Made by a program: the position numbers and the translations under genes. Positions 1-64,000 of a stretch of 64,000 nt of DNA are shown here, piece after piece (the stretch's first letter is position 1; the number at the start of each line of letters is the position of its first letter). This DNA comes from Halobaculum limi (GTDB lineage: Archaea; Halobacteriota; Halobacteria; Halobacteriales; Haloferacaceae), in assembly GCF_029490015.1 (NCBI RefSeq), contig NZ_CP120469.1:310001-374000 (forward strand). Direction: 5' to 3'. The notes under the pieces were generated by a model. The model saw only the letters and a program-made list of their open reading frames with translations, was not told where the DNA came from and ran no database searches.

Positions 1-353
1 AAGACGTGCACATTGGAGCCTCAGTCGAGATAAAAAACAGCGTCTTACTCGACGGCGCGAAGGTTCCACACCTCAGTTACGTGGGAGATAGCGTCGTCGG
101 ACCGGACGCGAACGTGGGTGCCGGGTCACTCGTGGCGAACCTCCGTCACGACGACCAGCCGGTACGCCTCACCCACAACGACTGTCGAGTCAGCACTGGT
201 CGCCGTAAGTTCGGTGTCGTCATCGGTGAAGGGTCAAAACTGGGGATCGGAACGCGCCTGAACGTCGGCACCGTGCTCGGCGTCGGGGCGACGACGACGC
301 CCGGAGAAATCGTCGTTCGCGACGTCCGGACGGAGGGAGACACGGAGCGGTGA
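1..353 (+). CDS. Sugar-phosphate nucleotidyltransferase, C-terminal fragment (5' end outside window)
   Basis: The reading frame is already open at the first base, so only the C-terminal 117 or so residues are seen. They form a left-handed beta-helix (hexapeptide repeats such as VGPDANVGAG, IGEGSKLGIG, VGTVLGVGAT) with the stretch STGRRKFGVVIG. That stretch is typical of the tail of archaeal GlmU/AglF-type bifunctional enzymes that make UDP- or dTDP-sugars from sugar 1-phosphates. The nucleotidyltransferase domain itself is not in the window, so substrate cannot be judged. It fits as supplier of activated sugar for the glycan genes downstream. Confidence 0.8.
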   Translation, partial: DVHIGASVEIKNSVLLDGAKVPHLSYVGDSVVGPDANVGAGSLVANLRHDDQPVRLTHNDCRVSTGRRKFGVVIGEGSKLGIGTRLNVGTVLGVGATTTPGEIVVRDVRTEGDTER

Positions 354-430
354 ACGAGGGCGGCGCTGGGTGACTTCCATCCGTACGCCACCATCACGGG
401 AACAGTAGTAGACCACAGATCGCCACCAAA

Positions 431-1072
431 ATGGCTAACCAATCAACCCACCAATCAACGACCCGAGAGGAACAGAACGTGCCACGTGTTACCGAGGATG
501 ACGAACAGGCAGTCGTCGAGACCGAACACGTCGACGAGCAGGAGGAGTCCGAACCAGCCGAGATCCCACTGGATCTCACCTTCGAGATACTCAAGAACGA
601 GCGGCGTCGCCTCGTGCTGGAATACCTGCGTGACGTGGACGACGGACAGACCACTATCGGCGAACTCGCCGAGCACATCGCCGCCATCGAGAACGACTGC
701 GACATCCAGGCGCTCGGTGCCCAACAGCGCAAGCGCGTGTACATCGGCCTGTACCAGTGCCATCTCCCGAAGATGGACGACGCCGGTGTGGTCGACTTCA
801 ACCAGAGCAGAGGCTTCGTTGAACTCCGCCCAGAGGCAGACCCACTGTTCGAGTACCTCGTCGAGGACGACGAGTCAGAAGACGACATCGAATCGGCCGG
901 CGATATGGAGGAGGACTTCCTCCCTCTCGCGGGTGCGACGCTCGGCATCGGTGTGCTGTTCGGAATCAGCCAACTGCTCGGTTACCACCTGCTCGCAAGC
1001 CTGTTCGTCTTCGCGTTTCTCGCGTTTGTCCTCTACACGGGCCGTGACCAGGTGATGGCCCAGTTCGCGTAG
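431..1072 (+). CDS. DUF7344-type winged-helix protein with C-terminal membrane hairpin
   Basis: 213 residues. Residues 1-45 are acidic and disordered. About 48-140 match the haloarchaeal DUF7344 helix-turn-helix family: it opens LTFEILKNERRRLVLEYL and ends VVDFNQSRGFVEL. Two hydrophobic segments follow near 165-205 (LPLAGATLGIGVLFGI and LLASLFVFAFLAFVLY). A membrane-anchored DNA-binding regulator is the simplest reading; its target is unknown. It stands alone, 77 bases after the nucleotidyltransferase. ATG at 431 has no obvious Shine-Dalgarno sequence, as is common in haloarchaea. Confidence 0.7.
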   Translation: MANQSTHQSTTREEQNVPRVTEDDEQAVVETEHVDEQEESEPAEIPLDLTFEILKNERRRLVLEYLRDVDDGQTTIGELAEHIAAIENDCDIQALGAQQRKRVYIGLYQCHLPKMDDAGVVDFNQSRGFVELRPEADPLFEYLVEDDESEDDIESAGDMEEDFLPLAGATLGIGVLFGISQLLGYHLLASLFVFAFLAFVLYTGRDQVMAQFA

Positions 1073-2240
1073 TCTCTCTTCGAATTTTCAGTTTGTCGTC
1101 GAACACTTCCCGGAGAGTGTCGGGAGTGACATCGTTCTCATCGTTCGGGAGGATCGACGATTCTTCACCGTTCAACCGTCCGTACCGAGGTGAAGTCAGT
1201 CGGGACTCATCGGAGGCCAGGGACGGTCTGAGCGTGCTGGCACTTCTGTGACCGTGATCACGAACCGGCGACCACACGCACACGTCACGATTTGATCCCG
1301 CGCGTCGGGCAATGCTGTCCCGCAACTGCATTCGATCTGCAAGCCAGCACTGACGTCTTTCATTCATCTGCCGCACAGACCACAGCGATATTATACTGGT
1401 CGTGACTTCTCCCCCGACTGAAGTCGTGGGCTTTCTCCTCAATTTCGTGTGAAACTCGACGTCTCCGAGTGTTTCGCGCAGGATATCGTCTCTCCAGAGA
1501 GCACGGCAGTGACGCAAAGACTGGTGTGTCGAACTCGAAGAGACACAGGTACCGGGAATTGGGAGCGGAGGAGAACGATGAACAGCAACGGACCACTGCG
1601 AACAGCGACGAACAACGACGGGGACAGCGGGCAGTCAGCCAGCGAACAGGTCAGAGCACGTGAACGCCGAGGTACGGACGAACCCAGGCCACGGCCTCAT
1701 ACGTCGAGGAGAGAACGTAGCCGACCAACAGTATCCAACCGCCACGGTCCGTCGGGGCCAACATCCCCACTAAGTACAAAAGCGTGCAAGAGTGACCTCC
1801 TCCTCGCCGTTCACGGCGAGGCTTCCCACGTCTGCACCGCAACGCTGGGTTGGGATATTTGCTGGTTGACGACTCGTCGGCATAACGAGCTGATGGCGGG
1901 GACACACTGCCGTTACTCCTATCCCTGACAGGGGACTCGGAGTTATCTTGCTGACCGAGACACCACAGCGGTTCAAGACGGTGTCTCGAACATCGAGGTT
2001 CTCGGAGTCCCGATATTGTGCATTCAGGTGGCGGTGAGGCCGCCTCAGTGTACAGTGTATTAGTGTTCGATGTTAGTTAAATATCCGTATTAGCGTCAGA
2101 ACGTGGTTCGTGGAGGAGTGTCAGATTCACGCCCGCGGTAAACGGCGGGATTCTCTCCTCGAAGGAGAGAGGTCGCCTCCGTGAGTCAATAGTCGAGTAT
2201 CCCCACTGCGGGGCTCTCGGATGTTAGCGCGGAGAGGGTG
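1073..2240. other. Long gene-poor stretch, mostly decayed insertion-sequence material
   Basis: No open frame here looks like a protein-coding gene: all candidates are Arg/Ser/Pro-rich shadows. Bases 1411-2172 carry three small hairpins of IS200/IS605 type (described separately). Bases 1073-1400 and 2173-2240 show nothing I can interpret. Confidence 0.6.
1411..2172. mobile_element. Relic of IS200/IS605-family element(s)
   Basis: Three hairpins mark this stretch. The first is at 1411-1430 (arms CGACT/AGTCG with flanking CCC/GGG). The second is at 1803-1820 (CTCGCCGT tc ACGGCGAG). The third is at 2132-2172 (CCCGC/GCGGG followed by a CTCTCCT/AGGAGAG hairpin). The right flank of the first (GTGGGCTTTCTCCT, then TTCGTGTGA) is shared with the hairpin at 63156. 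The third shares GATTCACGCCCG and TCTCTCCT with 14568-14610. On the minus strand, 1770-1928 could be the remains of a TnpB tail, but no conserved catalytic motif survives. Confidence 0.5.
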
Positions 2241-3581
2241 TCAATCAGATGCCTGCGGTGCGACGGCGACGCGAGCCTCCTCGACGATCTCCATTGCGGT
2301 GTCGAACAGCGACTCCATCTCCGAGCGGACGCCCGCCTCCGCGGTGACGCGCACGAGTGGCTGGGTACCGCTGGCACGCACGAGGAACCATCCCGCGTCG
2401 ACGTCGACGCGGACGCCGTCGATGTCCGTGACATTCGTGTAGCGGTCGGAGACGGCGTCGGCGACGTGCGCGACGAGGTCGTGTTTCGCCTCCGTCTCGA
2501 CGTTCTTTCGGCGAAGCGGGACGTCCTCGATTTCGGCCGCGAGGTCGTCGAGGGGGCCGCGCCGGGCGACCAGTTCCGCGAGTTTCGCCGCTGCGAGCGG
2601 TCCGTCGGGACACCGCGCGAGGTCGGGCCAGATCCACGCACCGCTCGGTTCGCCGCCGAAGACGACGTCCGTCTCGCGCGTCCGCTCTGCTACGTGGCCG
2701 TCACCGACCTTCGTGTAGACCGTCGACGCGCCGATAGCTTCGAGCGTGGTGTCAACCGCGATACTGGTGTCGATAGGCACGGCGACACGGTCGCCGGAGC
2801 GAGCGACGTCGCGGGCGAACAACGCGAGCAGCACGTCGCCCGTCAGGAACTCGCCGGTCGACGTGACCGCACGCATCCGGTCGGCGTCGCCGTCGTGTGC
2901 GATACCCAGGTCGGCCTCCGTGGACGCGACGACGCGGCGGAGTCGCTCGCAGTTCTCGGCGGTCGGTTCGCTAGGGCGACTTGGGAACGAGCCGTCGGGT
3001 TCGGCTGACATCGTCAGCACGCGGCAGCCGAGGCGACGGAGCGCGTCGGCGGTGATCCGACCGCTGCCGTTGCCCACGTCGAGGACAACGTCTAAGTCGA
3101 GGTCACCGGGAACCGCGTCGACGATGGCGTCGACGTGGCGGTCGCGGGCGCGACGTGAGCGGAAACAACTGCCGAACTCGTCCCAAGGGACGAGCGAGAA
3201 GTCGCCGTCTCGAACGCGCTTGGCGATCGCTTCCTGCTGGCTACCGATGTACGCAGAGCCGTCTTCGGACCACAGTTTGATCCCGTTGTCCGTCGCGGGG
3301 TTGTGCGAGGCAGTGACCGTGATACCGGCGTCACAGTCGTACCACTCGACCGCGCGTGCGACCGTCGGCGTCGGCACTTCACCCAAGTGGACCACGTCTG
3401 CACCACACTCCCGCAGGCCGGCGGTGAGCGCGTCGACGAGAACGGGACCGGTCAGCCGTGGGTCGCGGCCCACGACGACACGACGTGCGCCTTCGGAGGC
3501 GACCGCACGTCCGACATCCAACGCGAGCGACGCGGTGACCTCCTCGCCGACGACGCCACGAATACCACTCGTTCCAAACAT
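2241..3581 (-). CDS. glmM: Phosphoglucosamine/phosphohexose mutase (alpha-D-phosphohexomutase family)
   Basis: 446 residues, full length for the family. Such enzymes interconvert hexose (or glucosamine) 6- and 1-phosphates before nucleotide activation. The N-terminus MFGTSGIRG is the classical start. The phosphoserine loop is TVTASHNP with catalytic Ser92. The metal-binding loop is HDGDADR, and the phosphate-binding C-terminal motif is RASGTQP. I chose ATG 3581 over an earlier in-frame codon because the family starts at MFGTSG. A TAACAAA promoter-like element lies 27 bases upstream of it. Substrate (GlcN, Glc or Man) is not decided by sequence; glmM is the usual haloarchaeal annotation. Confidence 0.88.
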   Translation of the reverse strand: MFGTSGIRGVVGEEVTASLALDVGRAVASEGARRVVVGRDPRLTGPVLVDALTAGLRECGADVVHLGEVPTPTVARAVEWYDCDAGITVTASHNPATDNGIKLWSEDGSAYIGSQQEAIAKRVRDGDFSLVPWDEFGSCFRSRRARDRHVDAIVDAVPGDLDLDVVLDVGNGSGRITADALRRLGCRVLTMSAEPDGSFPSRPSEPTAENCERLRRVVASTEADLGIAHDGDADRMRAVTSTGEFLTGDVLLALFARDVARSGDRVAVPIDTSIAVDTTLEAIGASTVYTKVGDGHVAERTRETDVVFGGEPSGAWIWPDLARCPDGPLAAAKLAELVARRGPLDDLAAEIEDVPLRRKNVETEAKHDLVAHVADAVSDRYTNVTDIDGVRVDVDAGWFLVRASGTQPLVRVTAEAGVRSEMESLFDTAMEIVEEARVAVAPQASD

Positions 3582-3608
3582 TACACCGAGAGACCGAGCG
3601 GAAGTAGG

Positions 3609-3617
3609 TTTGTTACC
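3609..3617 (-). promoter_or_regulatory. Glycan-promoter element copy 1 (GGTAACAAA)
   Basis: Minus-strand 9-mer; 27 bases separate it from the ATG of the mutase gene. It is the weakest match to the TATAACAAT consensus (GG for TA at the first two positions) but keeps core and spacing. Confidence 0.5.
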
Positions 3618-3643
3618 ACCCAACTATCCCAAATAGAGGGGGG

Positions 3644-4849
3644 TTAGTCGTCGTACTCCGGGTCAAGTTCCGGCACAGGTTCGACGTCGAGACGCGGGTC
3701 GTCGAGAACGTCGTCCCGAGCGTGTCGGTGGGTAATTTCACCGTTGGCCGCCACAGACGCGTGGTGCTCTTCGAACTGACCGCTGCCATTCGCGGCGGCT
3801 GCATCGCCGGCCCGCTCCGACACACCACTCCCGCCGCCGGTCGGCGAACCACGCGAGGGCAGGAGAATGCTGTCGAGGTCGCGGTTCGCGTCTATGTCCA
3901 TTGACATCGCGCCGACGAGCGACAGAATCCCGAGGGTGAAGACGAGGACTGACAGCAATCCTTCGGCAACCGGCAGACCCGGTCCAAGCGCGGAGACCAG
4001 CGTCCAGGCGAGTCCGAGGACGCCAATGGCACTCGCGCCCACGCCCATCGCGTACGCGATGACGAGTGGATGGAAGCCGAAGGTGAGGTAGTTCGTCTTC
4101 AGCCGCCAGACGAAGTTACGAAGCAGCATCAGCGACACCCGCGGGATGTAGGTGTGGTACTTGATGTGGCTCTTCTCGTCGCCGTAGATGATGGGGTTGG
4201 GAATGTCGACGACGCGGAGGCGAGCGACGTTGAGTTTCACGAGCAGGTCGTTACAGTACCCGTAAAACTCGTACATATCGTCGATGTCCGCCTCGTGGAG
4301 GGCGCGATACGAAATTGCGGTGTAGCCGCTCTGTGGGTCGCCAGTCGACCAGTAGCCGCTGGCGATCTTCGTCAATGCGCCCAGGACGGCGTTGCCGACG
4401 AAGCGGAACGGCGGCATATCTCCGGCGTCGCGGCGCCCGGCGAGGCGGTTCCCCTTCACGTAGTCGGCTTCGCCGTCGATGATCGGGTCGAACAGTTGCC
4501 CGAGGACGCTCGGGTCCATCTGTCCGTCGCCGCCCATCACCGCCGTCGCCGCGAGGCCGTCGTCGCGCGCGCGGAGATATCCAGTCTTGATCGCACCGCC
4601 GACACCGCGATTCGATTCGTGTTGGATGGGGACGACTCGACCGTCAAACTCGTCGCTCGTCGCCTCGTCGGCGCGGTGTCGGTCGAGTTCGACCGCTTTC
4701 TGAATCTCGTCCCACGTTCCGTCCGTGGACGCGTCGTCGATGACGTAGATACGGTCGACGAACGTGGGGACCGTCACCACCGTCTCACGGACGAACGGTT
4801 CTTCGTTGTACGCCGGGATTACGACCCCGACTGTGTGTCCTCGATACAT
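3644..4849 (-). CDS. GT2 family glycosyltransferase, dolichol-phosphate-sugar synthase type (AglJ-like)
   Basis: 401 residues. The GT-A domain (about 1-230) has VVIPAYNEE, the DDASTDGT nucleotide-binding loop and the GGDGQMDP acidic motif. Two hydrophobic segments follow near 250-315, then an acidic cytoplasmic tail of about 80 residues. The architecture matches archaeal enzymes that load the first sugar onto dolichol phosphate for N-glycosylation. The promoter element 54 bases upstream implies a short 5' leader. The gene sits 62 bases ahead of the mutase gene on the same strand, but the mutase has its own element, so they may be separate transcripts. Confidence 0.82.
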   Translation of the reverse strand: MYRGHTVGVVIPAYNEEPFVRETVVTVPTFVDRIYVIDDASTDGTWDEIQKAVELDRHRADEATSDEFDGRVVPIQHESNRGVGGAIKTGYLRARDDGLAATAVMGGDGQMDPSVLGQLFDPIIDGEADYVKGNRLAGRRDAGDMPPFRFVGNAVLGALTKIASGYWSTGDPQSGYTAISYRALHEADIDDMYEFYGYCNDLLVKLNVARLRVVDIPNPIIYGDEKSHIKYHTYIPRVSLMLLRNFVWRLKTNYLTFGFHPLVIAYAMGVGASAIGVLGLAWTLVSALGPGLPVAEGLLSVLVFTLGILSLVGAMSMDIDANRDLDSILLPSRGSPTGGGSGVSERAGDAAAANGSGQFEEHHASVAANGEITHRHARDDVLDDPRLDVEPVPELDPEYDD

Positions 4850-4903
4850 CGTGTTCTCACGGTCGTGACCGTGTGCTACATCGAGTGTACCCCTCGGTCG
4901 GGT

Positions 4904-4912
4904 ATTGTTATC
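4904..4912 (-). promoter_or_regulatory. Glycan-promoter element copy 2 (GATAACAAT)
   Basis: Minus-strand 9-mer, 54 bases before the GT2 ATG. No in-frame alternative start gives the 25-27 base spacing seen at most other copies. Confidence 0.55.
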
Positions 4913-4979
4913 CAGCCCTTGCGAGAGACGTCGAGCCGCCCGTTCGCTGACGATTCAATAGTTGTGGCCGAAGTCGATC

Positions 4980-4988
4980 CATAACAAA
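4980..4988 (+). promoter_or_regulatory. Glycan-promoter element copy 3 (CATAACAAA)
   Basis: Plus-strand 9-mer; 27 bases separate it from ATG 5016 of the PKD surface-protein gene. A GGAGGG stretch lies between them. The copy is divergent from copy 2, with about 70 bases between. Confidence 0.6.
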
Positions 4989-5015
4989 GCCCGAATCGGA
5001 GGGAACACTCACGTA

Positions 5016-8000
5016 ATGAGCACATACTCCGCACGAACGGCCATCCGAGTCGTGGCCGTCGTTGCGATGCTTATAGTCGCACCAGCGGCCGGACCAGTCA
5101 CACTGACAGCACAGGCCGCCGCGGGCGACGGACAGACGTTCGCCGTCGCCCAGGGGACCGCCTGCTACGTGGTCGAACCAGTTGAGGACGCGAGCACGAA
5201 CGTCACCGCATTCTACGACTACCGGAATCCGTTCACTGAGCCGTCTGCGGACACGTACAGTTCCTACGGGACGACCGACTATCAGCGTGCGATGCAGACG
5301 GGGATGTTCTTCTATGCTGACTCGGCGGACACGAGCCTTGTCGTCGTCCACGGCCAACTCGGTGCGGGTGCGGGTTCGACCGTGACCTATGACATCAGCG
5401 GCCTCCCGGACGGCGAATGGGCCGTCGAGGATGACCAGTACGTAAACCGCGACGACGAGTGGGACACTGGTGGATCGACCGCGAGCATCGATTGGAAGTT
5501 TGCCGAAGGGCGTACCGACGGCGGCGCGTACATCGGCTTTGACTCGTTGGAGGACGGCTCACCAGTCCTGATCGAACCTGGCTACAATGAGAACGCGGAC
5601 GCGTGGGGTGATTGGGGTCGCTCAGGCGCAGACCAGTACCGCTTCACCGGCTGGAACCTCTTCAGCGGCGACGGCAGCGAGTACTCCCTGGCGCTCGACC
5701 GCGATGTGTACATCCACGCCGGCGGCTGTGTCGAGACACCGCCGAGCGCAGCGCTGACTTCCACCGGTGGCGCTGACCCCGGTGACGACATCACCTTTAA
5801 CGCAGGCGGGTCGACCGACGATGTCGGCGTCGTCGGCTACGAGTGGGACGTCGACGGTGACGGTGAGACCGACCGCGTCACCGACAGCGCCACCACTGCG
5901 TTCAGCTTCGAAGAGGACGGCGATTACACGGTCTATGTCACCGCCTACGACGCGTACGGGAACGCAGACACGGCGACGACGACCGTCCAAGTTGGTGACC
6001 CCGGCGCACCCGTCGCCAACCTCTCAGTGCAGTCGTCGGCGCTCATCGACGAGTCGCTCACCTTCGACGCCAGTGAATCGACCGACAACGGCTCTCTCGT
6101 CAGCTACAAGTGGGACTTCGACGGCGACGGAACCGTCGACCGCACCACCGAGGCTCCGACGACGGAGTTCGCGTACACCGCCACGGGCACCTATGAGGCA
6201 TCCGTGACCGTCGTCGACGACACTAACCGAACCGCGACCGCAACCACGACGGTGACTGTCGACACCGACGACCCACCGACCGCAGCCCTCGACGTGTCTG
6301 GTGACACGATTACGGGCGAGTCACTGACTTTCGACGCCAGCGGATCGAATGACGATGTCGGGGTCGCCAGCTACGGCTGGGACTTTGACGGCGATGGCAG
6401 TGTCGATCGCACGACCAACACGCCGACGACTGAGTTCACCTACACCGCCAACGGGACGTACAACGCATCGGTGACCGTCACCGACACGAACGGGACGACC
6501 GCGACCGCGACGACACAGGTCACGATCACCGCGAACGAACCGCCGAGCGCCGCGCTGTCGGCACCCGGGAGCGCCGAAACGAACCAGACGGTGACCTTTG
6601 ACGCCAGTGGGTCAAGTGACGATGGCACCATCGACGAGTACGCTTGGGACTTCGACGGCGACGGGACCATCGACCGTACCACCGAGGACCCAACGACTGA
6701 GTTCACCTACACGGCCAACGGGACGTACAACGTCTCGGTGACCGTCACCGACACGTCTGGTGCGGCCGGGACGGCGACCACGGCGCTGACCGTCACGCAG
6801 TCGACGAATGCGCGCCCGTCCGCGTCGCTCAACGCGCCCGACGAAGTCGAAGCCAACGAGACAGTGACGTTCGACGCCAGCGGGTCGACCGACGACGGCA
6901 CCATCGATGCCTACGAGTGGGACGTTGACGGCGACGGCACCGTAGACTCAGTGACGACCGTCCCGACGTTCGAGACGACGTACGCGAGTACGGGGACGTT
7001 CAACGTCTCCGTCACCGTCGTCGACGACACGGGAGCGCGTGCGACCGCGAGTTCGACCCTCAGCGTCGTCGAACCTGTGGTTCCCGCCGCAGCGCTGTCG
7101 GCACCGTCCAGGTCCATCGCTGGTGATAGTGTGACGCTCGACGCCAGCGGCACGACCGTCGAGGGGTCGCTCACCTACGCGTGGGACGTCGACGGCGACG
7201 GAACGTACGAGGTGAACAATACGACGAGTCCGACCTACACCACGACGTACGACGAGATAGGGACCTACCAGCCGTCCGTCCGTGTGACCGACGAGGCCGG
7301 GAACACCTACACCAACAGCACGACCGTCGACGTAGTCGCGGTCAACCCCGACATCTCGACGTCGGTGACCGAGGTGGACGTGAATGAGGCGGCGACGTTC
7401 ACCGCCAGTTCCGGCGGGTCTTCGGATCCGACGTACTCGTACCTCTGGGAGTTCGGTGACGGAACAGGTGCGTCCGGACAGACCGTCGAACACACGTACG
7501 GTCAGCCCGGTCAGTACACTGTCACGATGCGCGTGCAGGTGAGCGACGGCGCGAGTGCCGCGACGAGCATCACCGTCACCGTGTCGGACCCGAACGGCGG
7601 GTCGAGCGGCGGCGATGGCTCCTCCGGCGGTTCATCGGGTGGCAGTAGTGGTGGCTCCTCTGGCGGCAGCAGCGGTGGATCCTCTGGTGGGGCCAGTGGT
7701 GGCTCCTCTGGCGGCAGCAGCGGTGGATCCTCTGGTGGGGCCAGTGGTGGCTCCTCTGGCGGCAGCAGCGGCGGCTCGTCCGCTGCGGTCTCCGACGACG
7801 GTCCCGACCGCGACGACCTCGAACCGAACTTCACGCGGGTGAACGCGTCACTCAGCAGCACCGACCTCGTGACCGGCGACACCCTGGTCGTCACCGCGAG
7901 CGTCGCCAACCTCGGAAACGGCACGGGTACGAAGACCATCGAGTTGGAGGTCGACGGCGAAATCGTCGACACGCGCCAGTTCACGCTGGAACCCAACGAG

Positions 8001-8516
8001 AGTCGAACAGTGCGGTTCCGCTGGTCGTTCGACGAACCCGACGTTTACTCCATTGAAGTCGACACTACCAGTCGCTTCCTTGTGCGCGTCTCACCGCCAC
8101 AGCCGAATATGACAGTGACAAACCTGCGAGTCAATGACGAGACTCCACGCGTCGGCGACGAGGTGACGTTCACCGCGGTCGTCAGGAACGACGGCAGGGC
8201 GTCCGGGACGTACAACGCCTCGCTGTCGCTGTTCAACGAGACCGTCGCCGTACAGCAGGTGACGGTCAGACCCAACGAGACCAAGACGGTGACGTTCACC
8301 AGGCAGATCATCGCCGAGGGCGAGTTCTCCGCGTCTCTCGGCAACGAGAGTGTCACCATTTCAGTGATTGGCCCCGACGGCACGGAGACGCCGACACCGG
8401 AGGACACCTCGGAGTCGTCGACCACGACGCCCGGGTTCGGGGCCGCGCTCGCGGCCCTGGCGCTCGTGCTCGTCGCCGTGGTCGCGCTCACGCGTCGACG
8501 GTTCGGACGCGACTAA
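5016..8516 (+). CDS. Secreted multi-PKD surface protein with PGF-CTERM anchor
   Basis: 1166 residues. A Sec signal peptide (about 1-35, MSTYSARTAIRVV...) is followed by a unique domain to about residue 240. Seven PKD beta-sandwich repeats follow, each with WDFDGDG/WDVDGDG and a GTY..SVTV end. Next comes a Gly/Ser linker, then two CARDB-like domains. The C-terminus TPGFGAALAALALV...RRRFGRD is a PGF-CTERM sorting signal, normally processed by an archaeosortase and lipid-anchored. Many N-x-S/T sites suggest it is itself N-glycosylated. The start at 5016 is preferred because it begins the signal peptide and keeps the promoter spacing. Likely role: an adhesive or structural cell-surface protein displayed next to, and modified by, the glycan machinery. 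Confidence 0.85.
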   Translation: MSTYSARTAIRVVAVVAMLIVAPAAGPVTLTAQAAAGDGQTFAVAQGTACYVVEPVEDASTNVTAFYDYRNPFTEPSADTYSSYGTTDYQRAMQTGMFFYADSADTSLVVVHGQLGAGAGSTVTYDISGLPDGEWAVEDDQYVNRDDEWDTGGSTASIDWKFAEGRTDGGAYIGFDSLEDGSPVLIEPGYNENADAWGDWGRSGADQYRFTGWNLFSGDGSEYSLALDRDVYIHAGGCVETPPSAALTSTGGADPGDDITFNAGGSTDDVGVVGYEWDVDGDGETDRVTDSATTAFSFEEDGDYTVYVTAYDAYGNADTATTTVQVGDPGAPVANLSVQSSALIDESLTFDASESTDNGSLVSYKWDFDGDGTVDRTTEAPTTEFAYTATGTYEASVTVVDDTNRTATATTTVTVDTDDPPTAALDVSGDTITGESLTFDASGSNDDVGVASYGWDFDGDGSVDRTTNTPTTEFTYTANGTYNASVTVTDTNGTTATATTQVTITANEPPSAALSAPGSAETNQTVTFDASGSSDDGTIDEYAWDFDGDGTIDRTTEDPTTEFTYTANGTYNVSVTVTDTSGAAGTATTALTVTQSTNARPSASLNAPDEVEANETVTFDASGSTDDGTIDAYEWDVDGDGTVDSVTTVPTFETTYASTGTFNVSVTVVDDTGARATASSTLSVVEPVVPAAALSAPSRSIAGDSVTLDASGTTVEGSLTYAWDVDGDGTYEVNNTTSPTYTTTYDEIGTYQPSVRVTDEAGNTYTNSTTVDVVAVNPDISTSVTEVDVNEAATFTASSGGSSDPTYSYLWEFGDGTGASGQTVEHTYGQPGQYTVTMRVQVSDGASAATSITVTVSDPNGGSSGGDGSSGGSSGGSSGGSSGGSSGGSSGGASGGSSGGSSGGSSGGASGGSSGGSSGGSSAAVSDDGPDRDDLEPNFTRVNASLSSTDLVTGDTLVVTASVANLGNGTGTKTIELEVDGEIVDTRQFTLEPNESRTVRFRWSFDEPDVYSIEVDTTSRFLVRVSPPQPNMTVTNLRVNDETPRVGDEVTFTAVVRNDGRASGTYNASLSLFNETVAVQQVTVRPNETKTVTFTRQIIAEGEFSASLGNESVTISVIGPDGTETPTPEDTSESSTTTPGFGAALAALALVLVAVVALTRRRFGRD
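7598..7780 (+). repeat. Gly/Ser-coding tandem repeat (48-base unit)
   Basis: Within the PKD protein gene, a unit of about 48 bases coding GSSGGSSGGSSGGASG recurs twice and then partially from about 7654. Degenerate GGSS repeats precede it. It forms a flexible linker between PKD and CARDB domains and is a likely site of length variation. Confidence 0.8.
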
Positions 8517-8641
8517 CTGGGCGCGACCAGGCGGAGCAACGACCGTCTTTGGTTTCTGCGGGTCGATGCGAGTTTTTCTGAGAAGGTGAGTGGAGGCGAG
8601 CGATTCGCTCCATAGTATCCGATGGGTCTCGACGAACCAGT

Positions 8642-8666
8642 AGCGACCGTTTCGCTCGCGGTCGCT
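8642..8666. terminator. Hairpin between convergent genes
   Basis: AGCGACCG and CGGTCGCT form an 8-bp stem around a 9-base loop at the junction of two convergent genes. A T-rich run (GTTTTTCT) lies near 8570. Either could end transcription; archaeal terminators are mainly T-rich, so the role of the hairpin is uncertain. Confidence 0.3.
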
Positions 8667-9997
8667 CACTCGCCGATGCAGTAGAGGTGCCCGTCGGCGG
8701 ATCCGATGTACGCCCGGCCATCGGCGACTGCCGGCGAGGACTCGACGAAGTCGTTGAACGGAACGTCCCACTGTGGTTCCCCATCCGCCCGCGAGAGGGT
8801 CAGTAAGCGGTCGCCGCCGCCGATGTACACCCGGTCGTCGACGACAGCAGGCGAGGAGCGGAAGTCGTGGTCCGTCTCGTGGCGCCAGTCGATTGTGCCG
8901 TCCGTGCGCGAGATCGCGAACACGCTGCCGCTGATCTCGACGGACGGCATCCCAGCCCCCTCCTCGTCGTCCGGTGTACGTTTCGGCGTCGGGGACGGCG
9001 TCGATTCGTCGGGCCCGTCGTAATCCGTCGCTTCCGACCCGGTCGCACCGAGGTACACACGGTCGCCGTCGACCGCTGGGGAGGATTTGACGTTCGGGGC
9101 TTTCAGGTCCGTCGCCCACCGACGCGTCCCGGATGCGGCGTCGAGCGCGACTAGTCGGCCGGCGGCGTGGACACCGACGAACAGCGTCCCCTCGGCGTAC
9201 GTCGGTGGCGCGAGCACGCCGGCGTGTTCGCCGTCGGCGTCCCGCGTCCACAGTTCGTCACCGGTCGCCGAGTCCAGCGCGACCACGCTGCCGTCGTGGT
9301 TGCCGAGATACACCCGTCCGCCGCCGACCGCCGGCCCGGTGAACCAGTCGGTTGGGCCGACGTAGGCCCACTCACGCTCGCCGGTCGCGGTGTCGAGTCC
9401 GAGCGCGGTTCCGGCCTTGCTCTCGTCGGTGTCGCCGCTGACCACCGCCGGCATCGTCCCCGCTGTCCCGACGACCACCGTCCCGTCGTGTACCGCCACC
9501 GCACGGCTGTGGAGGTTCGTCTCGGTCTCGTACGTCCACAGTCGGTCGCCGTCCGTTCCCAGCGCGTACACCACACCGTCGGCATCTGCCGTGTAGACGG
9601 TCCCGTCGACGACTGCCGGCGCGGTCTCGACGTAGCTAGTCGTCGGGTGACTCCACAGTTCCTCGCCGGTGGCCGCATCGAACGCGTGGACGGCGTTACT
9701 CGCGCTGCCGACGTACACCGTTCCGTCGTAGACCGTCGGCGAGCACAACACGGTCGGCGCGTCACCGATCGCCGTCCACGCGACGGTGTCGGTTCGGGGG
9801 CCGACGCCATCCTCCTTGACCCCGGTGTGCTGGTTGTCGAGGCCGAACGTCGGCCAGTCGTCTTCGGGCACTTCCGACGCGGATTCGTCCACCGACCCGG
9901 CGGTATCGACTGACTGGCCGCGGCGGTCGCCAAGACAGCCGACCGTCGCGAGGAGGCCACCTGCGCCAAGCCGGCGACAGAGTTCACGGCGATGCAC
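8666..9997 (-). CDS. PQQ-binding-like beta-propeller lipoprotein
   Basis: 443 residues. The N-terminus MHRRELCRRLGAGGLLATVGC carries a twin-arginine pattern and a lipobox with Cys21. The rest is a PQQ/WD-like propeller with repeated blades of the form TVYVGSA..VHAFDAATGEELW. It is predicted to be exported folded and anchored outside the membrane. Such haloarchaeal proteins often lack a known enzyme activity and may serve as scaffolds. A low-complexity Pro/Thr insert (TPSPTPKRTPDDEE) separates two blades. The GTG start is supported by an AAAGATA TATA-like box about 28 bases upstream. A second member lies at 54191-55402. Confidence 0.8.
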   Translation of the reverse strand: MHRRELCRRLGAGGLLATVGCLGDRRGQSVDTAGSVDESASEVPEDDWPTFGLDNQHTGVKEDGVGPRTDTVAWTAIGDAPTVLCSPTVYDGTVYVGSASNAVHAFDAATGEELWSHPTTSYVETAPAVVDGTVYTADADGVVYALGTDGDRLWTYETETNLHSRAVAVHDGTVVVGTAGTMPAVVSGDTDESKAGTALGLDTATGEREWAYVGPTDWFTGPAVGGGRVYLGNHDGSVVALDSATGDELWTRDADGEHAGVLAPPTYAEGTLFVGVHAAGRLVALDAASGTRRWATDLKAPNVKSSPAVDGDRVYLGATGSEATDYDGPDESTPSPTPKRTPDDEEGAGMPSVEISGSVFAISRTDGTIDWRHETDHDFRSSPAVVDDRVYIGGGDRLLTLSRADGEPQWDVPFNDFVESSPAVADGRAYIGSADGHLYCIGE

Positions 9998-10494
9998 AGG
10001 GACGGGGTGTTTCGGGCGTGGTGAGTATCTTTGGGTGGATCGAAGACCCGCAGTGCCCTCGACGACGGGCGACCAACGGGAATACGGCGGCTGGCTTTCG
10101 TCCTGTGTTCGGTACGGGGAGCCATCCTACCCCGTCGGCCTGGGTGAACGCTCTCAGGCAGTGTGCAGCCTCTCTCTGCTAGTGTCTCCAAACAGTAGCG
10201 GCGACCCGAACGAACGGGAGGCCGCCGAACACGTTCGCTCGAGAGTATCGGACTCCACACCACGAATGGGTTGCGAGGCCGCGTTGGACACGGGTGAGTG
10301 AACTCAGTGACCTCGAACAGTAGTAGTGTAGCTGAAAAGTCGAACGGTCAGAACGTGCTTCCGCTTACTGGAGGTGAGTGTGGTCGGCAGAGAACCGAGG
10401 GGTGCGTCGGCGTGCGCCATCGGCAGGCGCGTGGCTCACCGAGGACGCGGACGACGATCAAAAACGCAGACCGATAGAGTCCCCCCGACGACGC
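9998..10494. other. Intergenic, about 500 bases
   Basis: Apart from the TATA-like box (about 10026-10032, minus strand) serving the propeller gene, I see no gene or conserved element. The open frames here are antisense or Arg-rich shadows. Confidence 0.5.
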
Positions 10495-11859
10495 TCAGCA
10501 GGACTCGTTGTTGTCGTGGACGTCGTTGCCGACGACACCCTGGCGGATTTGCACGTCGCGGTCGGTACTCCCACAGACGGTGTTGTTGTTGACGGAGTTG
10601 CCGGTCGCACCCCGAAGGTCAATACCGTCGTCAGCGTTGTTGCGGAGGTCGTTACCGATCACGATGTTGACGTTCGCCTCACGGACGAACACGCCGTCGT
10701 CGCCGTTGTTGTACGCGGCGTTCGCTTCGATTCGGTTGTCGGCGCCGCTGTCGACGTCGATGCCGTCATCACCGTTCTTCGAGGCGGTGTTGTCCAACAG
10801 CGCGTTCCGGTCACCGAACAGGTACAGACCGTCGTTCCGGTTGTCCACCATCGTGTTACCGGAGATAGTGGAATCGTTCACCCGCGAGAGGGCGATGCCG
10901 TCGTCGGTGCTTCCGGAGATCGTGTTTCCGGTGACAGCGGCCCACGAGACCGAGTACAGGTGGATGCCGTCGGTCGCGTTGGCGACGGTGTTGTTCGCGA
11001 TGGTGCCGCCGGTCGCGCCGACCAGCAGGACACCCTCGTATCGGTTGTCGCTGATCGTGTTGTTGGTGACGACCAGCGCCTGACTGTCGACACCGTCGCT
11101 GGATTGGCCGAAGAACTCGGCGAGGACGTCGACCGGGACGTCACCGTATAGCGGGATCATCCAGAACGGGAGACTCGCACGCGCGGGCGCACGCTCAGGG
11201 ACAGAGTCCACGCGGATGCCGACGCCGCCGTTGTCGGTGATAGTACTGGCGTGGACGGTCGACGCACGCGAGTCACGCATCGCGATGCCGTGGCCGCCGT
11301 TGTCGGAGAGAGTAGACTCCGAGACCGTGATGTCACGACCCGTCGTGACGACGACGCCGTGACCGGTCGACCCGACGACGCTCCCGGCCGCGAACGTTAC
11401 GTCCGTGGATTCGGAGAGTCGAACGCCGTCACCGGACGCGTTCGAGATGTGGACGCCGGTGAGGGTGACACCGTCGACGTCAGCGAAGGTAAGGCCGTTC
11501 CACCAGCCAGTGATCGAGACTCCCTCGACGTGGAGGTTCGACACGCCATCAGCGGTGATCGCGGACCCGGCTTCCGGGCTTCCTACCAGCGAGTGCCCAG
11601 CGCCGAGGATCGTCACGTCGTCTGCGGTCACCGTGAGCCCGTCACCGTCGCTCGCGGAGATGTCGGTCCGGAGGACGTACACGCCGGGGTCGTCGATGAC
11701 GGTGCTGTGGGTCAGGTACGTGACCGAGTTCGGCCCCAACCGATCGTTTGCCGCGACGGGAACCGCGAACGCCGCGGGAAGGGCAATCACCACGAGTGCT
11801 GTTACGACCAGCGTGGCGACCGTTTGACGTCCGTTCAGACACCGCCAATCAGGGATCAT
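10495..11859 (-). CDS. Secreted right-handed beta-helix (NosD-like) protein
   Basis: 454 residues. A signal peptide (MIPDWRCLNGRQTVATLVVTAL...AFAVPVAA) precedes a long parallel beta-helix. The rungs are repeats of the type NTISGSTDDGIALS, NRIEANAAYNNGDDGVFV and NSVNNNTVCGST. NosD/pectate-lyase-like helices often bind or cleave polysaccharides; no catalytic residues can be assigned here. The Asn-rich ladders and several N-x-T sites fit an extracellular location. ATG 11859 is chosen as the start of the signal peptide; GTG 11865, two codons earlier, is equally possible and gives better spacing to a variant promoter element. Confidence 0.72.
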   Translation of the reverse strand: MIPDWRCLNGRQTVATLVVTALVVIALPAAFAVPVAANDRLGPNSVTYLTHSTVIDDPGVYVLRTDISASDGDGLTVTADDVTILGAGHSLVGSPEAGSAITADGVSNLHVEGVSITGWWNGLTFADVDGVTLTGVHISNASGDGVRLSESTDVTFAAGSVVGSTGHGVVVTTGRDITVSESTLSDNGGHGIAMRDSRASTVHASTITDNGGVGIRVDSVPERAPARASLPFWMIPLYGDVPVDVLAEFFGQSSDGVDSQALVVTNNTISDNRYEGVLLVGATGGTIANNTVANATDGIHLYSVSWAAVTGNTISGSTDDGIALSRVNDSTISGNTMVDNRNDGLYLFGDRNALLDNTASKNGDDGIDVDSGADNRIEANAAYNNGDDGVFVREANVNIVIGNDLRNNADDGIDLRGATGNSVNNNTVCGSTDRDVQIRQGVVGNDVHDNNESC

Positions 11860-11889
11860 ACTCACATCGCTTGTAGCCAGTACGATGGC

Positions 11890-11898
11890 ATTGTAAGC
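11890..11898 (-). promoter_or_regulatory. Possible variant glycan-promoter element (GCTTACAAT)
   Basis: Shares TACAAT with the consensus and lies 24 bases before GTG 11865 (30 before ATG 11859). It differs at several positions, so this is a weak member. Confidence 0.25.
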
Positions 11899-12129
11899 GG
11901 CAACCTTCCGAGTTGCAAACGTACACTGTACGTACGTGTCAGCTGAAAGAACGGATACCAAGTGTGGAGATGAAGAGAGTATTCTAATCGTAACTAAGTT
12001 CGTCACGACACACCCGGCAACAGTAATGCCGGGGTGTCGACGCCAGTTGACGCAGTTTGACTCACGTGTGTACGACAGTCGCGACAGACAGCGACCGCGA
12101 CGAGTCGCGTCAGGGGGCGAAGCCGACTG

Positions 12130-12708
12130 ATGTGGCCGTGGGATCACGTCGCCGTCGCGTACGTCTGTTACTCACTATACGTCCGGTTTCGGGGTGAACG
12201 ACCGTCTGCTCTCACCGCAGCGGTCGTCGTCACCGCGGCGCTTGCACCCGACATGATCGACAAACCCCTCGCGTGGTGGTTCGACGTGTTGCCGTCGGGT
12301 CGGTCGCTAGGCCACTCGGTGTTCACGGCGCTCGCGGTGAGCATCGTCGCAGTGGCCGTCGAGCGACGAGTCGACGTTCGGGGATTCGCCTCGGCGGTCG
12401 CAATCGGCCTCTTTTCTCACCTCGCGGGCGACGTCGCGTACCCGCTGTTCGTCAAGGGCGACCTGCGCGTGAGCTTTCTGCTGTGGCCGGTGATCTCAGC
12501 GGGCGACTCCTCGACGGAGAACCCGTTCGACCACATCTCCGAACTGTTCGTGGCGCTCATCGAGTTCGCCGCGACGACACAGGGAACCCTCTATCTGATC
12601 GCCGACGGGGTGTTGCTCCTCACGGCGCTCGCGTTGTGGGTCGCAGACGGTGCTCCAGGGACCGGTTTCCTCCGTGCTGGAACTCGAAAGGTACTCTCGC
12701 GGCGGTAA
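12130..12708 (+). CDS. Integral membrane metal-dependent hydrolase family (YdjM/DUF457-like)
   Basis: 192 residues with several hydrophobic segments. Conserved polar positions typical of the family are present: WDHVAVAY near the N-terminus, LAPDMIDKP, GRSLGHS and HLAGDV. These His/Asp residues are thought to bind metal within the membrane; the substrate is unknown. Divergent from the beta-helix gene by 270 bases. A Thr-rich loop (AATTQGTLYL) precedes the last membrane segment. Confidence 0.7.
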   Translation: MWPWDHVAVAYVCYSLYVRFRGERPSALTAAVVVTAALAPDMIDKPLAWWFDVLPSGRSLGHSVFTALAVSIVAVAVERRVDVRGFASAVAIGLFSHLAGDVAYPLFVKGDLRVSFLLWPVISAGDSSTENPFDHISELFVALIEFAATTQGTLYLIADGVLLLTALALWVADGAPGTGFLRAGTRKVLSRR

Positions 12709-12769
12709 CAGCAGGAGAGAGACTACTCCAAATGAGTGTGAGAGCACTCGCGGCGACTGGTAAACTGGG

Positions 12770-12778
12770 CATAACAAT
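12770..12778 (+). promoter_or_regulatory. Glycan-promoter element copy 4 (CATAACAAT)
   Basis: Plus-strand 9-mer; 25 bases separate it from ATG 12804 of a 16-codon ORF that overlaps the DUF1616 start, and 72 bases separate it from that start. Confidence 0.6.
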
Positions 12779-12803
12779 ACCCGAAAGGTGGATATTCGCG
12801 CTT

Positions 12804-12854
12804 ATGACTGCTGCCGTCGTTGGCTATCGGAGCACTCGGAGTGATCGTCGATGA
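12804..12854 (+). CDS. Possible 16-residue leader ORF (MTAAVVGYRSTRSDRR)
   Basis: It begins exactly where a leaderless transcript from the promoter element at 12770 would begin. It ends in ATGA, overlapping the start of the DUF1616 gene by 4 bases, which suggests translational coupling. The peptide is short and basic with no recognisable domain. Chance is a real alternative. Confidence 0.25.
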   Translation: MTAAVVGYRSTRSDRR

Positions 12855-13861
12855 GCGGTGCTATTGGCCGCGGACCCGGCTCTGTCCTCGACCGACTACC
12901 TGGTGACGCGCCCCTCGTCGCAGGCTACACGATCATCGCTGGCGGACTGATCGCGTTGGGCGGCGTCGGTGGACCCCTTCGCGTCTTGCTTGCCGCGCCG
13001 TTAGTCGGATTCTTGCCGGGGTACGCGCTGCTTTCCGTGCTGTTCCCTGACGACCGCCCAGTCCAGCCTGGGCGACCGCCCGCGTGGCGATTGCCCTTGG
13101 CGGACGGCCTCGGCTGGTTCGAGCGGTGTACCCTTTCTGTTCCGACCAGCATTGCGGTGCTCCCGCTGTTCGTCATCGTGCTTGCGGTCGCAGGCGTCCC
13201 GTTCACGACGATCCCGGTCGTCTTGGCGTTGAGTGCGTTCGTGATCCTCGTCACCATCGCCGGAGCCGTCCGCCGCATCAGAACTCCCGACGACAGCAGA
13301 TACGACATCCCCGTCGACCGTTGGTTCCGGGAAGTCAAATCCGCGTGGCTCCCCAGCAGCGACAGACCCGCACTCGACCGCGCACTCGGTGTCCTCGTGT
13401 TCGTCGTCGCACTCGCCGCCGTGAGCGGACTGGCACTTGGCTTCGCGGCACCGAACGACGGCGAATCGTACACCGAAGTCGCACTCCTCACGCAGGGGCC
13501 CGACGGACTCGTCGCCGGGAACTTCCCGGACCAGGTTGCCGCCGGAACCGCGACCGACTTCGTCGTCACCATTGACAACCGACTGGGCACTGCAGCAGAC
13601 TACGAGGTGGTCGTCGTCCTCGACCGGGTGCGTGTGCAGGAGTCGGGCGAGTCGTTGGTTGTGTTGGAGCGGAGTGAACTGTCTCGCTTCGGCGTCTCCG
13701 TCTCTGACGGACAGCAGGCACAGCAGGACGTAACGGTGCAACCAAACCTCATCGGCGAGGACCTCCGGATGAGCGTGTTCGTCTACCAAGGCGAGGCACC
13801 CGAGTCGCCCAGTGAGAACACCGCTGATCACCACCTGTACCTCTGGGTGGACGTGAATTAA
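12851..13861 (+). CDS. DUF1616 membrane protein
   Basis: 336 residues. About five hydrophobic segments fill residues 20-215, including PLRVLLAAPLVGFLPGYALL and the conserved GLGWFERCTLSVPTS stretch that marks DUF1616. The rest (about 216-336) is a soluble beta-rich domain with an NxT-poor, Asp-rich surface, probably extracellular (VAAGTATDFVVTIDNR...YEVVVVLDRV). DUF1616 proteins recur in archaeal glycosylation and S-layer neighbourhoods, but their function is not established. Start at 12851 overlaps a tiny upstream ORF. Confidence 0.8.
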   Translation: MSGAIGRGPGSVLDRLPGDAPLVAGYTIIAGGLIALGGVGGPLRVLLAAPLVGFLPGYALLSVLFPDDRPVQPGRPPAWRLPLADGLGWFERCTLSVPTSIAVLPLFVIVLAVAGVPFTTIPVVLALSAFVILVTIAGAVRRIRTPDDSRYDIPVDRWFREVKSAWLPSSDRPALDRALGVLVFVVALAAVSGLALGFAAPNDGESYTEVALLTQGPDGLVAGNFPDQVAAGTATDFVVTIDNRLGTAADYEVVVVLDRVRVQESGESLVVLERSELSRFGVSVSDGQQAQQDVTVQPNLIGEDLRMSVFVYQGEAPESPSENTADHHLYLWVDVN

Positions 13862-14610
13862 ACTACCCCGCCCTACTCGCTTCCTCCCGCCTTGCGACGG
13901 TCGGTCACTCCTTGAGGGCGGGGCTTTGCCGAACCGACATTGTGCCCCGCGACCCCGTGCATAGGCGCGGCCCGGCTTTCTCTTACCGTCCTTGCCTCAG
14001 CGTGGGCGCGATTTGATACGCCTCCCACTCCGACCGAGGCCGGGATTGTCCCGCCGATTTAATTCCCGGTGTTCTCACGCTCTACCCCAAGACGGGGACG
14101 GAATTGAACCGTTCGCGGTCGTCGTTCCCGAGTCCAGGATGCGATACTCTCGCACCACACGAGCCAGTTTACTGGTGGCTCTTCTCGTCCTCGGCTTGTG
14201 CGAGGGCGACAGTAGCATCGGATGCGTCGCGAGCGCTATTAAGCGTGTACGAACGCGCTTCCTCTCCGACCTACCGCTCGCTTCGCCCGCGCTTGAGGAC
14301 CGAGGGTCCGCGCTACCGAGTGCTGAATAGGTACGCTGGGAAGGTCGCGAACTCGGGACTAAGCGAACGGGAGCCCACTTCAACGGTCAGCACTCGGCGG
14401 GACGCCACAGGCACGACCGAGCGCCTCTACATCAACCGACGAGACGGTTATCACAGGTCACAGACGCTTGCTGGATTGAAGTGGAAGGGTTGCTCCTCGA
14501 AGGTGAGAAGAAAGTCAGGGAGGATATCCCGGAGTAAGCGTTGAGAGTGGCTTGTGTCGTGGAGTGCCGGATTCACGCCCGTCCTAAAGGACGGGAATCT
14601 CTCCTTGATT
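13862..14610. mobile_element. Decayed IS200/IS605-type element, about 0.75 kb
   Basis: One end has complementary arms CCCCGCCCT (13865) and GAGGGCGGGG (about 13913). The other has hairpin CCCGTCCT aa AGGACGGG at 14578-14595 flanked by GATTCACG and AATCTCTCCTTGA. Both are typical of IS1341/IS605 ends in haloarchaea, and the second is shared with 2120-2165. The inside is broken in all frames, so any TnpB gene is lost. Confidence 0.5.
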
Positions 14611-14700
14611 CAGGTAGGAACAGTGTACGGGGCAGTCAGCGAGCAGATATTCAGTTGTCGCGTGTGAGTCCTTGACGGGGGCTGCGTCCGGTATTCGCTC

Positions 14701-14709
14701 TATAACAAT
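14701..14709 (+). promoter_or_regulatory. Glycan-promoter element copy 5 (TATAACAAT)
   Basis: Perfect consensus; 26 bases separate it from the ATG of the Gfo/Idh gene. No other TATA-like sequence lies between. Confidence 0.65.
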
Positions 14710-14735
14710 AGGTCGATAGGCGGTGGTAGGGACCG

Positions 14736-15866
14736 ATGACTCTACGAACTGCCGTCATCGGTGGCGGAACGGTCTCCGAAGTCCACTTGTCGGGACTGTC
14801 ACGCAATCCACGCGTCGAACTGGTCGCAATCTGTGACCTCGACGAGGATATCGCGACGAGCAAGGCCGAACGGTACAACATCAAAGCGTACACCGACCTC
14901 GAGGAGATGCTCGAGAAGGAGGACCTGGACTGGGCCCACGTCTGCACACCGGTCCAGACCCACGTCGCCGTCGCGAAGACGGTCATCGACGCTGGCGTCC
15001 CCGTCCAGATCGAGAAACCGATCACCGAGACGTACGAAGAGTTCGAGGAACTGGCGGCGTATGCTGCCGAACACGACGTGATCGTCTCCGAGAAGCACAA
15101 CCACAACTTCGACCCCGTCGTGCGCCGCGCACGAAAAGCGATGGAAGCAGGCGAGTGCGGCGAGATCAAGGGTGTCGAAGTTATTTACACAGGCTGTTCG
15201 AACCCGGACGATCCGAACCGCGGCCCGTGGAACTTCGAACTTGACGGCGGTGAGTTCGAGGAGGGCCTCCCTCACCCCTTGTATATGACGCTGCGCGCAG
15301 GTGGCTACCCCCGCTCTGAAGAGGATATCCAGGCGACGACAGTCTTGCGCGGTGAGTACGACTACGACTTCACGTACGACGGTGCGATGATCCAGTATGT
15401 CACCGACGACGACGTGTTGTGCCGGACGACGATGCTCGGTGGTACCCGTCCGGTCCGCCAACTGATCATCCACGGGACTGAGAAGTCGCTCACGGCAGAC
15501 CTCATCTCCCAGACGCTCGTCGAACACGACCGCAATTACAAAGCAGGCGGAAAGGGCCGCGCGCTCAACAACGTCGACAACGTCATCGACCGCATCACGG
15601 GCACGATCCAGAATATGCGTGCGGTGTTGAAGCGCAGCAACTCCGACGACTGGGACACCCAACGGCTGCTCAACGCCCACTACTACCAGAACCACGCGGA
15701 GTCTATCGCTCTCGAGGCCGGCGACGCCTCGAAGATGCCCGTCCCGCTGTCGGAGTCACGCTGGATGATCCGGTTAATGGAGGAGATTCGGCAGGCCGCG
15801 CGTGCGGACGCCGAGCGCGAGACGAGCGGAATCAGCGCCGAAGCGATCCAACAGCAGACGGAGTAA
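14736..15866 (+). CDS. Gfo/Idh/MocA family sugar oxidoreductase
   Basis: 376 residues. The N-terminal Rossmann fold has AVIGGGTVSEVHLSG in place of the more usual GxGxxG. The family motif EKP is at 93-95 (PVQIEKPITE). The NxxH-like active region is EKHNHNFDPVVRRA, followed by the C-terminal beta-sheet substrate domain. These enzymes oxidise or reduce a sugar (often nucleotide-linked) with NAD(P). Substrate unknown; context suggests a glycan precursor. It is first in a two-gene unit with the 273-residue protein 18 bases downstream. A paralogue lies at 34449-35465. Confidence 0.83.
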   Translation: MTLRTAVIGGGTVSEVHLSGLSRNPRVELVAICDLDEDIATSKAERYNIKAYTDLEEMLEKEDLDWAHVCTPVQTHVAVAKTVIDAGVPVQIEKPITETYEEFEELAAYAAEHDVIVSEKHNHNFDPVVRRARKAMEAGECGEIKGVEVIYTGCSNPDDPNRGPWNFELDGGEFEEGLPHPLYMTLRAGGYPRSEEDIQATTVLRGEYDYDFTYDGAMIQYVTDDDVLCRTTMLGGTRPVRQLIIHGTEKSLTADLISQTLVEHDRNYKAGGKGRALNNVDNVIDRITGTIQNMRAVLKRSNSDDWDTQRLLNAHYYQNHAESIALEAGDASKMPVPLSESRWMIRLMEEIRQAARADAERETSGISAEAIQQQTE

Positions 15867-15884
15867 CCAACACGAGAGACGACA

Positions 15885-16706
15885 GTGAGCCTAAACACGG
15901 TGAAACCGATAGACACCACGATCCGGGAGGCTGGGCGGTCGCTACTAGAGCGGTCGCCGACGCTAGAGCCGTTCCTGGTGACTGCACGCGACCGATACGC
16001 GCGGACGCGTGTGCGACTCCGAACGCTCGCGAACAGCATACGCTACGCGGCGCCTCCCGAACCGTATCGCCTCATCCAGATCGACCCGAGCGAGGTCGGC
16101 CGCGGAGTCGAACTCGGTGTCTCGAAGTACGTCGAGGCGGGCAAAGTCGTCGGTGGCGAGTGGGAAGGAGAGTGGTTCACGTTCGGAGAGTCCGACGTGT
16201 ACCAGGCGTACGAGGCACACTTCCAAGATGGTGTTCCGTGGGAAGAGACGGCGTTCTACGCACGAATCGTCGGCGAGCTAGAGAGCGGAAAGGTTCGGTG
16301 GGGCTGCCGGACGGAAACGGAGTTCCAGGACCGCTGTGATCGACTCGAACGCCTCTATGAGCGCCTCCAGACGGAAGGGTACCGCAGTCAGGCCGAACTC
16401 CTCGCTGACGGCGGCGACAACCTCATCCAGTTCGGTCGCCGGTCTCACCTCTTAACCGAGCGCCTAAAAGATGAGATCGCGATCCACATCGACCGACGTG
16501 GAGAACTCATCTTCTCCGACGGTCGCAACCGCCTCTCGATGGCGAAACTCATCGGACTCGACTCGGTGACCGTTCGGGTCTTGCGCCGCCACGCCGACTG
16601 GCAAGCAATCCGCGACGCCTACGTCCGCGGCGAACCGTGGACGAAGGCGTACGCCGACCACCCGGACATCGCGTACCTCGAGTTCGGATCGAAGCCCGCA
16701 CCCTGA
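15885..16706 (+). CDS. Conserved haloarchaeal protein with ParB/Srx-like C-terminal region
   Basis: 273 residues, GTG start 18 bases after the oxidoreductase stop, so probably co-transcribed. The N-terminal half is charged with no motif. Residues about 200-250 (HIDRRGELIFSDGRNRLSMAKLIGL then VRVLRRHADW) resemble the DGRHRL core of ParB/sulfiredoxin-fold domains, which in some families bind or hydrolyse nucleotides. No function can be assigned. The context suggests a glycan-linked role rather than DNA partitioning. Confidence 0.55.
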   Translation: MSLNTVKPIDTTIREAGRSLLERSPTLEPFLVTARDRYARTRVRLRTLANSIRYAAPPEPYRLIQIDPSEVGRGVELGVSKYVEAGKVVGGEWEGEWFTFGESDVYQAYEAHFQDGVPWEETAFYARIVGELESGKVRWGCRTETEFQDRCDRLERLYERLQTEGYRSQAELLADGGDNLIQFGRRSHLLTERLKDEIAIHIDRRGELIFSDGRNRLSMAKLIGLDSVTVRVLRRHADWQAIRDAYVRGEPWTKAYADHPDIAYLEFGSKPAP

Positions 16707-16885
16707 GTCGAACAGAGCCTCGATATCGCCGCCGATCACGTCCGGGGGATCGACAACAGAACTACCCATTTTAGCTATCTCACCTACGGTACATCAGGTG
16801 CCTGAGTCACCTATTGTATGCTGAGAAGCGTTGTAGTAGACGGCGTACACCCCTCACGCGCGAGAAACAGGAATGACCAGCCAGT

Positions 16886-19800
16886 CTACCTAGTAGCGGT
16901 CTGCAGTTCGAGGACGACCATCGACCCGGGACCGTCGGTCTGTTCGCGGAGGAGGCGGCCGTCGTGTGCTTCGGCGAGCCATCGGGTGAGCCACAAGCCC
17001 AGCCCGCTGGCGTGCGTGAGTTGAGATATCTCCTGACCACCGGTGATGACGGACCACTCCGATGCCGGGATGCCAGGACCGTTGTCAGTGAACCGAACGC
17101 AAGTGGTGTCCCCGCCGTCGTCGTGACCTATCACGTCGACGTGGAGACGAGCGTCCGACCTGGCATTGTGTTCGATGGCATTCTCGACGAGTTCGACGAA
17201 CGCCCTGCGTACATCGACGTCCTGGTTCCGCTGGACGTACACCTCGTGTGGAACATCGGCGGTTATCTCGGCGTCGGGGAACCGTGAGCGCTGGGCTTCG
17301 ATCACCCGCGCGAGCGACCGCGAGAGATTGACTTGTTCCATCTTACGGCCGCGCGTGCCGAGCACTTGTTCGATCCGCTTGGCCTTCTCGCTGAGCGTCG
17401 TTGCCTTCCGCGCCTTCTCGGTGAGGACGCGCGCGCTTGACCCGAGGTCGGCGTCGTCGATAGACTCCGCAATGTGTTCGCCGATGCCCATCACGACGTT
17501 GAGGTCGTTTCGGAGGTTGTGCCGGAGGACGCGGTTGAGGATCTGGAGGTACCGCTCGCGCTCACGCTGTTCGGTGATGTCAGTGTACACTGCGAACGCG
17601 CACTCGGTCTCATCGTGCGTGTATGGGATACCCCTAAGCAGGAAGTCGAGGCGTCCCTGTTCGGTCGACCGCTGAACCTCCGCGCCGAACTGTGCCCCGA
17701 CACGGACGGCCTCGTCGAACTCGTGTGCGGCCTCGAGCAACTCGCGCGGAACGATCAGATCGTTGATGCTCGCACCGTGGACCTCGTCTGTGCTGAGGCC
17801 GAAGACGGACTCGAACGCTGGGTTCGCGTACTCGACGATGGGGTCGCCGTCGACGAATCGGATATCTGCGATGGGGTCAGGGAGGTTCTCGAACAGTTCG
17901 CGGAAGCGGTCGCGCTCGTGTCGCAGGTCGGTTCGCGTCTCCGCGAGTTTTGTGATGTCTGTGAGTCTGCCGGCGACGACGCCCGTCTGGCGTGATTCGT
18001 CGACACTTGACACCTCGACCTCGACGGGTGTGAGATCACTCTCTGCGTCTTGGATCCACGTCTCGACAGTGTGGCTCGTACCGGGAGGTGCAGTTCGGAG
18101 GTCCGCGAGGACTGCCTCGACCCGGTCGTCGTCGACGTTCGCGACGACCGACGAGAGCGCCACGCCATCGGTGAGCGTCGATCCGCTTTGGACGCTCGCT
18201 TCCATCTCGCCGGTGACAAACGTGAATCGCCCAGCTTCGTCAAGCAAGAACGCCTTCTCGTCGACGTGATCGACGATGCGTTTGAGCCGCCGCATCTCGC
18301 TTTGCTGGTCGATGCGGTCGAACGCGCTCGTGGCCGCTCGTGCGAGGAGTTTGACGAGGGCGGCGTCTTCGCTGTCGAAGGCATCAACCTCTGAAGAACC
18401 AACACCAAGCGTTCCGTGGTCTCCGAGCGGGAGGATCATCCCGGAGTTGGCCGGGCCGTAGTCGCGGTCATTGATCGAGCCGAGGTTGTCGACAATCACT
18501 GGTTCGCCGGTCTGGAAGGCACGCCCGGAGGGACCGACAGCGTCGTCGACCGGCGGGTACGGGTCGGCCGTCAGCTCGAGCAGGCCTGATTCGTAGGCGG
18601 GGACAAGTCGCCCGGTCTCGGGGTCGTGGAGTCTGATGATGCTCAGGTCGTGGCCAAACACGCGCTGGACGGATCTAACCAGCGACTCCAGCAACTCGTT
18701 GAGGTCTCTAGCCTGTTGGAAGTCGCGCGTCGTCTCGACGAGCGTGTTCAGCGTCTGCTCGCGTCGTTTACGCTTCGTCACGTCGCGCTGGAACCCGGTG
18801 AAGTTGACCACGTCCCCGTCCGCATCGAAGATTGGGGCGAGGACCACCTCGTTCCAGAACACCCTCCCGTCGGCGCGGTAGTTTCGGAGTTCCACCTCGG
18901 TCGACCCCTCGTGTTCGACGGCGGTTCGGAGTCGATCGATCGCCGCCTCGTCGGTGTCTTCGCCCTGTAGGAACCGACAGTTACGACCGATAACGCGCTG
19001 TGAATGGTAGCCTGTTATTTCCTCGAACTTGTTGTTGGCGTACACGATGGGGTTTCCGTCTTTATTCGGGTCGGTGATCGTGATGCCAATGGGAGCGGTG
19101 TCGATAGCACGCGTCTTCAAAACCAGTTCCCGTTCGCGTTCCTTCCGCTCGGTAATGTCCCTGAAGTACACCGAGAGCCCACTTTCGCTCGGGTAGGCGG
19201 CCACGGAGAAGTCCCGGCCGATAGGCTCGTAGTGTTCCTCGAGTGAGACGGTCTCTTGCGTCTCCATCGCCTCTGTGAACTCCTCGTAGAACGCCGATTC
19301 GAGTGCTTCAGGTGCGTGGTCGATGAGTGTCTCCCCGATGAGTGAGGAGGCCTCGTCGTCGATGTGCATCAGGTCCCGAAGGGTCTGTTCACCAAACTGG
19401 TTCGTGTACGTCACCTCCCAGTTGGTGGTGATGGCGAAGAAGCCGTCGCTGACGCGGTCGAGCGTCCGTCGGAGGTCGTCGCGGGCGGCGACGAGTTCCC
19501 GTTCGGAGGGGTCGTCTGTGTCGCTATCAGGGGCTGTTGGCCCGACTTTGGTGTTGTCCGCGACTGAAGGCGCTCGCTGGGAGAGAGCGGCGGCATTTTC
19601 CTCAGTATAGTCAACGTGTGCGTCGAGCCGACTCACAGCGAGTCGATGTCGAACCGCTCCGTCAACGATGGGAAGAATCTCGGTCGCACCGGCGTCGAGT
19701 GGCGCATCCGCGTCCGCGGAACGACACGCAGCGAACACAGCGCCATCGGGGACAGCGGCACGTAGTCGTCGGATCACGGCGGTTGCGTCGGTCATCGGAG

Positions 19801-19996
19801 GATCGTGAACGCATACGAGACAGTCCACGTCACCGCCGGCGAGACGGGCGACCGCATCCGACTCCGATCCCGTCGTCTGCACGGAGAGGAGGTCGCGAGT
19901 GCGGTCAGGGAACAGCGAGCGAATCGACGCGGCGTCGTAACCCCTCACCTCGACAGCGAGCGCACGTGTAGAGTATGAGGGCGTGGTGGAGGGCAT
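16886..19996 (-). CDS. Hybrid-sensing histidine kinase with a LOV-type PAS domain
   Basis: 1036 residues. Order: receiver-like N-terminus (about 10-120), PAS (170-280), LOV-type PAS (290-415), GAF (425-570), two more PAS domains (575-810), HisKA-like H-box RVLRHNLRNDLN, then an ATPase domain with VELVENAIEHN, DNGPGIP and GLGLWLTRW. The second PAS carries GRNCRFLQGEDTD with the photo-active Cys (Cys340, codon 18977-18979). Its partner residues NYRADG, FWN and GFQRDVT, which contact flavin in LOV domains, are also present. It is predicted soluble and to autophosphorylate on the H-box His. No response regulator lies beside it. ATG 19996 is preferred to GTG 20011. Confidence 0.85.
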   Translation of the reverse strand: MPSTTPSYSTRALAVEVRGYDAASIRSLFPDRTRDLLSVQTTGSESDAVARLAGGDVDCLVCVHDPPMTDATAVIRRLRAAVPDGAVFAACRSADADAPLDAGATEILPIVDGAVRHRLAVSRLDAHVDYTEENAAALSQRAPSVADNTKVGPTAPDSDTDDPSERELVAARDDLRRTLDRVSDGFFAITTNWEVTYTNQFGEQTLRDLMHIDDEASSLIGETLIDHAPEALESAFYEEFTEAMETQETVSLEEHYEPIGRDFSVAAYPSESGLSVYFRDITERKERERELVLKTRAIDTAPIGITITDPNKDGNPIVYANNKFEEITGYHSQRVIGRNCRFLQGEDTDEAAIDRLRTAVEHEGSTEVELRNYRADGRVFWNEVVLAPIFDADGDVVNFTGFQRDVTKRKRREQTLNTLVETTRDFQQARDLNELLESLVRSVQRVFGHDLSIIRLHDPETGRLVPAYESGLLELTADPYPPVDDAVGPSGRAFQTGEPVIVDNLGSINDRDYGPANSGMILPLGDHGTLGVGSSEVDAFDSEDAALVKLLARAATSAFDRIDQQSEMRRLKRIVDHVDEKAFLLDEAGRFTFVTGEMEASVQSGSTLTDGVALSSVVANVDDDRVEAVLADLRTAPPGTSHTVETWIQDAESDLTPVEVEVSSVDESRQTGVVAGRLTDITKLAETRTDLRHERDRFRELFENLPDPIADIRFVDGDPIVEYANPAFESVFGLSTDEVHGASINDLIVPRELLEAAHEFDEAVRVGAQFGAEVQRSTEQGRLDFLLRGIPYTHDETECAFAVYTDITEQRERERYLQILNRVLRHNLRNDLNVVMGIGEHIAESIDDADLGSSARVLTEKARKATTLSEKAKRIEQVLGTRGRKMEQVNLSRSLARVIEAQRSRFPDAEITADVPHEVYVQRNQDVDVRRAFVELVENAIEHNARSDARLHVDVIGHDDGGDTTCVRFTDNGPGIPASEWSVITGGQEISQLTHASGLGLWLTRWLAEAHDGRLLREQTDGPGSMVVLELQTATR

Positions 19997-20113
19997 TTCT
20001 CGAAGGCGCACGCTACAGATACAAGAAACTGTGCGCAGATAAAGTCCTCAAAATGACACGTTCAGGGCACAACGCGGGGGGATAGCACCTACCGTGCGGC
20101 ATTTGACCGTCGG

Positions 20114-21076
20114 TCAGTGCTCGGCGTCGAACAGGTCTGCGAGCCCGGTTTCGAGGTCGATGCTCGCCTCGAATCCCAATTGCTCGCGCGACTTCGTGGT
20201 GTCACACTGACTGCGGTCGATATCGGCCGGTCGTGGGTCAATATGGACCACACCGCCGGTGGAGCCAGACACCTCTACGATTGTGTCGGCGAGTTCGCGG
20301 ATAGTGACGCTCTCGCCGGTACCAATGTTGAACGCCTCGCCAGAGTGGTCGGTCGTCGCCGCCGCGAGATTGGCGCGGACGACGTCGGCGACGTGAATGA
20401 AATCCCGGGTTTGCGAGCCGTCTCCTTCGACAGTGAGCGGGTCGTTCGCGGCCGCTTGGTCCATAAACGTCTTGATGACGCCCGCGTAGTCACCTCCCGA
20501 CTGTCCGGGGCCGTATACATTGAAGTACCGCAGCGCGACCGTCTCCAGGTCGTATAGGCGGTTGTAGACGCGTGCGTAGTGGTCGATGGCGAGTTTGTCC
20601 GTCGCGTATGGCGACGTGGGTTCGGTCGGGTGTGTCTCGTCGATAGGGATAGTCTCGGGGCTGCCGAAGATTGCGACGCTGGAGGCCAACACCACTCGGG
20701 CATCGACCTCACGGGCGGCGTCGAACACCGCGAGCGTCCCTGCGACGTTGATCCGGTTGCTCTCTGCAGGCTGTTCGACCGACGCGGGCACGCTCACCAG
20801 TCCGGCCTGGTGGAAAACGAGGTCGACTTCGTCCATCGCCTCCTTGAGCAGCTCCGTGTCGAGGAGGTCACCAGCGTACAGGCCTGCGCCTGTGGGGACC
20901 TTCCTTTCTTCCCCCGTCGAGAGATCATCAAGGATGCGAACCTCGTTGTCGTCGACGAGTGCGCGAGCGATGTGGCTCCCGATGAATCCCGCACCGCCGG
21001 TGACAAGTACTGTCTGGCCGGCGATGTCGTGGTCGATGTCAGCGGTGTCGGTGACGGCAGTATATCCTGTACTCAT
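20114..21076 (-). CDS. NAD-dependent sugar epimerase/dehydratase (extended SDR, GalE-like)
   Basis: 320 residues. The NAD-binding motif TGGAGFIGSH is at 26-35, catalytic YATDK at 157-161 and the Ser of ASSVAIFG near 132. C-terminal residues read DIDRSQCDTTKSREQLGFE as in UDP-glucose 4-epimerase-like enzymes. It probably interconverts a UDP-hexose or UDP-N-acetylhexosamine at C4 for the glycan pathway. ATG 21076 is chosen because it gives a family-length protein and lies 25 bases from a promoter element. Confidence 0.85.
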   Translation of the reverse strand: MSTGYTAVTDTADIDHDIAGQTVLVTGGAGFIGSHIARALVDDNEVRILDDLSTGEERKVPTGAGLYAGDLLDTELLKEAMDEVDLVFHQAGLVSVPASVEQPAESNRINVAGTLAVFDAAREVDARVVLASSVAIFGSPETIPIDETHPTEPTSPYATDKLAIDHYARVYNRLYDLETVALRYFNVYGPGQSGGDYAGVIKTFMDQAAANDPLTVEGDGSQTRDFIHVADVVRANLAAATTDHSGEAFNIGTGESVTIRELADTIVEVSGSTGGVVHIDPRPADIDRSQCDTTKSREQLGFEASIDLETGLADLFDAEH

Positions 21077-21101
21077 AATAACGAGGTCCTCGAGTCTGTC
21101 A

Positions 21102-21110
21102 TTTGTTATA
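21102..21110 (-). promoter_or_regulatory. Glycan-promoter element copy 6 (TATAACAAA)
   Basis: Minus-strand 9-mer; 25 bases separate it from ATG 21076 of the epimerase gene. Confidence 0.62.
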
Positions 21111-21121
21111 CGGTTCCTGTA

Positions 21122-21160
21122 TTGACATCCTCCCCATCCTAAAGGGCGAGGATTCTCGAC
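21122..21160. mobile_element. Solo IS200/IS605-type end
   Basis: TTGACATCCTCCCC, then an imperfect hairpin around CCTAAAGG (about 21129-21150), then GCGAGGATTCTCG. This is a sequence common at the ends of haloarchaeal IS605-family elements. No transposase is next to it. It sits just upstream of the epimerase promoter. Confidence 0.45.
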
Positions 21161-21276
21161 CACGTTGGGATGTTACGTTTCGCGGTTCGCGACCTTGTTC
21201 TCGTGGGGTAAAATCACCCTCACTACGGTCGAACAGGTACTCCGAATACTGGTCGCGTCAGCGATTGCGACGGTGC

Positions 21277-22752
21277 TCATCCGAGGAACTTCGCTACCTC
21301 TCGCGGATTAAGGACGCCACCAACGACTGACAGCATTCCCCACACCAGTATCCCGAGTATGATTGCACCGAACAGCGTCAGCAGTCCGGAAACATACGGG
21401 AGCGCGAGCGCCACCGCGACGGCCATCCCGACGGTGACGAGACAGACGACACCGAGTGCGCGGACGACCCGCGACAGCACGATGGACAGTTCCTGGTTGA
21501 TGAAGTAGACGTTCGCCAGCGTGTAGACAGTGTAGGTGATGACCGTCGCGAGCGCTGCTCCAGTCACACCGAAGATGGGGATGAGCAGGAGGTTGAGGAT
21601 GACGTTCGCGATGGCCATCGCTGTCTTAATCACTGCGCGCGACCGGGCACGTCCGAGATAGTCGAGACCATCGCTAGTCACCTTGTTCACTGCGTTGACG
21701 AGGATGAACCCGCCGTACACCTGCACGACGGGCACTGCGCCGAGGTACGCCGCACCGAAGATGTACTCGATCATCGGGCGAGCGACCAGCGCCAGTCCCG
21801 TGACTGCTGGCACGTACGCAAGTAGCACGTAGGTCAGCGAGCGCTCGTACATCCGCGCAGCCCGGTCGGTCTCGCCGCTGGCTTGCTGTTCGCCCAGCGC
21901 CGGCGAGATGGTGAAGCCGAACGAAGAGGCGGGCATCGACACGAAATCCGACACCTGCTTGGCGATGGTGTAGAACCCGACGGCGGTCATATCGAGCAAT
22001 GCGCCGACAATGAGCACGTCCACCTTCTTGTCGAGGACGTTCGCGCCGCGTGTGGCCGTAAGTGGGATCGAATAGCCGAGGATCCGACGCGAGATGTTGG
22101 GATCTGGGTCGGGATCCTCCTCGAGTTTCGAGTAGAGTCGCCAGTAGAGCAACACGCCGCCGACGAGGGCGGCAACGACGTAGCCGACGACGTAGCCGGC
22201 AAGTGCGCCGACGACGCCAAAGCCGATGGCGACGAACCCGACGACAAACACGACCCGAGCGACGCCCATCACGACGCGGACGACCCCGCTCCACTCGATA
22301 CGGTTGAACGCACGGAGGAGCTCGCGGCTGTACTGCGTCATCGCCATCGCAGCGATGTAGAACACGCCGATTGCGAGGAACGGGATGAGCGTCTCCTGGC
22401 CGATGAGTCGAGCGACCGGTTCGCCGAAGACGAGAATCGCGCCCCCGACGACGACGGACAGCGCGATCATAAACGTCAGCGAGCGACGGACGACGATGGG
22501 GACAAGGCCGGGATTCGACCCAGAGAACTCGTTGATGTAGCGCCCGGCAGATTTGGGCACGCCGAGCGTCGCGAGAATGGCAAGGACGCTGAGCGCCGCC
22601 AGAGCGAAATTGAGCGTACCGTACTCCTCGGGCGTGAGCAGCACCCGTGTCAACAGGACGATGAGGGCGGCGTTCGCCAACATATCGAACATATTGGCCG
22701 CGAACGTCGCCTTGACGCCGCTACTGATCCGCTTTGCGAGCGATTGTGCCAC
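21277..22752 (-). CDS. Polysaccharide/lipid-linked oligosaccharide flippase (Wzx/AglR-like)
   Basis: 491 residues, polytopic with about 12-14 hydrophobic segments. The N-terminus shows the MATE/MVF-type start (MFDMLANAALIVLLTRVLLTPEEYGTLNFA..). It is expected to translocate lipid-linked glycan across the membrane. The GTG start at 22752 lies 3 bases after the stop of the preceding membrane-protein gene, so they form one transcript. Substrate specificity is unknown. Confidence 0.83.
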   Translation of the reverse strand: MAQSLAKRISSGVKATFAANMFDMLANAALIVLLTRVLLTPEEYGTLNFALAALSVLAILATLGVPKSAGRYINEFSGSNPGLVPIVVRRSLTFMIALSVVVGGAILVFGEPVARLIGQETLIPFLAIGVFYIAAMAMTQYSRELLRAFNRIEWSGVVRVVMGVARVVFVVGFVAIGFGVVGALAGYVVGYVVAALVGGVLLYWRLYSKLEEDPDPDPNISRRILGYSIPLTATRGANVLDKKVDVLIVGALLDMTAVGFYTIAKQVSDFVSMPASSFGFTISPALGEQQASGETDRAARMYERSLTYVLLAYVPAVTGLALVARPMIEYIFGAAYLGAVPVVQVYGGFILVNAVNKVTSDGLDYLGRARSRAVIKTAMAIANVILNLLLIPIFGVTGAALATVITYTVYTLANVYFINQELSIVLSRVVRALGVVCLVTVGMAVAVALALPYVSGLLTLFGAIILGILVWGMLSVVGGVLNPREVAKFLG

Positions 22753-22755
22753 GGG

Positions 22756-24627
22756 TTATTCCTCCGTCGTCTCCGGGTCAAAGCGGATGAGGTACAGGTC
22801 GAACCCGTCGTTCGACCGGATACGGTTCACCGTCGACGTAGTCTCGAGTTTGTCGAACCCCTCCTGAGTGTAGCGGAAGCCGTCGTACAGCGTCACCTCG
22901 CGGTCGTATGACGCCCCGGTGATCGCGAGATACCGCGTCTCGTCGAACTCGCTGTCGTACTCTGCGCCGACGAACGTCTCACCGGTCACACCTCGCTCGT
23001 ACCCGGGGAAGTCGAGCGTGAAGCGGGCGTACTGTGTGCCGTAGTAGTAATCGACGTAGCGCTGTGGCCCGCCGCGCAGGCCGGTGAACGGCACCTCTGC
23101 CTGCCGGTGCTCGAAGGAGGCGCTGTACCCGTCCAACTGCGTGCTGGGGACGTGGCCTGTCGGCTGGTACATGTACGGCGAGGCGTGGTAGCCGATGGCG
23201 GCAACCGGCGCGAGCACCAGCAACAACACGAGTACCCCCACTTTCAGCGACCCGTCGGGTAGTCGGGTTGGGGTTGCGTCGGCGATGATCGCGAGTCCGG
23301 CCGCGCCGAGGACAGTGATGAACACCATCATCAATCCCTGGTAGCGGAAGTACATATCGCCGGCACCGATGACGAACACGACGCCGAACACGCCGGCCAG
23401 CGGGACCAACGCGATGGTGAGGTAGCGAACCGACGCGTCCGTCCACGAGTCGCGGAGTCGACCGGTGAAACCGGAGGCGATGACGATGCCCGCCACCAGC
23501 GACAGCACCGTGCCGGCGATGAACAGTTTCACGAACAGGATCGGGATGCTCCCCCCGACGCCCGACAGCGAGGTCGCCGCCGACGTGACCTCGGTCCCCG
23601 CCGACGTCTCGCCGCCGAAGAGGCTGCCGAAGGTGAACGAGATGGTCCCGACCGCACGGTCAAACCGGGGCGTCCACAGGAGGAACAGCGCTGCGATGAT
23701 CCCCGTCTGGACGCCGAGCCATCGGTGGCTGGCGATGGGTTTGTCAGCCGCGCGAGCCCGGTAGATCAACTGCAGGACGGTGATCGCCAAGAAGACGAGC
23801 GCGATGTTGAGCGCCTGCTGCGGGTGGATGAGCACGACCGCCGCAGACACCACGACGAGGAGCGCACCGACGCCAGAGACGCGCGAGCGACCACCATCGG
23901 TGACGGTCGGCGACGTTGGCGCGTCCGCACTGGTCGTCGAGGCGACCTTGTCCAGTGAGGGCGCGAATACGTAACTGAGCGCCAACAAGACGGCGACTGG
24001 TGCGAACAAGATCGCCTGACTCGTTGGGTGTGCCGCGGGGTGGACGCTGATATTGTTGACCGGGACGAACAGCAACGCCGCCGCGAGGCCCAGTGGGTAC
24101 GCGAGACGTGCGCCGGTGACTAGTCTGACCAATAGCGGGACGGTCAGGAGGAACACCAACGGGAAGGCCAGCGAGACGGTGTACTCCATCGCGAGCGTGA
24201 GCGGAACACCGCTCACCGCGGAGATGACGACCGAGATGCTGTGGATGCCGGGGTAGAGGAGGTCTGTCGGCGAGAAGACGCCGGCGGCGATCTCGCGTGC
24301 CCACCCGAGGTGCGTCAGCGCGTCACCTGCTCCGTAGTAGCGGTAGCCCCGTATTACGGGCATCCCCGTCAGGACGACGCCGCTCGATCCGAGGAGGAGT
24401 AACGCGGCGTGGTGGAACCGACCGTTCCGGTCGGTCCCGACGGCCACGACGAGGCCGAGTACCGCCGCGAGACCGAGTCCGATCCACGTCGCCTGCGGCG
24501 TCGCCGCGTAGATGTCAAGTTCGTACCCCGTCGCCGGTGCACCGTGTGCCGTCCACACCGCAACGAGCAGCCCAATGAAGCCGGCGAGGAGTCCGACTCC
24601 GACCGCGCGGCGTTGTAATGATCCCAT
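22756..24627 (-). CDS. Large polytopic membrane protein of a glycan locus (possible GT-C or polymerase)
   Basis: 623 residues with about a dozen hydrophobic segments up to residue 490, then a soluble domain. The loop after the third segment is RGYRYYGAGDALTHLGWAREI, with an acidic residue where GT-C enzymes and oligosaccharyl polymerases carry theirs. The C-terminal domain has YYYGTQYARFTLDFPGY and ends in DLYLIRFDPETTEE. No named family is obvious. Position between flippase and glycosyltransferase suggests polymerisation or transfer of a lipid-linked glycan. ATG 24627 was chosen over GTG 24633. Confidence 0.6.
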   Translation of the reverse strand: MGSLQRRAVGVGLLAGFIGLLVAVWTAHGAPATGYELDIYAATPQATWIGLGLAAVLGLVVAVGTDRNGRFHHAALLLLGSSGVVLTGMPVIRGYRYYGAGDALTHLGWAREIAAGVFSPTDLLYPGIHSISVVISAVSGVPLTLAMEYTVSLAFPLVFLLTVPLLVRLVTGARLAYPLGLAAALLFVPVNNISVHPAAHPTSQAILFAPVAVLLALSYVFAPSLDKVASTTSADAPTSPTVTDGGRSRVSGVGALLVVVSAAVVLIHPQQALNIALVFLAITVLQLIYRARAADKPIASHRWLGVQTGIIAALFLLWTPRFDRAVGTISFTFGSLFGGETSAGTEVTSAATSLSGVGGSIPILFVKLFIAGTVLSLVAGIVIASGFTGRLRDSWTDASVRYLTIALVPLAGVFGVVFVIGAGDMYFRYQGLMMVFITVLGAAGLAIIADATPTRLPDGSLKVGVLVLLLVLAPVAAIGYHASPYMYQPTGHVPSTQLDGYSASFEHRQAEVPFTGLRGGPQRYVDYYYGTQYARFTLDFPGYERGVTGETFVGAEYDSEFDETRYLAITGASYDREVTLYDGFRYTQEGFDKLETTSTVNRIRSNDGFDLYLIRFDPETTEE

Positions 24628-24669
24628 GGACACTTCTCACCAATTGCCCTGTGTCGTCCCGGTTCGGGG

Positions 24670-24678
24670 ATTGTTATA
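24670..24678 (-). promoter_or_regulatory. Glycan-promoter element copy 7 (TATAACAAT)
   Basis: Perfect consensus on the minus strand, 42 bases before ATG 24627. This implies a leader of about 17 bases for the membrane-protein/flippase transcript. Confidence 0.6.
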
Positions 24679-24757
24679 CAGCGTATATCCGTCGACTCTG
24701 GGGTGAGATTGGTCGTTCACGATGTCCTACCCCCGTGGAAGAATCGGTAGCCGTTGA

Positions 24758-25732
24758 TCATCGAAGCACCTCCTCGTACACCTCGCGGTAGCGACGACCG
24801 GTCGCCTCCGCGCCGACGCGTTCGGCGGCCGCACGGCCGTCAGAGCGCTCACCTGCCTCTAGCGCCGTGGCGACGCCGTCAACCAGGTCGTCGTCGGTCG
24901 TGGCGACGCGCGACAGCGAGACACCCGCGAGTCGTTCGGGCACGTCGCCGACGTCCGTCGAGACGACCGGCAGGTTGCACGCGAGCGCTTCCTTCACCGC
25001 GTTCGGTGACCCTTCCCGTTGGGAAGTGAGCAGGAGGACGTCCGCCGCGTTGTAGTACAGCGGCATCCGCTCGTGCGGTTCACCTGTCACAGTGTGGAGT
25101 TCGACGGGACCGTCAATCAAGTCGCGAACGCGGTCGACCACGCGCTGTGCGCGGGGGTAGTCTTTCACGCCGCGACCCGGCGGGTACGGGAACAGGACGT
25201 GGTGGACACCCTCCGCCCAGCCGAGTTCGGCACGAGCCTCGTCGGTCGGCATCGGTTTGAACACATCCAAATCGACGCCGTGCGGGATGACATAACACGG
25301 CTGGTCGAGTTCCTCGGCCATCCGCTCCGACATCACGATAACCGCGTCGGCGTGACGGGCGCACGCTTTCGTGAGCCAGCCATACTGGCCCATCAGATCC
25401 GTCCCCCACAGTGAGAGGACGACTGGGAGGCGCAGTTGCGCCAGCGCGTGGGGTGCGGTCAACCCGTAGTTGGCGTGGACAAGATCGTACTCGCCGAACG
25501 ACTGCCGGACGACCTGTGGGAGGAATCGAGCGTAGTCGGTCACGCTCCTGCTCTCAGTCGATCCGTCGTCGTAGCCGTGGTGTCCGGGCACCGCCATCGT
25601 CGTCTCCTCGACCCCAAGATTAGCGAGCGTCGCCCGTTGCTGTCGGAAGAAGCGCGAGCGCTCGCTGGGAACGAGGTTCAACACGCGTATCGTCGCCGGT
25701 CGCTCGTCTGTCACTGCCTGCATCGGCGTCAC
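24758..25732 (-). CDS. GT4 family glycosyltransferase
   Basis: 324 residues, GT-B fold. Visible motifs: IRVLNLVPSERSRFF at the N-terminus, HGVDLDVFKP in the middle, and the donor-binding EGSPNAVKEALACNLPVVST with VGDVPERL. It transfers a sugar from an activated donor in the cytoplasm. GTG 25732 overlaps the stop of the FemAB-like gene by 4 bases (GTGA), supporting translational coupling; ATG 25723 is an alternative. Donor and acceptor are unknown. Confidence 0.82.
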   Translation of the reverse strand: MTPMQAVTDERPATIRVLNLVPSERSRFFRQQRATLANLGVEETTMAVPGHHGYDDGSTESRSVTDYARFLPQVVRQSFGEYDLVHANYGLTAPHALAQLRLPVVLSLWGTDLMGQYGWLTKACARHADAVIVMSERMAEELDQPCYVIPHGVDLDVFKPMPTDEARAELGWAEGVHHVLFPYPPGRGVKDYPRAQRVVDRVRDLIDGPVELHTVTGEPHERMPLYYNAADVLLLTSQREGSPNAVKEALACNLPVVSTDVGDVPERLAGVSLSRVATTDDDLVDGVATALEAGERSDGRAAAERVGAEATGRRYREVYEEVLR

Positions 25733-26736
25733 CGACTCATCAGCCGGTAGGCTTTCTTCGCCGCACGCATCCCGGTGCCAGCCGACTCGACCGTGTAGTA
25801 GGTGACCAACTCCGCGCCGAACTTACTCTTGTACTGACAGAGGCGCTCGGTGTTCGCGCCCATCAGGTCGTAGGTGTGAACCGACTCGAGCGGTTCGCCC
25901 GCGGCGATGTCTTTGATGATCTGCCAGTGGAGGTAGCTGTTGACGGTCGTGCCGTCCAGCGTCGCGATTGCGCCGCCGAGCCAGAAGTAGGCGGCGTCGT
26001 TGGAGTACAGCGCGATGATGCCGCTGACGAACTCGCCGTCGTCGTCGCGAACGACGTACGGGCGACAGCGGTCGACCGTCGAGAGCGCGTCCGTCAGGTC
26101 GCGGACGTACGGCCACGTCATCGTGAACGGGCGGTCTTGCTCCTCGTAGCGGGTGCGTGCCTGTTCGTATATCTCGCGGATCTCCGGTCGACCGCCGACT
26201 TCGACGGTGATGCCTGCGTCTTCGGCGTCGCGAATCTCGCGACGGAGACTCTTCGAGAACGACGAGAGGAGGACGTCGGGGTCCTCGTCGACGGCGAGGT
26301 GGTAGGTGAACGACGGCTCCATCGACAGTTCCGACCAGCCAAACGGCCGGGGGTCGGGGTAGCTAGTCGGACACACCATCCGGAACAGCGTCGTCGACCC
26401 GCCGACGCCGAGTTCGTCGAGCAGTTGCTCGGTGAACGTCCCGTTGACCTGCTCGCGTTTGCGTTGCTTGGGGCTGGCGGGCATCACGAGGGGGCCGAGT
26501 CGCGGGACGCCGAACCCCGGCGGGGGCGACATCACCGCGGTTCCCAGCGCCTGTTCGCGGACGAACACCGGCGCGAGGCCGACCGGTCGCTCGCCTTTGA
26601 ACGCGCCGTACAGTCGAAGGTCCCCTCGGGCGTGAGCATCGAGCGCGTCGAGGGCCTCGGGCGTGTGAAACACCTCGAAGCCGGTCGCAGGTAGCGCGTC
26701 GCTCCACTCGTCGAGAGACAGCCGTCGGATCTCCAT
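25729..26736 (-). CDS. FemAB/GNAT-fold transferase, copy 1
   Basis: 335 residues with a duplicated acetyltransferase fold of the FemAB/BioF2-like type. The N-terminal part reads ATGFEVFHTPEALDALD..LRLYGAFKGERPVGL. The C-terminal half has VSGIIALYSNDAAYFWLGG and ends in TYDLMGANTERLCQYKSKFG, typical of this group. In bacteria relatives add amino acids or acyl groups to cell-wall precursors. Here it may decorate a surface glycan or lipid. Starts a transcript with GT4 downstream. A diverged second copy lies at 41010-42011. Confidence 0.78.
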   Translation of the reverse strand: MEIRRLSLDEWSDALPATGFEVFHTPEALDALDAHARGDLRLYGAFKGERPVGLAPVFVREQALGTAVMSPPPGFGVPRLGPLVMPASPKQRKREQVNGTFTEQLLDELGVGGSTTLFRMVCPTSYPDPRPFGWSELSMEPSFTYHLAVDEDPDVLLSSFSKSLRREIRDAEDAGITVEVGGRPEIREIYEQARTRYEEQDRPFTMTWPYVRDLTDALSTVDRCRPYVVRDDDGEFVSGIIALYSNDAAYFWLGGAIATLDGTTVNSYLHWQIIKDIAAGEPLESVHTYDLMGANTERLCQYKSKFGAELVTYYTVESAGTGMRAAKKAYRLMSR

Positions 26737-26763
26737 GTGCTGAGAGAGGGACCTGACGAGCGG

Positions 26764-26772
26764 ATTGTTATA
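26764..26772 (-). promoter_or_regulatory. Glycan-promoter element copy 8 (TATAACAAT)
   Basis: Perfect consensus on the minus strand; 27 bases separate it from ATG 26736 of the FemAB-like gene. Confidence 0.65.
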
Positions 26773-26936
26773 GGGCCGCTACCCCTCGACTCCGACCGCG
26801 AGTCGACCGATTCGGGCGTCGGCGGGAGAGTGGCGTAGCGGGAGTAGACAGCGTCGTAGGGGCTGAGATCCGCCGGATCGACGGGGGTTCGATACGCATC
26901 GGAGGTGTTATTCGCACGTGGCCGACGAATCGGGGT

Positions 26937-27947
26937 GTGCGACGGTCCGTTCGGTTCGCCGTTGGCGCGGTACTCGGAGTCGGGGCGCTCGCGGCGTACC
27001 TCCTGTACGTCGGTCCACAGCAGGTGTTCGACCGCGCGACGGGCGTGGCGCTGTGGGCGGTGGCAGTCGTCGCGGTCCTCGTCGTCTGTGAGGCGGTCGT
27101 CGACGGCGTCGGCGTGTGGGCGTCGATCAAGCCGCTGAACGGGGGGCTCTCCCCACGCCGCAGCGTCGAGTTCGCGCTGGCGGGTGACTTCTTCGACGTG
27201 TTCAGTCCGGCGGGGCCGGTGAGTTCCGAGCCGATTATGGCGCGCTTCTTCAGCGTCGAGACCGGCACCGACTACAGCGAGGCGTTGGGCGTCCGCGGCG
27301 TCGCCAAGTACGTGAAGTCGGGCGCACAACTGCTCGTCTCAACCCTCCTCGTCGGCGTCCTCCTCGTGGGTGGGCAGTCGCCCACGTTCGTTCTCGTGAC
27401 AGTCGGCGGTGCAGTCGCCGCGTTGGGACTCGTCGGCGCGGTCGTCGTCGTCGGGCGCGACCCGCTGAACACGGGACTCGTCGCGGTCGCGACGCCCGTC
27501 GTCGGCGTCGTCTCCAGTCTCTACCGCGAGGAGCCACACGGTCGGGCGGTCGTCGAGCGTGCGGTGTCGCGCTTTTGGGAGCGTGCGCTGTACTTCCGAG
27601 AGGCACCAGGCCTGGTCGGACTGATCGCCGTCGGCGGCGTCCTCGAACAACTCCTGACCGCCGGAGCGCTGTGGGTCGCACTGGCCGGAACGGGCGAGAC
27701 CGTGGTACTGATCGCACTCGTCGCGCTCGTCCCGTTTCCGCAGGCGGCGAGCGTCGTGCCGATTCCGGGCAGCCTCGGCGCGTACGACGTGCTCTTGGCG
27801 GGGGCGTTGACCGTCGTGGCGGGCGTGCCGACCGCGAACGCCGCCGCAGCCGTCCTCGTCGTCAGGACGCTCGGCCTCCTCACCTCGCTGGGCGTCGGCG
27901 GCGTCGCTGCCGCGTTCCTGCGCGGGTGGACGCCCGGCGGCGACTGA
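26937..27947 (+). CDS. UPF0104/LPG-synthase-transmembrane-type protein
   Basis: 336 residues, about eight hydrophobic segments. The conserved cytoplasmic stretch is NGGLSPRRSVEFALAGDFFDVFSPAGPVSSEP, typical of the lysylphosphatidylglycerol-synthase membrane domain (YbhN/AglD C-terminal type). Archaeal members are often next to glycosyltransferases and are suspected to move or flip lipid-linked sugars. The start is GTG, and no promoter element of the glycan class was found ahead of it. It is divergent from the FemAB-like gene by 200 bases. Confidence 0.75.
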   Translation: MRRSVRFAVGAVLGVGALAAYLLYVGPQQVFDRATGVALWAVAVVAVLVVCEAVVDGVGVWASIKPLNGGLSPRRSVEFALAGDFFDVFSPAGPVSSEPIMARFFSVETGTDYSEALGVRGVAKYVKSGAQLLVSTLLVGVLLVGGQSPTFVLVTVGGAVAALGLVGAVVVVGRDPLNTGLVAVATPVVGVVSSLYREEPHGRAVVERAVSRFWERALYFREAPGLVGLIAVGGVLEQLLTAGALWVALAGTGETVVLIALVALVPFPQAASVVPIPGSLGAYDVLLAGALTVVAGVPTANAAAAVLVVRTLGLLTSLGVGGVAAAFLRGWTPGGD

Positions 27948-28004
27948 TCGACTGCCGCAGGTCGGAAGGCGAACGGTTATCTCGGTCGCCGTGTCGCGGA
28001 GGGT

Positions 28005-28682
28005 ATGTCACTCATCGAGGACGGCGTCCTGGGCGTCCACATCGTCGCTGGCTTTCTCGCGTTGGGCGCCGGCGCCGGCGCGGCGCTGACCACCAAGGGC
28101 GGGCGTCGCCACCGACGGTTCGGTCGAGTCTACGTGTACGCGATGGCGGTCGTCTCCACGACGGCGCTCGGCCTCCTCACCATCGAGCAGAGCGTCGGTC
28201 GGATCGTCCTCGGTCTGATCGCGGTGTTCAGTTTCTACTTCGCGTTCTCGGGCTACCGCGTCTTGTCGCGAAAACGAGCCATCGACACCCCCGGGACCGC
28301 GGACTGGGTCGGTCTCGCGGCGTTCGTCGCGTCCGCCGTGGGGATGCTCGGAGCGGGCGCGTGGTTCCTCCTCACCGGCGTCACCTTCGGGACCGTCCTG
28401 GTGGTGTTCGGCGTCATCGCGCTCGTGTTCGCCCGAGCGGACGTCGTGGCGTTCCGAGCGTCCGACCTCGACCCACGGGCGTGGTTCTTCGAGCACATCC
28501 GGCGGATGGGCGGCGCGTACATCGCCACCATCTCGGCGTTCACGGTCGTGAACGCGACGTTTCTGCCGACCGTCGCGCGGTGGTTGCTCCCGACCGTGGT
28601 CGGTACGCTCGCCATCTGGTACGTCTCTCGGCAGTACCGGCAAGGAAGTGCAACGAACAGACCGACCGAAACCGTAGATTGA
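28005..28682 (+). CDS. DUF2306-like membrane protein
   Basis: 225 residues with about seven hydrophobic segments. HIVAGFLALGAGAGAALTTKGGRRHRRFGRVYVYAM near the N-terminus is the family hallmark: a His in the first helix and a KGxxxHRxxG turn. Function unknown. It follows the UPF0104 gene by 57 bases on the same strand and could share its transcript. It ends 11 bases from the convergent deacetylase gene. Confidence 0.65.
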   Translation: MSLIEDGVLGVHIVAGFLALGAGAGAALTTKGGRRHRRFGRVYVYAMAVVSTTALGLLTIEQSVGRIVLGLIAVFSFYFAFSGYRVLSRKRAIDTPGTADWVGLAAFVASAVGMLGAGAWFLLTGVTFGTVLVVFGVIALVFARADVVAFRASDLDPRAWFFEHIRRMGGAYIATISAFTVVNATFLPTVARWLLPTVVGTLAIWYVSRQYRQGSATNRPTETVD

Positions 28683-28693
28683 CCCGAGCGGCG

Positions 28694-29692
28694 TCAGTGA
28701 CTCGGCGCGTCGAGCGTCCCGTTCGACTCGGCCGAGCGCCACCACGAGGGGTCGTCGAGCGACAGTTCCTCGTAGAAGTGGCCGGGCGACCCGACCCACG
28801 CACCGAGTTCGAGCGCTCGCTCGATGAGGCGGCGGTAGATGCGGTCGTGGCCGGGGAACTCTTCGGGGGCGAAGTGGCGGAGGTGCCACAGCACGGACAT
28901 CACTGCGCCGTTCTCCTTCGCCTCTTGTAAGAGCGACTCACACACCGCCCACGCGGCGTCGAAGTCCTCGTCGGGGTCGGGGATGGACTGCTCCATAATC
29001 GTCAGCGGGAACACGACGAACTCGTCGCCGAACGGGCGGCGGATGCCGTACCCGTGGTGGAAGCCGTACTCCGCGCTCGTCCCCAGGCTGGCGTCGTACT
29101 GGAGGCCGATAGCCCGTTGGTGTTCCCAGGTGTCGGGCGTTCGGAGGTTGAGGTAGTGCTGCCTGCCGCCTGAGACGGAGTGGCCGAGGACGTCCTCGAC
29201 GGTCGCCTTCTCGCTGCGGAGACGGCCGCGGTCGTCGAAGGAGTCGTACGACCCGTGGAGGCCCACCTCCCACCCGCCGTCGTCGAGGGCGGCGATGGCC
29301 TCGCGGATCGCGGGGTCGGTCGGGTCGTAACGCCCGGCGTACAGTTGCCAGCCGCGCATCGACAGCCAGTCTCGCACGGGGCGGTCCCGAAAGAGGTTCT
29401 GCTCGCGCAGGATGTAACACGCCGAGCGGACGCCCAGGTCCGCCTCGAGTTCCATTAGGTCCTCGAAGCGCCAGTAGGGGTTACGGCCTGGCAGCAACGT
29501 CGAGAGGTGGTACCGACGGCGCTGTGGCTGTGTCAGTGCGTAGAACAGCGACTGATACGTCTTGTACGGCCGGTCGATGTCGTGGGTGAGCAGCAGACTG
29601 AACTCGTAGCCATCGGGCACCGGGCGCTGTTCGGGTGGTTCCCGGCCGTTCGGCCAGGTGAGGTCATCGTTGCCGGGTGGGGCGTCGCTCAT
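28694..29692 (-). CDS. Polysaccharide deacetylase family protein, copy 1
   Basis: 332 residues of the NodB-fold group. LLLTHDIDRPY supplies the two catalytic/metal Asp residues. GGWEVGLHGSYDSFDD supplies the metal-binding His region. A C-terminal ALWHLRHFAP-like segment (SVLWHLRHFAPEEFPG) completes the site. Predicted to remove acetyl groups from a sugar. No signal peptide, so a cytoplasmic, lipid-linked or nucleotide-linked substrate is likely. Last gene of the long minus-strand operon; its ATG overlaps the DUF354 stop by 4 bases. Confidence 0.8.
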   Translation of the reverse strand: MSDAPPGNDDLTWPNGREPPEQRPVPDGYEFSLLLTHDIDRPYKTYQSLFYALTQPQRRRYHLSTLLPGRNPYWRFEDLMELEADLGVRSACYILREQNLFRDRPVRDWLSMRGWQLYAGRYDPTDPAIREAIAALDDGGWEVGLHGSYDSFDDRGRLRSEKATVEDVLGHSVSGGRQHYLNLRTPDTWEHQRAIGLQYDASLGTSAEYGFHHGYGIRRPFGDEFVVFPLTIMEQSIPDPDEDFDAAWAVCESLLQEAKENGAVMSVLWHLRHFAPEEFPGHDRIYRRLIERALELGAWVGSPGHFYEELSLDDPSWWRSAESNGTLDAPSH

Positions 29693-30720
29693 TCGCCGGC
29701 GACCTCCGCGGCGAGTTCGGTCATAAACGCGGTGACGTCGACCTTCTCACCGAGCAGTTTCCGACGGCGACTCCGCCAGCGCGACCCGGCGTCGGGGTCG
29801 GCCGCGAGGTCGACCGCGCGTTCGATCACCGCACGCTCATCGGTCAGTGACTCGACGAGGCCGTACTCCGCGAGCGTCTCGAAGTTGCCCATCTGGGAGT
29901 CGTACGGGTCGTAGCGGACGGAGGGGGTCGCCAACAGCGCCGCCTCCGTCGCCATCGTCCCGGAGTCGCCGACGTAGCCGTCCGCGAACGCCAACAGGTC
30001 GTGCATCGCGTCGGCCGCGACGGGCGCGGCGTATGCCGCCAGGTCGTCCGGTAGCGGCGCTTCGCTGGTGATGTACACCGCGCCGTGTTCGGATAGACGG
30101 TCGACGAGTTCGCGGATACCCTCGGGCGAGAACCCCGCCGTGCCGCTGTCGTGGTGAGCGCTCCACTCGACGAGGCGGACGACCGTGTACGGTTCGTCGG
30201 GGTCGACGCCCGCGTCGGTCAGCCGAATGGGGTCGGGGTCGAACCGGGCCGGGTGGAGGTACGCGAGTTCGTGGTAGCCCTCATACCGGAGTTGGTTGTC
30301 GCCCACGTCGCGAGCGAACTCTGCAGGCGTGCAGACGACCTCCGCGAACGGCGTCGTGACGCGGTCGAGGAGGCCGGCCTGCTCGGTGTCGTGGAAGATG
30401 ACGTTCGGCGCGTCGACGAGTTTCGAGACGTACGCCGCTGTGGGATTCAGCCTGCTGAGCACCACGTCGGGGTCGAACGACGCCGCGAGTCGGAGGAGGC
30501 GCGCGCCGCGACCCGTCCACTCGCGGGCGGCGTCGACAGCGCCGCTCCCCTTGCTCGACAGCGGCGTGTGCTCGATGCCGTAGGCGTCGAGCAAGTCGGT
30601 CGTCACGTCTTTCTCGCGACTCGCGACGCGGACCTCGTGGCCGTGGCGCTCGAACTCACCGATCGCGTTGCGGAACAGGTGGACGTGCGCCGGGTGGCTC
30701 ACGTCGACGAGGACGCGCAT
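29689..30720 (-). CDS. DUF354 family protein (GT-B/UDP-GlcNAc 2-epimerase-like fold)
   Basis: 343 residues, beginning MRVLVDVSHPAHVHLFRNAI, the hallmark of archaeal DUF354. It also has FADGYVGDSGTMATEAALL, similar to the nucleotide-binding end of UDP-GlcNAc 2-epimerases and GT-B enzymes. It is likely a glycosyltransferase or epimerase acting on UDP-amino sugars; the family has no firm activity. I start it at ATG 30720: the reading frame runs further upstream but is there antisense-like to the phosphatase gene. Confidence 0.8.
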   Translation of the reverse strand: MRVLVDVSHPAHVHLFRNAIGEFERHGHEVRVASREKDVTTDLLDAYGIEHTPLSSKGSGAVDAAREWTGRGARLLRLAASFDPDVVLSRLNPTAAYVSKLVDAPNVIFHDTEQAGLLDRVTTPFAEVVCTPAEFARDVGDNQLRYEGYHELAYLHPARFDPDPIRLTDAGVDPDEPYTVVRLVEWSAHHDSGTAGFSPEGIRELVDRLSEHGAVYITSEAPLPDDLAAYAAPVAADAMHDLLAFADGYVGDSGTMATEAALLATPSVRYDPYDSQMGNFETLAEYGLVESLTDERAVIERAVDLAADPDAGSRWRSRRRKLLGEKVDVTAFMTELAAEVAGE

Positions 30721-30725
30721 CTTGC

Positions 30726-32294
30726 TCACTCCAGGTAGCCGAGGTCTGCGAGGCGGTCTTCCACCCCGGCGTCGTCGGCTTCCTCGTCTGTGCGGTCGTC
30801 GTCGAGTGCACGACGGGTGCGGACCGTCCGCGTCGCCGCCTCGCTGTCGGGTGCGAACACGTCGAGCACCTCGCCGTCCATATCCTCGGGGACGGCCGCG
30901 CCCATCGTGTGCAGCAGCGTCGGCGCGAGGTCGACGATGCGTGCCTCCTGCGTCAGTCCCTCCGAGCGGAAACTGGGGCCGGAGAACAGGAACACGCCGT
31001 CGGGCATGTTGCCGCCCAACCAGACGCCGGAGTCGCTGATGGCCTCGCTCGGGCCGATAGCGTCGCTCGTGTGGACGTTGTCGCCCTGGTCGAGGATCAG
31101 GTCGGGCGCGTTGTCGACGTACGGGCCGTCGTAGTACTCCTCGCCGCGGTACACCGCCTTCACGATGGGTGCGCCGGTGTCGGGGTGACGAAGCGACTCC
31201 AGGCTCTCGATGAGTTCCGTGCGCAGTTCCTCGTAGCCGGGGTCGTCGCGTTCGAGCGTGAGGTAGATCGGCCCCTGGTTGCTCGCGATGGCGCGCGTCT
31301 CGTCCCAGTCGAGGATCGAGAGCACGCGGTCGCGCTTGACGCCCTCGTCCCACGGGACCATCTTCTGGATACCCTCGGGGACGACGCGGCTGAGCGTCTC
31401 GACCATATTCAGGCGTTTGGCGACCGAGAGCGCGCGCTCGCGGGTGATACCCGCCTTGCGGAGGACGCCGTCGATGTTCTTCTCGACCGAGAGGTAGCCC
31501 TGCTGCTGGAGCCAGACGTTGATGTAGAACACTGTCTCGACGTAGCAGGTTCCGTGGTCGGACATAATCAGGATGTCGTGGCCCTGATCGAGGAGGTCGC
31601 CGAGGTGGCGGTCGATCCGCTGCCACGCCTCGTACACCGGTTCCTCGTCGTAGAAGTAGTGCTGCAGCGCCATGCTGTAGAACACCGTGAGGTGGAGGAA
31701 GTCGGGGTCCTCACGCTCCAACAGCGCCTTCGCGGCGGTGAAGCGGAGGTCGACCAGATCGAGGACGGCCTCGATCTCTTTGGGACCCTTCTCGCTGGGC
31801 GAGATCATCGGCGTCGGGTGGACCTGGTAGTCGAGTTCCTCACGAAGGAACTCCTCCACTTCAGGGGGCGTCGCGAAGCCGCGCTTGAGCGAGCGGTACT
31901 CCGTCTCGGAGGCGTCGGGGCCGCCCGCGACCATGAAGCCGTCGAGTTGCTTCGGCGGGTACGTCGACGGCTTGTTGATGACGCCAGCAGTCATCCCCTC
32001 GTCGTTGAGGTAGTCCCACAGTTCCGCGCTTTTGAAGTCGGTCGCGTCGTGGAAGACGTGTTTGCGGTTTCGCGTGTCGATCCGGTCGAACCGGTACACA
32101 CCGAGTTTGCCGGGGTTCTTGCCAGTCGCGTAGCACTTCCAGTTGGGGACCGTCAGCGGGGGCAGGCAACTCTGTGAGACGCCACCGACGCCGTCGTCGA
32201 TGAGTCGCTGGAGGTTGGGGAGGTCGCCGTCGGCGAGCCAATCGCCGATCAGGTCCCAGTTCGCACCGTCGAGTCCGATAGTGATCGTTGTCAT
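30726..32294 (-). CDS. Alkaline phosphatase superfamily phosphodiesterase, copy 1
   Basis: 522 residues. GLDGANWDLI gives the first metal-binding Asp. PPLTVPNWKCYATGKNPGKLG holds the likely nucleophile Thr and the TGxxPGKxG motif of nucleotide-pyrophosphatase-like enzymes. MSDHGTC supplies further metal ligands. No signal peptide is seen. Archaeal members are found in glycan clusters and may add, move or remove phospho-groups on glycans; the substrate is not known. Overlaps the next upstream gene by 4 bases. A paralogue lies at 42008-43618. Confidence 0.8.
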   Translation of the reverse strand: MTTITIGLDGANWDLIGDWLADGDLPNLQRLIDDGVGGVSQSCLPPLTVPNWKCYATGKNPGKLGVYRFDRIDTRNRKHVFHDATDFKSAELWDYLNDEGMTAGVINKPSTYPPKQLDGFMVAGGPDASETEYRSLKRGFATPPEVEEFLREELDYQVHPTPMISPSEKGPKEIEAVLDLVDLRFTAAKALLEREDPDFLHLTVFYSMALQHYFYDEEPVYEAWQRIDRHLGDLLDQGHDILIMSDHGTCYVETVFYINVWLQQQGYLSVEKNIDGVLRKAGITRERALSVAKRLNMVETLSRVVPEGIQKMVPWDEGVKRDRVLSILDWDETRAIASNQGPIYLTLERDDPGYEELRTELIESLESLRHPDTGAPIVKAVYRGEEYYDGPYVDNAPDLILDQGDNVHTSDAIGPSEAISDSGVWLGGNMPDGVFLFSGPSFRSEGLTQEARIVDLAPTLLHTMGAAVPEDMDGEVLDVFAPDSEAATRTVRTRRALDDDRTDEEADDAGVEDRLADLGYLE

Positions 32295-33088
32295 GAGATT
32301 GTCGTGGGGGGGCGGACCAGGCGCAAGCCGCGCTTCACGGCGTTAATCGCGTGGTCCTTCGTTCGTTCGAGTAGCAGTTCGGGCATCGAGTCGGCCCACC
32401 GCTCGGGGTGGACGAGCAGGCAGCCTCGGTCGAAGGCAGTCGACCGGAGGAGAGCCGCGAGGTCGGCGGTCCGGGCCGCAGAGACCGCTTTCTCGCTGGC
32501 GCCGACGGTGTAGTCTTTGATCTTGAGGGGGCCGTCGAGCCAGGTGCGCCCCGTGTCCGAGAAGTACGTCACGTCGACGAAGTCCATCGAGAGGTACGCC
32601 TCGCCGAGCAGGTCGTACTCGTCGAAGTCGGGCGCGTCGTCGTCGGTCCACATCGTGCGGTTGTCGTGCGGAGACAGGGGGTTGCCGTGCATACACACCG
32701 TGTCCACCTCGCAGTAGCGGCGGAACATCGAGAGGTTGCGCGCGAACCGCTCGTGTGCAGCCTCCAGATCACCGTCGCTACGGACGAAGTCCTCGTAGTG
32801 GTAGCCGACCTCGTGGCCGAGCGACTCCAACAGGCGCACGAACTCGGGATCGAACGTCGACGTGCGCACGTAGTACGTCGCCCGTACGCCGCGGTCGGCC
32901 TCGATGCGGGCCATCTTGACGGCGTTTTGCACCTTCCGGTCCACGTCGTGGCGGAGGATCAGGTAGCGGTCGGGGCGGTCCTCGGCGTCGGCCGCGAGGT
33001 AATCGGCGACGGTGAGGAACTCGTAGCCGGCCTCGGCGGCCGCATCGAGGAGGCCCTCGTACGCGTCGGTGGTGAAGTCGTCACCCAT
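32291..33088 (-). CDS. Polysaccharide deacetylase-like protein, copy 2
   Basis: 265 residues. YLILRHDVDRKVQNA corresponds to the metal-binding Asp pair, and LGHEVGYHYEDF to the His motif. VCMHGNPLSPHDNR and LLVHPERWAD complete a NodB-like site. It differs clearly from the copy at 28694. Predicted cytoplasmic. It starts at ATG 33088, sharing one base with the upstream dehydrogenase stop, and ends overlapping the phosphodiesterase start. Confidence 0.75.
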   Translation of the reverse strand: MGDDFTTDAYEGLLDAAAEAGYEFLTVADYLAADAEDRPDRYLILRHDVDRKVQNAVKMARIEADRGVRATYYVRTSTFDPEFVRLLESLGHEVGYHYEDFVRSDGDLEAAHERFARNLSMFRRYCEVDTVCMHGNPLSPHDNRTMWTDDDAPDFDEYDLLGEAYLSMDFVDVTYFSDTGRTWLDGPLKIKDYTVGASEKAVSAARTADLAALLRSTAFDRGCLLVHPERWADSMPELLLERTKDHAINAVKRGLRLVRPPTTIS

Positions 33089-34452
33089 CAGTCACCTCTG
33101 CCGACCACGTAGACGGGTCGGCCGATTCGGCTGGCGTCGAGGACGTCGCGCGTGTCGATTACGGTCGTCTCCTCGGGGAACGCCCGCCAGTCGATGGCGT
33201 CGAACTCCTCGTGCGCGGTCGCGAGCACCACCGCGTCGGCGTCGATGCTCGACACCTCGTCGGGGTGGACCCACGTCGCGGGGACGCCCTCGGCGTCGAC
33301 GAGTGGGTCGCTGGCGTACACCGTCGCACCGCGCGAGGCGAGCGACCGACAGATGTCGATGGCCGGACTCGCACGCGTCTCTGCGACGCCTGCGCGGTAG
33401 GTCAACCCGAGGACGACGACTGTCGCTCCCGAGAGGTCGAGGCCACGGTCGTCGAGTTTGCCGGCGACGATGCCGGCGACGTGGTCGGGCGTGGCGTCGT
33501 TGACCTCGCGGGCGGTCGCGAGGAGGGGTGCGGGCGTCTCCAGCCAGTTGAGCACGAAGTACGGGTAGTACGGGATGCAGTGGCCGCCGACGCCGGGGCC
33601 GGGCGTGTGGATGTCGCAGTACGGCTGGGTGTTCGCCACCTCGATGGCCTCGCGCACGTCGATGTCGAGTTCCTCGGTGAACCGGGCGAGTTCGTTCGCC
33701 AGCGCGATGTTGACGTCGCGGTACAACCCCTCGAACACCTTGACCGCCTCTGCGGTGGTCGTGTCCGAGACGGTGATGACCTCGTTGTCGACGAGTTCGC
33801 CGTACACTAGCGCCGCGGCGCGGGTGCTCTCGTCGTTGATACCGCCGACGACCTTCGGGTGGCTCCCGCGGACGTCCGCGAGGGCGCGTCCGCTGGATGT
33901 GCGCTCGGGGCAGAAGGCTAGTCCGAAGTCGTCGAAGTCGAGGCCGCTCTCGTAGCGGAGGAGCGGTCCGAGCACGTCGCGGCAGGTCCGCGGCGGGAGC
34001 GTCGACTCGATGCAGACCAGATCGCCCGGCGAGAGGCCGCGCGCGATGTTGCGGACGACGCTCGTGACGACGGAGGTGTCGGGTTCGTCGTCCTCGGTGA
34101 TGAGCGTCGGGACGATGACGACGTGGATGCGGGCGTCTCTGGCCGCCTGCACCGCGTCTGTCGTCGCGCGAAGTGCGCCGTCAGCGACGAGGTCGCCGAC
34201 GAGGTCCGCGAGACCAGGTTCGTTCTTGACGTGACAGCCGCCCTCGTTGATGGTGTCGACGACCGTCTCGTCGATGTCGACGCCGGTGACCGCGCCGGTC
34301 GTCTCGCCGAACACGGCGGCGATGGGGAGGCCCATCTTCCCGAGGCCGTAGACGGCGACGGGGTACTCCCCGTCGCGGAACGCCTCGCGTTGGAGCGCTT
34401 CTGGCTGTTCGTTGCCGTAGAGGCCGGGAGCCAGTTCGGCGCGTTCGCTCAC
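33088..34452 (-). CDS. UDP-sugar 6-dehydrogenase (WbpA/WecC-like)
   Basis: 454 residues. The NAD-binding site is AVYGLGKMGLPIA (33-45), the nucleotide-sugar dehydrogenase hinge is CPERTSSGRALAD, and the catalytic Cys292 lies in GPGVGGHCIPYYPYF. It makes a UDP-uronic acid by a four-electron oxidation at C6. In this context UDP-GlcNAc to UDP-GlcNAcA is the best guess. I start it at GTG 34452, which overlaps the upstream stop as GTGA; the longer reading frame upstream lacks homology. Confidence 0.87.
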   Translation of the reverse strand: MSERAELAPGLYGNEQPEALQREAFRDGEYPVAVYGLGKMGLPIAAVFGETTGAVTGVDIDETVVDTINEGGCHVKNEPGLADLVGDLVADGALRATTDAVQAARDARIHVVIVPTLITEDDEPDTSVVTSVVRNIARGLSPGDLVCIESTLPPRTCRDVLGPLLRYESGLDFDDFGLAFCPERTSSGRALADVRGSHPKVVGGINDESTRAAALVYGELVDNEVITVSDTTTAEAVKVFEGLYRDVNIALANELARFTEELDIDVREAIEVANTQPYCDIHTPGPGVGGHCIPYYPYFVLNWLETPAPLLATAREVNDATPDHVAGIVAGKLDDRGLDLSGATVVVLGLTYRAGVAETRASPAIDICRSLASRGATVYASDPLVDAEGVPATWVHPDEVSSIDADAVVLATAHEEFDAIDWRAFPEETTVIDTRDVLDASRIGRPVYVVGRGD

Positions 34453-35465
34453 GAACCCACCTCGCGAGTCGCCGCGAGCGTGTCTTCCATCCCGATGATG
34501 CTCTCGATCTGTCGGGCGAACTGGACGGCTGCGAGGCCGTCTTCGGCGGTGACGAGGGGCTCGGTCCCTTCCCGGGCGGCCTCGACGAACGCCGCGAGTT
34601 CCGCCTTCAGGGGTTCGCCGGTTTCGACGAACGGCCGTTCGATGACGCTCTCCGTGCGGTGGCGCATCATCCCGTCGGCCTCGACGTAGGCGGGCATCTC
34701 GCTGCGGTGTATCTCGACCGTCTGCGCGAGGTAGTCGACGACGACGAGACACTCGCTGGCGGTGATCTCTAGTCGCCGCACCTTCTGCCGGGTGATCCGA
34801 CTGGCGGTGAACGTAGCGACCGTACCGTCCTCGTAGACGCACTGGGCGGTGGCGTAGTCGCCGTCGGCCGCGCCGGTCGCACCGAGCATCCCCGGGCGAG
34901 CGCCGACGACCGCGTTGACCACGTCGATGTCGTGGATCATCAGGTCAGAGACGACCGTGCCGTCGAGTTTCCGGTCGACCGGGGGGCCGAGACGGCGGGC
35001 GTCGACCGCGATGACGTCCAGATCCGGAAGGATCCGCATCAGCGTGCGCACCGCCGGGTTGAACCGTTCGACGTGGCCAACCTGGACGGTGACGCCTTCA
35101 CGGGCGGCACGGGCGGCGAGGTCGCGGCCGACGCCGAGGTCGTCCACGAACGGCTTCTCGACGAGGGCGTGGACGCCCGCGTCGATACACTGCTCCAACA
35201 CCGGTGCGTGTGCAGAGGTCGGGACGGCGATGCTGACGGCGTCAGCGACTTCGAGGAGTCCGGCGGTGTCGTAGGCGGTGGTGCCGTACTCGCTCGCGAC
35301 GCGTTCGGCCGACTCGGTATCCATGTCGGCGACGCCGACGAGTTCCGCGCCGGCGAGTTCGCTGTAGACGCGGGCGTGGTTGCGCCCCATACTGCCGGTA
35401 CCGACGACGCCGACGCGCATCGGCCCGTCGCTGGTGTGGCCGCTCGATCCGTTGTCGAGGCTCAC
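34449..35465 (-). CDS. Gfo/Idh/MocA oxidoreductase, probable UDP-amino-sugar 3-dehydrogenase (WbpB-like)
   Basis: 338 residues. The Rossmann motif is VGVVGTGSMGRNHARVY, EKP is at 103-105, and GHVERFNPA is the signature of the WbpB/WlbA-type branch. It probably oxidises C3 of a UDP-N-acetyl-glucuronic acid, giving the 3-keto sugar used by the neighbouring aminotransferase. GTG start overlaps the aminotransferase stop by 4 bases. Confidence 0.83.
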   Translation of the reverse strand: MSLDNGSSGHTSDGPMRVGVVGTGSMGRNHARVYSELAGAELVGVADMDTESAERVASEYGTTAYDTAGLLEVADAVSIAVPTSAHAPVLEQCIDAGVHALVEKPFVDDLGVGRDLAARAAREGVTVQVGHVERFNPAVRTLMRILPDLDVIAVDARRLGPPVDRKLDGTVVSDLMIHDIDVVNAVVGARPGMLGATGAADGDYATAQCVYEDGTVATFTASRITRQKVRRLEITASECLVVVDYLAQTVEIHRSEMPAYVEADGMMRHRTESVIERPFVETGEPLKAELAAFVEAAREGTEPLVTAEDGLAAVQFARQIESIIGMEDTLAATREVGS

Positions 35466-36580
35466 GACTCCATCCTCCCGCTCGCGGTCTCCGGTACGCG
35501 GCCAGAGTCGGCAAACGCGTGTACCGCCGCGGCGATTTGGTCGAGGTCGTCCGTCGACAAGCCGGGGTGGACCGGCAACGAGAGGACGCGGTCGGCCTCT
35601 CGTTCTGCGACGGCCATCTCGACGTCGACGTGATCGTAGGCGGGTTGCTGGTGGATCGGCAGCGGATAGTACACCGCCGAAGAGACGTCGTGGTCGGCGA
35701 GGTGCGACTGCAAGAGATCGCGGTGGTCCGAACGCACCGTGTACTGGTGGTACACGGAGGTTCGATTCTCCGGTTCGACCGGCGTCTCGACGGGCGCGTC
35801 CGCGAGGGCGTCGTTCAGGTACGCCGCGTTGGCACGCCGGGCCTCGTTGAACTCCGGCAGACGGGTCAGTTGCGCGCGGCCGATACCGGCACAGAGGCTC
35901 GTCATCCGGAAGTTGTGGCCGACGAAGCCGTGTTCGTAGCCGACCGTCCGTCCGTGGTCACAGAAGCGAGCGGCACGTTCGGCGACCTTCTCGTGGCGGG
36001 TGGTGATCATCCCACCCTCGCCGCAGGTCATATTCTTCGTCGGGTAAAACGAGAAGCAGGCGGCGTCGGCGAGGTTGCCGACCGTCTCCCCCTCGTAGGT
36101 CGCGCCGTGTGCCTGTGCGGCGTCCTCGACGAGGTACACGTCGTACTCGTCGGCGAGTTCGCGCAGCGGAGCCATATCGGCAGGCATCCCGTAGATGTGG
36201 ACCGCGAGGATGGCGGCGACGTCGTCGCGTTCCTCGAGCACTTCGGCCACGCGGTCGGGGTCGAGGTTGAGCGTCGTCTCCTCGACGTCGGCGAACACCG
36301 GCGTCGCACCCGCGTGGGCGATGGAGTTCGCGCTCGCGATGAACGAGAACGGCGTCGTGATGACGGCATCGCCCTCGCCGATTTCGAGGCCCTCGAAGGC
36401 GGCGTGCAGGGCGGTCGTCCCGTTGGTTGCGGCGACCGCGTGGGGTGCGCCACAGAAGGTGGCGAACTCGCGTTCGAACGCGCGAACCTCGTCGCCGTCG
36501 GCTAGTTGGCCGGAGTCGAGCACGCGGAGGACGGCCTCGCGCTCGGGGTCGCCGATCACGGGGTTAGCGAGTTGGATCAC
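35462..36580 (-). CDS. DegT/DnrJ/EryC1-type sugar aminotransferase (WbpE-like)
   Basis: 372 residues, full length for PLP-dependent sugar aminotransferases. VEDAAQAHGA (Asp binds the PLP nitrogen) and FYPTKNMTCGEGGM with the Schiff-base Lys182 are present. It is expected to aminate the 3-keto nucleotide sugar made by the next gene product. ATG 36580 overlaps the acetyltransferase stop. Confidence 0.87.
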   Translation of the reverse strand: MIQLANPVIGDPEREAVLRVLDSGQLADGDEVRAFEREFATFCGAPHAVAATNGTTALHAAFEGLEIGEGDAVITTPFSFIASANSIAHAGATPVFADVEETTLNLDPDRVAEVLEERDDVAAILAVHIYGMPADMAPLRELADEYDVYLVEDAAQAHGATYEGETVGNLADAACFSFYPTKNMTCGEGGMITTRHEKVAERAARFCDHGRTVGYEHGFVGHNFRMTSLCAGIGRAQLTRLPEFNEARRANAAYLNDALADAPVETPVEPENRTSVYHQYTVRSDHRDLLQSHLADHDVSSAVYYPLPIHQQPAYDHVDVEMAVAEREADRVLSLPVHPGLSTDDLDQIAAAVHAFADSGRVPETASGRMES

Positions 36581-37167
36581 CGGCTGTTCCCCCCCGTGAG
36601 TTCTTCCGGAAGCGGACGGAACTCTGCTGGCGAACCGACCGCGAGCGTTCGCGGCGGGACGTCCTTCGTGACGAGGGCGTTGGCGGCGACGAACGCTCCC
36701 TCACCGACGGTGATGCCGGGGAGGATAGTCGCGTTCGCGCCGACGGAGACGTCGTCTTCGAGCGTCGGGGCGGTGAGTTCGCCCTCGGTCCGCAGCGGAT
36801 ACGGGTCGTTCGTCAAGACGGCGTGGGGACCGAGGAACACTCGGTCACCGAGCGTCGTTCCGGTGGGGCAGTACACGCCCGTCTGGATGCTGACGCCGTC
36901 GCCGACGGTGCAGTCGCCGTCGAGGACCGAGTTGGTCCCCACGAGGACGTCGTCGCCGATGGTGGTTCCCTCGCGGACCAGCGCGTGGTGGCCAGTGGTG
37001 AACCGGTCGCCGACGACGACGTCGCCGTAGATGATCGTTCCCTCGCGGATAGTCGGGTCTGCCCCGATCTGCGGCTTCGAGCCGTCATCTCGTTTCAGCG
37101 TCGCGCCGGGATCGACCTCCGAGGCGTGGTAGTCGCCGTCGTCGTCGTAGCCGTACGCGTCAGTCAT
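36577..37167 (-). CDS. Left-handed beta-helix N-acetyltransferase (WbpD/WlbB-like)
   Basis: 196 residues, with hexapeptide repeats (IGADPTIREGTIIYGDVVVG, IGDDVLVGTN, VGDGVSIQTG), the loop GPHAVLTNDPYP and the end VVTKDVPP-like VTKDVPPRTLAVGSPA. It is expected to acetylate the 3-amino group of a UDP-2-acetamido-3-amino-uronic acid using acetyl-CoA. First recognised gene of the long operon; its ATG overlaps the stop of a small upstream ORF. Confidence 0.85.
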   Translation of the reverse strand: MTDAYGYDDDGDYHASEVDPGATLKRDDGSKPQIGADPTIREGTIIYGDVVVGDRFTTGHHALVREGTTIGDDVLVGTNSVLDGDCTVGDGVSIQTGVYCPTGTTLGDRVFLGPHAVLTNDPYPLRTEGELTAPTLEDDVSVGANATILPGITVGEGAFVAANALVTKDVPPRTLAVGSPAEFRPLPEELTGGNSR

Positions 37168-37316
37168 TGCTGACCTCCGTCGGTCAGGTAGTTCGATCCC
37201 CCACCGGAGCCAGCCTGCTCCAACCTAGAGGGTCGCCGCACTCCGGTCCGTGCTGTGGATATGTGTGGAGACATTGTTCCGTAACCCCGCTTGTGGCGGT
37301 TACGAGTCGGATGCAT
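37164..37316 (-). CDS. Possible small leader ORF (50 residues) before the sugar operon
   Basis: Begins ATG 37316 (or ATG 37274 for a 36-residue form) and ends in TGA overlapping the acetyltransferase ATG (ATGA). It is basic, Gly/Arg-rich, without known domain. Supported only by its position between a promoter element and a coupled gene; may be chance. Confidence 0.25.
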   Translation of the reverse strand: MHPTRNRHKRGYGTMSPHISTARTGVRRPSRLEQAGSGGGSNYLTDGGQQ

Positions 37317-37326
37317 CCTTCCGACC

Positions 37327-37335
37327 ATTGTTATG
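37327..37335 (-). promoter_or_regulatory. Glycan-promoter element copy 9 (CATAACAAT)
   Basis: Minus-strand 9-mer, 159 bases before the acetyltransferase ATG. If it works like the other copies, transcription starts near 37300 and the long operon has a leader of about 130 bases. Confidence 0.55.
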
Positions 37336-37363
37336 GACGAGTTTTCTGGCTGTTATCAGTGTG

Positions 37364-38146
37364 TTAACCGCCCGAGGCGCCCGTTTTCGCCACAATGAAC
37401 AGTGACGGTCCGAACCACGCCGAGAGGGGTCCCGAGCGCCCCAACAACGCGACGGTTCGGAAGCCGTGAGCGTCGAGGCGACGGCGCTGCGTGCGCGGGT
37501 CGGTGACGTGGACGCGCTTGGGCGAGTGGGTGGTCACGTCACGTCTGTACGGTGTGCTCCAGTTGGCCTCGAGTCCGTTGAGCGTCCAGTAGCGCCAGAG
37601 CCGTCGGAGGTGTTGCGGCGTCGGTGGAAACGGAACCAGCCACCGGAACCGATTGCGCGTCGCGAACGCGAACACACCGTCGGGAACGAGGACGCGGCGA
37701 ATCTCGGCGAGTGCGGCGTCACGCGCGGCCGCCGGGCGGAGTTCGTCGAGGCCGTTGAACGAGAACAGGACGGCGTCGAAGGAGTCGTTCGCGAACGGAA
37801 GCGTAGCGGCGTCGGCGACGGCGTATGCCGCGTCATCGCCGTACGTCGCGGCCGCTGTCACCATCGGCCGACTCACGTCGACGCCGACCACGTCGAATCC
37901 CTGCTCGGCCAGAGGCGCGGTCGTCCGTCCCGTGCCACAGCCGACGTCGAGGACGCGCCCGCCGGCAGGGAAGTAGTCGGCTATCGCTCGACGCTCTCGA
38001 GAGAACAGTCCACGTGCGCGTAGTCGCGAGTAGAAGTCGACGAACGACTCGGAGTCGTAGTAGCCACGCATTCGGGCCGCTTCGTCGCCGTCAGCCGCCT
38101 GGGGAGACGCGTCGCTGGAGGCCGTGTCGTTTGCGACGGTGGTCAC
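37364..38146 (-). CDS. Class I SAM-dependent methyltransferase
   Basis: 260 residues. Motif I is VLDVGCGTGRTTAPLAEQG, followed by VVGVDVSRPM and a DAVLFSFNGLDELRP segment in the motif III/IV area. The acceptor may be a sugar hydroxyl or carboxyl, judging by the locus. GTG 38146 is chosen because it overlaps the preceding stop by 4 bases like its neighbours; ATG 38179 would add 11 residues. Confidence 0.78.
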   Translation of the reverse strand: MTTVANDTASSDASPQAADGDEAARMRGYYDSESFVDFYSRLRARGLFSRERRAIADYFPAGGRVLDVGCGTGRTTAPLAEQGFDVVGVDVSRPMVTAAATYGDDAAYAVADAATLPFANDSFDAVLFSFNGLDELRPAAARDAALAEIRRVLVPDGVFAFATRNRFRWLVPFPPTPQHLRRLWRYWTLNGLEANWSTPYRRDVTTHSPKRVHVTDPRTQRRRLDAHGFRTVALLGRSGPLSAWFGPSLFIVAKTGASGG

Positions 38147-39576
38147 CGAAATCGACTCTCCGTGACGGTCGAACCACACGAGCCGTTCATATTGGTGGTC
38201 GGATTCTCGGTGTCCTCGTGGACGACGACGTTGCGGCGGGGGAACGAGGAGTCCCGGACGACGAACGGGTAGCCCGTGACCGAGATGTGCGAGTCGACGA
38301 ACTCGCCGGAGATGTCGTCGGCGTGGATGCCGTCGCGGTCGAATCCGGGCTGGTACATACAGATGTTGCGTAGGGTGACGTTATCGCGACCACTGGCCTG
38401 GATGGCCGCTCCCTCGCCCGCAGAGCCAGTGATCGTGATTCCCTCACAGACGAACGGGCCGGCACGAGCGGCCTCGGTGGAGGCGTTCTTGAATCGGAGC
38501 GCGTTCACGTCGTCGGCGTCGACGTGGATCAGCGTGTTGCGAACCGTCGCCGACTCCAGTTCGGAGGAGAACGTGATAGCGCCGTCGCTGGAGGTGACTT
38601 CCAGCATCTCGACGAAACAGTCCTCGACGAGGACGGAGTGACCATTGCGGAGGCGGATACCGCGCATATTCTCGCCGCCGCCCTCGGCGTCGTCACAGCG
38701 GACGTGGACGCCGCGGATCACCGCGTCTTCGGCGACTTCGATGCGGACACCGGCGACGCCGTTGTTTAGATACCGACCGCCGATGACGTTGACTGTTCCT
38801 TCGGGCGGATTGGCGTACAGGCCGTTGTCGGGGAAGCCGTCGATCTCACAGTCGAGGAACGACAACTCGCCGTGGTTCTCGTCGCCGACCTCACAGCCAG
38901 TCACCTTCGTGTCGCCCGGTGCGCCGTCGGGGAGGTAGAGGCGCCGGACGACGCCGGCGCCGTCCGGGTCAGTTACGTCGACCCGGAAGAGGTCTTGTGG
39001 TACGTCTGCCTCTCCGGAGACGGCTACGTCCTCGATGAGGAGGCGGTCGCTCGCGGCGATCTGTACCGGACGGCCGCCGGTATCTACCGCGTTGAAGTCG
39101 AACGTGACTCCTGAGAGGAGTGCCGATCCGACTGGGTCGGGCCACCCGAACGTGAGTATCGTATCTTCGTTGCCGTCCTGCGGAACGAGGGTAGCCCGGT
39201 CGCCGACAATGCCGACTCGGTCTACGCCGTCAGCCCCAACGGTTCCATCGATCAGATATCGACCACGTGGGAGAAACACGAGGGCGTCGTCGCCAACGTG
39301 CCGTTCGAGGATGTCGTCGATGGAGACGCTCCCGGTCGCGTCGGCGCCCTCCTCCTGTAAGTCGACGACGCCGTCGAACCCCCACTCGAGTGCGAGTTCC
39401 TCGATCGTTCTCTGCTGTGGTGTCGACTCCGGGTCTGGAGAACTCTCGCTCCGACCGGGGAGGTCGGTCCTGACAGACGTCGGGTCACCGCCGGGGAGTG
39501 CGCCGCACCCCGCCGTACCGGCGGCGACCGGGAGGATGGCCAGTCGCTTGAGAAACTCCCGGCGATTCGTATTCAC
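38143..39576 (-). CDS. Tat-exported right-handed beta-helix lipoprotein
   Basis: 477 residues. The N-terminus NRREFLKRLAILPVAAGTAGC has a twin-arginine motif and lipobox Cys24. A Pro/Ser/Asp linker precedes a pectate-lyase-like parallel beta-helix with rungs such as VNVIGGRYLNNGVAGVRIE, AVIRGVHVRCDD and VTLRNICMYQPG. Likely acts on or binds surface polysaccharide; no catalytic residues can be named. The GTG start fits a promoter element 25 bases upstream and forms a transcript with the methyltransferase. Confidence 0.8.
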   Translation of the reverse strand: MNTNRREFLKRLAILPVAAGTAGCGALPGGDPTSVRTDLPGRSESSPDPESTPQQRTIEELALEWGFDGVVDLQEEGADATGSVSIDDILERHVGDDALVFLPRGRYLIDGTVGADGVDRVGIVGDRATLVPQDGNEDTILTFGWPDPVGSALLSGVTFDFNAVDTGGRPVQIAASDRLLIEDVAVSGEADVPQDLFRVDVTDPDGAGVVRRLYLPDGAPGDTKVTGCEVGDENHGELSFLDCEIDGFPDNGLYANPPEGTVNVIGGRYLNNGVAGVRIEVAEDAVIRGVHVRCDDAEGGGENMRGIRLRNGHSVLVEDCFVEMLEVTSSDGAITFSSELESATVRNTLIHVDADDVNALRFKNASTEAARAGPFVCEGITITGSAGEGAAIQASGRDNVTLRNICMYQPGFDRDGIHADDISGEFVDSHISVTGYPFVVRDSSFPRRNVVVHEDTENPTTNMNGSCGSTVTESRFR

Positions 39577-39601
39577 ACCGTGTCAAGCGGGTCGGTACGG
39601 C

Positions 39602-39610
39602 ATTGTTATT
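39602..39610 (-). promoter_or_regulatory. Glycan-promoter element copy 10 (AATAACAAT)
   Basis: Minus-strand 9-mer; 25 bases separate it from GTG 39576 of the beta-helix gene. Confidence 0.62.
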
Positions 39611-39858
39611 GTCCGTCCATTCGACGCAATGTGTGGTTCCACACGGCGTGTTCGAGCGCAGTGGTAGTGACAGAAGCAGGTACCGACACCGAACTGCGAG
39701 ACTGACGAGAACCGACACACGCGGCGGGGGAACGCACCTGTCCCGTCGCCGAGGCGAGCGTTCGAGACGTCGACTGCGTGTGAGTATCGATCAGAATCCT
39801 TCGATTTCGGGGAGTTCGGGAGTAACTAACAATGATGGTTCGGCGTTGGGTGGTGGGT

Positions 39859-40041
39859 ATGCCAGAGTGTGTGACCTGCGGCAATCACGTGACAGAACAG
39901 TTCGCACGAGTGTTCGGAGACAACCGCAACGTCGTCCACCGCTGTATCGCCTGTTCACGTGCCGCCGACCTCGACGAGAGTCCGGCGGGCGACAGTCGCA
40001 CGTCATCGGAGGGGGAATGGGAGTTAACCACCTGGAGCTGA
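39859..40041 (+). CDS. Small CxxC zinc-ribbon protein (DUF7563-like)
   Basis: 60 residues from ATG 39859. MPECVTCGNHV and HRCIACSRA provide a CxxC...CxxC pair for one zinc ion, with FARVFGDN between, as in the haloarchaeal DUF7563 group. Function unknown, possibly nucleic-acid or protein binding. An earlier in-frame ATG (39832) would add residues without similarity. The REase-fold gene follows 34 bases later. Confidence 0.7.
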   Translation: MPECVTCGNHVTEQFARVFGDNRNVVHRCIACSRAADLDESPAGDSRTSSEGEWELTTWS

Positions 40042-40075
40042 GCAGAACCGTCTCACGGCTGGTGTCCGAGACGCG

Positions 40076-40501
40076 ATGACCGGCGGCGACCGAGAGGTCT
40101 CACCGGGGGGGTCGCCTGACATCGCCCGTCTGCAAGCGGCATCGACCGATCAGCTCAGAGAGCTAGTGGCGACCCTGTGGCAGTCGTCGGGATGGGAGGT
40201 CGACACCAGTGTTCGAGTGGATACACTCCTCGCGACCCGGTCGGCCGACGCTGGCGACAGCCGACGGCTCCTCCGCGTCAGAACCGGCGAGACGGCGGCG
40301 ACGGCACTGTTCATCCGTGAGACCGTCGAGTTGATGCGCACGCAGTCGGCGACTGGAGCGGTCGCTGTATCCGTCGCCGGGTTCGAAGACAGTGCCGTCG
40401 CCACCGCGAACGCGTACGGCGTCGACCTCGTCGGCCCGCGTGCGCTGGCAGTCGACCTGAGCGCGGTCGACGAGGAATTCGCTGACGACTCGGGTATATA
40501 A
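40076..40501 (+). CDS. Restriction-endonuclease-fold (Mrr-like) protein, probably inactive
   Basis: 141 residues. STDQLRELVATLWQSSGWEVDTS is the usual N-terminal helix of haloarchaeal Mrr-like domains. The central part VDTLLATR...RRLLRVRTG aligns with the place of the D...(Q/E)xK nuclease motif, but RVR replaces QxK/ExK. The rest (GAVAVSVAGFEDSAVATANAYGVDLVGP) matches the end of the fold. It may bind DNA without cutting it. No methyltransferase is near, so this is not an evident restriction system. Confidence 0.6.
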   Translation: MTGGDREVSPGGSPDIARLQAASTDQLRELVATLWQSSGWEVDTSVRVDTLLATRSADAGDSRRLLRVRTGETAATALFIRETVELMRTQSATGAVAVSVAGFEDSAVATANAYGVDLVGPRALAVDLSAVDEEFADDSGI

Positions 40502-40707
40502 AACAGCTACCAAATATATTTGTGTATCTTCGAATTCTGATAGGTAATACCATCATACTTCTGAAATTGCGTTACCCAGTCGACTGAGCTCGGCTTATCG
40601 GTGGTTTCGATATAGCTCGAATTTTCAGCAATTCGATAGTACAAATAAATAATTCGTAGTTCTTATCAATGAGTAGTTGATTTGTGAGATAGATTGAGTT
40701 CACAGCT

Positions 40708-40992
40708 ATGACGAACGAACGAGTACTCGTCGGGGGGACACGAATCGACGACTTCGGCTATCGAACGGACTGGGGAGCGTACGACCGTCCCAGTACCGCC
40801 GCCGTCGTCGCTGTGGCTGATGCAACCGAGACGGAGCAGTCTGAACTCCCAGTGTTCAACGACGCCATCGACGGGGACGCGTTAGACACGCTTCTCACCA
40901 ACACCGACGCGTCCGTCGACATCACGTTCGAGTACGCGGACGTGACAGTGCATCTCTCGTCGACCGGGACGCTCGCGATCAAAACAGACTGA
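40708..40992 (+). CDS. HalOD1 output-domain protein
   Basis: 94 residues. The second half (LPVFNDAIDGDALDTLL..TFEYADVTVHLSSTGTLAI) is a HalOD1 domain, a haloarchaeal module found in signalling proteins with unknown ligand. It lies in an AT-rich gap (40502-40707) that probably carries its promoter. Function unknown. Confidence 0.72.
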   Translation: MTNERVLVGGTRIDDFGYRTDWGAYDRPSTAAVVAVADATETEQSELPVFNDAIDGDALDTLLTNTDASVDITFEYADVTVHLSSTGTLAIKTD

Positions 40993-41009
40993 CACGCCGA
41001 CTCGTCGCT

Positions 41010-42011
41010 TCAGCGGAGTTTGTTGTACAGCGAAACGGCGACGTCCATCGTTCGCGAGGAGGTCTTGAGTCGGTAGTACGGAACCAACTCCGGTGCGAAC
41101 TTCGCTTTGTACTCCGCGAGGCGTGGATTGTTCGCGCCCGCGAGGTCGAACGCCGTGAGGCCGCGTTCGGCGGCACCCTGGCAGGCGGCCCAATCGAGCA
41201 AATCGTTCGCCGGGAGATCACATGACGGCTTTGCCGATCCCAGCCAGCGGATCGACGTGTTCCACCCTTCCATACAGATCGTTCCAGCGACAGTCTCGCC
41301 GTCGATCCGACAGACGAGCGGTCGGACCACGCCCTCGGGTAACGCCTCGTAGAGGTCGATGACGAACGCCGCTGTGACGGGGAACGGTTCGTCTTGCTCA
41401 GCGTGGCGGTCGGCGGTCTGTTCGACGATTTGTCGGATGTCGTCGGCGTCGCCCTCGACGATCTCGTAGTCGACGTCGTGGTCGTCGGTGATATTACGCC
41501 GGGCATCGGAACTGAATCCGCTGAGCAGTTCGTCGGGAGACTTCGACAGGTCGACGACATACGTGTAGCGCGGGTCCGCCTCGTAGGACGCCCACGAGAA
41601 CGGGCGGACGTCGTCGTAGCCGGGCGCGGTACGGATCTGCACGAGTGCTGGGTCGATCCTCGTCGAGATGTGCGCGATCGCCTCGTCGACGAAGTCGTGG
41701 TGTTGGCGGTCGAGACGGCGGCGCTTCGGTGCGTCACCACGGACGACGAGCGACGGGCCGAGATACGGGATCTTCAGGTCAGGCGGCGGCGAGAAGACGC
41801 CGGTGACCGGGCCGCGATCCATCTCGAACAGCGGGAACACGCCGACGGGTTCCTGCCCTTTGAAGCCCGCAAGCCGGTGGAGTCGGGCGTCAGCGGCCGA
41901 CGCCAACACGTCCAGCGCCTCTGCGTAGTGGAACGGCGTCGGCGTCGCCGCGTGGTCGAGGTAGCTGTTCCACTCCTCGTCGTCCTCGACGACGCGAATC
42001 TCGATGCTCAT
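41010..42011 (-). CDS. FemAB/GNAT-fold transferase, copy 2
   Basis: 333 residues, same family as 25729-26736. Shared features are HRLAGFKGQEPVGVFPLFE near residue 45, AGTICMEGWN..WLGSAKPSC, and the end FDLAGANNPRLAEYKAKFA. ATG 42011 overlaps the phosphodiesterase stop by 4 bases, so the two are co-translated. It probably adds an aminoacyl or acyl group to a surface glycan precursor; substrate unknown. Confidence 0.78.
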   Translation of the reverse strand: MSIEIRVVEDDEEWNSYLDHAATPTPFHYAEALDVLASAADARLHRLAGFKGQEPVGVFPLFEMDRGPVTGVFSPPPDLKIPYLGPSLVVRGDAPKRRRLDRQHHDFVDEAIAHISTRIDPALVQIRTAPGYDDVRPFSWASYEADPRYTYVVDLSKSPDELLSGFSSDARRNITDDHDVDYEIVEGDADDIRQIVEQTADRHAEQDEPFPVTAAFVIDLYEALPEGVVRPLVCRIDGETVAGTICMEGWNTSIRWLGSAKPSCDLPANDLLDWAACQGAAERGLTAFDLAGANNPRLAEYKAKFAPELVPYYRLKTSSRTMDVAVSLYNKLR

Positions 42012-43618
42012 TGCTCCTCCTCCAGATACCCAAGGTTCGAGAGATGCGCACGGACCGCCTCCGTATCGGCGGCCTCGACGTCTCGCGTCGTGAACGGCGC
42101 GTACTCGATGGGTTCGACCGACGACACCGGAGCGAGCGTCTCGCCGTCCATCCGGTCGCTGGGCGGGACGCCGAGCGAGGAGAGGACGGTCGGTGCGATG
42201 TCGAACAGGTGTGCCTCGCCGAGGGGGATCGACGGGTCGACGCCGAGGCCGGTCATCGCGACGATACCCGTCGGCTTGTGGTTCCATGCCTGACTTGTCG
42301 GGCCGAACGCGTCGTCGCGGATGGCCGCTGAGAGGTACACGTCGAAGTCAGCTGGGACGGTGACGATGTCAACTGTCTCATCAACGAACGGACCCTCATA
42401 CACCTCTTCGCTCGGGAGTACGGCTGAAAACACCGGATCGCCGTCGGGCGTGCGGGCCGCTTCGAGCGCGGCGATAAGGTCGTCGCGAACGGAGGGGAAC
42501 TCGCTCGGAGAGACGACGCCCTCCGGGTCGCGTCCGGCCTTGTTGATCCGAACACCAAGTTCCGTGCGCGAGCGCATATACGCCGTTGAGGCGGGGAAGT
42601 CGACTCGCTCGGTCGCGGCGTGGACCGTCTCCTTGGAGACGTGTTGTAAGACGAAGTCGTCTAATCGAAGTGCTTCGAGCAAGCGACCGATCCGTTGGCT
42701 CGTCAACCCAATGGCGGACGCCCCCTGGACGACGCGCTGTGCAAGCGTCGCGGTGTCGCCACCTTCACGGGCGAGCGACCCCCACGAGGGCATCCCACCC
42801 TCGCCGGTCGTCGTCCGCACGAACTCTTGGTCGCGGAGAAACGTGTTAACACGGAACTCGCCGCTGGTAATCGGTCCGATACCGTGGTCGCTGGCGATGA
42901 TTATCGTGTCGGGGTCGCACTCCTCGATGATCGTCGCGAGTTCGTCGTCGACGGCGCTGAAGACCGTCCGAACGGCCTCGTCGTCTTCCGGCCGTTCGTG
43001 GAACACGGTGTCCGTTTGCTGGAACTGGACGAATCCGAAGTGCGGGTCGTACTCCGCACACAGGTGGCGGAACGCGGCCCCGCGCATCCGAATGAGTCGG
43101 TCATACCAGTCAATCGCTTCCTCATCGCTCTCGTGCGCGGGCGCGTATACTCGATACTCACCAATCTCCTCGCGGAGGTCGTCGAGCAGTCCCTCAGGGT
43201 GGCACGCAGGCTCTTCGGGCGAGACGTAGCCAGGGACGAGCGCCCCGTCGAAGGGACGTGCAGGGCTGGTCACGGGGACGTTGACGACGACGCTCGTCAG
43301 TCCGCGTTGGTCGAGCAGTTCCCAGATGGCGTGTTCGTGGACGTCGCTGCGGTCGACGAGCGACCAGTCGTAGCCGTCGAACGAGAGGAAGTCGAATACG
43401 CCGTGCTTACCAGGGTTAACTCCGGTGTACAACGATGGCCACGCGCTGGGAGTCCACGGTGGAAGCTGGGAGTCCAAATCGCCGACGACGCCGTCGGCGA
43501 ACACCGACTCCAGCGTCGGCACGACTCCGTCTGCAAACAATGGTTCCAAGACCGGGAGACAGACCCCGTCGAGGCCAACGAGGAGAGTCCGCATTCGGGA
43601 AGGATCTCTGTCACTCAC
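42008..43618 (-). CDS. Alkaline phosphatase superfamily phosphodiesterase, copy 2
   Basis: 536 residues from GTG 43618. LVGLDGVCLPVLEPL holds the first metal Asp. PPWTPSAWPSLYTGVNPGKHG carries the putative nucleophile Thr and TGxxPGKxG motif, and IIASDHGIGPI the later metal ligands. A paralogue of 30726-32294, each next to glycan-modifying genes. GTG 43618 is preferred to ATG 43594 because it lies 25 bases from a promoter element. Substrate unknown. Confidence 0.8.
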   Translation of the reverse strand: MSDRDPSRMRTLLVGLDGVCLPVLEPLFADGVVPTLESVFADGVVGDLDSQLPPWTPSAWPSLYTGVNPGKHGVFDFLSFDGYDWSLVDRSDVHEHAIWELLDQRGLTSVVVNVPVTSPARPFDGALVPGYVSPEEPACHPEGLLDDLREEIGEYRVYAPAHESDEEAIDWYDRLIRMRGAAFRHLCAEYDPHFGFVQFQQTDTVFHERPEDDEAVRTVFSAVDDELATIIEECDPDTIIIASDHGIGPITSGEFRVNTFLRDQEFVRTTTGEGGMPSWGSLAREGGDTATLAQRVVQGASAIGLTSQRIGRLLEALRLDDFVLQHVSKETVHAATERVDFPASTAYMRSRTELGVRINKAGRDPEGVVSPSEFPSVRDDLIAALEAARTPDGDPVFSAVLPSEEVYEGPFVDETVDIVTVPADFDVYLSAAIRDDAFGPTSQAWNHKPTGIVAMTGLGVDPSIPLGEAHLFDIAPTVLSSLGVPPSDRMDGETLAPVSSVEPIEYAPFTTRDVEAADTEAVRAHLSNLGYLEEEQ

Positions 43619-43643
43619 ACAGAGTGGCACTCGAGGAACGGGC

Positions 43644-43652
43644 TTTGTTATA
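43644..43652 (-). promoter_or_regulatory. Glycan-promoter element copy 11 (TATAACAAA)
   Basis: Minus-strand 9-mer; 25 bases separate it from GTG 43618 of the phosphodiesterase gene. It is the last copy I found in the window. Confidence 0.62.
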
Positions 43653-44119
43653 AGCGGCCAAAACCGGCGGCTCGAGGTTGTACTAACCGATAGCTGCCCC
43701 CTCACCCTTCCAGCAAGTACGGTGACCCATCATAGCTACTCAGCGATCCTACCGCTCGTGAGAGAGGGCCTACTAGTCGTACGACGCCCAGGGAACGGCG
43801 ATATCGCCGGATCCAGGATTCGGCCCGACGCAGCGGAACGAGCGCAGCGTATGCAGTCTGGGGAGCCCCTCCGATTCGCTCACAGAAGCCTACTGCTTGA
43901 ACGTCGTTTCTTACCGAACGCACCAGTCACCTTACTCAATTGAAATCCCACCCTACGCGTAGTAATTTAATTGATATTTATTTGGGAATTATTCTGTACA
44001 TTATCGAAACGTACGATATGGAGAACGTACTCTCGATCGCAGGCAATTAGCTGTAACCTACCGCCGTTCTGTGGCGAACTTGTCGGAGTCTACTTTTAGG
44101 TATGCTCGACTTTCGAAGT
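43653..44119. other. Intergenic region, AT-rich in its second half
   Basis: No gene. 43960-44010 is AT-rich (AATTTAATTGATATTTATTT) with a nearby pair of ACGTAC repeats. CTTTTAGG at about 44091-44098 is a conventional TATA-type box about 22-28 bases before ATG 44120. Confidence 0.5.
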
Positions 44120-46027
44120 ATGGCAAACAGCCATACAGGGGATGAGGAACAGAATGGAGAGCCTACCGACGAAGACCAGAACGCGGCTGCGGGCCGGCGG
44201 ACCTTCCTGAAGGGGGTCGGCGCGTTCGCCGCGATGGGCGGAGCAGGCGTCCTCGCGACCGAGGCGGCCTCGGCCGCGGGTGACTTTGGCGACTTCAGTG
44301 AGCCCTCGGGTGAGGTTACGATCCCGCCGGGCGAGTACACCTGGGACGACGACGACCTCGACATCGGGTCGGGCGACGCACTGATCGGCGGCGGCAACCC
44401 CGGCGACGTCGTCGTGAATATGGAGGGCGGCACGATGGACGGGAACATCTCTGGGACGTTCCAGAACATCGTCATCCGCGGCGACAACAAGGACTCGAAG
44501 TCCGGAATCGACGTCGCCGACGGCGCGGTCATCGACGGCTTCCACTGGCCGGAGGGCGGCCAGCAGAGTGAGGACCGCTGTTTCTACAACCCAGACGGCG
44601 GCGACCGCGCGACCATCAAGAACTCCTCGTGGGCGTGGATGGTCAACAACGGCGCGTACACGGACAAGATGCCGATGACGTACGAGAACTGTGCGGCCAT
44701 CAACAACAACATCGCGAACATCCGGATCGGTCACCGCGAGTCCGACCCGGACGAGGTCACGTACATCCGCAACTGCCTGATAGCGGTGACGCAAGAGCCA
44801 CAGTACGACGATACTAACGTCCCGAACGCGCGTGGTATCCGGATGCGTCAGAAGGGGACGTTCGTCATCGAGAACTGTTACTTCATCTACCTCGACGTGG
44901 ACGGCGCGGCCGACCTCATCGAGATTCACGACGGCGCGGAGGACTCGGACGTGACCATCCGCAACTGCGCGTTCTACAACGACACCGACCGTGACCTCGT
45001 GCGCGACAAGGGTAACGGGATGGCCGACGTGACCATCGAGGACTGCTCGTTCCACGGGTCGGGCAGCGACCGGATCGAGCCCGACTACGACGGCAACGGG
45101 CTCGTCGACAAGCAGGTAACCTTCCCCTTCCCGTCGGAAATCACGGGCTACGCGGTCGCCGACGAGGCAGAGGGTGTCGGCTCGGGCATCGGCCCGTGGG
45201 GCGAGAAGTCCACCGGCAGCACCTCGACGACCGAGGAAGAGGAGGAACCAGACCCCGCGGAGTACGACCACACGCTCGTCCTCGAAGCCAGCGAGGACAA
45301 CCCGGTCGACTCCTCCGCGACGCCCGGTGACTTCGACCTCGACATCGTCGTCTCCGGCGACGCAGTGCTGGGCGACACGGCCGAACCCGGTGAAGACAGC
45401 ATCACGGCCAACAGCGACGGCACCTCGACCATCCAGGTGAGCAACCTGATGCCGGGCGAACTCGACTCCTACCGCTTCAACGGTGAGGTCGTCGACTACG
45501 TCAAAGACAGCGGCTACGACGTGACTGTCTCGCTCGACGGGACGACGACGACGCTGGCGGAACTCGTCGGCGAGGAGCCAACGTCGGACGATTCTACGAC
45601 CGACGACGGCTCGACGACCGACGACGGTTCCACAACGGACGACGGCTCGACGTCCGATGGCTCCACGACCGACGATGGGTCGACGACTGACGACGAATCG
45701 ACGGACGACGGCTCCTCGACTGACGATGGGTCGACCGACGATGGCTCCACGTCGACGGACATGACGAAGCGCGTCGTCGTCGATGGCTCCGGTAACGACC
45801 GGCCGACGAACTACACGTTCACCGTCTCCGGGGACGTCGTCCGCGACACGGACGCGAGTTCCGCAACGGACGACGGGACCACTTGGGACCGCGTCGAGGA
45901 CATTGCCCAGGACGGGCAGGTCATCGGCCTCGTCGGCTCCGGCGTCGACGCCTACCGTTTCAGCGGGAACATCACCAGCGTCACCGTCGACGGGGAGGCG
46001 ACCTTCACCGTCGAGCGGGGGCTGTAA
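44120..46027 (+). CDS. Tat-exported beta-helix protein with Ser/Thr/Asp-rich linker
   Basis: 635 residues. The Tat signal GRRTFLKGVGAFAAMGG..ASAAG lies near residues 25-60. About 60-350 form a parallel beta-helix (GDALIGGGNPGDVVVNMEGG, NIVIRGDNKDSKSGIDVADG). A beta domain (about 385-480, ending YRFNGEVVDYVK) is followed by a low-complexity DDGSTTDDGST linker (45590-45760) and a second similar domain (YRFSGNITSV). There is no clear lipobox, so it may be released or held by its C-terminus. ATG 44120 is preferred to 44102 because only it keeps a normal distance to the TATA box. Confidence 0.78.
   Translation: MANSHTGDEEQNGEPTDEDQNAAAGRRTFLKGVGAFAAMGGAGVLATEAASAAGDFGDFSEPSGEVTIPPGEYTWDDDDLDIGSGDALIGGGNPGDVVVNMEGGTMDGNISGTFQNIVIRGDNKDSKSGIDVADGAVIDGFHWPEGGQQSEDRCFYNPDGGDRATIKNSSWAWMVNNGAYTDKMPMTYENCAAINNNIANIRIGHRESDPDEVTYIRNCLIAVTQEPQYDDTNVPNARGIRMRQKGTFVIENCYFIYLDVDGAADLIEIHDGAEDSDVTIRNCAFYNDTDRDLVRDKGNGMADVTIEDCSFHGSGSDRIEPDYDGNGLVDKQVTFPFPSEITGYAVADEAEGVGSGIGPWGEKSTGSTSTTEEEEEPDPAEYDHTLVLEASEDNPVDSSATPGDFDLDIVVSGDAVLGDTAEPGEDSITANSDGTSTIQVSNLMPGELDSYRFNGEVVDYVKDSGYDVTVSLDGTTTTLAELVGEEPTSDDSTTDDGSTTDDGSTTDDGSTSDGSTTDDGSTTDDESTDDGSSTDDGSTDDGSTSTDMTKRVVVDGSGNDRPTNYTFTVSGDVVRDTDASSATDDGTTWDRVEDIAQDGQVIGLVGSGVDAYRFSGNITSVTVDGEATFTVERGL
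45590..45760 (+). repeat. DDGSTTDDGST-coding low-complexity repeat
   Basis: Imperfect tandem repeats of 15-21 bases coding Asp/Ser/Thr inside the beta-helix protein gene. They make an acidic linker that could be O-glycosylated. Confidence 0.75.
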
Positions 46028-46245
46028 TGGCGCAAGCCGTGGAGGACCTCTGGCGGGAGCTACCGCCGAACCCGGACCCAGAGGACGACCTGGGATACGA
46101 GCTCGTCGAGCTCGACTTCATCCCGACGTCCACGAGCGGGGGCAAGGAGGTCCTCGTCCTCCCGACTGACGAGGAGATGCTCCGCGAGGACGCGTTCATC
46201 GTCATCGACCGGAGTTCGGTGGAGGACCTGGGCGACCTCGCCTGA
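46027..46245 (+). CDS. Small acidic hypothetical protein, coupled to the beta-helix gene
   Basis: 72 residues, MAQAVEDLWRELPPNP to VEDLGDLA. ATG shares one base with the TAA of the preceding gene, a tight coupling. No signal peptide or known domain. Probably cytoplasmic; might assist expression or export of its partner, but this is a guess from position only. Confidence 0.6.
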   Translation: MAQAVEDLWRELPPNPDPEDDLGYELVELDFIPTSTSGGKEVLVLPTDEEMLREDAFIVIDRSSVEDLGDLA

Positions 46246-46258
46246 CGGCCCTCTACAC

Positions 46259-46279
46259 CGGTCGGCGTACCGCCGACCG
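46259..46279. terminator. Hairpin 3' of the beta-helix/72-residue operon
   Basis: CGGTCGGCG tac CGCCGACCG, a perfect 9-bp stem with a 3-base loop, 13 bases after the stop codon and between convergent genes. Confidence 0.4.
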
Positions 46280-46340
46280 ACTGCGCCCCGCTGACGCGAC
46301 GGACTGCGACCCTCCAGTTTCGGTGTGCCCTCCAGATACG

Positions 46341-46359
46341 GCGGCCGGTCGACGGCCGC
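46341..46359. terminator. Hairpin 3' of the minus-strand HalOD1 gene
   Basis: GCGGCC and GGCCGC form a 6-bp stem around a 7-base loop, about 30 bases beyond the HalOD1 stop in its direction of transcription. Confidence 0.3.
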
Positions 46360-46390
46360 TATCACACCATCCCTCTTCTCTACGCACCGT

Positions 46391-46657
46391 TCACGACGGA
46401 AGCTGATACACCTCGATGACGTCCGGCGTGATTCGGACCCAGTGGTCCCACAACTCGAACGACACCGTCGTCGTCGACCCCGATCCGATAGCGTCGAGTG
46501 CATCCGCGTCGAGCGACTCTTGTAACACCGGCCGTCCACGGGTCGTCTCCACACCGATCCGGTCGAACACCAACAGGAGTTGTTCTGACACCGAGAGCCA
46601 CGGTGAACGAGGGTCGGTCGCCTCCGGCGAGCAGTCGAGATCGGTCGGAACCAGCAT
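46391..46657 (-). CDS. Small HalOD1-domain protein
   Basis: 88 residues from ATG 46657 (GTG 46663 possible). PWLSVSEQLLLVFDRIGVE then VLQESLDADALDAIGS and VSFELWDHWVRITPDVIEVY fit a HalOD1 domain. Follows the 66-residue gene by 37 bases and is probably in its transcript. Function unknown. Confidence 0.65.
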   Translation of the reverse strand: MLVPTDLDCSPEATDPRSPWLSVSEQLLLVFDRIGVETTRGRPVLQESLDADALDAIGSGSTTTVSFELWDHWVRITPDVIEVYQLPS

Positions 46658-46694
46658 ACTCACAGCCCGGGACCGTCTGGACACACGGGCACAG

Positions 46695-46895
46695 TCACGG
46701 TCGTTCAGAGCCCAGTTCGGTCTGTTGTGGCGGGTCCACGTCGTCGCGAACGACGTCGACGAACTGTAACGCTGTGCGGATGTGATAGCGCGCCTCCTCC
46801 GACTCCGACACCGCAAGTGCACGGCGAAGCGACCGCTCCATTCGCGCGAGTCCGGCGGTCCCGTCGTCGCTGGCCGAAGGATCCGAATCATTCAT
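46695..46895 (-). CDS. Small hypothetical haloarchaeal protein
   Basis: 66 residues, MNDSDPSASDDG followed by a helical stretch LARMERSLRRALAVSESEEARYHIRTALQFVDVV. No known function. Forms a unit with the HalOD1 gene downstream. Confidence 0.55.
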   Translation of the reverse strand: MNDSDPSASDDGTAGLARMERSLRRALAVSESEEARYHIRTALQFVDVVRDDVDPPQQTELGSERP

Positions 46896-47056
46896 ACCTG
46901 AGAGGAGGACGCTGAGCGTCTAAGTTATTCAGCTGCTTCAATAGAAAATCAAGTTTGAGAGTTTCCCTACCGCACAGATACGGCTGTGTTGTGCTCAGTA
47001 GGACGATCCCTGTACGACCAAGGGCTGGCTTTCAAAATGGCGTGCGGCGGTTCGAC

Positions 47057-47998
47057 TTACTGTAACGCCGTTCGAAGTCTGGACACGGCGTCGTCGGCCG
47101 CGCCACGAAGCACGTCGCCTTCGACCAGTGCGAACGAGACGACCACCAACGAGAAGCCGACGAACGCGGCGTCGGTCGGGACGTAGCCGAACAGGACGAA
47201 CGCCAGCGCGGCCGCCGCCGCCGGTTCGACGTAGCCGACGAGCGTCGTTCGCGTCGCGCCGATGTCGTCGAGGAGGCGGAAGTACACGTGGAACGCGACG
47301 ACGCCCGGCCCGAGGACGAGGAACCACAGTGAGACCAGCGCCGTCGGCGACGTGGGCACGACCTGTGGCTCCCCGAGCGCCCGACTCCCGACGTGGAGCA
47401 GCGCTGCGCCAGCGAGCATCCCCCAGCCCTGCATCCCGGTCGGAGCGATATCGGGGCTCGTACGACGCAACAGGAGCGTCCCGACCGCAAACGCCACGGT
47501 CGCGCCGAACACCAGCGACGTGCCTGCGACGTCGACGCCGCCGGTGCCGCCGGGGTCGGTGACGGCGACGACGCCGACGAACCCGAGCGCGACACCAGCG
47601 TATCCGGTCGTGGAGAGGCCCTCGTCGCTGACGAGCAGCGGTGCCACGACGGCCGTGATGACTGGTGCGAGCGCGACGACCGCCGACGCGACCGGGCCGG
47701 GGACGGTCTGTTGACCCACGTACAACAGGGCGTGGTGTGCGAACACGACGAAGACGGCGACGACGCCGATAGCGCCGAAGTCGTCTCGCGTCGTCGGTCG
47801 CCACTGGGAGCCTCGGAACACGGCAGCGACGAGGATCACTGCGCCCGCGAGATCGTACCTGACCGCAGCGAACAGCAACGGTGGCCACCGACTCACCCCT
47901 GCCTCGATAGCGACGAACGAGCCACCCCACAGCGTTGCGAGCACGACGAACAGCACCGCCGAATATGGAACGTCTCTCCAAATAGAGTCGAATTTCAT
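47057..47998 (-). CDS. EamA/DMT family transporter
   Basis: 313 residues with ten predicted membrane helices in two homologous halves. It starts MKFDSIWRDVPYSAVLFVVLATLWGGSFVAIEAG, where WGGSF is the EamA hallmark. A probable exporter or importer of small metabolites, such as amino acids. It is divergent from the Lrp-family gene (168 bases between), so that regulator may control it. Confidence 0.85.
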   Translation of the reverse strand: MKFDSIWRDVPYSAVLFVVLATLWGGSFVAIEAGVSRWPPLLFAAVRYDLAGAVILVAAVFRGSQWRPTTRDDFGAIGVVAVFVVFAHHALLYVGQQTVPGPVASAVVALAPVITAVVAPLLVSDEGLSTTGYAGVALGFVGVVAVTDPGGTGGVDVAGTSLVFGATVAFAVGTLLLRRTSPDIAPTGMQGWGMLAGAALLHVGSRALGEPQVVPTSPTALVSLWFLVLGPGVVAFHVYFRLLDDIGATRTTLVGYVEPAAAAALAFVLFGYVPTDAAFVGFSLVVVSFALVEGDVLRGAADDAVSRLRTALQ

Positions 47999-48165
47999 TG
48001 AAACCAGATCGGCATATTAGCTCGTGTGTTAAATATACTTCTAACTAAATGTGGAACTGTAATAGATGTACACCACATTCACCGAGATGGTTGAAAGTAG
48101 TTCGACACATCGTCAGAGGATGAGAGAGGACTGGAACTATCACGCTCGCCCTCGGGAGGACACGT

Positions 48166-48651
48166 ATGGACGAGCGCGACCTTCGGATCTTGAAGGCCAT
48201 CGCGGATCTGGGAACCGGAAGTCCCGAACGGATCAACGAAGAGACGGACATCCCAGTGTCGACGATCCACTACCGCCTGAACAATCTCCGCGAAGCCGGT
48301 ATCATCGCCAACGATCTGTACGATATTGACCTCGACGAACTCGGGTTGGGCGTGACGGTGCTGGTGGAGGTGCTGGCCGACTACGCGGGCGAACACGACG
48401 ACGTCGCGGCGACCATCGCCGAACTCGAAGGCGTGACGACGCTCCTGTCGACGATGGGAGAGACGGACTTCGTGGCGATCGCACACCTCCCCGACGACCA
48501 GGCTGTCGGGCGACTCCTCCGAGAGTTCGAGCGGATTCCGGCCGTCGAGCGGACGAATTCGACGTACGTCATCGAGACGCTGTACGACGATGCACGGGCG
48601 CTGTCGTCGTATTCGCTAGAGTCACTCGTCGACGCGCTAGCGACCGAGTGA
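48166..48651 (+). CDS. Lrp/AsnC family transcriptional regulator
   Basis: 161 residues. An N-terminal winged helix (MDERDLRILKAIADLG..ERINEETDIPVSTIHYRLNNLREAGII) is followed by a ligand-binding RAM-like domain. GGGAGGACA just upstream is one of the few good ribosome-binding sites in the window. Its divergent position suggests it senses a substrate of the EamA transporter; the ligand is unknown. Confidence 0.85.
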   Translation: MDERDLRILKAIADLGTGSPERINEETDIPVSTIHYRLNNLREAGIIANDLYDIDLDELGLGVTVLVEVLADYAGEHDDVAATIAELEGVTTLLSTMGETDFVAIAHLPDDQAVGRLLREFERIPAVERTNSTYVIETLYDDARALSSYSLESLVDALATE

Positions 48652-48688
48652 ACGGCGGCGTGTCGACGAACGAACCCCTAAGCACCGG

Positions 48689-48706
48689 CCGTGCGTGCGC
48701 GCACGG
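48689..48706. terminator. Hairpin between convergent genes
   Basis: CCGTGCG tgcg CGCACGG, a 7-bp stem, lies between the Lrp gene and the convergent HalOD1 gene. Confidence 0.3.
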
Positions 48707-48737
48707 ACACCACGATGTCCGCTGTACTTGTCGTCGC

Positions 48738-49217
48738 TTACTCCGACAGATGGACCGAACCGTCGGATTCGACGGTGACCCGATACCCAGCGTACTCGAA
48801 CGTGATGTGGTCGGGAGTGAGGCCCGAGACGACTGACTCCAAGACGTCGGGGTCGACAACGTCGTACAAGGGCGGAAGGTCCATCGGCGAGACGTCGCGG
48901 TGGTCGGCGATGGTCATCGCAATGGTCTCGACGATGGTCGCGTCGTTCGGAACGACGCTCGAATCGGTAGCGTCGGTCGAATCGGTTCCAATCACCTCGA
49001 CGGACCACGCCGCGCCGTCGGTTTCGTGTAGGAACCATCGTCCGGTTACGTCCACGCCGTTGCTGGCGGCCATATCGAGGACCGACTGCAGGGCTGTACA
49101 CAGCGTCTCCTCGTCGTCGATCGGTCCGAGTTGTTCGATGCTGGTCTTTTGCGACCGTTCGGCGGCGGGTCCGGGCCGATCAGTCGGGCCGGTCGTGTCC
49201 GCATCTGAATCGTCCAT
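48738..49217 (-). CDS. HalOD1-domain protein
   Basis: 159 residues from ATG 49217. The N-terminal half (about 25-95) carries PIDDEETLCTALQSVLDMAASNG of unknown type. The C-terminal half is HalOD1: LPPLYDVVDPDVLESVV..ITFEYAGYRVTVESDGSVHL. Probably a cytoplasmic signalling protein; function unknown. Confidence 0.68.
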   Translation of the reverse strand: MDDSDADTTGPTDRPGPAAERSQKTSIEQLGPIDDEETLCTALQSVLDMAASNGVDVTGRWFLHETDGAAWSVEVIGTDSTDATDSSVVPNDATIVETIAMTIADHRDVSPMDLPPLYDVVDPDVLESVVSGLTPDHITFEYAGYRVTVESDGSVHLSE

Positions 49218-49567
49218 ATGTGTACTCTCGTGTATTCTTCGTCCAGTCACCCGGCCAGACCGATACCGAATCGACCAATCACCGGGCCTCAGCCAGCAAA
49301 CGACCCGAGTTTGTGGTCGAAGGCGACAATTACTAGCAGTTGTGAGAATGAATCAATAGGACTTAGCAATGTCTGATACTGTGCTGTCATAACTTGGCAG
49401 CGGTGAACGCCATAGTAGATGGCGGTGGATCAACTGGACACAACGACTCGACACACACCGGACGAATGTCTTGCGGCAGCGAGGAAATTGTGTTCACCGA
49501 ACACCGGGGTGTATAAACCGGTACTACTTTTGTTGCTGTGGTTCTGCAAGAGACATATTGAACATAT
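49218..49567. other. Intergenic, promoter region of a histidine kinase
   Basis: No gene. A TATA-type box (GTATAAA, about 49511-49517) is framed by ACCGG (49503) and CCGGT (49518), a palindrome that might be an operator. It lies about 50 bases from the kinase ATG. Confidence 0.4.
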
Positions 49568-51886
49568 ATGAGTACTGATTCGTTCGACCCCGTCTCGGTC
49601 CTGTACGTGGACCGTGATCAGTCGGCGGCCGAGCGGACGGTCGCGGCACTAGAAGGGGGGGACGAGCGGATTACGGCGACCCCGGCGACGGACCTCGCGA
49701 GCGTCCGTCGCCTCCTCGCAGACGGTCGGTTCGACTGTGTCGCCGCGGCGTCTGACCTGTGTGACGCCACCGAACGAACCGTGGCCGCAGCCATCGACGA
49801 CGGCGGTCACTCCTGCCCACTCGTGGTGCACGAAGGGGCCGCAGACGGAGCAACAGTCACCGCTGTTCGGCCCACGGACAGGGTGGACACTATCGACGTG
49901 ACTCGATCGGATTCGTCGGTCGACGACCTTCGATCGAATATCGTCGACGCCGTGCGAGCGTGGCGACGAGAGCGGGACCGGGCACGAGCGAGACGGGTCA
50001 ACGACCTGTTCCACAGTGCGACGGCAGAACTCGTCCGGGCGACGACCACCGAAGCTGTCGAACGCGCCGTCTGTTCTGCCATCGAGGAGTCGACGGTGTA
50101 CGCGTTCGGTTGGGTCGGTCACGTCGACGGTGACGAAGGCGGGTGTGTGATCCGACCGACCGCCGCCAGCGGGGAGAGCACCCCCCTCAGACCAGTCACT
50201 CTCTCGGGAACCGAGGTTGCGTCCCACGAGCACACCGAAGCCACGGTGACGGTCCACCAGACACCTCAAGCGGACGGTGCTGACGACGCACAGCGGTGGG
50301 GGACACACGCGACGGAGCAGTCAGTCGAGTCCGTCGCGTGCGTTCCGCTCGGCAGGACACACCGCCGGCGGGTGGCGGTCGTGTACGCGACCGACCCCGG
50401 GGCGTTCGGGGAGTCGGAGGTCGCGGCGCTCCGTGCGTTCGGCGAGACGGTCGGAGAGGCGTTCGATGCGGTGACGCCGCAAGCGACGGACGCAGACACG
50501 CTGAGCACGGCCCAGCGTGAGCGCTTCGTGTCGGTCTTCGAGTCGATTCCGTATCCGACCGTCCACGTCGAGATGGACAGCGACGGGAGCAATCGAGTGA
50601 AGGCGACGAACTCGGCGTTCAGCGAGACGTTCGGCTACGACGAATCGGAGGCTGTCGGACAGTCGATAAACGACCTCATCGTGACGCCGGAACGGACGGA
50701 CGCCGCACGGGAACTCGACAAGCGCGTCGCCGACGGCGAACGCGTCGAGGCGGAACTCTGCCGCGAGACCGTCGACGGCCCCCGACGGTTCCTCTTTCGT
50801 GCGCGGAAGTTCGAGATTCGAGACGGGAGTAGGGAGGCGCTAGGCGTGTACGTCGACATCACCGACCGAAAGCGTCGCGAGACGGAGTTGGAGCGCTACG
50901 AGCGGATCATCGAGGCGGCGGGCGACCCCGTCTACACACTCGACCCCGAGGGCTACATCACCTACGTGAACGCGCAGATTGGCGAACTGACCGATCAATC
51001 CCCGGAGGAACTCGTCGGGAAACACGTCTCGGCGATGCTGCCCGACGAGGAGGTTCGACGAGGGACCGAACTGATCACCGAGTTGCTCGACGACCCCGAC
51101 CGCGACCGGGCGACCGTCCGGATGTCGGTCAAACGAGCCGACGGCGAGGTTCCCGTCGAGAACCACATCGCCCTCCTGCCGTCCGACGAGGGATTCGGCG
51201 GAACCGTCGGCGTCCTCCGCGACATCAGTGGGCGAGTCGAACGCGAAGAACGGCTGAAAGCACAGAACGAACGACTAGAGGCGTTCTCCAGCATCGTCGG
51301 TCACGACCTCCGGAATCCGCTCAACGTCGCACAGGGACACATAGACCTGGCACGCACCGAAAGCGACCTCGACGAGACGGAGGCGCTCGACACCGCCGGC
51401 CGTGCACTCGACCGAATGGAGCGACTCATCGAGACGCTGTTGACGCTCGCACGGGAAGGCCGGTCCGTCTCTTCGTTGGAGCCAGTTCCGCTGTCTGCCC
51501 TCGTCGAAGACTGTCGAGAAGTCGCCGAGACGATGGGCGGAACCCTGGACGTGGACGCGACGGAGACGGTACTCGCGGACCGAACCCGCCTGCGACAACT
51601 CGTCGAGAACCTCGTCCGCAACGCCATCGAACACGGCGGCCCGGACGTGACCATCCGCATCGCCGACGCGCCCGACGGGTTCGTCGTGGAAGACGACGGC
51701 CCCGGCATCCCGGCGGAGGCACACGACCACCTGTTCGAGATGGGATACACGACCGACGACGGGACTGGCCTCGGACTGAGCATCGTCAAGCGAATCGTCG
51801 AGGCTCACGAGTGGGACATCGAAGTCGGGGCCAGCGAAGACGGCGGCGCGAGATTCACCGTCACCGGCGTCGATCGACCGGAGTGA
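49568..51886 (+). CDS. PAS-domain sensor histidine kinase
   Basis: 772 residues, no membrane segment. Receiver-like N-terminus (VSVLYVDRDQSAAERTVAAL, about 10-125) lacking an obvious phospho-acceptor context; GAF-like region (about 145-310); PAS (325-435); second PAS (440-560); HisKA with FSSIVGHDLRNPLNVAQG; ATPase with RQLVENLVRNAIEHGG, DDGPGIP and GTGLGLSIVKRI. A cytoplasmic sensor kinase of the kind abundant in haloarchaea. Signal and partner regulator are unknown; no LOV Cys motif is present. Confidence 0.85.
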   Translation: MSTDSFDPVSVLYVDRDQSAAERTVAALEGGDERITATPATDLASVRRLLADGRFDCVAAASDLCDATERTVAAAIDDGGHSCPLVVHEGAADGATVTAVRPTDRVDTIDVTRSDSSVDDLRSNIVDAVRAWRRERDRARARRVNDLFHSATAELVRATTTEAVERAVCSAIEESTVYAFGWVGHVDGDEGGCVIRPTAASGESTPLRPVTLSGTEVASHEHTEATVTVHQTPQADGADDAQRWGTHATEQSVESVACVPLGRTHRRRVAVVYATDPGAFGESEVAALRAFGETVGEAFDAVTPQATDADTLSTAQRERFVSVFESIPYPTVHVEMDSDGSNRVKATNSAFSETFGYDESEAVGQSINDLIVTPERTDAARELDKRVADGERVEAELCRETVDGPRRFLFRARKFEIRDGSREALGVYVDITDRKRRETELERYERIIEAAGDPVYTLDPEGYITYVNAQIGELTDQSPEELVGKHVSAMLPDEEVRRGTELITELLDDPDRDRATVRMSVKRADGEVPVENHIALLPSDEGFGGTVGVLRDISGRVEREERLKAQNERLEAFSSIVGHDLRNPLNVAQGHIDLARTESDLDETEALDTAGRALDRMERLIETLLTLAREGRSVSSLEPVPLSALVEDCREVAETMGGTLDVDATETVLADRTRLRQLVENLVRNAIEHGGPDVTIRIADAPDGFVVEDDGPGIPAEAHDHLFEMGYTTDDGTGLGLSIVKRIVEAHEWDIEVGASEDGGARFTVTGVDRPE

Positions 51887-51943
51887 GTTTCTAGTGAGCG
51901 ATTCCACCGAGACAGTCCACGACCACAGAGCGTAATCCTCTTG

Positions 51944-51969
51944 TTTAGGTCGGCCAAAATACCGGCCGA
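51944..51969 (+). promoter_or_regulatory. TATA region with iron-box-like half site and inverted repeat
   Basis: TTTAGGTCGGCC is identical to the start of the palindrome at 55475. It is followed by a TCGGCC-N8-GGCCGA inverted repeat ending one base before the ATG. TTTAGG lies about 26 bases from the start codon, so a bound repressor would block the promoter. Confidence 0.45.
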
Positions 51970-52515
51970 ATGGAGTTGACGCGCCGCGACGCCATCGCCG
52001 CGTTCGCCGCGGCGGCGACCGGGTCGCTGGCCGGATGTAACGCCCCGACGAATCGGATCGACGCCGCGGGGCGCGATACCGAGACGGCCGGGGTCGACGA
52101 CCACGAGGTAGCGACGCTCGTCGCCATCGCGGAGGTGGTGTATCCGTCGTCCGTGACCGGCGTCGAGGAGTTCGTCCGCACGTACTCCGTGCGTCGAATC
52201 CGCGACGACGACGCGTACGCGGCGGGCGTCGCCGAAGCCGTAGATGCTCTCGACGAGTACACCGCAGCGTTCGACGACGCCGACTACGTCGCTCTCGACG
52301 CCGACCGACGCCTGGAGGTCCTCGACGTGATGAGCGTCGACGTGGTCGACCCCGACCCGGACGGGACGAGACCACAGCGCGTGCGCCACTACCTCGTCAA
52401 CGAACTGTTGTACGCATTCTACACCTCCCCGACCGGCGCTCGACTGGCGGGGTTAGAGAACCCACCCGGTCATCCCGGTGGGACACAGTCGTATCAGGAG
52501 GGCCCCGACGGATGA
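51970..52515 (+). CDS. Gluconate 2-dehydrogenase subunit 3-like Tat lipoprotein
   Basis: 181 residues. MELTRRDAIAAFAAAATGSLAGC has a twin-arginine signal and lipobox Cys23. VATLVAIAEVVYPSSVTGVEEF and the C-terminal RVRHYLVNELLYAFYTSPTGA match the small subunit 3 family. It is the usual partner and export escort of a GMC oxidoreductase, whose start it overlaps by 4 bases. Confidence 0.82.
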   Translation: MELTRRDAIAAFAAAATGSLAGCNAPTNRIDAAGRDTETAGVDDHEVATLVAIAEVVYPSSVTGVEEFVRTYSVRRIRDDDAYAAGVAEAVDALDEYTAAFDDADYVALDADRRLEVLDVMSVDVVDPDPDGTRPQRVRHYLVNELLYAFYTSPTGARLAGLENPPGHPGGTQSYQEGPDG

Positions 52516-54140
52516 GCGCCGGCGACACACCGACCGGGAGCGGTCTCGTCGACGACGACCGAACACCGTCGCCGCGGGTGGACGTCTGTGTCGTCGGCGC
52601 GGGGCCGGCGGGAGCACTCGTCGCGTCGAAACTGGCCGCCGCCGGCCACGAGGTGATCGTCCTCGACGCCGGCCCGCAGTTCGACCCGAACGACCGGCAG
52701 GCGCGGATGGAGCGACACCTGCGACCAGGACTGGACGCGCCGGTGTGGGACGTGGATGGCGAACGCGACGCGTACAGCAGTTCCGGTGAGCAGTACTACC
52801 CGCTCAACGTGAGTCGGGTGAAAGGCATCGGCGGCAGTACCCTCCATTGGCAGGGGATGGTGATGCGGATGCACGAACAGGACTTCCGCCTCGCCAGCGA
52901 CACCGGGATGGGTGACGACTGGCCCATCGCGTACGACGACCTCAAATCGTACTACGCGAGTGCCGAGGCGGAACTGTCCGTGTCCGGTGCGTCGGACAAC
53001 CCCTTCGCGCCGCCACGCGACGACCCGCATCCCCTGCCCGCGTTCCCGCCGAGTTACAGCGACTCGCTGTTTGCAGAGGCGTGTGAGGCGGTCGGACTGG
53101 CGACCCACTCGGTTCCGAACGCACGCAACTCCGAACCGACCGAGGAGGCGAGCGCCTGTGTCGGCTACGGCACCTGTAAGCCGGTGTGTCCCTCCGGCGC
53201 GAAGTACGACGCGACGCGACACATCGAGCGAGCGGCGGCGAACGGCGCACGCATCCTCGACCGCGTGCCGGTCCAGCGCCTCGAACACGACGACGCGGGC
53301 GAACAGGTGACTACGGCGGTGTACGCGACGCCCGACGGCGAGGAGCATCGACAGGAGGCGCGGGAGTTCGTCGTCGCCGCGGGCGGCGTGGAGACGCCGC
53401 GCTTGCTGCTCCTCTCACAGAGTGAGACGTACCCCGACGGCCTCGCTAACTCCTCGGGACTCGTCGGCCGCTACTTTATGGACCACCTGTTCGCGGGGAT
53501 GGGCGGCACGCTCGACGAGCCAACCCGCCAGAAGCACGTCGGCTTCAACACCACCGAGAGCCACCAGTTCTACGACCGCCCGGACGACTCACGGACGGCA
53601 ATCAAACTGGAGTTCCTCAACTACGCCGGCCCCGCACCCGCCGACGTGGCCCTCGGTGCGGACACCTTCGGCGACGAGTTGCTGGAGGAGATTCGCGGCG
53701 CGTACGGGACCCACGTCGCGATGGGTGCGCTCGTCGAGCAGTTGCCGCGGCGCGAGAACCGCATCCGCCTCGACCCCTCGCGCACAGACGACCACGGCAA
53801 CCCCGTCCCCGACGTGGTGTGGGGCCTCGACGCGAAGACCCGCGCGACCATCGAACGCGCGAACGAGATACAGCGCGACGTGTTGGAGGAGATGGGCGTC
53901 GACATCGGGTGGACCGTCGGCCCCGACAACACCGGCCCGGCGTACCACCACATGGGCACGACGCGAATGGGGACAGACCCCACCGACAGCGTCGTCGACC
54001 CGCAGTTGCGCACCCACGACCTCGGCAACCTCACGCTCGCGGGGAGTTCCGTATTCGTCACCGGCGGCGCGATGAACCCCACGCTCACCATCGCGGCGCT
54101 GTCGCTGAAAGCGGCCGACCACGTCGCCGAACGCCTCTGA
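52512..54140 (+). CDS. GMC-family FAD oxidoreductase
   Basis: 542 residues. The FAD-binding motif CVVGAGPAGALVASKLAAAG is near residues 27-46, RVKGIGGSTLHWQG is the second FAD motif, and YHHMGTTRMGTDP with the C-terminal GGAMNPTLTIAALSLKAA is the catalytic end of the GMC fold. It is predicted to oxidise a sugar or polyol outside the membrane, exported together with subunit 3 as it has no signal of its own. Substrate unknown. No cytochrome subunit is nearby. Confidence 0.83.
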   Translation: MSAGDTPTGSGLVDDDRTPSPRVDVCVVGAGPAGALVASKLAAAGHEVIVLDAGPQFDPNDRQARMERHLRPGLDAPVWDVDGERDAYSSSGEQYYPLNVSRVKGIGGSTLHWQGMVMRMHEQDFRLASDTGMGDDWPIAYDDLKSYYASAEAELSVSGASDNPFAPPRDDPHPLPAFPPSYSDSLFAEACEAVGLATHSVPNARNSEPTEEASACVGYGTCKPVCPSGAKYDATRHIERAAANGARILDRVPVQRLEHDDAGEQVTTAVYATPDGEEHRQEAREFVVAAGGVETPRLLLLSQSETYPDGLANSSGLVGRYFMDHLFAGMGGTLDEPTRQKHVGFNTTESHQFYDRPDDSRTAIKLEFLNYAGPAPADVALGADTFGDELLEEIRGAYGTHVAMGALVEQLPRRENRIRLDPSRTDDHGNPVPDVVWGLDAKTRATIERANEIQRDVLEEMGVDIGWTVGPDNTGPAYHHMGTTRMGTDPTDSVVDPQLRTHDLGNLTLAGSSVFVTGGAMNPTLTIAALSLKAADHVAERL

Positions 54141-54190
54141 GGTGACGACAGGCACAAGAGATTTTTCCGACACGTGCGGGAGTGAGGACG

Positions 54191-55402
54191 ATGCCCTCCA
54201 GACGCCGGTACCTCGCGACCCTCGGCGCGGGCGCAGTCGCCGGGTTCGCCGGGTGTTCAGACGTCGTCGGTCGCCCTGCCGCGTCTGACCCGCCGGCCCC
54301 CGAGACACCGCCGCTCGACGCTGAAAGACAGATCTACGGCTCTGACGGGAGGTGGTCGAGTTTCGGCTGCAACGCCAGCAACACCCGTAGTGTCCACGGC
54401 ATCCACGCGGGGGAAGCGCCCGTCGACGGCGTCAGCGAGGACTGGCGTGTGTCGGTTCCGGGCCTCCAGCGACGCGCACCCGTCGTCGCCGACGGGACGG
54501 TGTACCTCCCCGGACGCGACGCCGTGCGGGCGTACGACGCCGCCGACGGGAGCGAACTGTGGCGCGCCGAGGGCGTGCGTGACCACCCGGTCGTGCGGGG
54601 TGACACTGCCTTCGTCGCCGACAGCCTCGACCGGGCGGTCCGTGCGCTCGACGCCGACACCGGCGAGGAGCGCTGGTCAGTCTCGGTCGACGCGCCACCC
54701 GTCGGCCCGACGCAGTACCCCGGGCAACCGCTCGTCGTCGGCGCAGGGGAGACGGTCCACGCACTTGACCCGGCGTCCGGCGACGAGGTGTGGTCTCGAC
54801 AGGTGTTTGGCTCAGTGCTCGCGAGTCCGCCAGTGTGGCGGGGACACACCGTCGCCGTCGCGACCGAGGCAGGAGAGGTGTCGCTCCTCCGCCTGTCCGA
54901 CGGGCAGGGGGTGTGGCGCTATCGCCTGCCAGCGCGGCCGACGTGCCCGCCGTCTGCCGACAGTGACTCGGTGTACGTCACCTGTCTGGACGGGGCGACC
55001 TACGCCCTCGGCGACGACGGCAACCCGGCGAGCGACCCGTACTGGAGCGTCGACACCGGATGGACGCGTCTCGGACTCGGCGTAGACTCGGGGCTGGTGT
55101 TCGCCGGGTCGACGCAGGGACTCCACGCTCTCGATGCCGAGTCGGGTGACAAACGGTGGACTCACGACATCGGCGACTGGGAGGTGACTGCGCCGGCTAT
55201 CGGCCGCGACACGCTGTTCGTCGGTGGCGACCGCCTGTGGGCGCTGGACCCGACGGAGGGAGGGGGCGACGCCGGCCCACCGGTCCGCTTTGAACGGTCG
55301 TTCGACGGCCGCGTCGGTCCCGGCCCAGTCCTCGACGACGGCACCCTGTACGTCGTCGCAGAGACCGGCGCGGAGTCGACGCACCTGGTGGCGCTGTCGT
55401 AG
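54191..55402 (+). CDS. PQQ-binding-like beta-propeller lipoprotein, second copy
   Basis: 403 residues. MPSRRRYLATLGAGAVAGFAGC has a twin-arginine motif and lipobox Cys22. Propeller blades follow (TVYLPGRDAVRAYDAADGSELW, TAFVADSLDRAVRALDADTGEERW). It may be in one transcript with the GMC genes 50 bases upstream, and could be their extracytoplasmic partner. ATG 54191 preferred to GTG 54182. Confidence 0.8.
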   Translation: MPSRRRYLATLGAGAVAGFAGCSDVVGRPAASDPPAPETPPLDAERQIYGSDGRWSSFGCNASNTRSVHGIHAGEAPVDGVSEDWRVSVPGLQRRAPVVADGTVYLPGRDAVRAYDAADGSELWRAEGVRDHPVVRGDTAFVADSLDRAVRALDADTGEERWSVSVDAPPVGPTQYPGQPLVVGAGETVHALDPASGDEVWSRQVFGSVLASPPVWRGHTVAVATEAGEVSLLRLSDGQGVWRYRLPARPTCPPSADSDSVYVTCLDGATYALGDDGNPASDPYWSVDTGWTRLGLGVDSGLVFAGSTQGLHALDAESGDKRWTHDIGDWEVTAPAIGRDTLFVGGDRLWALDPTEGGGDAGPPVRFERSFDGRVGPGPVLDDGTLYVVAETGAESTHLVALS

Positions 55403-55474
55403 TCTCGGCACTCGATTTTGGTCAGCGACGAGGGGCGACGCGGAGAGTTTTGGGCCACCGAAAAATCGACACCC

Positions 55475-55490
55475 TTTAGGTCGGCCTAAT
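55475..55490 (+). promoter_or_regulatory. Iron-type (DtxR/Idr) operator overlapping TATA box
   Basis: TTTAGGTCGGCCTAAT contains TTAGG-N4-CCTAA (55476-55489), a near-perfect palindrome like known DtxR-family sites. It overlaps the TTTAGG TATA-type box, 16-32 bases before ATG 55507. The operon behind it encodes an iron ABC transporter. Confidence 0.65.
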
Positions 55491-55506
55491 CGGTATGTGA
55501 GAACGA

Positions 55507-56688
55507 ATGAGTACACGACAGGATACCTGCGTCGTCATCCCGACGATTCGGGAGTACGAGTGCCTTCGTGCGTACGTGGAGAACGCACGCAACCACGGCT
55601 TCGACACCGACCGGTTGTTCTTCGTCCTCGTCACCGAGGACTTCTGCGACACCGACGCGATGGAAGCGATGCTCGACGAGGAGGACGTCGACGGCGTCGT
55701 CTTCGACGGCAGCGCACGCGAGGCGTGGTTCGCCGACCACGACGCCGCGGAGTTCGACCACATCGTGCCCGCCGCGAGTCACGCACAGACCTCCTTCGGT
55801 CTGCTGTATATGTGGGCGCACGACCGCTTCGAGTACGGCGTGTTCATCGACGACGACACGCTCCCGCACGACGACGAGGACTTCTTCGGCACCCACATGG
55901 ACAACCTCAATTACGAGGGTGCGGTCGAATCCGTCAGTTCCGACGAGTCGTGGGTGAACGTCCTCTACCAGAGCGACACGGATCTGTACCCACGCGGCTA
56001 TCCGTACGCCGCGATGGAGGAAACGGTCGAGACGGACACCGAACACGTCGACGACGTCGTCGCCTCGCAGGGCCTGTGGACGAACGTGCCGGACCTCGAC
56101 GCCGTCCGCATCCTGATGGACGGCGACCTGCAGGGCCAGGCGCAGACCCTGACGGAGTCCTCCCACTTCAAGCGCGACTTCGTCGCCGAGGAGGGCCAGT
56201 ACCTCACCGTCTGCTCGATGAACCTCGCGTTCCGTCGGGAAATCATCCCCGCGTTCTACCAACTGCCGATGGACGACAACGAGTGGGACGTCGGCCGCTT
56301 CGACGACATCTGGTCGGGGCTGTTCCTCAAGCGTGCCGCGGACGTCCTCGACAAGCAGGTGTACAACGGCGGTCCCCTCTGTGAACACAACAAGGCGCCG
56401 CGCTCGACGTTCGACGACCTCGCCAACGAGGTTGCGGGCCTCGAACTCAACGAACACGTCTGGGAAGTGCTCGACGAGGTTGCACACGACGCCGACTCCT
56501 TCGAGGCGGCGTTCGCGGAGATGGCCGACGCCCTCGCGGAGGGCGATTTCGAAGAATGGAACAACGGCGCCTTCCTCAACCACTGTGGAGAGTATATGCG
56601 CGACTGGCTGACCTGTCTCGACCGTGTCGAAGGCGCAGGGACCCGTGCGAAGGCCGCCGAGTCCGCGGAGGTGCCCGCCGATGACTGA
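55507..56688 (+). CDS. Reversibly glycosylated polypeptide (GT75 / UDP-arabinopyranose mutase) family protein
   Basis: 393 residues. CVVIPTIREYECLRAYVEN starts the GT-A-like fold. FIDDDTLP (DDD at 115-117) is the metal/UDP site. YPRGYPY (161-167), SQGLWTNVPDLDA, VCSMNLAFRREIIP, GRFDDIWSG and EHNKAP follow in the same order as in plant RGP/UAM proteins. Those interconvert UDP-arabinopyranose and UDP-arabinofuranose. The archaeal activity is not established; mutase or self-glycosylating transferase are both possible. First gene of the iron transporter operon; the next gene overlaps it by 8 bases. Confidence 0.78.
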   Translation: MSTRQDTCVVIPTIREYECLRAYVENARNHGFDTDRLFFVLVTEDFCDTDAMEAMLDEEDVDGVVFDGSAREAWFADHDAAEFDHIVPAASHAQTSFGLLYMWAHDRFEYGVFIDDDTLPHDDEDFFGTHMDNLNYEGAVESVSSDESWVNVLYQSDTDLYPRGYPYAAMEETVETDTEHVDDVVASQGLWTNVPDLDAVRILMDGDLQGQAQTLTESSHFKRDFVAEEGQYLTVCSMNLAFRREIIPAFYQLPMDDNEWDVGRFDDIWSGLFLKRAADVLDKQVYNGGPLCEHNKAPRSTFDDLANEVAGLELNEHVWEVLDEVAHDADSFEAAFAEMADALAEGDFEEWNNGAFLNHCGEYMRDWLTCLDRVEGAGTRAKAAESAEVPADD

Positions 56689-57877
56689 CGAGCGACGCAC
56701 CTACCGACGGCGGAAGGTACTCGCGAGCCTCGGCGTCGCTGGTGCGGCCGGCCTCGCCGGGTGTAACGGTGTCCTCGGCGGCGGCGAGGAGACGAGCAGC
56801 GGCGGTGGCGGCGGTGGTGGCGGCACTGGCAGCGACAGCGGTGAGGACGCCATCGGCGCGGCCTTCGAGGAGTTCCGTGGCTCCGGTCCGCTCGCACAGG
56901 GGCGCTCCGACGTCGGCGGGACCCGCATCGAGGACCTGCCGAACCTCAGCGGCAGCCTCACCATCTACCTCGGCGGCGGCGAGGGTGGCCTCTACCGCGA
57001 CCTGTTGGCGAAGTTCGGGCAGATCTACCCGGACTTCGAGTACCAGGTGCGGGAGGCCGGGACCGCAGACGCGGCGAACACCATCATCAGCGAGGGCGCG
57101 GCGACGCCGGCGGACGTGTTCTGGTCGGTCGACGCCGGGTCGCTCGCAGCGGTCGCCAACGAGGGGCTGACCGCGGGGCTGCCCGCGGAGGTCATCGACC
57201 CCGTCCCCGAGGAGTTCCACCCCGACGACCAGTGGGTCGGCGTCGCCGGCCGTGCACGCGCCATCCCGTACAACACGGCGGAACTCTCGGAGGACGACGT
57301 TCCCGACAGCGTGATGGACTTCCCCGAGTCGCAGGCGCTCGCGAACGCCGTCGGCTGGGCACCCACCTACGGCGCGTTCCAGTCGTTCGTCACCGCGATG
57401 CGACTCATCGAGGGCGAGGACGACACTCGGGCGTGGCTCCAGGGGATGCTCGACGCCGGCGTGACGGAGTTCAGCAACGAGTTCCTCGTCTCGAACGCCG
57501 TCGCCGACGGGGCGCTCAACGCTGGCTTCGCCAACCACTACTACGCGCTGCGCGTACAGGCCGCCCGGCCGAACGCGCCGCTCGACTTAGCGTTCACCAG
57601 CGGCGACGCCGGCGCCCTGATCAACGCCGCCGGCGCACAGGTGCTGTCGGCGAGTCAGAACCAGGAGTTGGCGTTCACCTTCCTCCGCCACCTGCTGTCG
57701 GCGGAGGCGCAGGAGTTCTTCGCCACGCGGACGTACGCGTACCCGATGGTCGAGGACATCGCCCCGGTCGGCGGACTGCCGCCGGTCGGCGAACTGAACC
57801 CGCCGAGCATCGACCTCAACGAACTCTCGAACATCCAGCCGACGCTGGAACTGATGCGCGAGGTGGGCGTGCTGTGA
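56681..57877 (+). CDS. Ferric-iron ABC transporter substrate-binding lipoprotein
   Basis: 398 residues. YRRRKVLASLGVAGAAGLAGC is a Tat lipoprotein signal with Cys28, followed by a Gly-rich linker. The type II periplasmic binding fold then reads LTIYLGGGEGGLYRDLLAKFGQIYPDFEYQVRE..VFWSVDAGSLAAVANEGL as in FbpA/thiamine-binding proteins. Binds the substrate (Fe3+ best guess) outside the membrane. Overlaps the RGP-like gene by 8 bases. Confidence 0.83.
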   Translation: MTDERRTYRRRKVLASLGVAGAAGLAGCNGVLGGGEETSSGGGGGGGGTGSDSGEDAIGAAFEEFRGSGPLAQGRSDVGGTRIEDLPNLSGSLTIYLGGGEGGLYRDLLAKFGQIYPDFEYQVREAGTADAANTIISEGAATPADVFWSVDAGSLAAVANEGLTAGLPAEVIDPVPEEFHPDDQWVGVAGRARAIPYNTAELSEDDVPDSVMDFPESQALANAVGWAPTYGAFQSFVTAMRLIEGEDDTRAWLQGMLDAGVTEFSNEFLVSNAVADGALNAGFANHYYALRVQAARPNAPLDLAFTSGDAGALINAAGAQVLSASQNQELAFTFLRHLLSAEAQEFFATRTYAYPMVEDIAPVGGLPPVGELNPPSIDLNELSNIQPTLELMREVGVL

Positions 57878-57892
57878 GGGAGGCGATCTGAG

Positions 57893-59551
57893 GTGGCCCC
57901 TGGCGAGGGGTTCGGGCGGGTCCGCGGAATCGTCGGATCGGACGACGACGAGCCTGGGGTCGCGGTCGTGCTCCTCGCTGCGGGGGTCGCAGCGGCGGTG
58001 CTGTCGCCGCTGATCTGGTTACTGATCAGCGCCGCAGAACTGTCGCTGTCGGATGCGACGGCGCTGTTAGCGTCGGGCACGACGACCGACGTTCTCGTCA
58101 ACAGCCTCGCACTCGTCGGCGTCGTGACGGGCGCGTCGGTCGCGTTAGGCGTACCACTGGCGGTGTTGACCGTCCAGACGAACCTCCCGTTCAGGCGGGC
58201 GTGGACCGTCATCGCGGCGCTCCCGCTCGTCGTTCCCAGTTACATCGGCGCGTTCGCGTACGTCTCGGCGTTCGGGCCCAGCGGCGCGCTTCCGGACCTC
58301 CTGACCGACTACGGCCTCGGGGTGGTGGTCCCGTACCTCCCAACCGTCTACGGACTGGGTGGGACGGCGCTCGTGTTGACGCTGTTCACGTACCCGTACG
58401 TCTTCTTGACCACGCGAGCGTCGCTGCTGTCGTTCGACACGACCCAGTTAGAGGCGGCGCGGACGCTCAACCACTCGTACCCTGAGGCGTTCCGCCGGGT
58501 CATCCTCCCACAGATTGCGCCGGGCGTCACCGCGGGGGCGCTGTTGGTGGCGCTGTACACCCTTTCTGACTTCGGGACGCCCGCGATTATGCGCTTCGAC
58601 GTATTCACGCGCGTCATCTACGTCGAACTCAACTCCTTCGGCGTCGGCCGGGCGAACGCGACGCTGCTGTCGATCCAACTGCTGGCGGTGACGGCGGTCA
58701 TCCTCGCGCTGGAGTCGCGCGTCAGCGGCGACGCCGCCGCGGGCTACGGGACGCCCTCGTCGGCGCGAGCGGTCGTCTCGCTGGGGCCGTTCCGGTGGCT
58801 CGCGACGCTCGTGCCTGCAGTCGTGAGCCTGTTCACGCTCGTGCTGCCGGTGGGTATCCTCACGATGTGGCTCGTGCGCTCTGGCCCGGGGTACAGCGGT
58901 GGCGGCCTCGCCTTCCGCCCCGACTTCGCCGTGAACTCGGTGTACGTCGCCGCCCTCGCAGCGGGAATCACCGTCTTATTCGCGCTCCCGGTCGCGTACT
59001 ACGCGGGGCGGTCGAACTCGGTGTTGGCGAAAGCGACCGAACGGGCGACGTACCTCGGCTACGCGATGCCGGGGGTCGTCCTCGGACTCGCGCTGGTGTT
59101 CTTCTCCTCGCGGTGGCTGTTGGAGACGTTCGGTGCGAGCGCCGCACAGGTCGTCTATCAGTCGCTACCGCTGCTCGTGTTCGCGTACGTCGTGCGATTC
59201 CTCCCACAGGCCGTCGGCGCGACCCGGTCGTCGGTGCTGGGCGTCGACCAGGATCTGGTCGGCGCGGCGCGGCTGCTCGGTGAGTCGCCGAGCGGTGCGT
59301 TCAGACGGGTGACGCTCCCACTCATCTCGCCCGGACTGGTCGCTGGTGCGGCGCTCGTGTTCCTCACGACGATGAAGGAACTGGACACGACGCTCATCCT
59401 GCATCCGACAGGGTTTACAACGATAGTGACCTACATCTGGCGAGTTCAGGAGGCCGGGTACTACGGCAGGGCGGCGCTGCCGGCGCTGGTGCTGGTGGCG
59501 GTGTCCGGCCTCTCGATGGTGCCGCTACTGAAAGGAAGCGACGATGACTGA
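57893..59551 (+). CDS. Ferric-iron ABC transporter permease (fused double-length, FbpB type)
   Basis: 552 residues, about twelve hydrophobic segments in two homologous halves. Each half has an EAA loop: EAARTLNHSYPEAFRRVILPQIAPG and GAARLLGESPSGAFRRVTLPLISPG. This internal duplication is typical of FbpB/ThiP permeases. The GTG start lies 15 bases after the binding-protein stop. It overlaps the ATPase gene by 8 bases. Confidence 0.85.
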   Translation: MAPGEGFGRVRGIVGSDDDEPGVAVVLLAAGVAAAVLSPLIWLLISAAELSLSDATALLASGTTTDVLVNSLALVGVVTGASVALGVPLAVLTVQTNLPFRRAWTVIAALPLVVPSYIGAFAYVSAFGPSGALPDLLTDYGLGVVVPYLPTVYGLGGTALVLTLFTYPYVFLTTRASLLSFDTTQLEAARTLNHSYPEAFRRVILPQIAPGVTAGALLVALYTLSDFGTPAIMRFDVFTRVIYVELNSFGVGRANATLLSIQLLAVTAVILALESRVSGDAAAGYGTPSSARAVVSLGPFRWLATLVPAVVSLFTLVLPVGILTMWLVRSGPGYSGGGLAFRPDFAVNSVYVAALAAGITVLFALPVAYYAGRSNSVLAKATERATYLGYAMPGVVLGLALVFFSSRWLLETFGASAAQVVYQSLPLLVFAYVVRFLPQAVGATRSSVLGVDQDLVGAARLLGESPSGAFRRVTLPLISPGLVAGAALVFLTTMKELDTTLILHPTGFTTIVTYIWRVQEAGYYGRAALPALVLVAVSGLSMVPLLKGSDDD

Positions 59552-60812
59552 CGACACACCCCCCACGAGACGTGGCGTGAACGACGCCTCGAACGACGCC
59601 GGTAGTTCGGTGACCGACGGCGGCACCACCGTCGACACGGGAGACGCCGACGCCACCGAGGCGGTCGGTGAAGTTCACGGCGCGGATACCGACTCCGCGC
59701 CCGAACGGGATGCAGTCGTCACCAGCGGGACACAGTCGGTCGCCGACGACGCCAAACCGGTGTTGGAACTGGAGGGAGTGGTCAAGCGATACGGTCCCGA
59801 GACCGCCGTCGACGGCCTCGACTTGACCGTCCACGAGGGCGAACTCGTGACCTTGTTGGGTCCGTCTGGGTGTGGCAAGACGACGACGCTTCGAATGATC
59901 GCTGGTCTGGAGACGCCCTCCGACGGGACGATTCGCGTCGCCGGCGAGGTGGTCGCGGGCGAGGGGTCGGTGACGCCGCCCGAAGAGCGTGACGTCGGCC
60001 TGGTGTTCCAGGAATTCGCGCTGTTCCCACATCTCACCGTCGCGGAGAACATCGCGTTCGGCCTCGACGACCCCGACTCACCCGAGGCGGACGAACGGGT
60101 AGCGAACCTGCTCGAACTGGTCGGTCTCGGAGAGTACGGCGACCGCTCGCCGGCGGACCTGTCGGGCGGCCAGCGCCAGCGGGTCGCACTCGCGCGGTCG
60201 CTCGCACCCGAACCGGACGTCCTCTTGCTGGACGAACCATTCTCGAACCTCGACGTGAGCCTGCGCGTGCGGATGCGCGAGGAGGTGAAGCGCATCCTCG
60301 ACGAGGCTGGCGTCACCGCCGTCTCCGTCACCCACGACCAAGAGGAGGCGCTGTCTATCTCCGACCGCGTCGCCGTCGTCAACGGGGGGACCGTCGAACA
60401 GGTAGACGACCCCGGTGAGGTGTTCGAACACCCGACCTCGCGGTTCGTCGCCTCCTTCCTCGGGCAGGCGAGTTTCCTCCCGGCACACGTCACCGCCGAC
60501 GCCATCGAGACGAGCGTCGGCTCCTACGATCGCGACCTGTTGAAGGGACTGGGCGACGGCTACGCCGGGAGCCGCGTCGACGTCCTCGTTCGCCCGGACG
60601 ACCTCCGAGCCGCGGCGGTCGGTGAGGGCGACGCCGACGGACACGTCGTCCGGCGGCAGTACACCGGGCCGTCGTTCGTCTACCACGTGGAACTCACGGA
60701 CGGGACCGTCGTCCGGTGTCTCCACAACCACACCGAGGACTTCGAGGTTGGAGAGCCAGTCGCAGTCACGTTAGTCGCCGACCACGCACTCGCGTGGTAT
60801 CCCGCAGAGTAG
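59544..60812 (+). CDS. ABC transporter ATPase (FbpC type)
   Basis: 422 residues. An acidic, probably disordered N-terminal extension of about 70 residues precedes the ATPase: Walker A GPSGCGKT, signature LSGGQRQRVALARSLA, Walker B DVLLLDEP, switch His in SVTHDQEEAL. A C-terminal TOBE-like domain follows. Powers the permease encoded just upstream. The extension is unusual for the family and has no visible motif. Confidence 0.88.
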   Translation: MTDDTPPTRRGVNDASNDAGSSVTDGGTTVDTGDADATEAVGEVHGADTDSAPERDAVVTSGTQSVADDAKPVLELEGVVKRYGPETAVDGLDLTVHEGELVTLLGPSGCGKTTTLRMIAGLETPSDGTIRVAGEVVAGEGSVTPPEERDVGLVFQEFALFPHLTVAENIAFGLDDPDSPEADERVANLLELVGLGEYGDRSPADLSGGQRQRVALARSLAPEPDVLLLDEPFSNLDVSLRVRMREEVKRILDEAGVTAVSVTHDQEEALSISDRVAVVNGGTVEQVDDPGEVFEHPTSRFVASFLGQASFLPAHVTADAIETSVGSYDRDLLKGLGDGYAGSRVDVLVRPDDLRAAAVGEGDADGHVVRRQYTGPSFVYHVELTDGTVVRCLHNHTEDFEVGEPVAVTLVADHALAWYPAE

Positions 60813-62999
60813 ATGTCTGGACTGTCTCCCGACGACGGGGACCAGTCGACCACCGCTGTGGCGTCCGTCCGGACACGCTTGCTCGACGCACTCGATTCGG
60901 CCGACAGTGGCCACGCAGCGACGGCGATGCTCGCAGTCGTCGCCGCCGCCGTGGCGGTACTCGTCTCGACGGGCGTGTTCCCGTTTCGCTCGCTCAACCA
61001 CGACGAGGGCGTGTACCTCCAGCAAGCGGAGCTGTTGCTCGCGGGGAAGGTGTTCCTCAGCCCGCCCGTTGAGGACGCCTTCAGACCGTGGTTCTTCGTC
61101 GAGAGCGACCGAGGGCTGTACTCGAAGTACGCGCCCGTCCCGGCGACGGTGTTCGCGCTCGGAAAGCTCTTGGGCGGCTACACCGTCGCGCTGGTCGGTA
61201 TTGCGGCGGGGCTCGTCGTCGCCACCGTCTCGCTCGGGCGGGAACTGTTCGACGCTCGCGTGGGCGTCCTCGCCGGCGTGCTCCTGCTTGCGACGCCGCT
61301 GTTCGTCGTCCACTCGGGGGTGTACCTCCCGTACGCACTGACGGCGACGCTGAACGTCGCCTTCGCCGTCTGGTACCTCCGCGGTGAGCGCCGCGAGTCG
61401 CTGCGCGATGCGACGCTGGCGGGCGTCGCAGTGGGCCTCGCCTTCTTCGCACGACCGTACACGGCGGTGCTGTTCGCGCTGCCGTTCGTCGCACACGCGG
61501 TCGTCACGCTCCTCCGAGCGCGAGCGTGGCGCGTGCTCACCGCCGGACGCGATGCGGTCGATACGGCGGTCACGAACCTGCTCGCGCGCCGAGTCGTGAC
61601 TGCCGCACTCGGGTTGGCGGGCGTCGCCGCGGCGCTCGGGTACAACGTCGTCGTCACCGGCGACCCGCTCGTGTTCCCGTATCTCGCGTTCGCGCCCGAG
61701 GACGGCATCGGCTTCGGCGAACGCGCCATACTGGGTCACGAGGTGGACTACACGGTCGAGTTGGCGTTGGAGGCGAACCGACTGGTGGTCACCGACCTGC
61801 TGACCGAGTGGGTCGTCGCGGGGACCGCCGGCGCAGTCGCCGCGGGCGTAGGCGTCGCGGTCGCTGTCGGGCGGGCGCGAGCGGTCACCGACGTCGCCGA
61901 CGGCGTGAGCACCCGAGTGCGTCGGGGATTGCTCGCTGGGACGTTCCTCACCGTGGTCGGTGGGAACGTCGCATTCTGGGGGAACTACAACGTGCTCGGA
62001 GCGCTCGACGCGAGCGACGACGGCCTCATCCACTACTTGGGCCCGTACTACCACTACGACCTGATCGTGCCGACGGCGGTGTTCGCCGCGGTCGCAGTCG
62101 TCGCGGGCGTCGAGGCCGTCCGGCGTCACGGCCGGCGCGTCGCCGAGCGAGACGGCGTCGACCCGCGGGCAATCCGCGCGGTCGGTGCGGCCCTCCTGCT
62201 GGTTGCGGCGGCGGGCGTCGGCGGCGTGGGCGTCGCCGCCGTCGACGAGACGGTCGACCGGAATCAAGAGGTCACGCAAGAACTCCGGGCAGGCTACGGC
62301 CCGCTGGCTGACGGCGGTCCCGAGGACGGCGTGGTGTTCCTCCCGACACCGTACGGCCCGTGGCTGAACCACCCGTTCCAACTGCTCGTCAACGACGCCG
62401 ACTACGACGACGGCCCGGTGTACGCGCTCGGCGACACCCACGAACTCGCGGTCGCGGCGGCGTTCCCCGACCGCGACCTGTATCGCTACGTGTACGCCGG
62501 GTCGTGGGTCCCGGTCGACGACAGCACCGTCCGCGGGGCTGTCAAGGAGGTCGAGCGCATCTCCGGCGAGTCCATCTCGCTGACGGCGACGCTGGGCCGA
62601 CCCGACGGCGTCGAGGCGACTACCGTCCGTATCACGGGCGACGAGGGGTCGACGTACCTCGTCGCGAACGACTCCGGGGGACCGCTCACCCTGCACCTGA
62701 CCGTCGACGGCGACACTCTGCGTGCGTCGGGCGACGCACTCGCGTCCCCCAGCGGCGACGCGACGCTCGCGGTCGACGACGTCGACGAGGTGTCCATCGA
62801 GGTGTTCGTCGCGACTGGACCCGCCAGCGGCTACAGCTATCAGGTGGTGTTCCCCGTCGAACGCGAGGACGGCATCGTCCGTGCGCTCTCGCCGACGGTC
62901 GAGCGGTGCTCGGTCCCGACACAGTGCATCCCTCAAGGCATCGGCGAGACGCCGCCCAACCGCGGCGTCGACGTGACGCTCTCGAACGCGTCGACATAG
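60813..62999 (+). CDS. GT-C type membrane protein (ArnT/PMT-like)
   Basis: 728 residues. About ten to twelve hydrophobic segments fill 30-500, and a soluble domain covers 500-728. The first outer loop has SLNHDEGVYLQQAELLLAGK, the DE motif of GT-C glycosyltransferases that use lipid-linked sugars. ARPYTAVLFALPFV and LGPYYHYDLIVP are further typical loops. It would transfer a sugar outside the membrane. ATG directly follows the ATPase TAG, so it belongs to the iron operon. Confidence 0.72.
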   Translation: MSGLSPDDGDQSTTAVASVRTRLLDALDSADSGHAATAMLAVVAAAVAVLVSTGVFPFRSLNHDEGVYLQQAELLLAGKVFLSPPVEDAFRPWFFVESDRGLYSKYAPVPATVFALGKLLGGYTVALVGIAAGLVVATVSLGRELFDARVGVLAGVLLLATPLFVVHSGVYLPYALTATLNVAFAVWYLRGERRESLRDATLAGVAVGLAFFARPYTAVLFALPFVAHAVVTLLRARAWRVLTAGRDAVDTAVTNLLARRVVTAALGLAGVAAALGYNVVVTGDPLVFPYLAFAPEDGIGFGERAILGHEVDYTVELALEANRLVVTDLLTEWVVAGTAGAVAAGVGVAVAVGRARAVTDVADGVSTRVRRGLLAGTFLTVVGGNVAFWGNYNVLGALDASDDGLIHYLGPYYHYDLIVPTAVFAAVAVVAGVEAVRRHGRRVAERDGVDPRAIRAVGAALLLVAAAGVGGVGVAAVDETVDRNQEVTQELRAGYGPLADGGPEDGVVFLPTPYGPWLNHPFQLLVNDADYDDGPVYALGDTHELAVAAAFPDRDLYRYVYAGSWVPVDDSTVRGAVKEVERISGESISLTATLGRPDGVEATTVRITGDEGSTYLVANDSGGPLTLHLTVDGDTLRASGDALASPSGDATLAVDDVDEVSIEVFVATGPASGYSYQVVFPVEREDGIVRALSPTVERCSVPTQCIPQGIGETPPNRGVDVTLSNAST

Positions 63000-63030
63000 C
63001 GCCCGACCAGCGTGTGGAATCGGCGCCGGG

Positions 63031-63200
63031 TCAGTGACCCACGACTGAAGTCGTGGTTCACTGACATATCGAAGTATTTTTTATAAATTATACGATTGAC
63101 GTGGAGAGTCAGACTGCCATCGCTCGTGGGGTTGTTCGAGGATTGTCGGATTCCTCCCACGGCTAAAGCCGTGGGCTTCTTCCTTGCATTCGTGTGAGCG
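63031..63200. mobile_element. Miniature IS200/IS605-derived element (about 170 bases)
   Basis: Left hairpin 63031-63064 (16-bp arms TCAGTGAC.. and ..TTCACTGA, one mismatch, loop GA). An AT-rich middle (TATTTTTTATAAATTATA) follows, then the right hairpin 63156-63175 CCCACGGCT aa AGCCGTGGG. Its flank GTGGGCTTCTTCCT..TTCGTGTGA matches 1423-1453. Too small to code a transposase. Confidence 0.6.
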
Positions 63201-63282
63201 TCGACATCCCGAATGTCGCCGAATTCATCGGGGTAGGAACCGTCGTGCGGCTACTTGAGCGGCCTGTTCGTTTTGTCACACG

Positions 63283-64000
63283 ATGGCATACTCCTCCCGG
63301 TGGGCTGTCGAACGCGGCCTTCGGCGGTTCACGGCGCTGTTCGCACTCGGCGTGTTCGGGGTGGTTGCCGCGGGTGTGACGGCGGTCATCAGGGCCGACC
63401 CATCGGCAGGGCCGACTCCCGAGCGAGTGGTCGCCGTCCTCGTCTCCTCGGCGCGACCGCTGGCGTTGCTGGGAGTCGCGGTGGTCGTCGGCCTCGTCGC
63501 GGCCCCCCGAGTGGGCTTTCGCTCGCGAGTACGCGAGTACGTCAGCGGCAACCAGTCGGCGTGGCGCGGGGTGCGCTCGGACCTCACTCGTGCCGTGTGG
63601 TACGGCCTCGCCGTCGGTGTCACCCTCATCGTCACCGCGGCGGTGTTCACACCGGAGAGTACGCTCTCCACCGACGGTGTGACGGTCGCGACCGTGCTCG
63701 CCAGCCTGCCACAGCAGGTGCTGTACGCCGGCCTCACCGAGGAGTTGCTGTTGCGGTGGGGCGCGATGGCGCTCGTCTCGCTCGTGTTGTGGTGGGCGCT
63801 CGACTGCCGATACGGGACGGTGCCGCCGGGGGTCGCGTGGACGTCCATCGCCGTCTCCGCACTGTTGTTCGGACTGGGTCACCTCCCGTCGGCGACAGCG
63901 CTGTACGGCGACCTCAGCCTCACCACCGCGGCGGTCGTCGTCGGGACCAACTCGGCCGCCGGGGTCGCATACGGCTGGCTGTTCTGGCGGCAGAGCCTCG
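63283..64000 (+). CDS. CPBP-family intramembrane metalloprotease (3' end outside window)
   Basis: The frame is open to the end of the window (239 residues seen). At least four hydrophobic segments are seen. Motif 1 EELLLR is at 153-158 and motif 2 FGLGH ends with His200, the zinc-binding Glu/His pairs of CPBP (CAAX/bacteriocin-processing) proteases. The start at ATG 63283 begins MAYSSRWAVERGLRRF. It lies 80 bases after the miniature element, so its promoter may have been affected by that insertion. Substrate unknown. Confidence 0.75.
   Translation, partial: MAYSSRWAVERGLRRFTALFALGVFGVVAAGVTAVIRADPSAGPTPERVVAVLVSSARPLALLGVAVVVGLVAAPRVGFRSRVREYVSGNQSAWRGVRSDLTRAVWYGLAVGVTLIVTAAVFTPESTLSTDGVTVATVLASLPQQVLYAGLTEELLLRWGAMALVSLVLWWALDCRYGTVPPGVAWTSIAVSALLFGLGHLPSATALYGDLSLTTAAVVVGTNSAAGVAYGWLFWRQSL

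Follow-up and report, generated by a model that had tools for sequence, protein, structure and literature searches.

Within a cluster of surface polysaccharide genes, the haloarchaeon Halobaculum limi encodes a large sensor kinase, and its location raises two questions: whether the protein senses blue light, and whether it governs the glycan genes that surround it. The window analysed here, a stretch of 64,000 nucleotides, is part of the 429-kb second replicon (C2) of a genome of two contigs. Judged by its sequence and by a structural model, the protein is very probably a cytoplasmic histidine kinase sensitive to blue light. Comparison of gene neighbourhoods shows that its gene occupies a variable gap of a conserved glycan cluster, and a role as dedicated regulator of these glycan genes is most likely not what it has.

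The gene (16886..19996, minus strand, with its stop codon at 16886-16888) was delimited by its open frame, its Pfam domains and a syntenic orthologue in Halobaculum marinum. The frame extends over 1041 aa from a GTG at 20011 and over 1036 aa from the ATG at 19996, and the latter start is supported by the H. marinum orthologue (annotated CDS 157128-160178), which also begins with Met close to the equivalent point. Visual inspection of the sequence suggests no transmembrane segment, and we take the product to be soluble and cytoplasmic. Both GC (0.627) and GC3 (0.759) are the same as in the neighbouring genes, so that composition carries no signature of a recent transfer. A second histidine kinase of 772 aa, with a conventional GAF-PAS-HisKA-HATPase arrangement, is encoded about 30 kb off (49568-51886, plus strand).

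The assignment as a light sensor comes from a LOV domain at aa 296-411 (18764..19111, minus strand), recognised by Pfam PAS_9/PAS (304-408), by its match to YtvA and by its model. The initial annotation had read here the motif GRNCRFLQ with Cys340 and a set of Asn/Asn/Gln flavin contacts, within a LOV histidine kinase. Sequence, model and conservation all give that reading good support: the residue count is exact with the start at 19996, and the eight flavin-contact positions that we checked (N339, C340, R341, Q344, R357, N372, N382 and Q403) are all occupied as expected. Cys340, the residue expected to form the adduct, is encoded at 18977..18979 (minus strand) and is conserved in H. marinum. 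Among PDB LOV domains the best match is the LOV domain of YtvA (E 3.7e-31), and those of aureochrome and of bacterial LOV kinases are also found; these are characterised LOV domains with photoactivity. A model computed from 13 sequences (pLDDT 94.8) superimposes on the Meiothermus LOV domain 9vf7 (TM 0.96, rmsd 0.8) and also matches the Brucella LOV-HK structure.

The LOV domain is embedded in a longer chain of modules, all read from the minus strand. A receiver-like domain (aa 1-130; 19607..19996), which the initial annotation had missed, is followed by a first PAS domain (aa 165-292; 19121..19504; Pfam PAS_4, 1e-6) and the LOV domain, and then by a GAF domain (aa 429-560; 18317..18712; GAF_2, 1.3e-16), a PAS-sized block that is conserved in homologues (aa 575-690; 17927..18274) and a second ordinary PAS domain (aa 692-810; 17567..17923; PAS, 5.2e-10 over 697-810). 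The dimerisation and phospho-acceptor helix region (17327..17563) contains H826 in the motif RHNLRNDLN, invariant in H. marinum, and is recognisable by this motif, with HisKA falling below the Pfam cut-off (E 0.033). The HATPase_c catalytic domain (aa 927-1033; 16898..17218; 5.1e-13) closes the protein, with its N (N939), G1 and G2 boxes all present. Thus, of the modules originally proposed beside the LOV domain (a GAF, more PAS domains and a complete kinase core), the GAF, the HATPase_c boxes and one later PAS domain stand, whereas a further PAS domain at aa 575-690 finds no family match in Pfam, and only one PAS domain after the GAF is supported. The N-terminal domain, also without a Pfam match, was identified by alignment and by a low-confidence model (pLDDT 67), which matches receiver domains at E about 5e-5. 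Its acceptor position, presumably that of the usual haloarchaeal receiver motif (DCVVSD-type) with which we compared it, carries V, H or R in six homologues (the kinase and five aligned proteins). The domain is therefore a pseudo-receiver, and the missing phospho-acceptor Asp rules out a functional receiver.

How such a protein would work can be proposed from its parts. In the dark, the LOV domain would hold FMN non-covalently, and blue light (about 450 nm) would drive the formation of a covalent bond between C4a of the FMN and Cys340. Q403 and the beta-sheet would then pass the signal to the dimer helices by way of the GAF and PAS modules, altering the autophosphorylation that the C-terminal ATPase domain performs on H826, and the phosphate would finally reach a response regulator encoded at an unlinked locus. 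For this kinase we infer flavin binding and photochemistry as well as the kinase activity, the partner and the output. The remaining sensor domains probably add further inputs and, since there are several of them, light may be a minor one.

Flavin-binding LOV domains can also serve as redox sensors. That the H. limi domain binds flavin mainly to sense redox state or oxygen, with light being incidental, is an unlikely alternative for which Caulobacter LovK and the Bat-type PAS regulators offer precedents: LovK photochemistry depends on the redox state, and Bat, which is devoid of the LOV cysteine, has been described as a sensor of redox state and, putatively, of light (PMC4844311). However, Cys340 is retained in both orthologues, and keeping this residue is not automatic, because in this genome it has been lost from two other LOV-like domains, which have Pro or Leu in its place (L004, C1:2829239-2829580, and L005, C2:420504-420839); two further LOV domains keep it (C1:1540138 and C1:49367). 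A photochemically active LOV kinase is our best reading of the predicted protein. As for the two domains without cysteine, both retain several flavin-contact residues, and the second belongs to a short protein of about 197 aa in which a kinase domain was not found. Pro in place of the LOV cysteine has also been seen in archaea from Lake Diamante (PMC12202551).

The H. marinum orthologue of the kinase shares 58% identity overall, with 64% in the LOV domain, 67% in the kinase core and 44% in the receiver-like domain. It has retained all the kinase boxes, and its eight flavin residues are identical, although 36% of the LOV residues differ. The gene is under purifying selection (dN/dS about 0.38 by Nei-Gojobori, a rough value since dS is near 0.9); together with the similarity to PDB LOV domains, this places the LOV kinase assignment far beyond chance. 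Among 170 genomes of the family and 392 of the order, H. marinum is the only one with a full-length orthologue, which resides on plasmid NZ_CP119990.1 (250,847 bp). Weaker relatives share the scaffold of PAS, GAF, block, PAS and kinase at 44-46%. The LOV module is present in one of them (L021) and, more distantly, in three others (L024, L025 and L038); it is absent in L022, L023 and L027, where PAS is joined directly to GAF, and it is replaced by a PAS domain without the LOV Cys motif in L018-L020. This distribution across homologous kinases makes the LOV domain look like an exchangeable input on a common kinase scaffold. A locus search started from the single kinase protein returned only distant bacterial LOV or LOV-like matches.

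The second question concerns the neighbours. They form a widely conserved surface polysaccharide or glycan cluster, comprising genes for a phosphoglucomutase/phosphomannomutase, glycosyltransferases, two Gfo/Idh oxidoreductases, an epimerase, a flippase and a UDP-sugar dehydrogenase, and also for a DegT aminotransferase, a hexapeptide transferase, a FemAB-like acetyltransferase, and beta-helix and PKD proteins. On one side, the kinase is flanked by a gene that converges on it (15885..16706, plus strand), which has relatives in 117 of the 392 genomes of the order and keeps the same position in all compared clusters except at one locus. Its product of 273 aa has no Pfam or NCBIfam match, and in the majority of the glycan clusters that we compared it is encoded beside a Gfo/Idh oxidoreductase. 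On the other side lies the conserved gene of an NAD-dependent epimerase (20114..21073, minus strand; Epimerase, 4.8e-62). Gene order around the kinase is identical in H. limi and H. marinum, the only two Halobaculum genomes in which the kinase stands between these two flanks. In H. lipolyticum, the epimerase and the converging gene are 7 bp apart, the kinase is absent from the site and the cluster is intact; a plasmid record of this species carries a 34% relative, and nothing closer. Four further Halobaculum clusters (G019, G013, G015 and G017) are likewise intact, with flanks 38-312 bp apart and no kinase; no orthologue was found elsewhere in these four genomes, the last of which has just a 32% relative.

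Outside the genus, both flanks were located in seven clusters, and the kinase is missing from every one of these. Their gaps hold a probable polysaccharide deacetylase (L088), an ATP-grasp-like protein (L090) or a membrane protein (L091), as named by eye, or a phosphodiesterase family protein that matches a homologue in the window (L092 and L093), and one gap spans about 0.6 kb (L087). The gap itself (16707-20113 in H. limi) is a site of variable cargo, nearly empty in five Halobaculum clusters and filled with different genes in other haloarchaea. In a tree of five flanking proteins, H. marinum and H. lipolyticum are sisters and H. limi comes next (support 1.0 and 0.99). From this topology, the kinase would have been either gained once and lost in H. 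lipolyticum, or gained twice.

These comparisons bear on the idea that the kinase is a light-dependent regulator of the surrounding cluster, transcribed as the last gene of a flippase-epimerase-kinase unit. The epimerase and kinase genes indeed share a strand, with the epimerase upstream at a distance of about 118 bp in H. limi and 92 bp in H. marinum, the position has been retained in two diverged species, and exopolysaccharide, biofilm or attachment are influenced by LOV kinases in Rhizobium leguminosarum and Caulobacter (PMC4844311). Nevertheless, we consider such a role improbable: five other Halobaculum clusters, including that of H. lipolyticum, the sister of H. marinum, are intact in its absence, different genes occupy the gap in the outgroups, and a Pfam scan of the window ORFs, with small and overlapping ones set aside, turned up no response regulator. 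The kinase is no obligate component of the cluster. Moreover, of the cluster genes used as probes, none was found near the closest other relatives of the kinase, in regions of 20 kb, which further weakens the link. A terminator-like site, by consensus match only, lies between the epimerase and the kinase (20076-20057, minus strand); the promoter scan relied on a bacterial consensus, uninformative for archaea.

A narrower version, in which the LOV kinase would have been recruited into the cluster within the Halobaculum lineage and made surface glycan synthesis dependent on blue light, seems to us less probable again. Light-controlled surface glycans are possible by analogy with the bacterial LOV kinases that do this, and nothing favours them here beyond position; the kinase-free clusters lower the odds even of a regulatory link acquired in the carriers. 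The suggestion of light-controlled surface properties, made from the location among glycan genes when the kinase was first annotated, is thus not supported, and the empty sites and interchangeable cargo rule it out as the leading view. Finally, a degenerate or inactive sensor, to which the receiver-like domain without Asp and the weak HisKA match might point, is very hard to reconcile with the low dN/dS and with a conserved kinase core that retains every box.

Haloarchaeal LOV kinases have been known since 2014, and the predicted LOV kinase of H. limi is one more of them. A survey of that year listed 167 LOV proteins from 82 archaeal species, among them kinases that also have receiver, PAS and GAF domains (PMC4844311), and in 2025 photoactivity at 3 M salt was demonstrated for one isolated haloarchaeal LOV domain, ALovD-1 of Halonotius, with a dark form at 446 nm, an adduct at 390 nm and slow recovery (PMC12202551). 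The proteins of that survey, the Lake Diamante set and ALovD-1 likewise place a canonical GXNCRFLQ LOV domain in a multi-PAS/GAF kinase (PMC4844311, PMC12202551), often with an N-terminal receiver-like domain as in H. limi. ALovD-1 has Tyr where the H. limi motif has Phe, and the H. limi architecture (pseudo-receiver, PAS, LOV, GAF, block, PAS and histidine kinase) was found, among the genomes sampled, in two of Halobaculum only. The bacterial LOV-HKs of Caulobacter (LovK), Brucella and Rhizobium leguminosarum have the same LOV input and kinase output, and their solved LOV structures match, but they are much shorter. The NCBIfam YtvA and blue-light kinase models match the H. limi protein solely at its LOV domain, the bacterial LovK-type model NF052306 reaching 140.9 bits there against a cut-off of 450. 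YtvA of Bacillus subtilis, whose LOV domain is the nearest solved one by sequence, has a STAS domain as output instead of a kinase.

Haloarchaea have otherwise been studied for their rhodopsins; flavin-based light sensing has been widely predicted in them, but the only test concerned a single isolated domain (PMC12202551). We found no report in the literature on the output of any archaeal LOV kinase, and we are aware of no previous example of an archaeon whose cell-surface glycosylation is controlled by light. The H. limi kinase adds a clear orthologue pair and a clear absence in relatives. It is a clean candidate, for which an orthologue can serve as comparison and which some relatives naturally lack. 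The comparison also shows why, for a gene inside a functional cluster, relatives should be consulted before its position is taken as a sign of regulation. The bacterial precedents for exopolysaccharide and attachment (PMC4844311) keep the idea of light acting on the cell surface testable.

H. limi also has other light receptors or pumps, as its four rhodopsin-family genes indicate (C1 at 338799, 967644, 65547 and 1429360). A second LOV histidine kinase with the canonical cysteine, of 981 aa and with several further PAS domains, belongs to the locus C1:47198-50140 and 50146-51594 (L100:7199-11595, minus strand). Its gene lies 5 bp downstream of that of a KaiC-family ATPase on the same strand, and the two possibly constitute a two-gene signalling unit. 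The rhodopsin gene at C1:65547 is about 14-16 kb from this pair.
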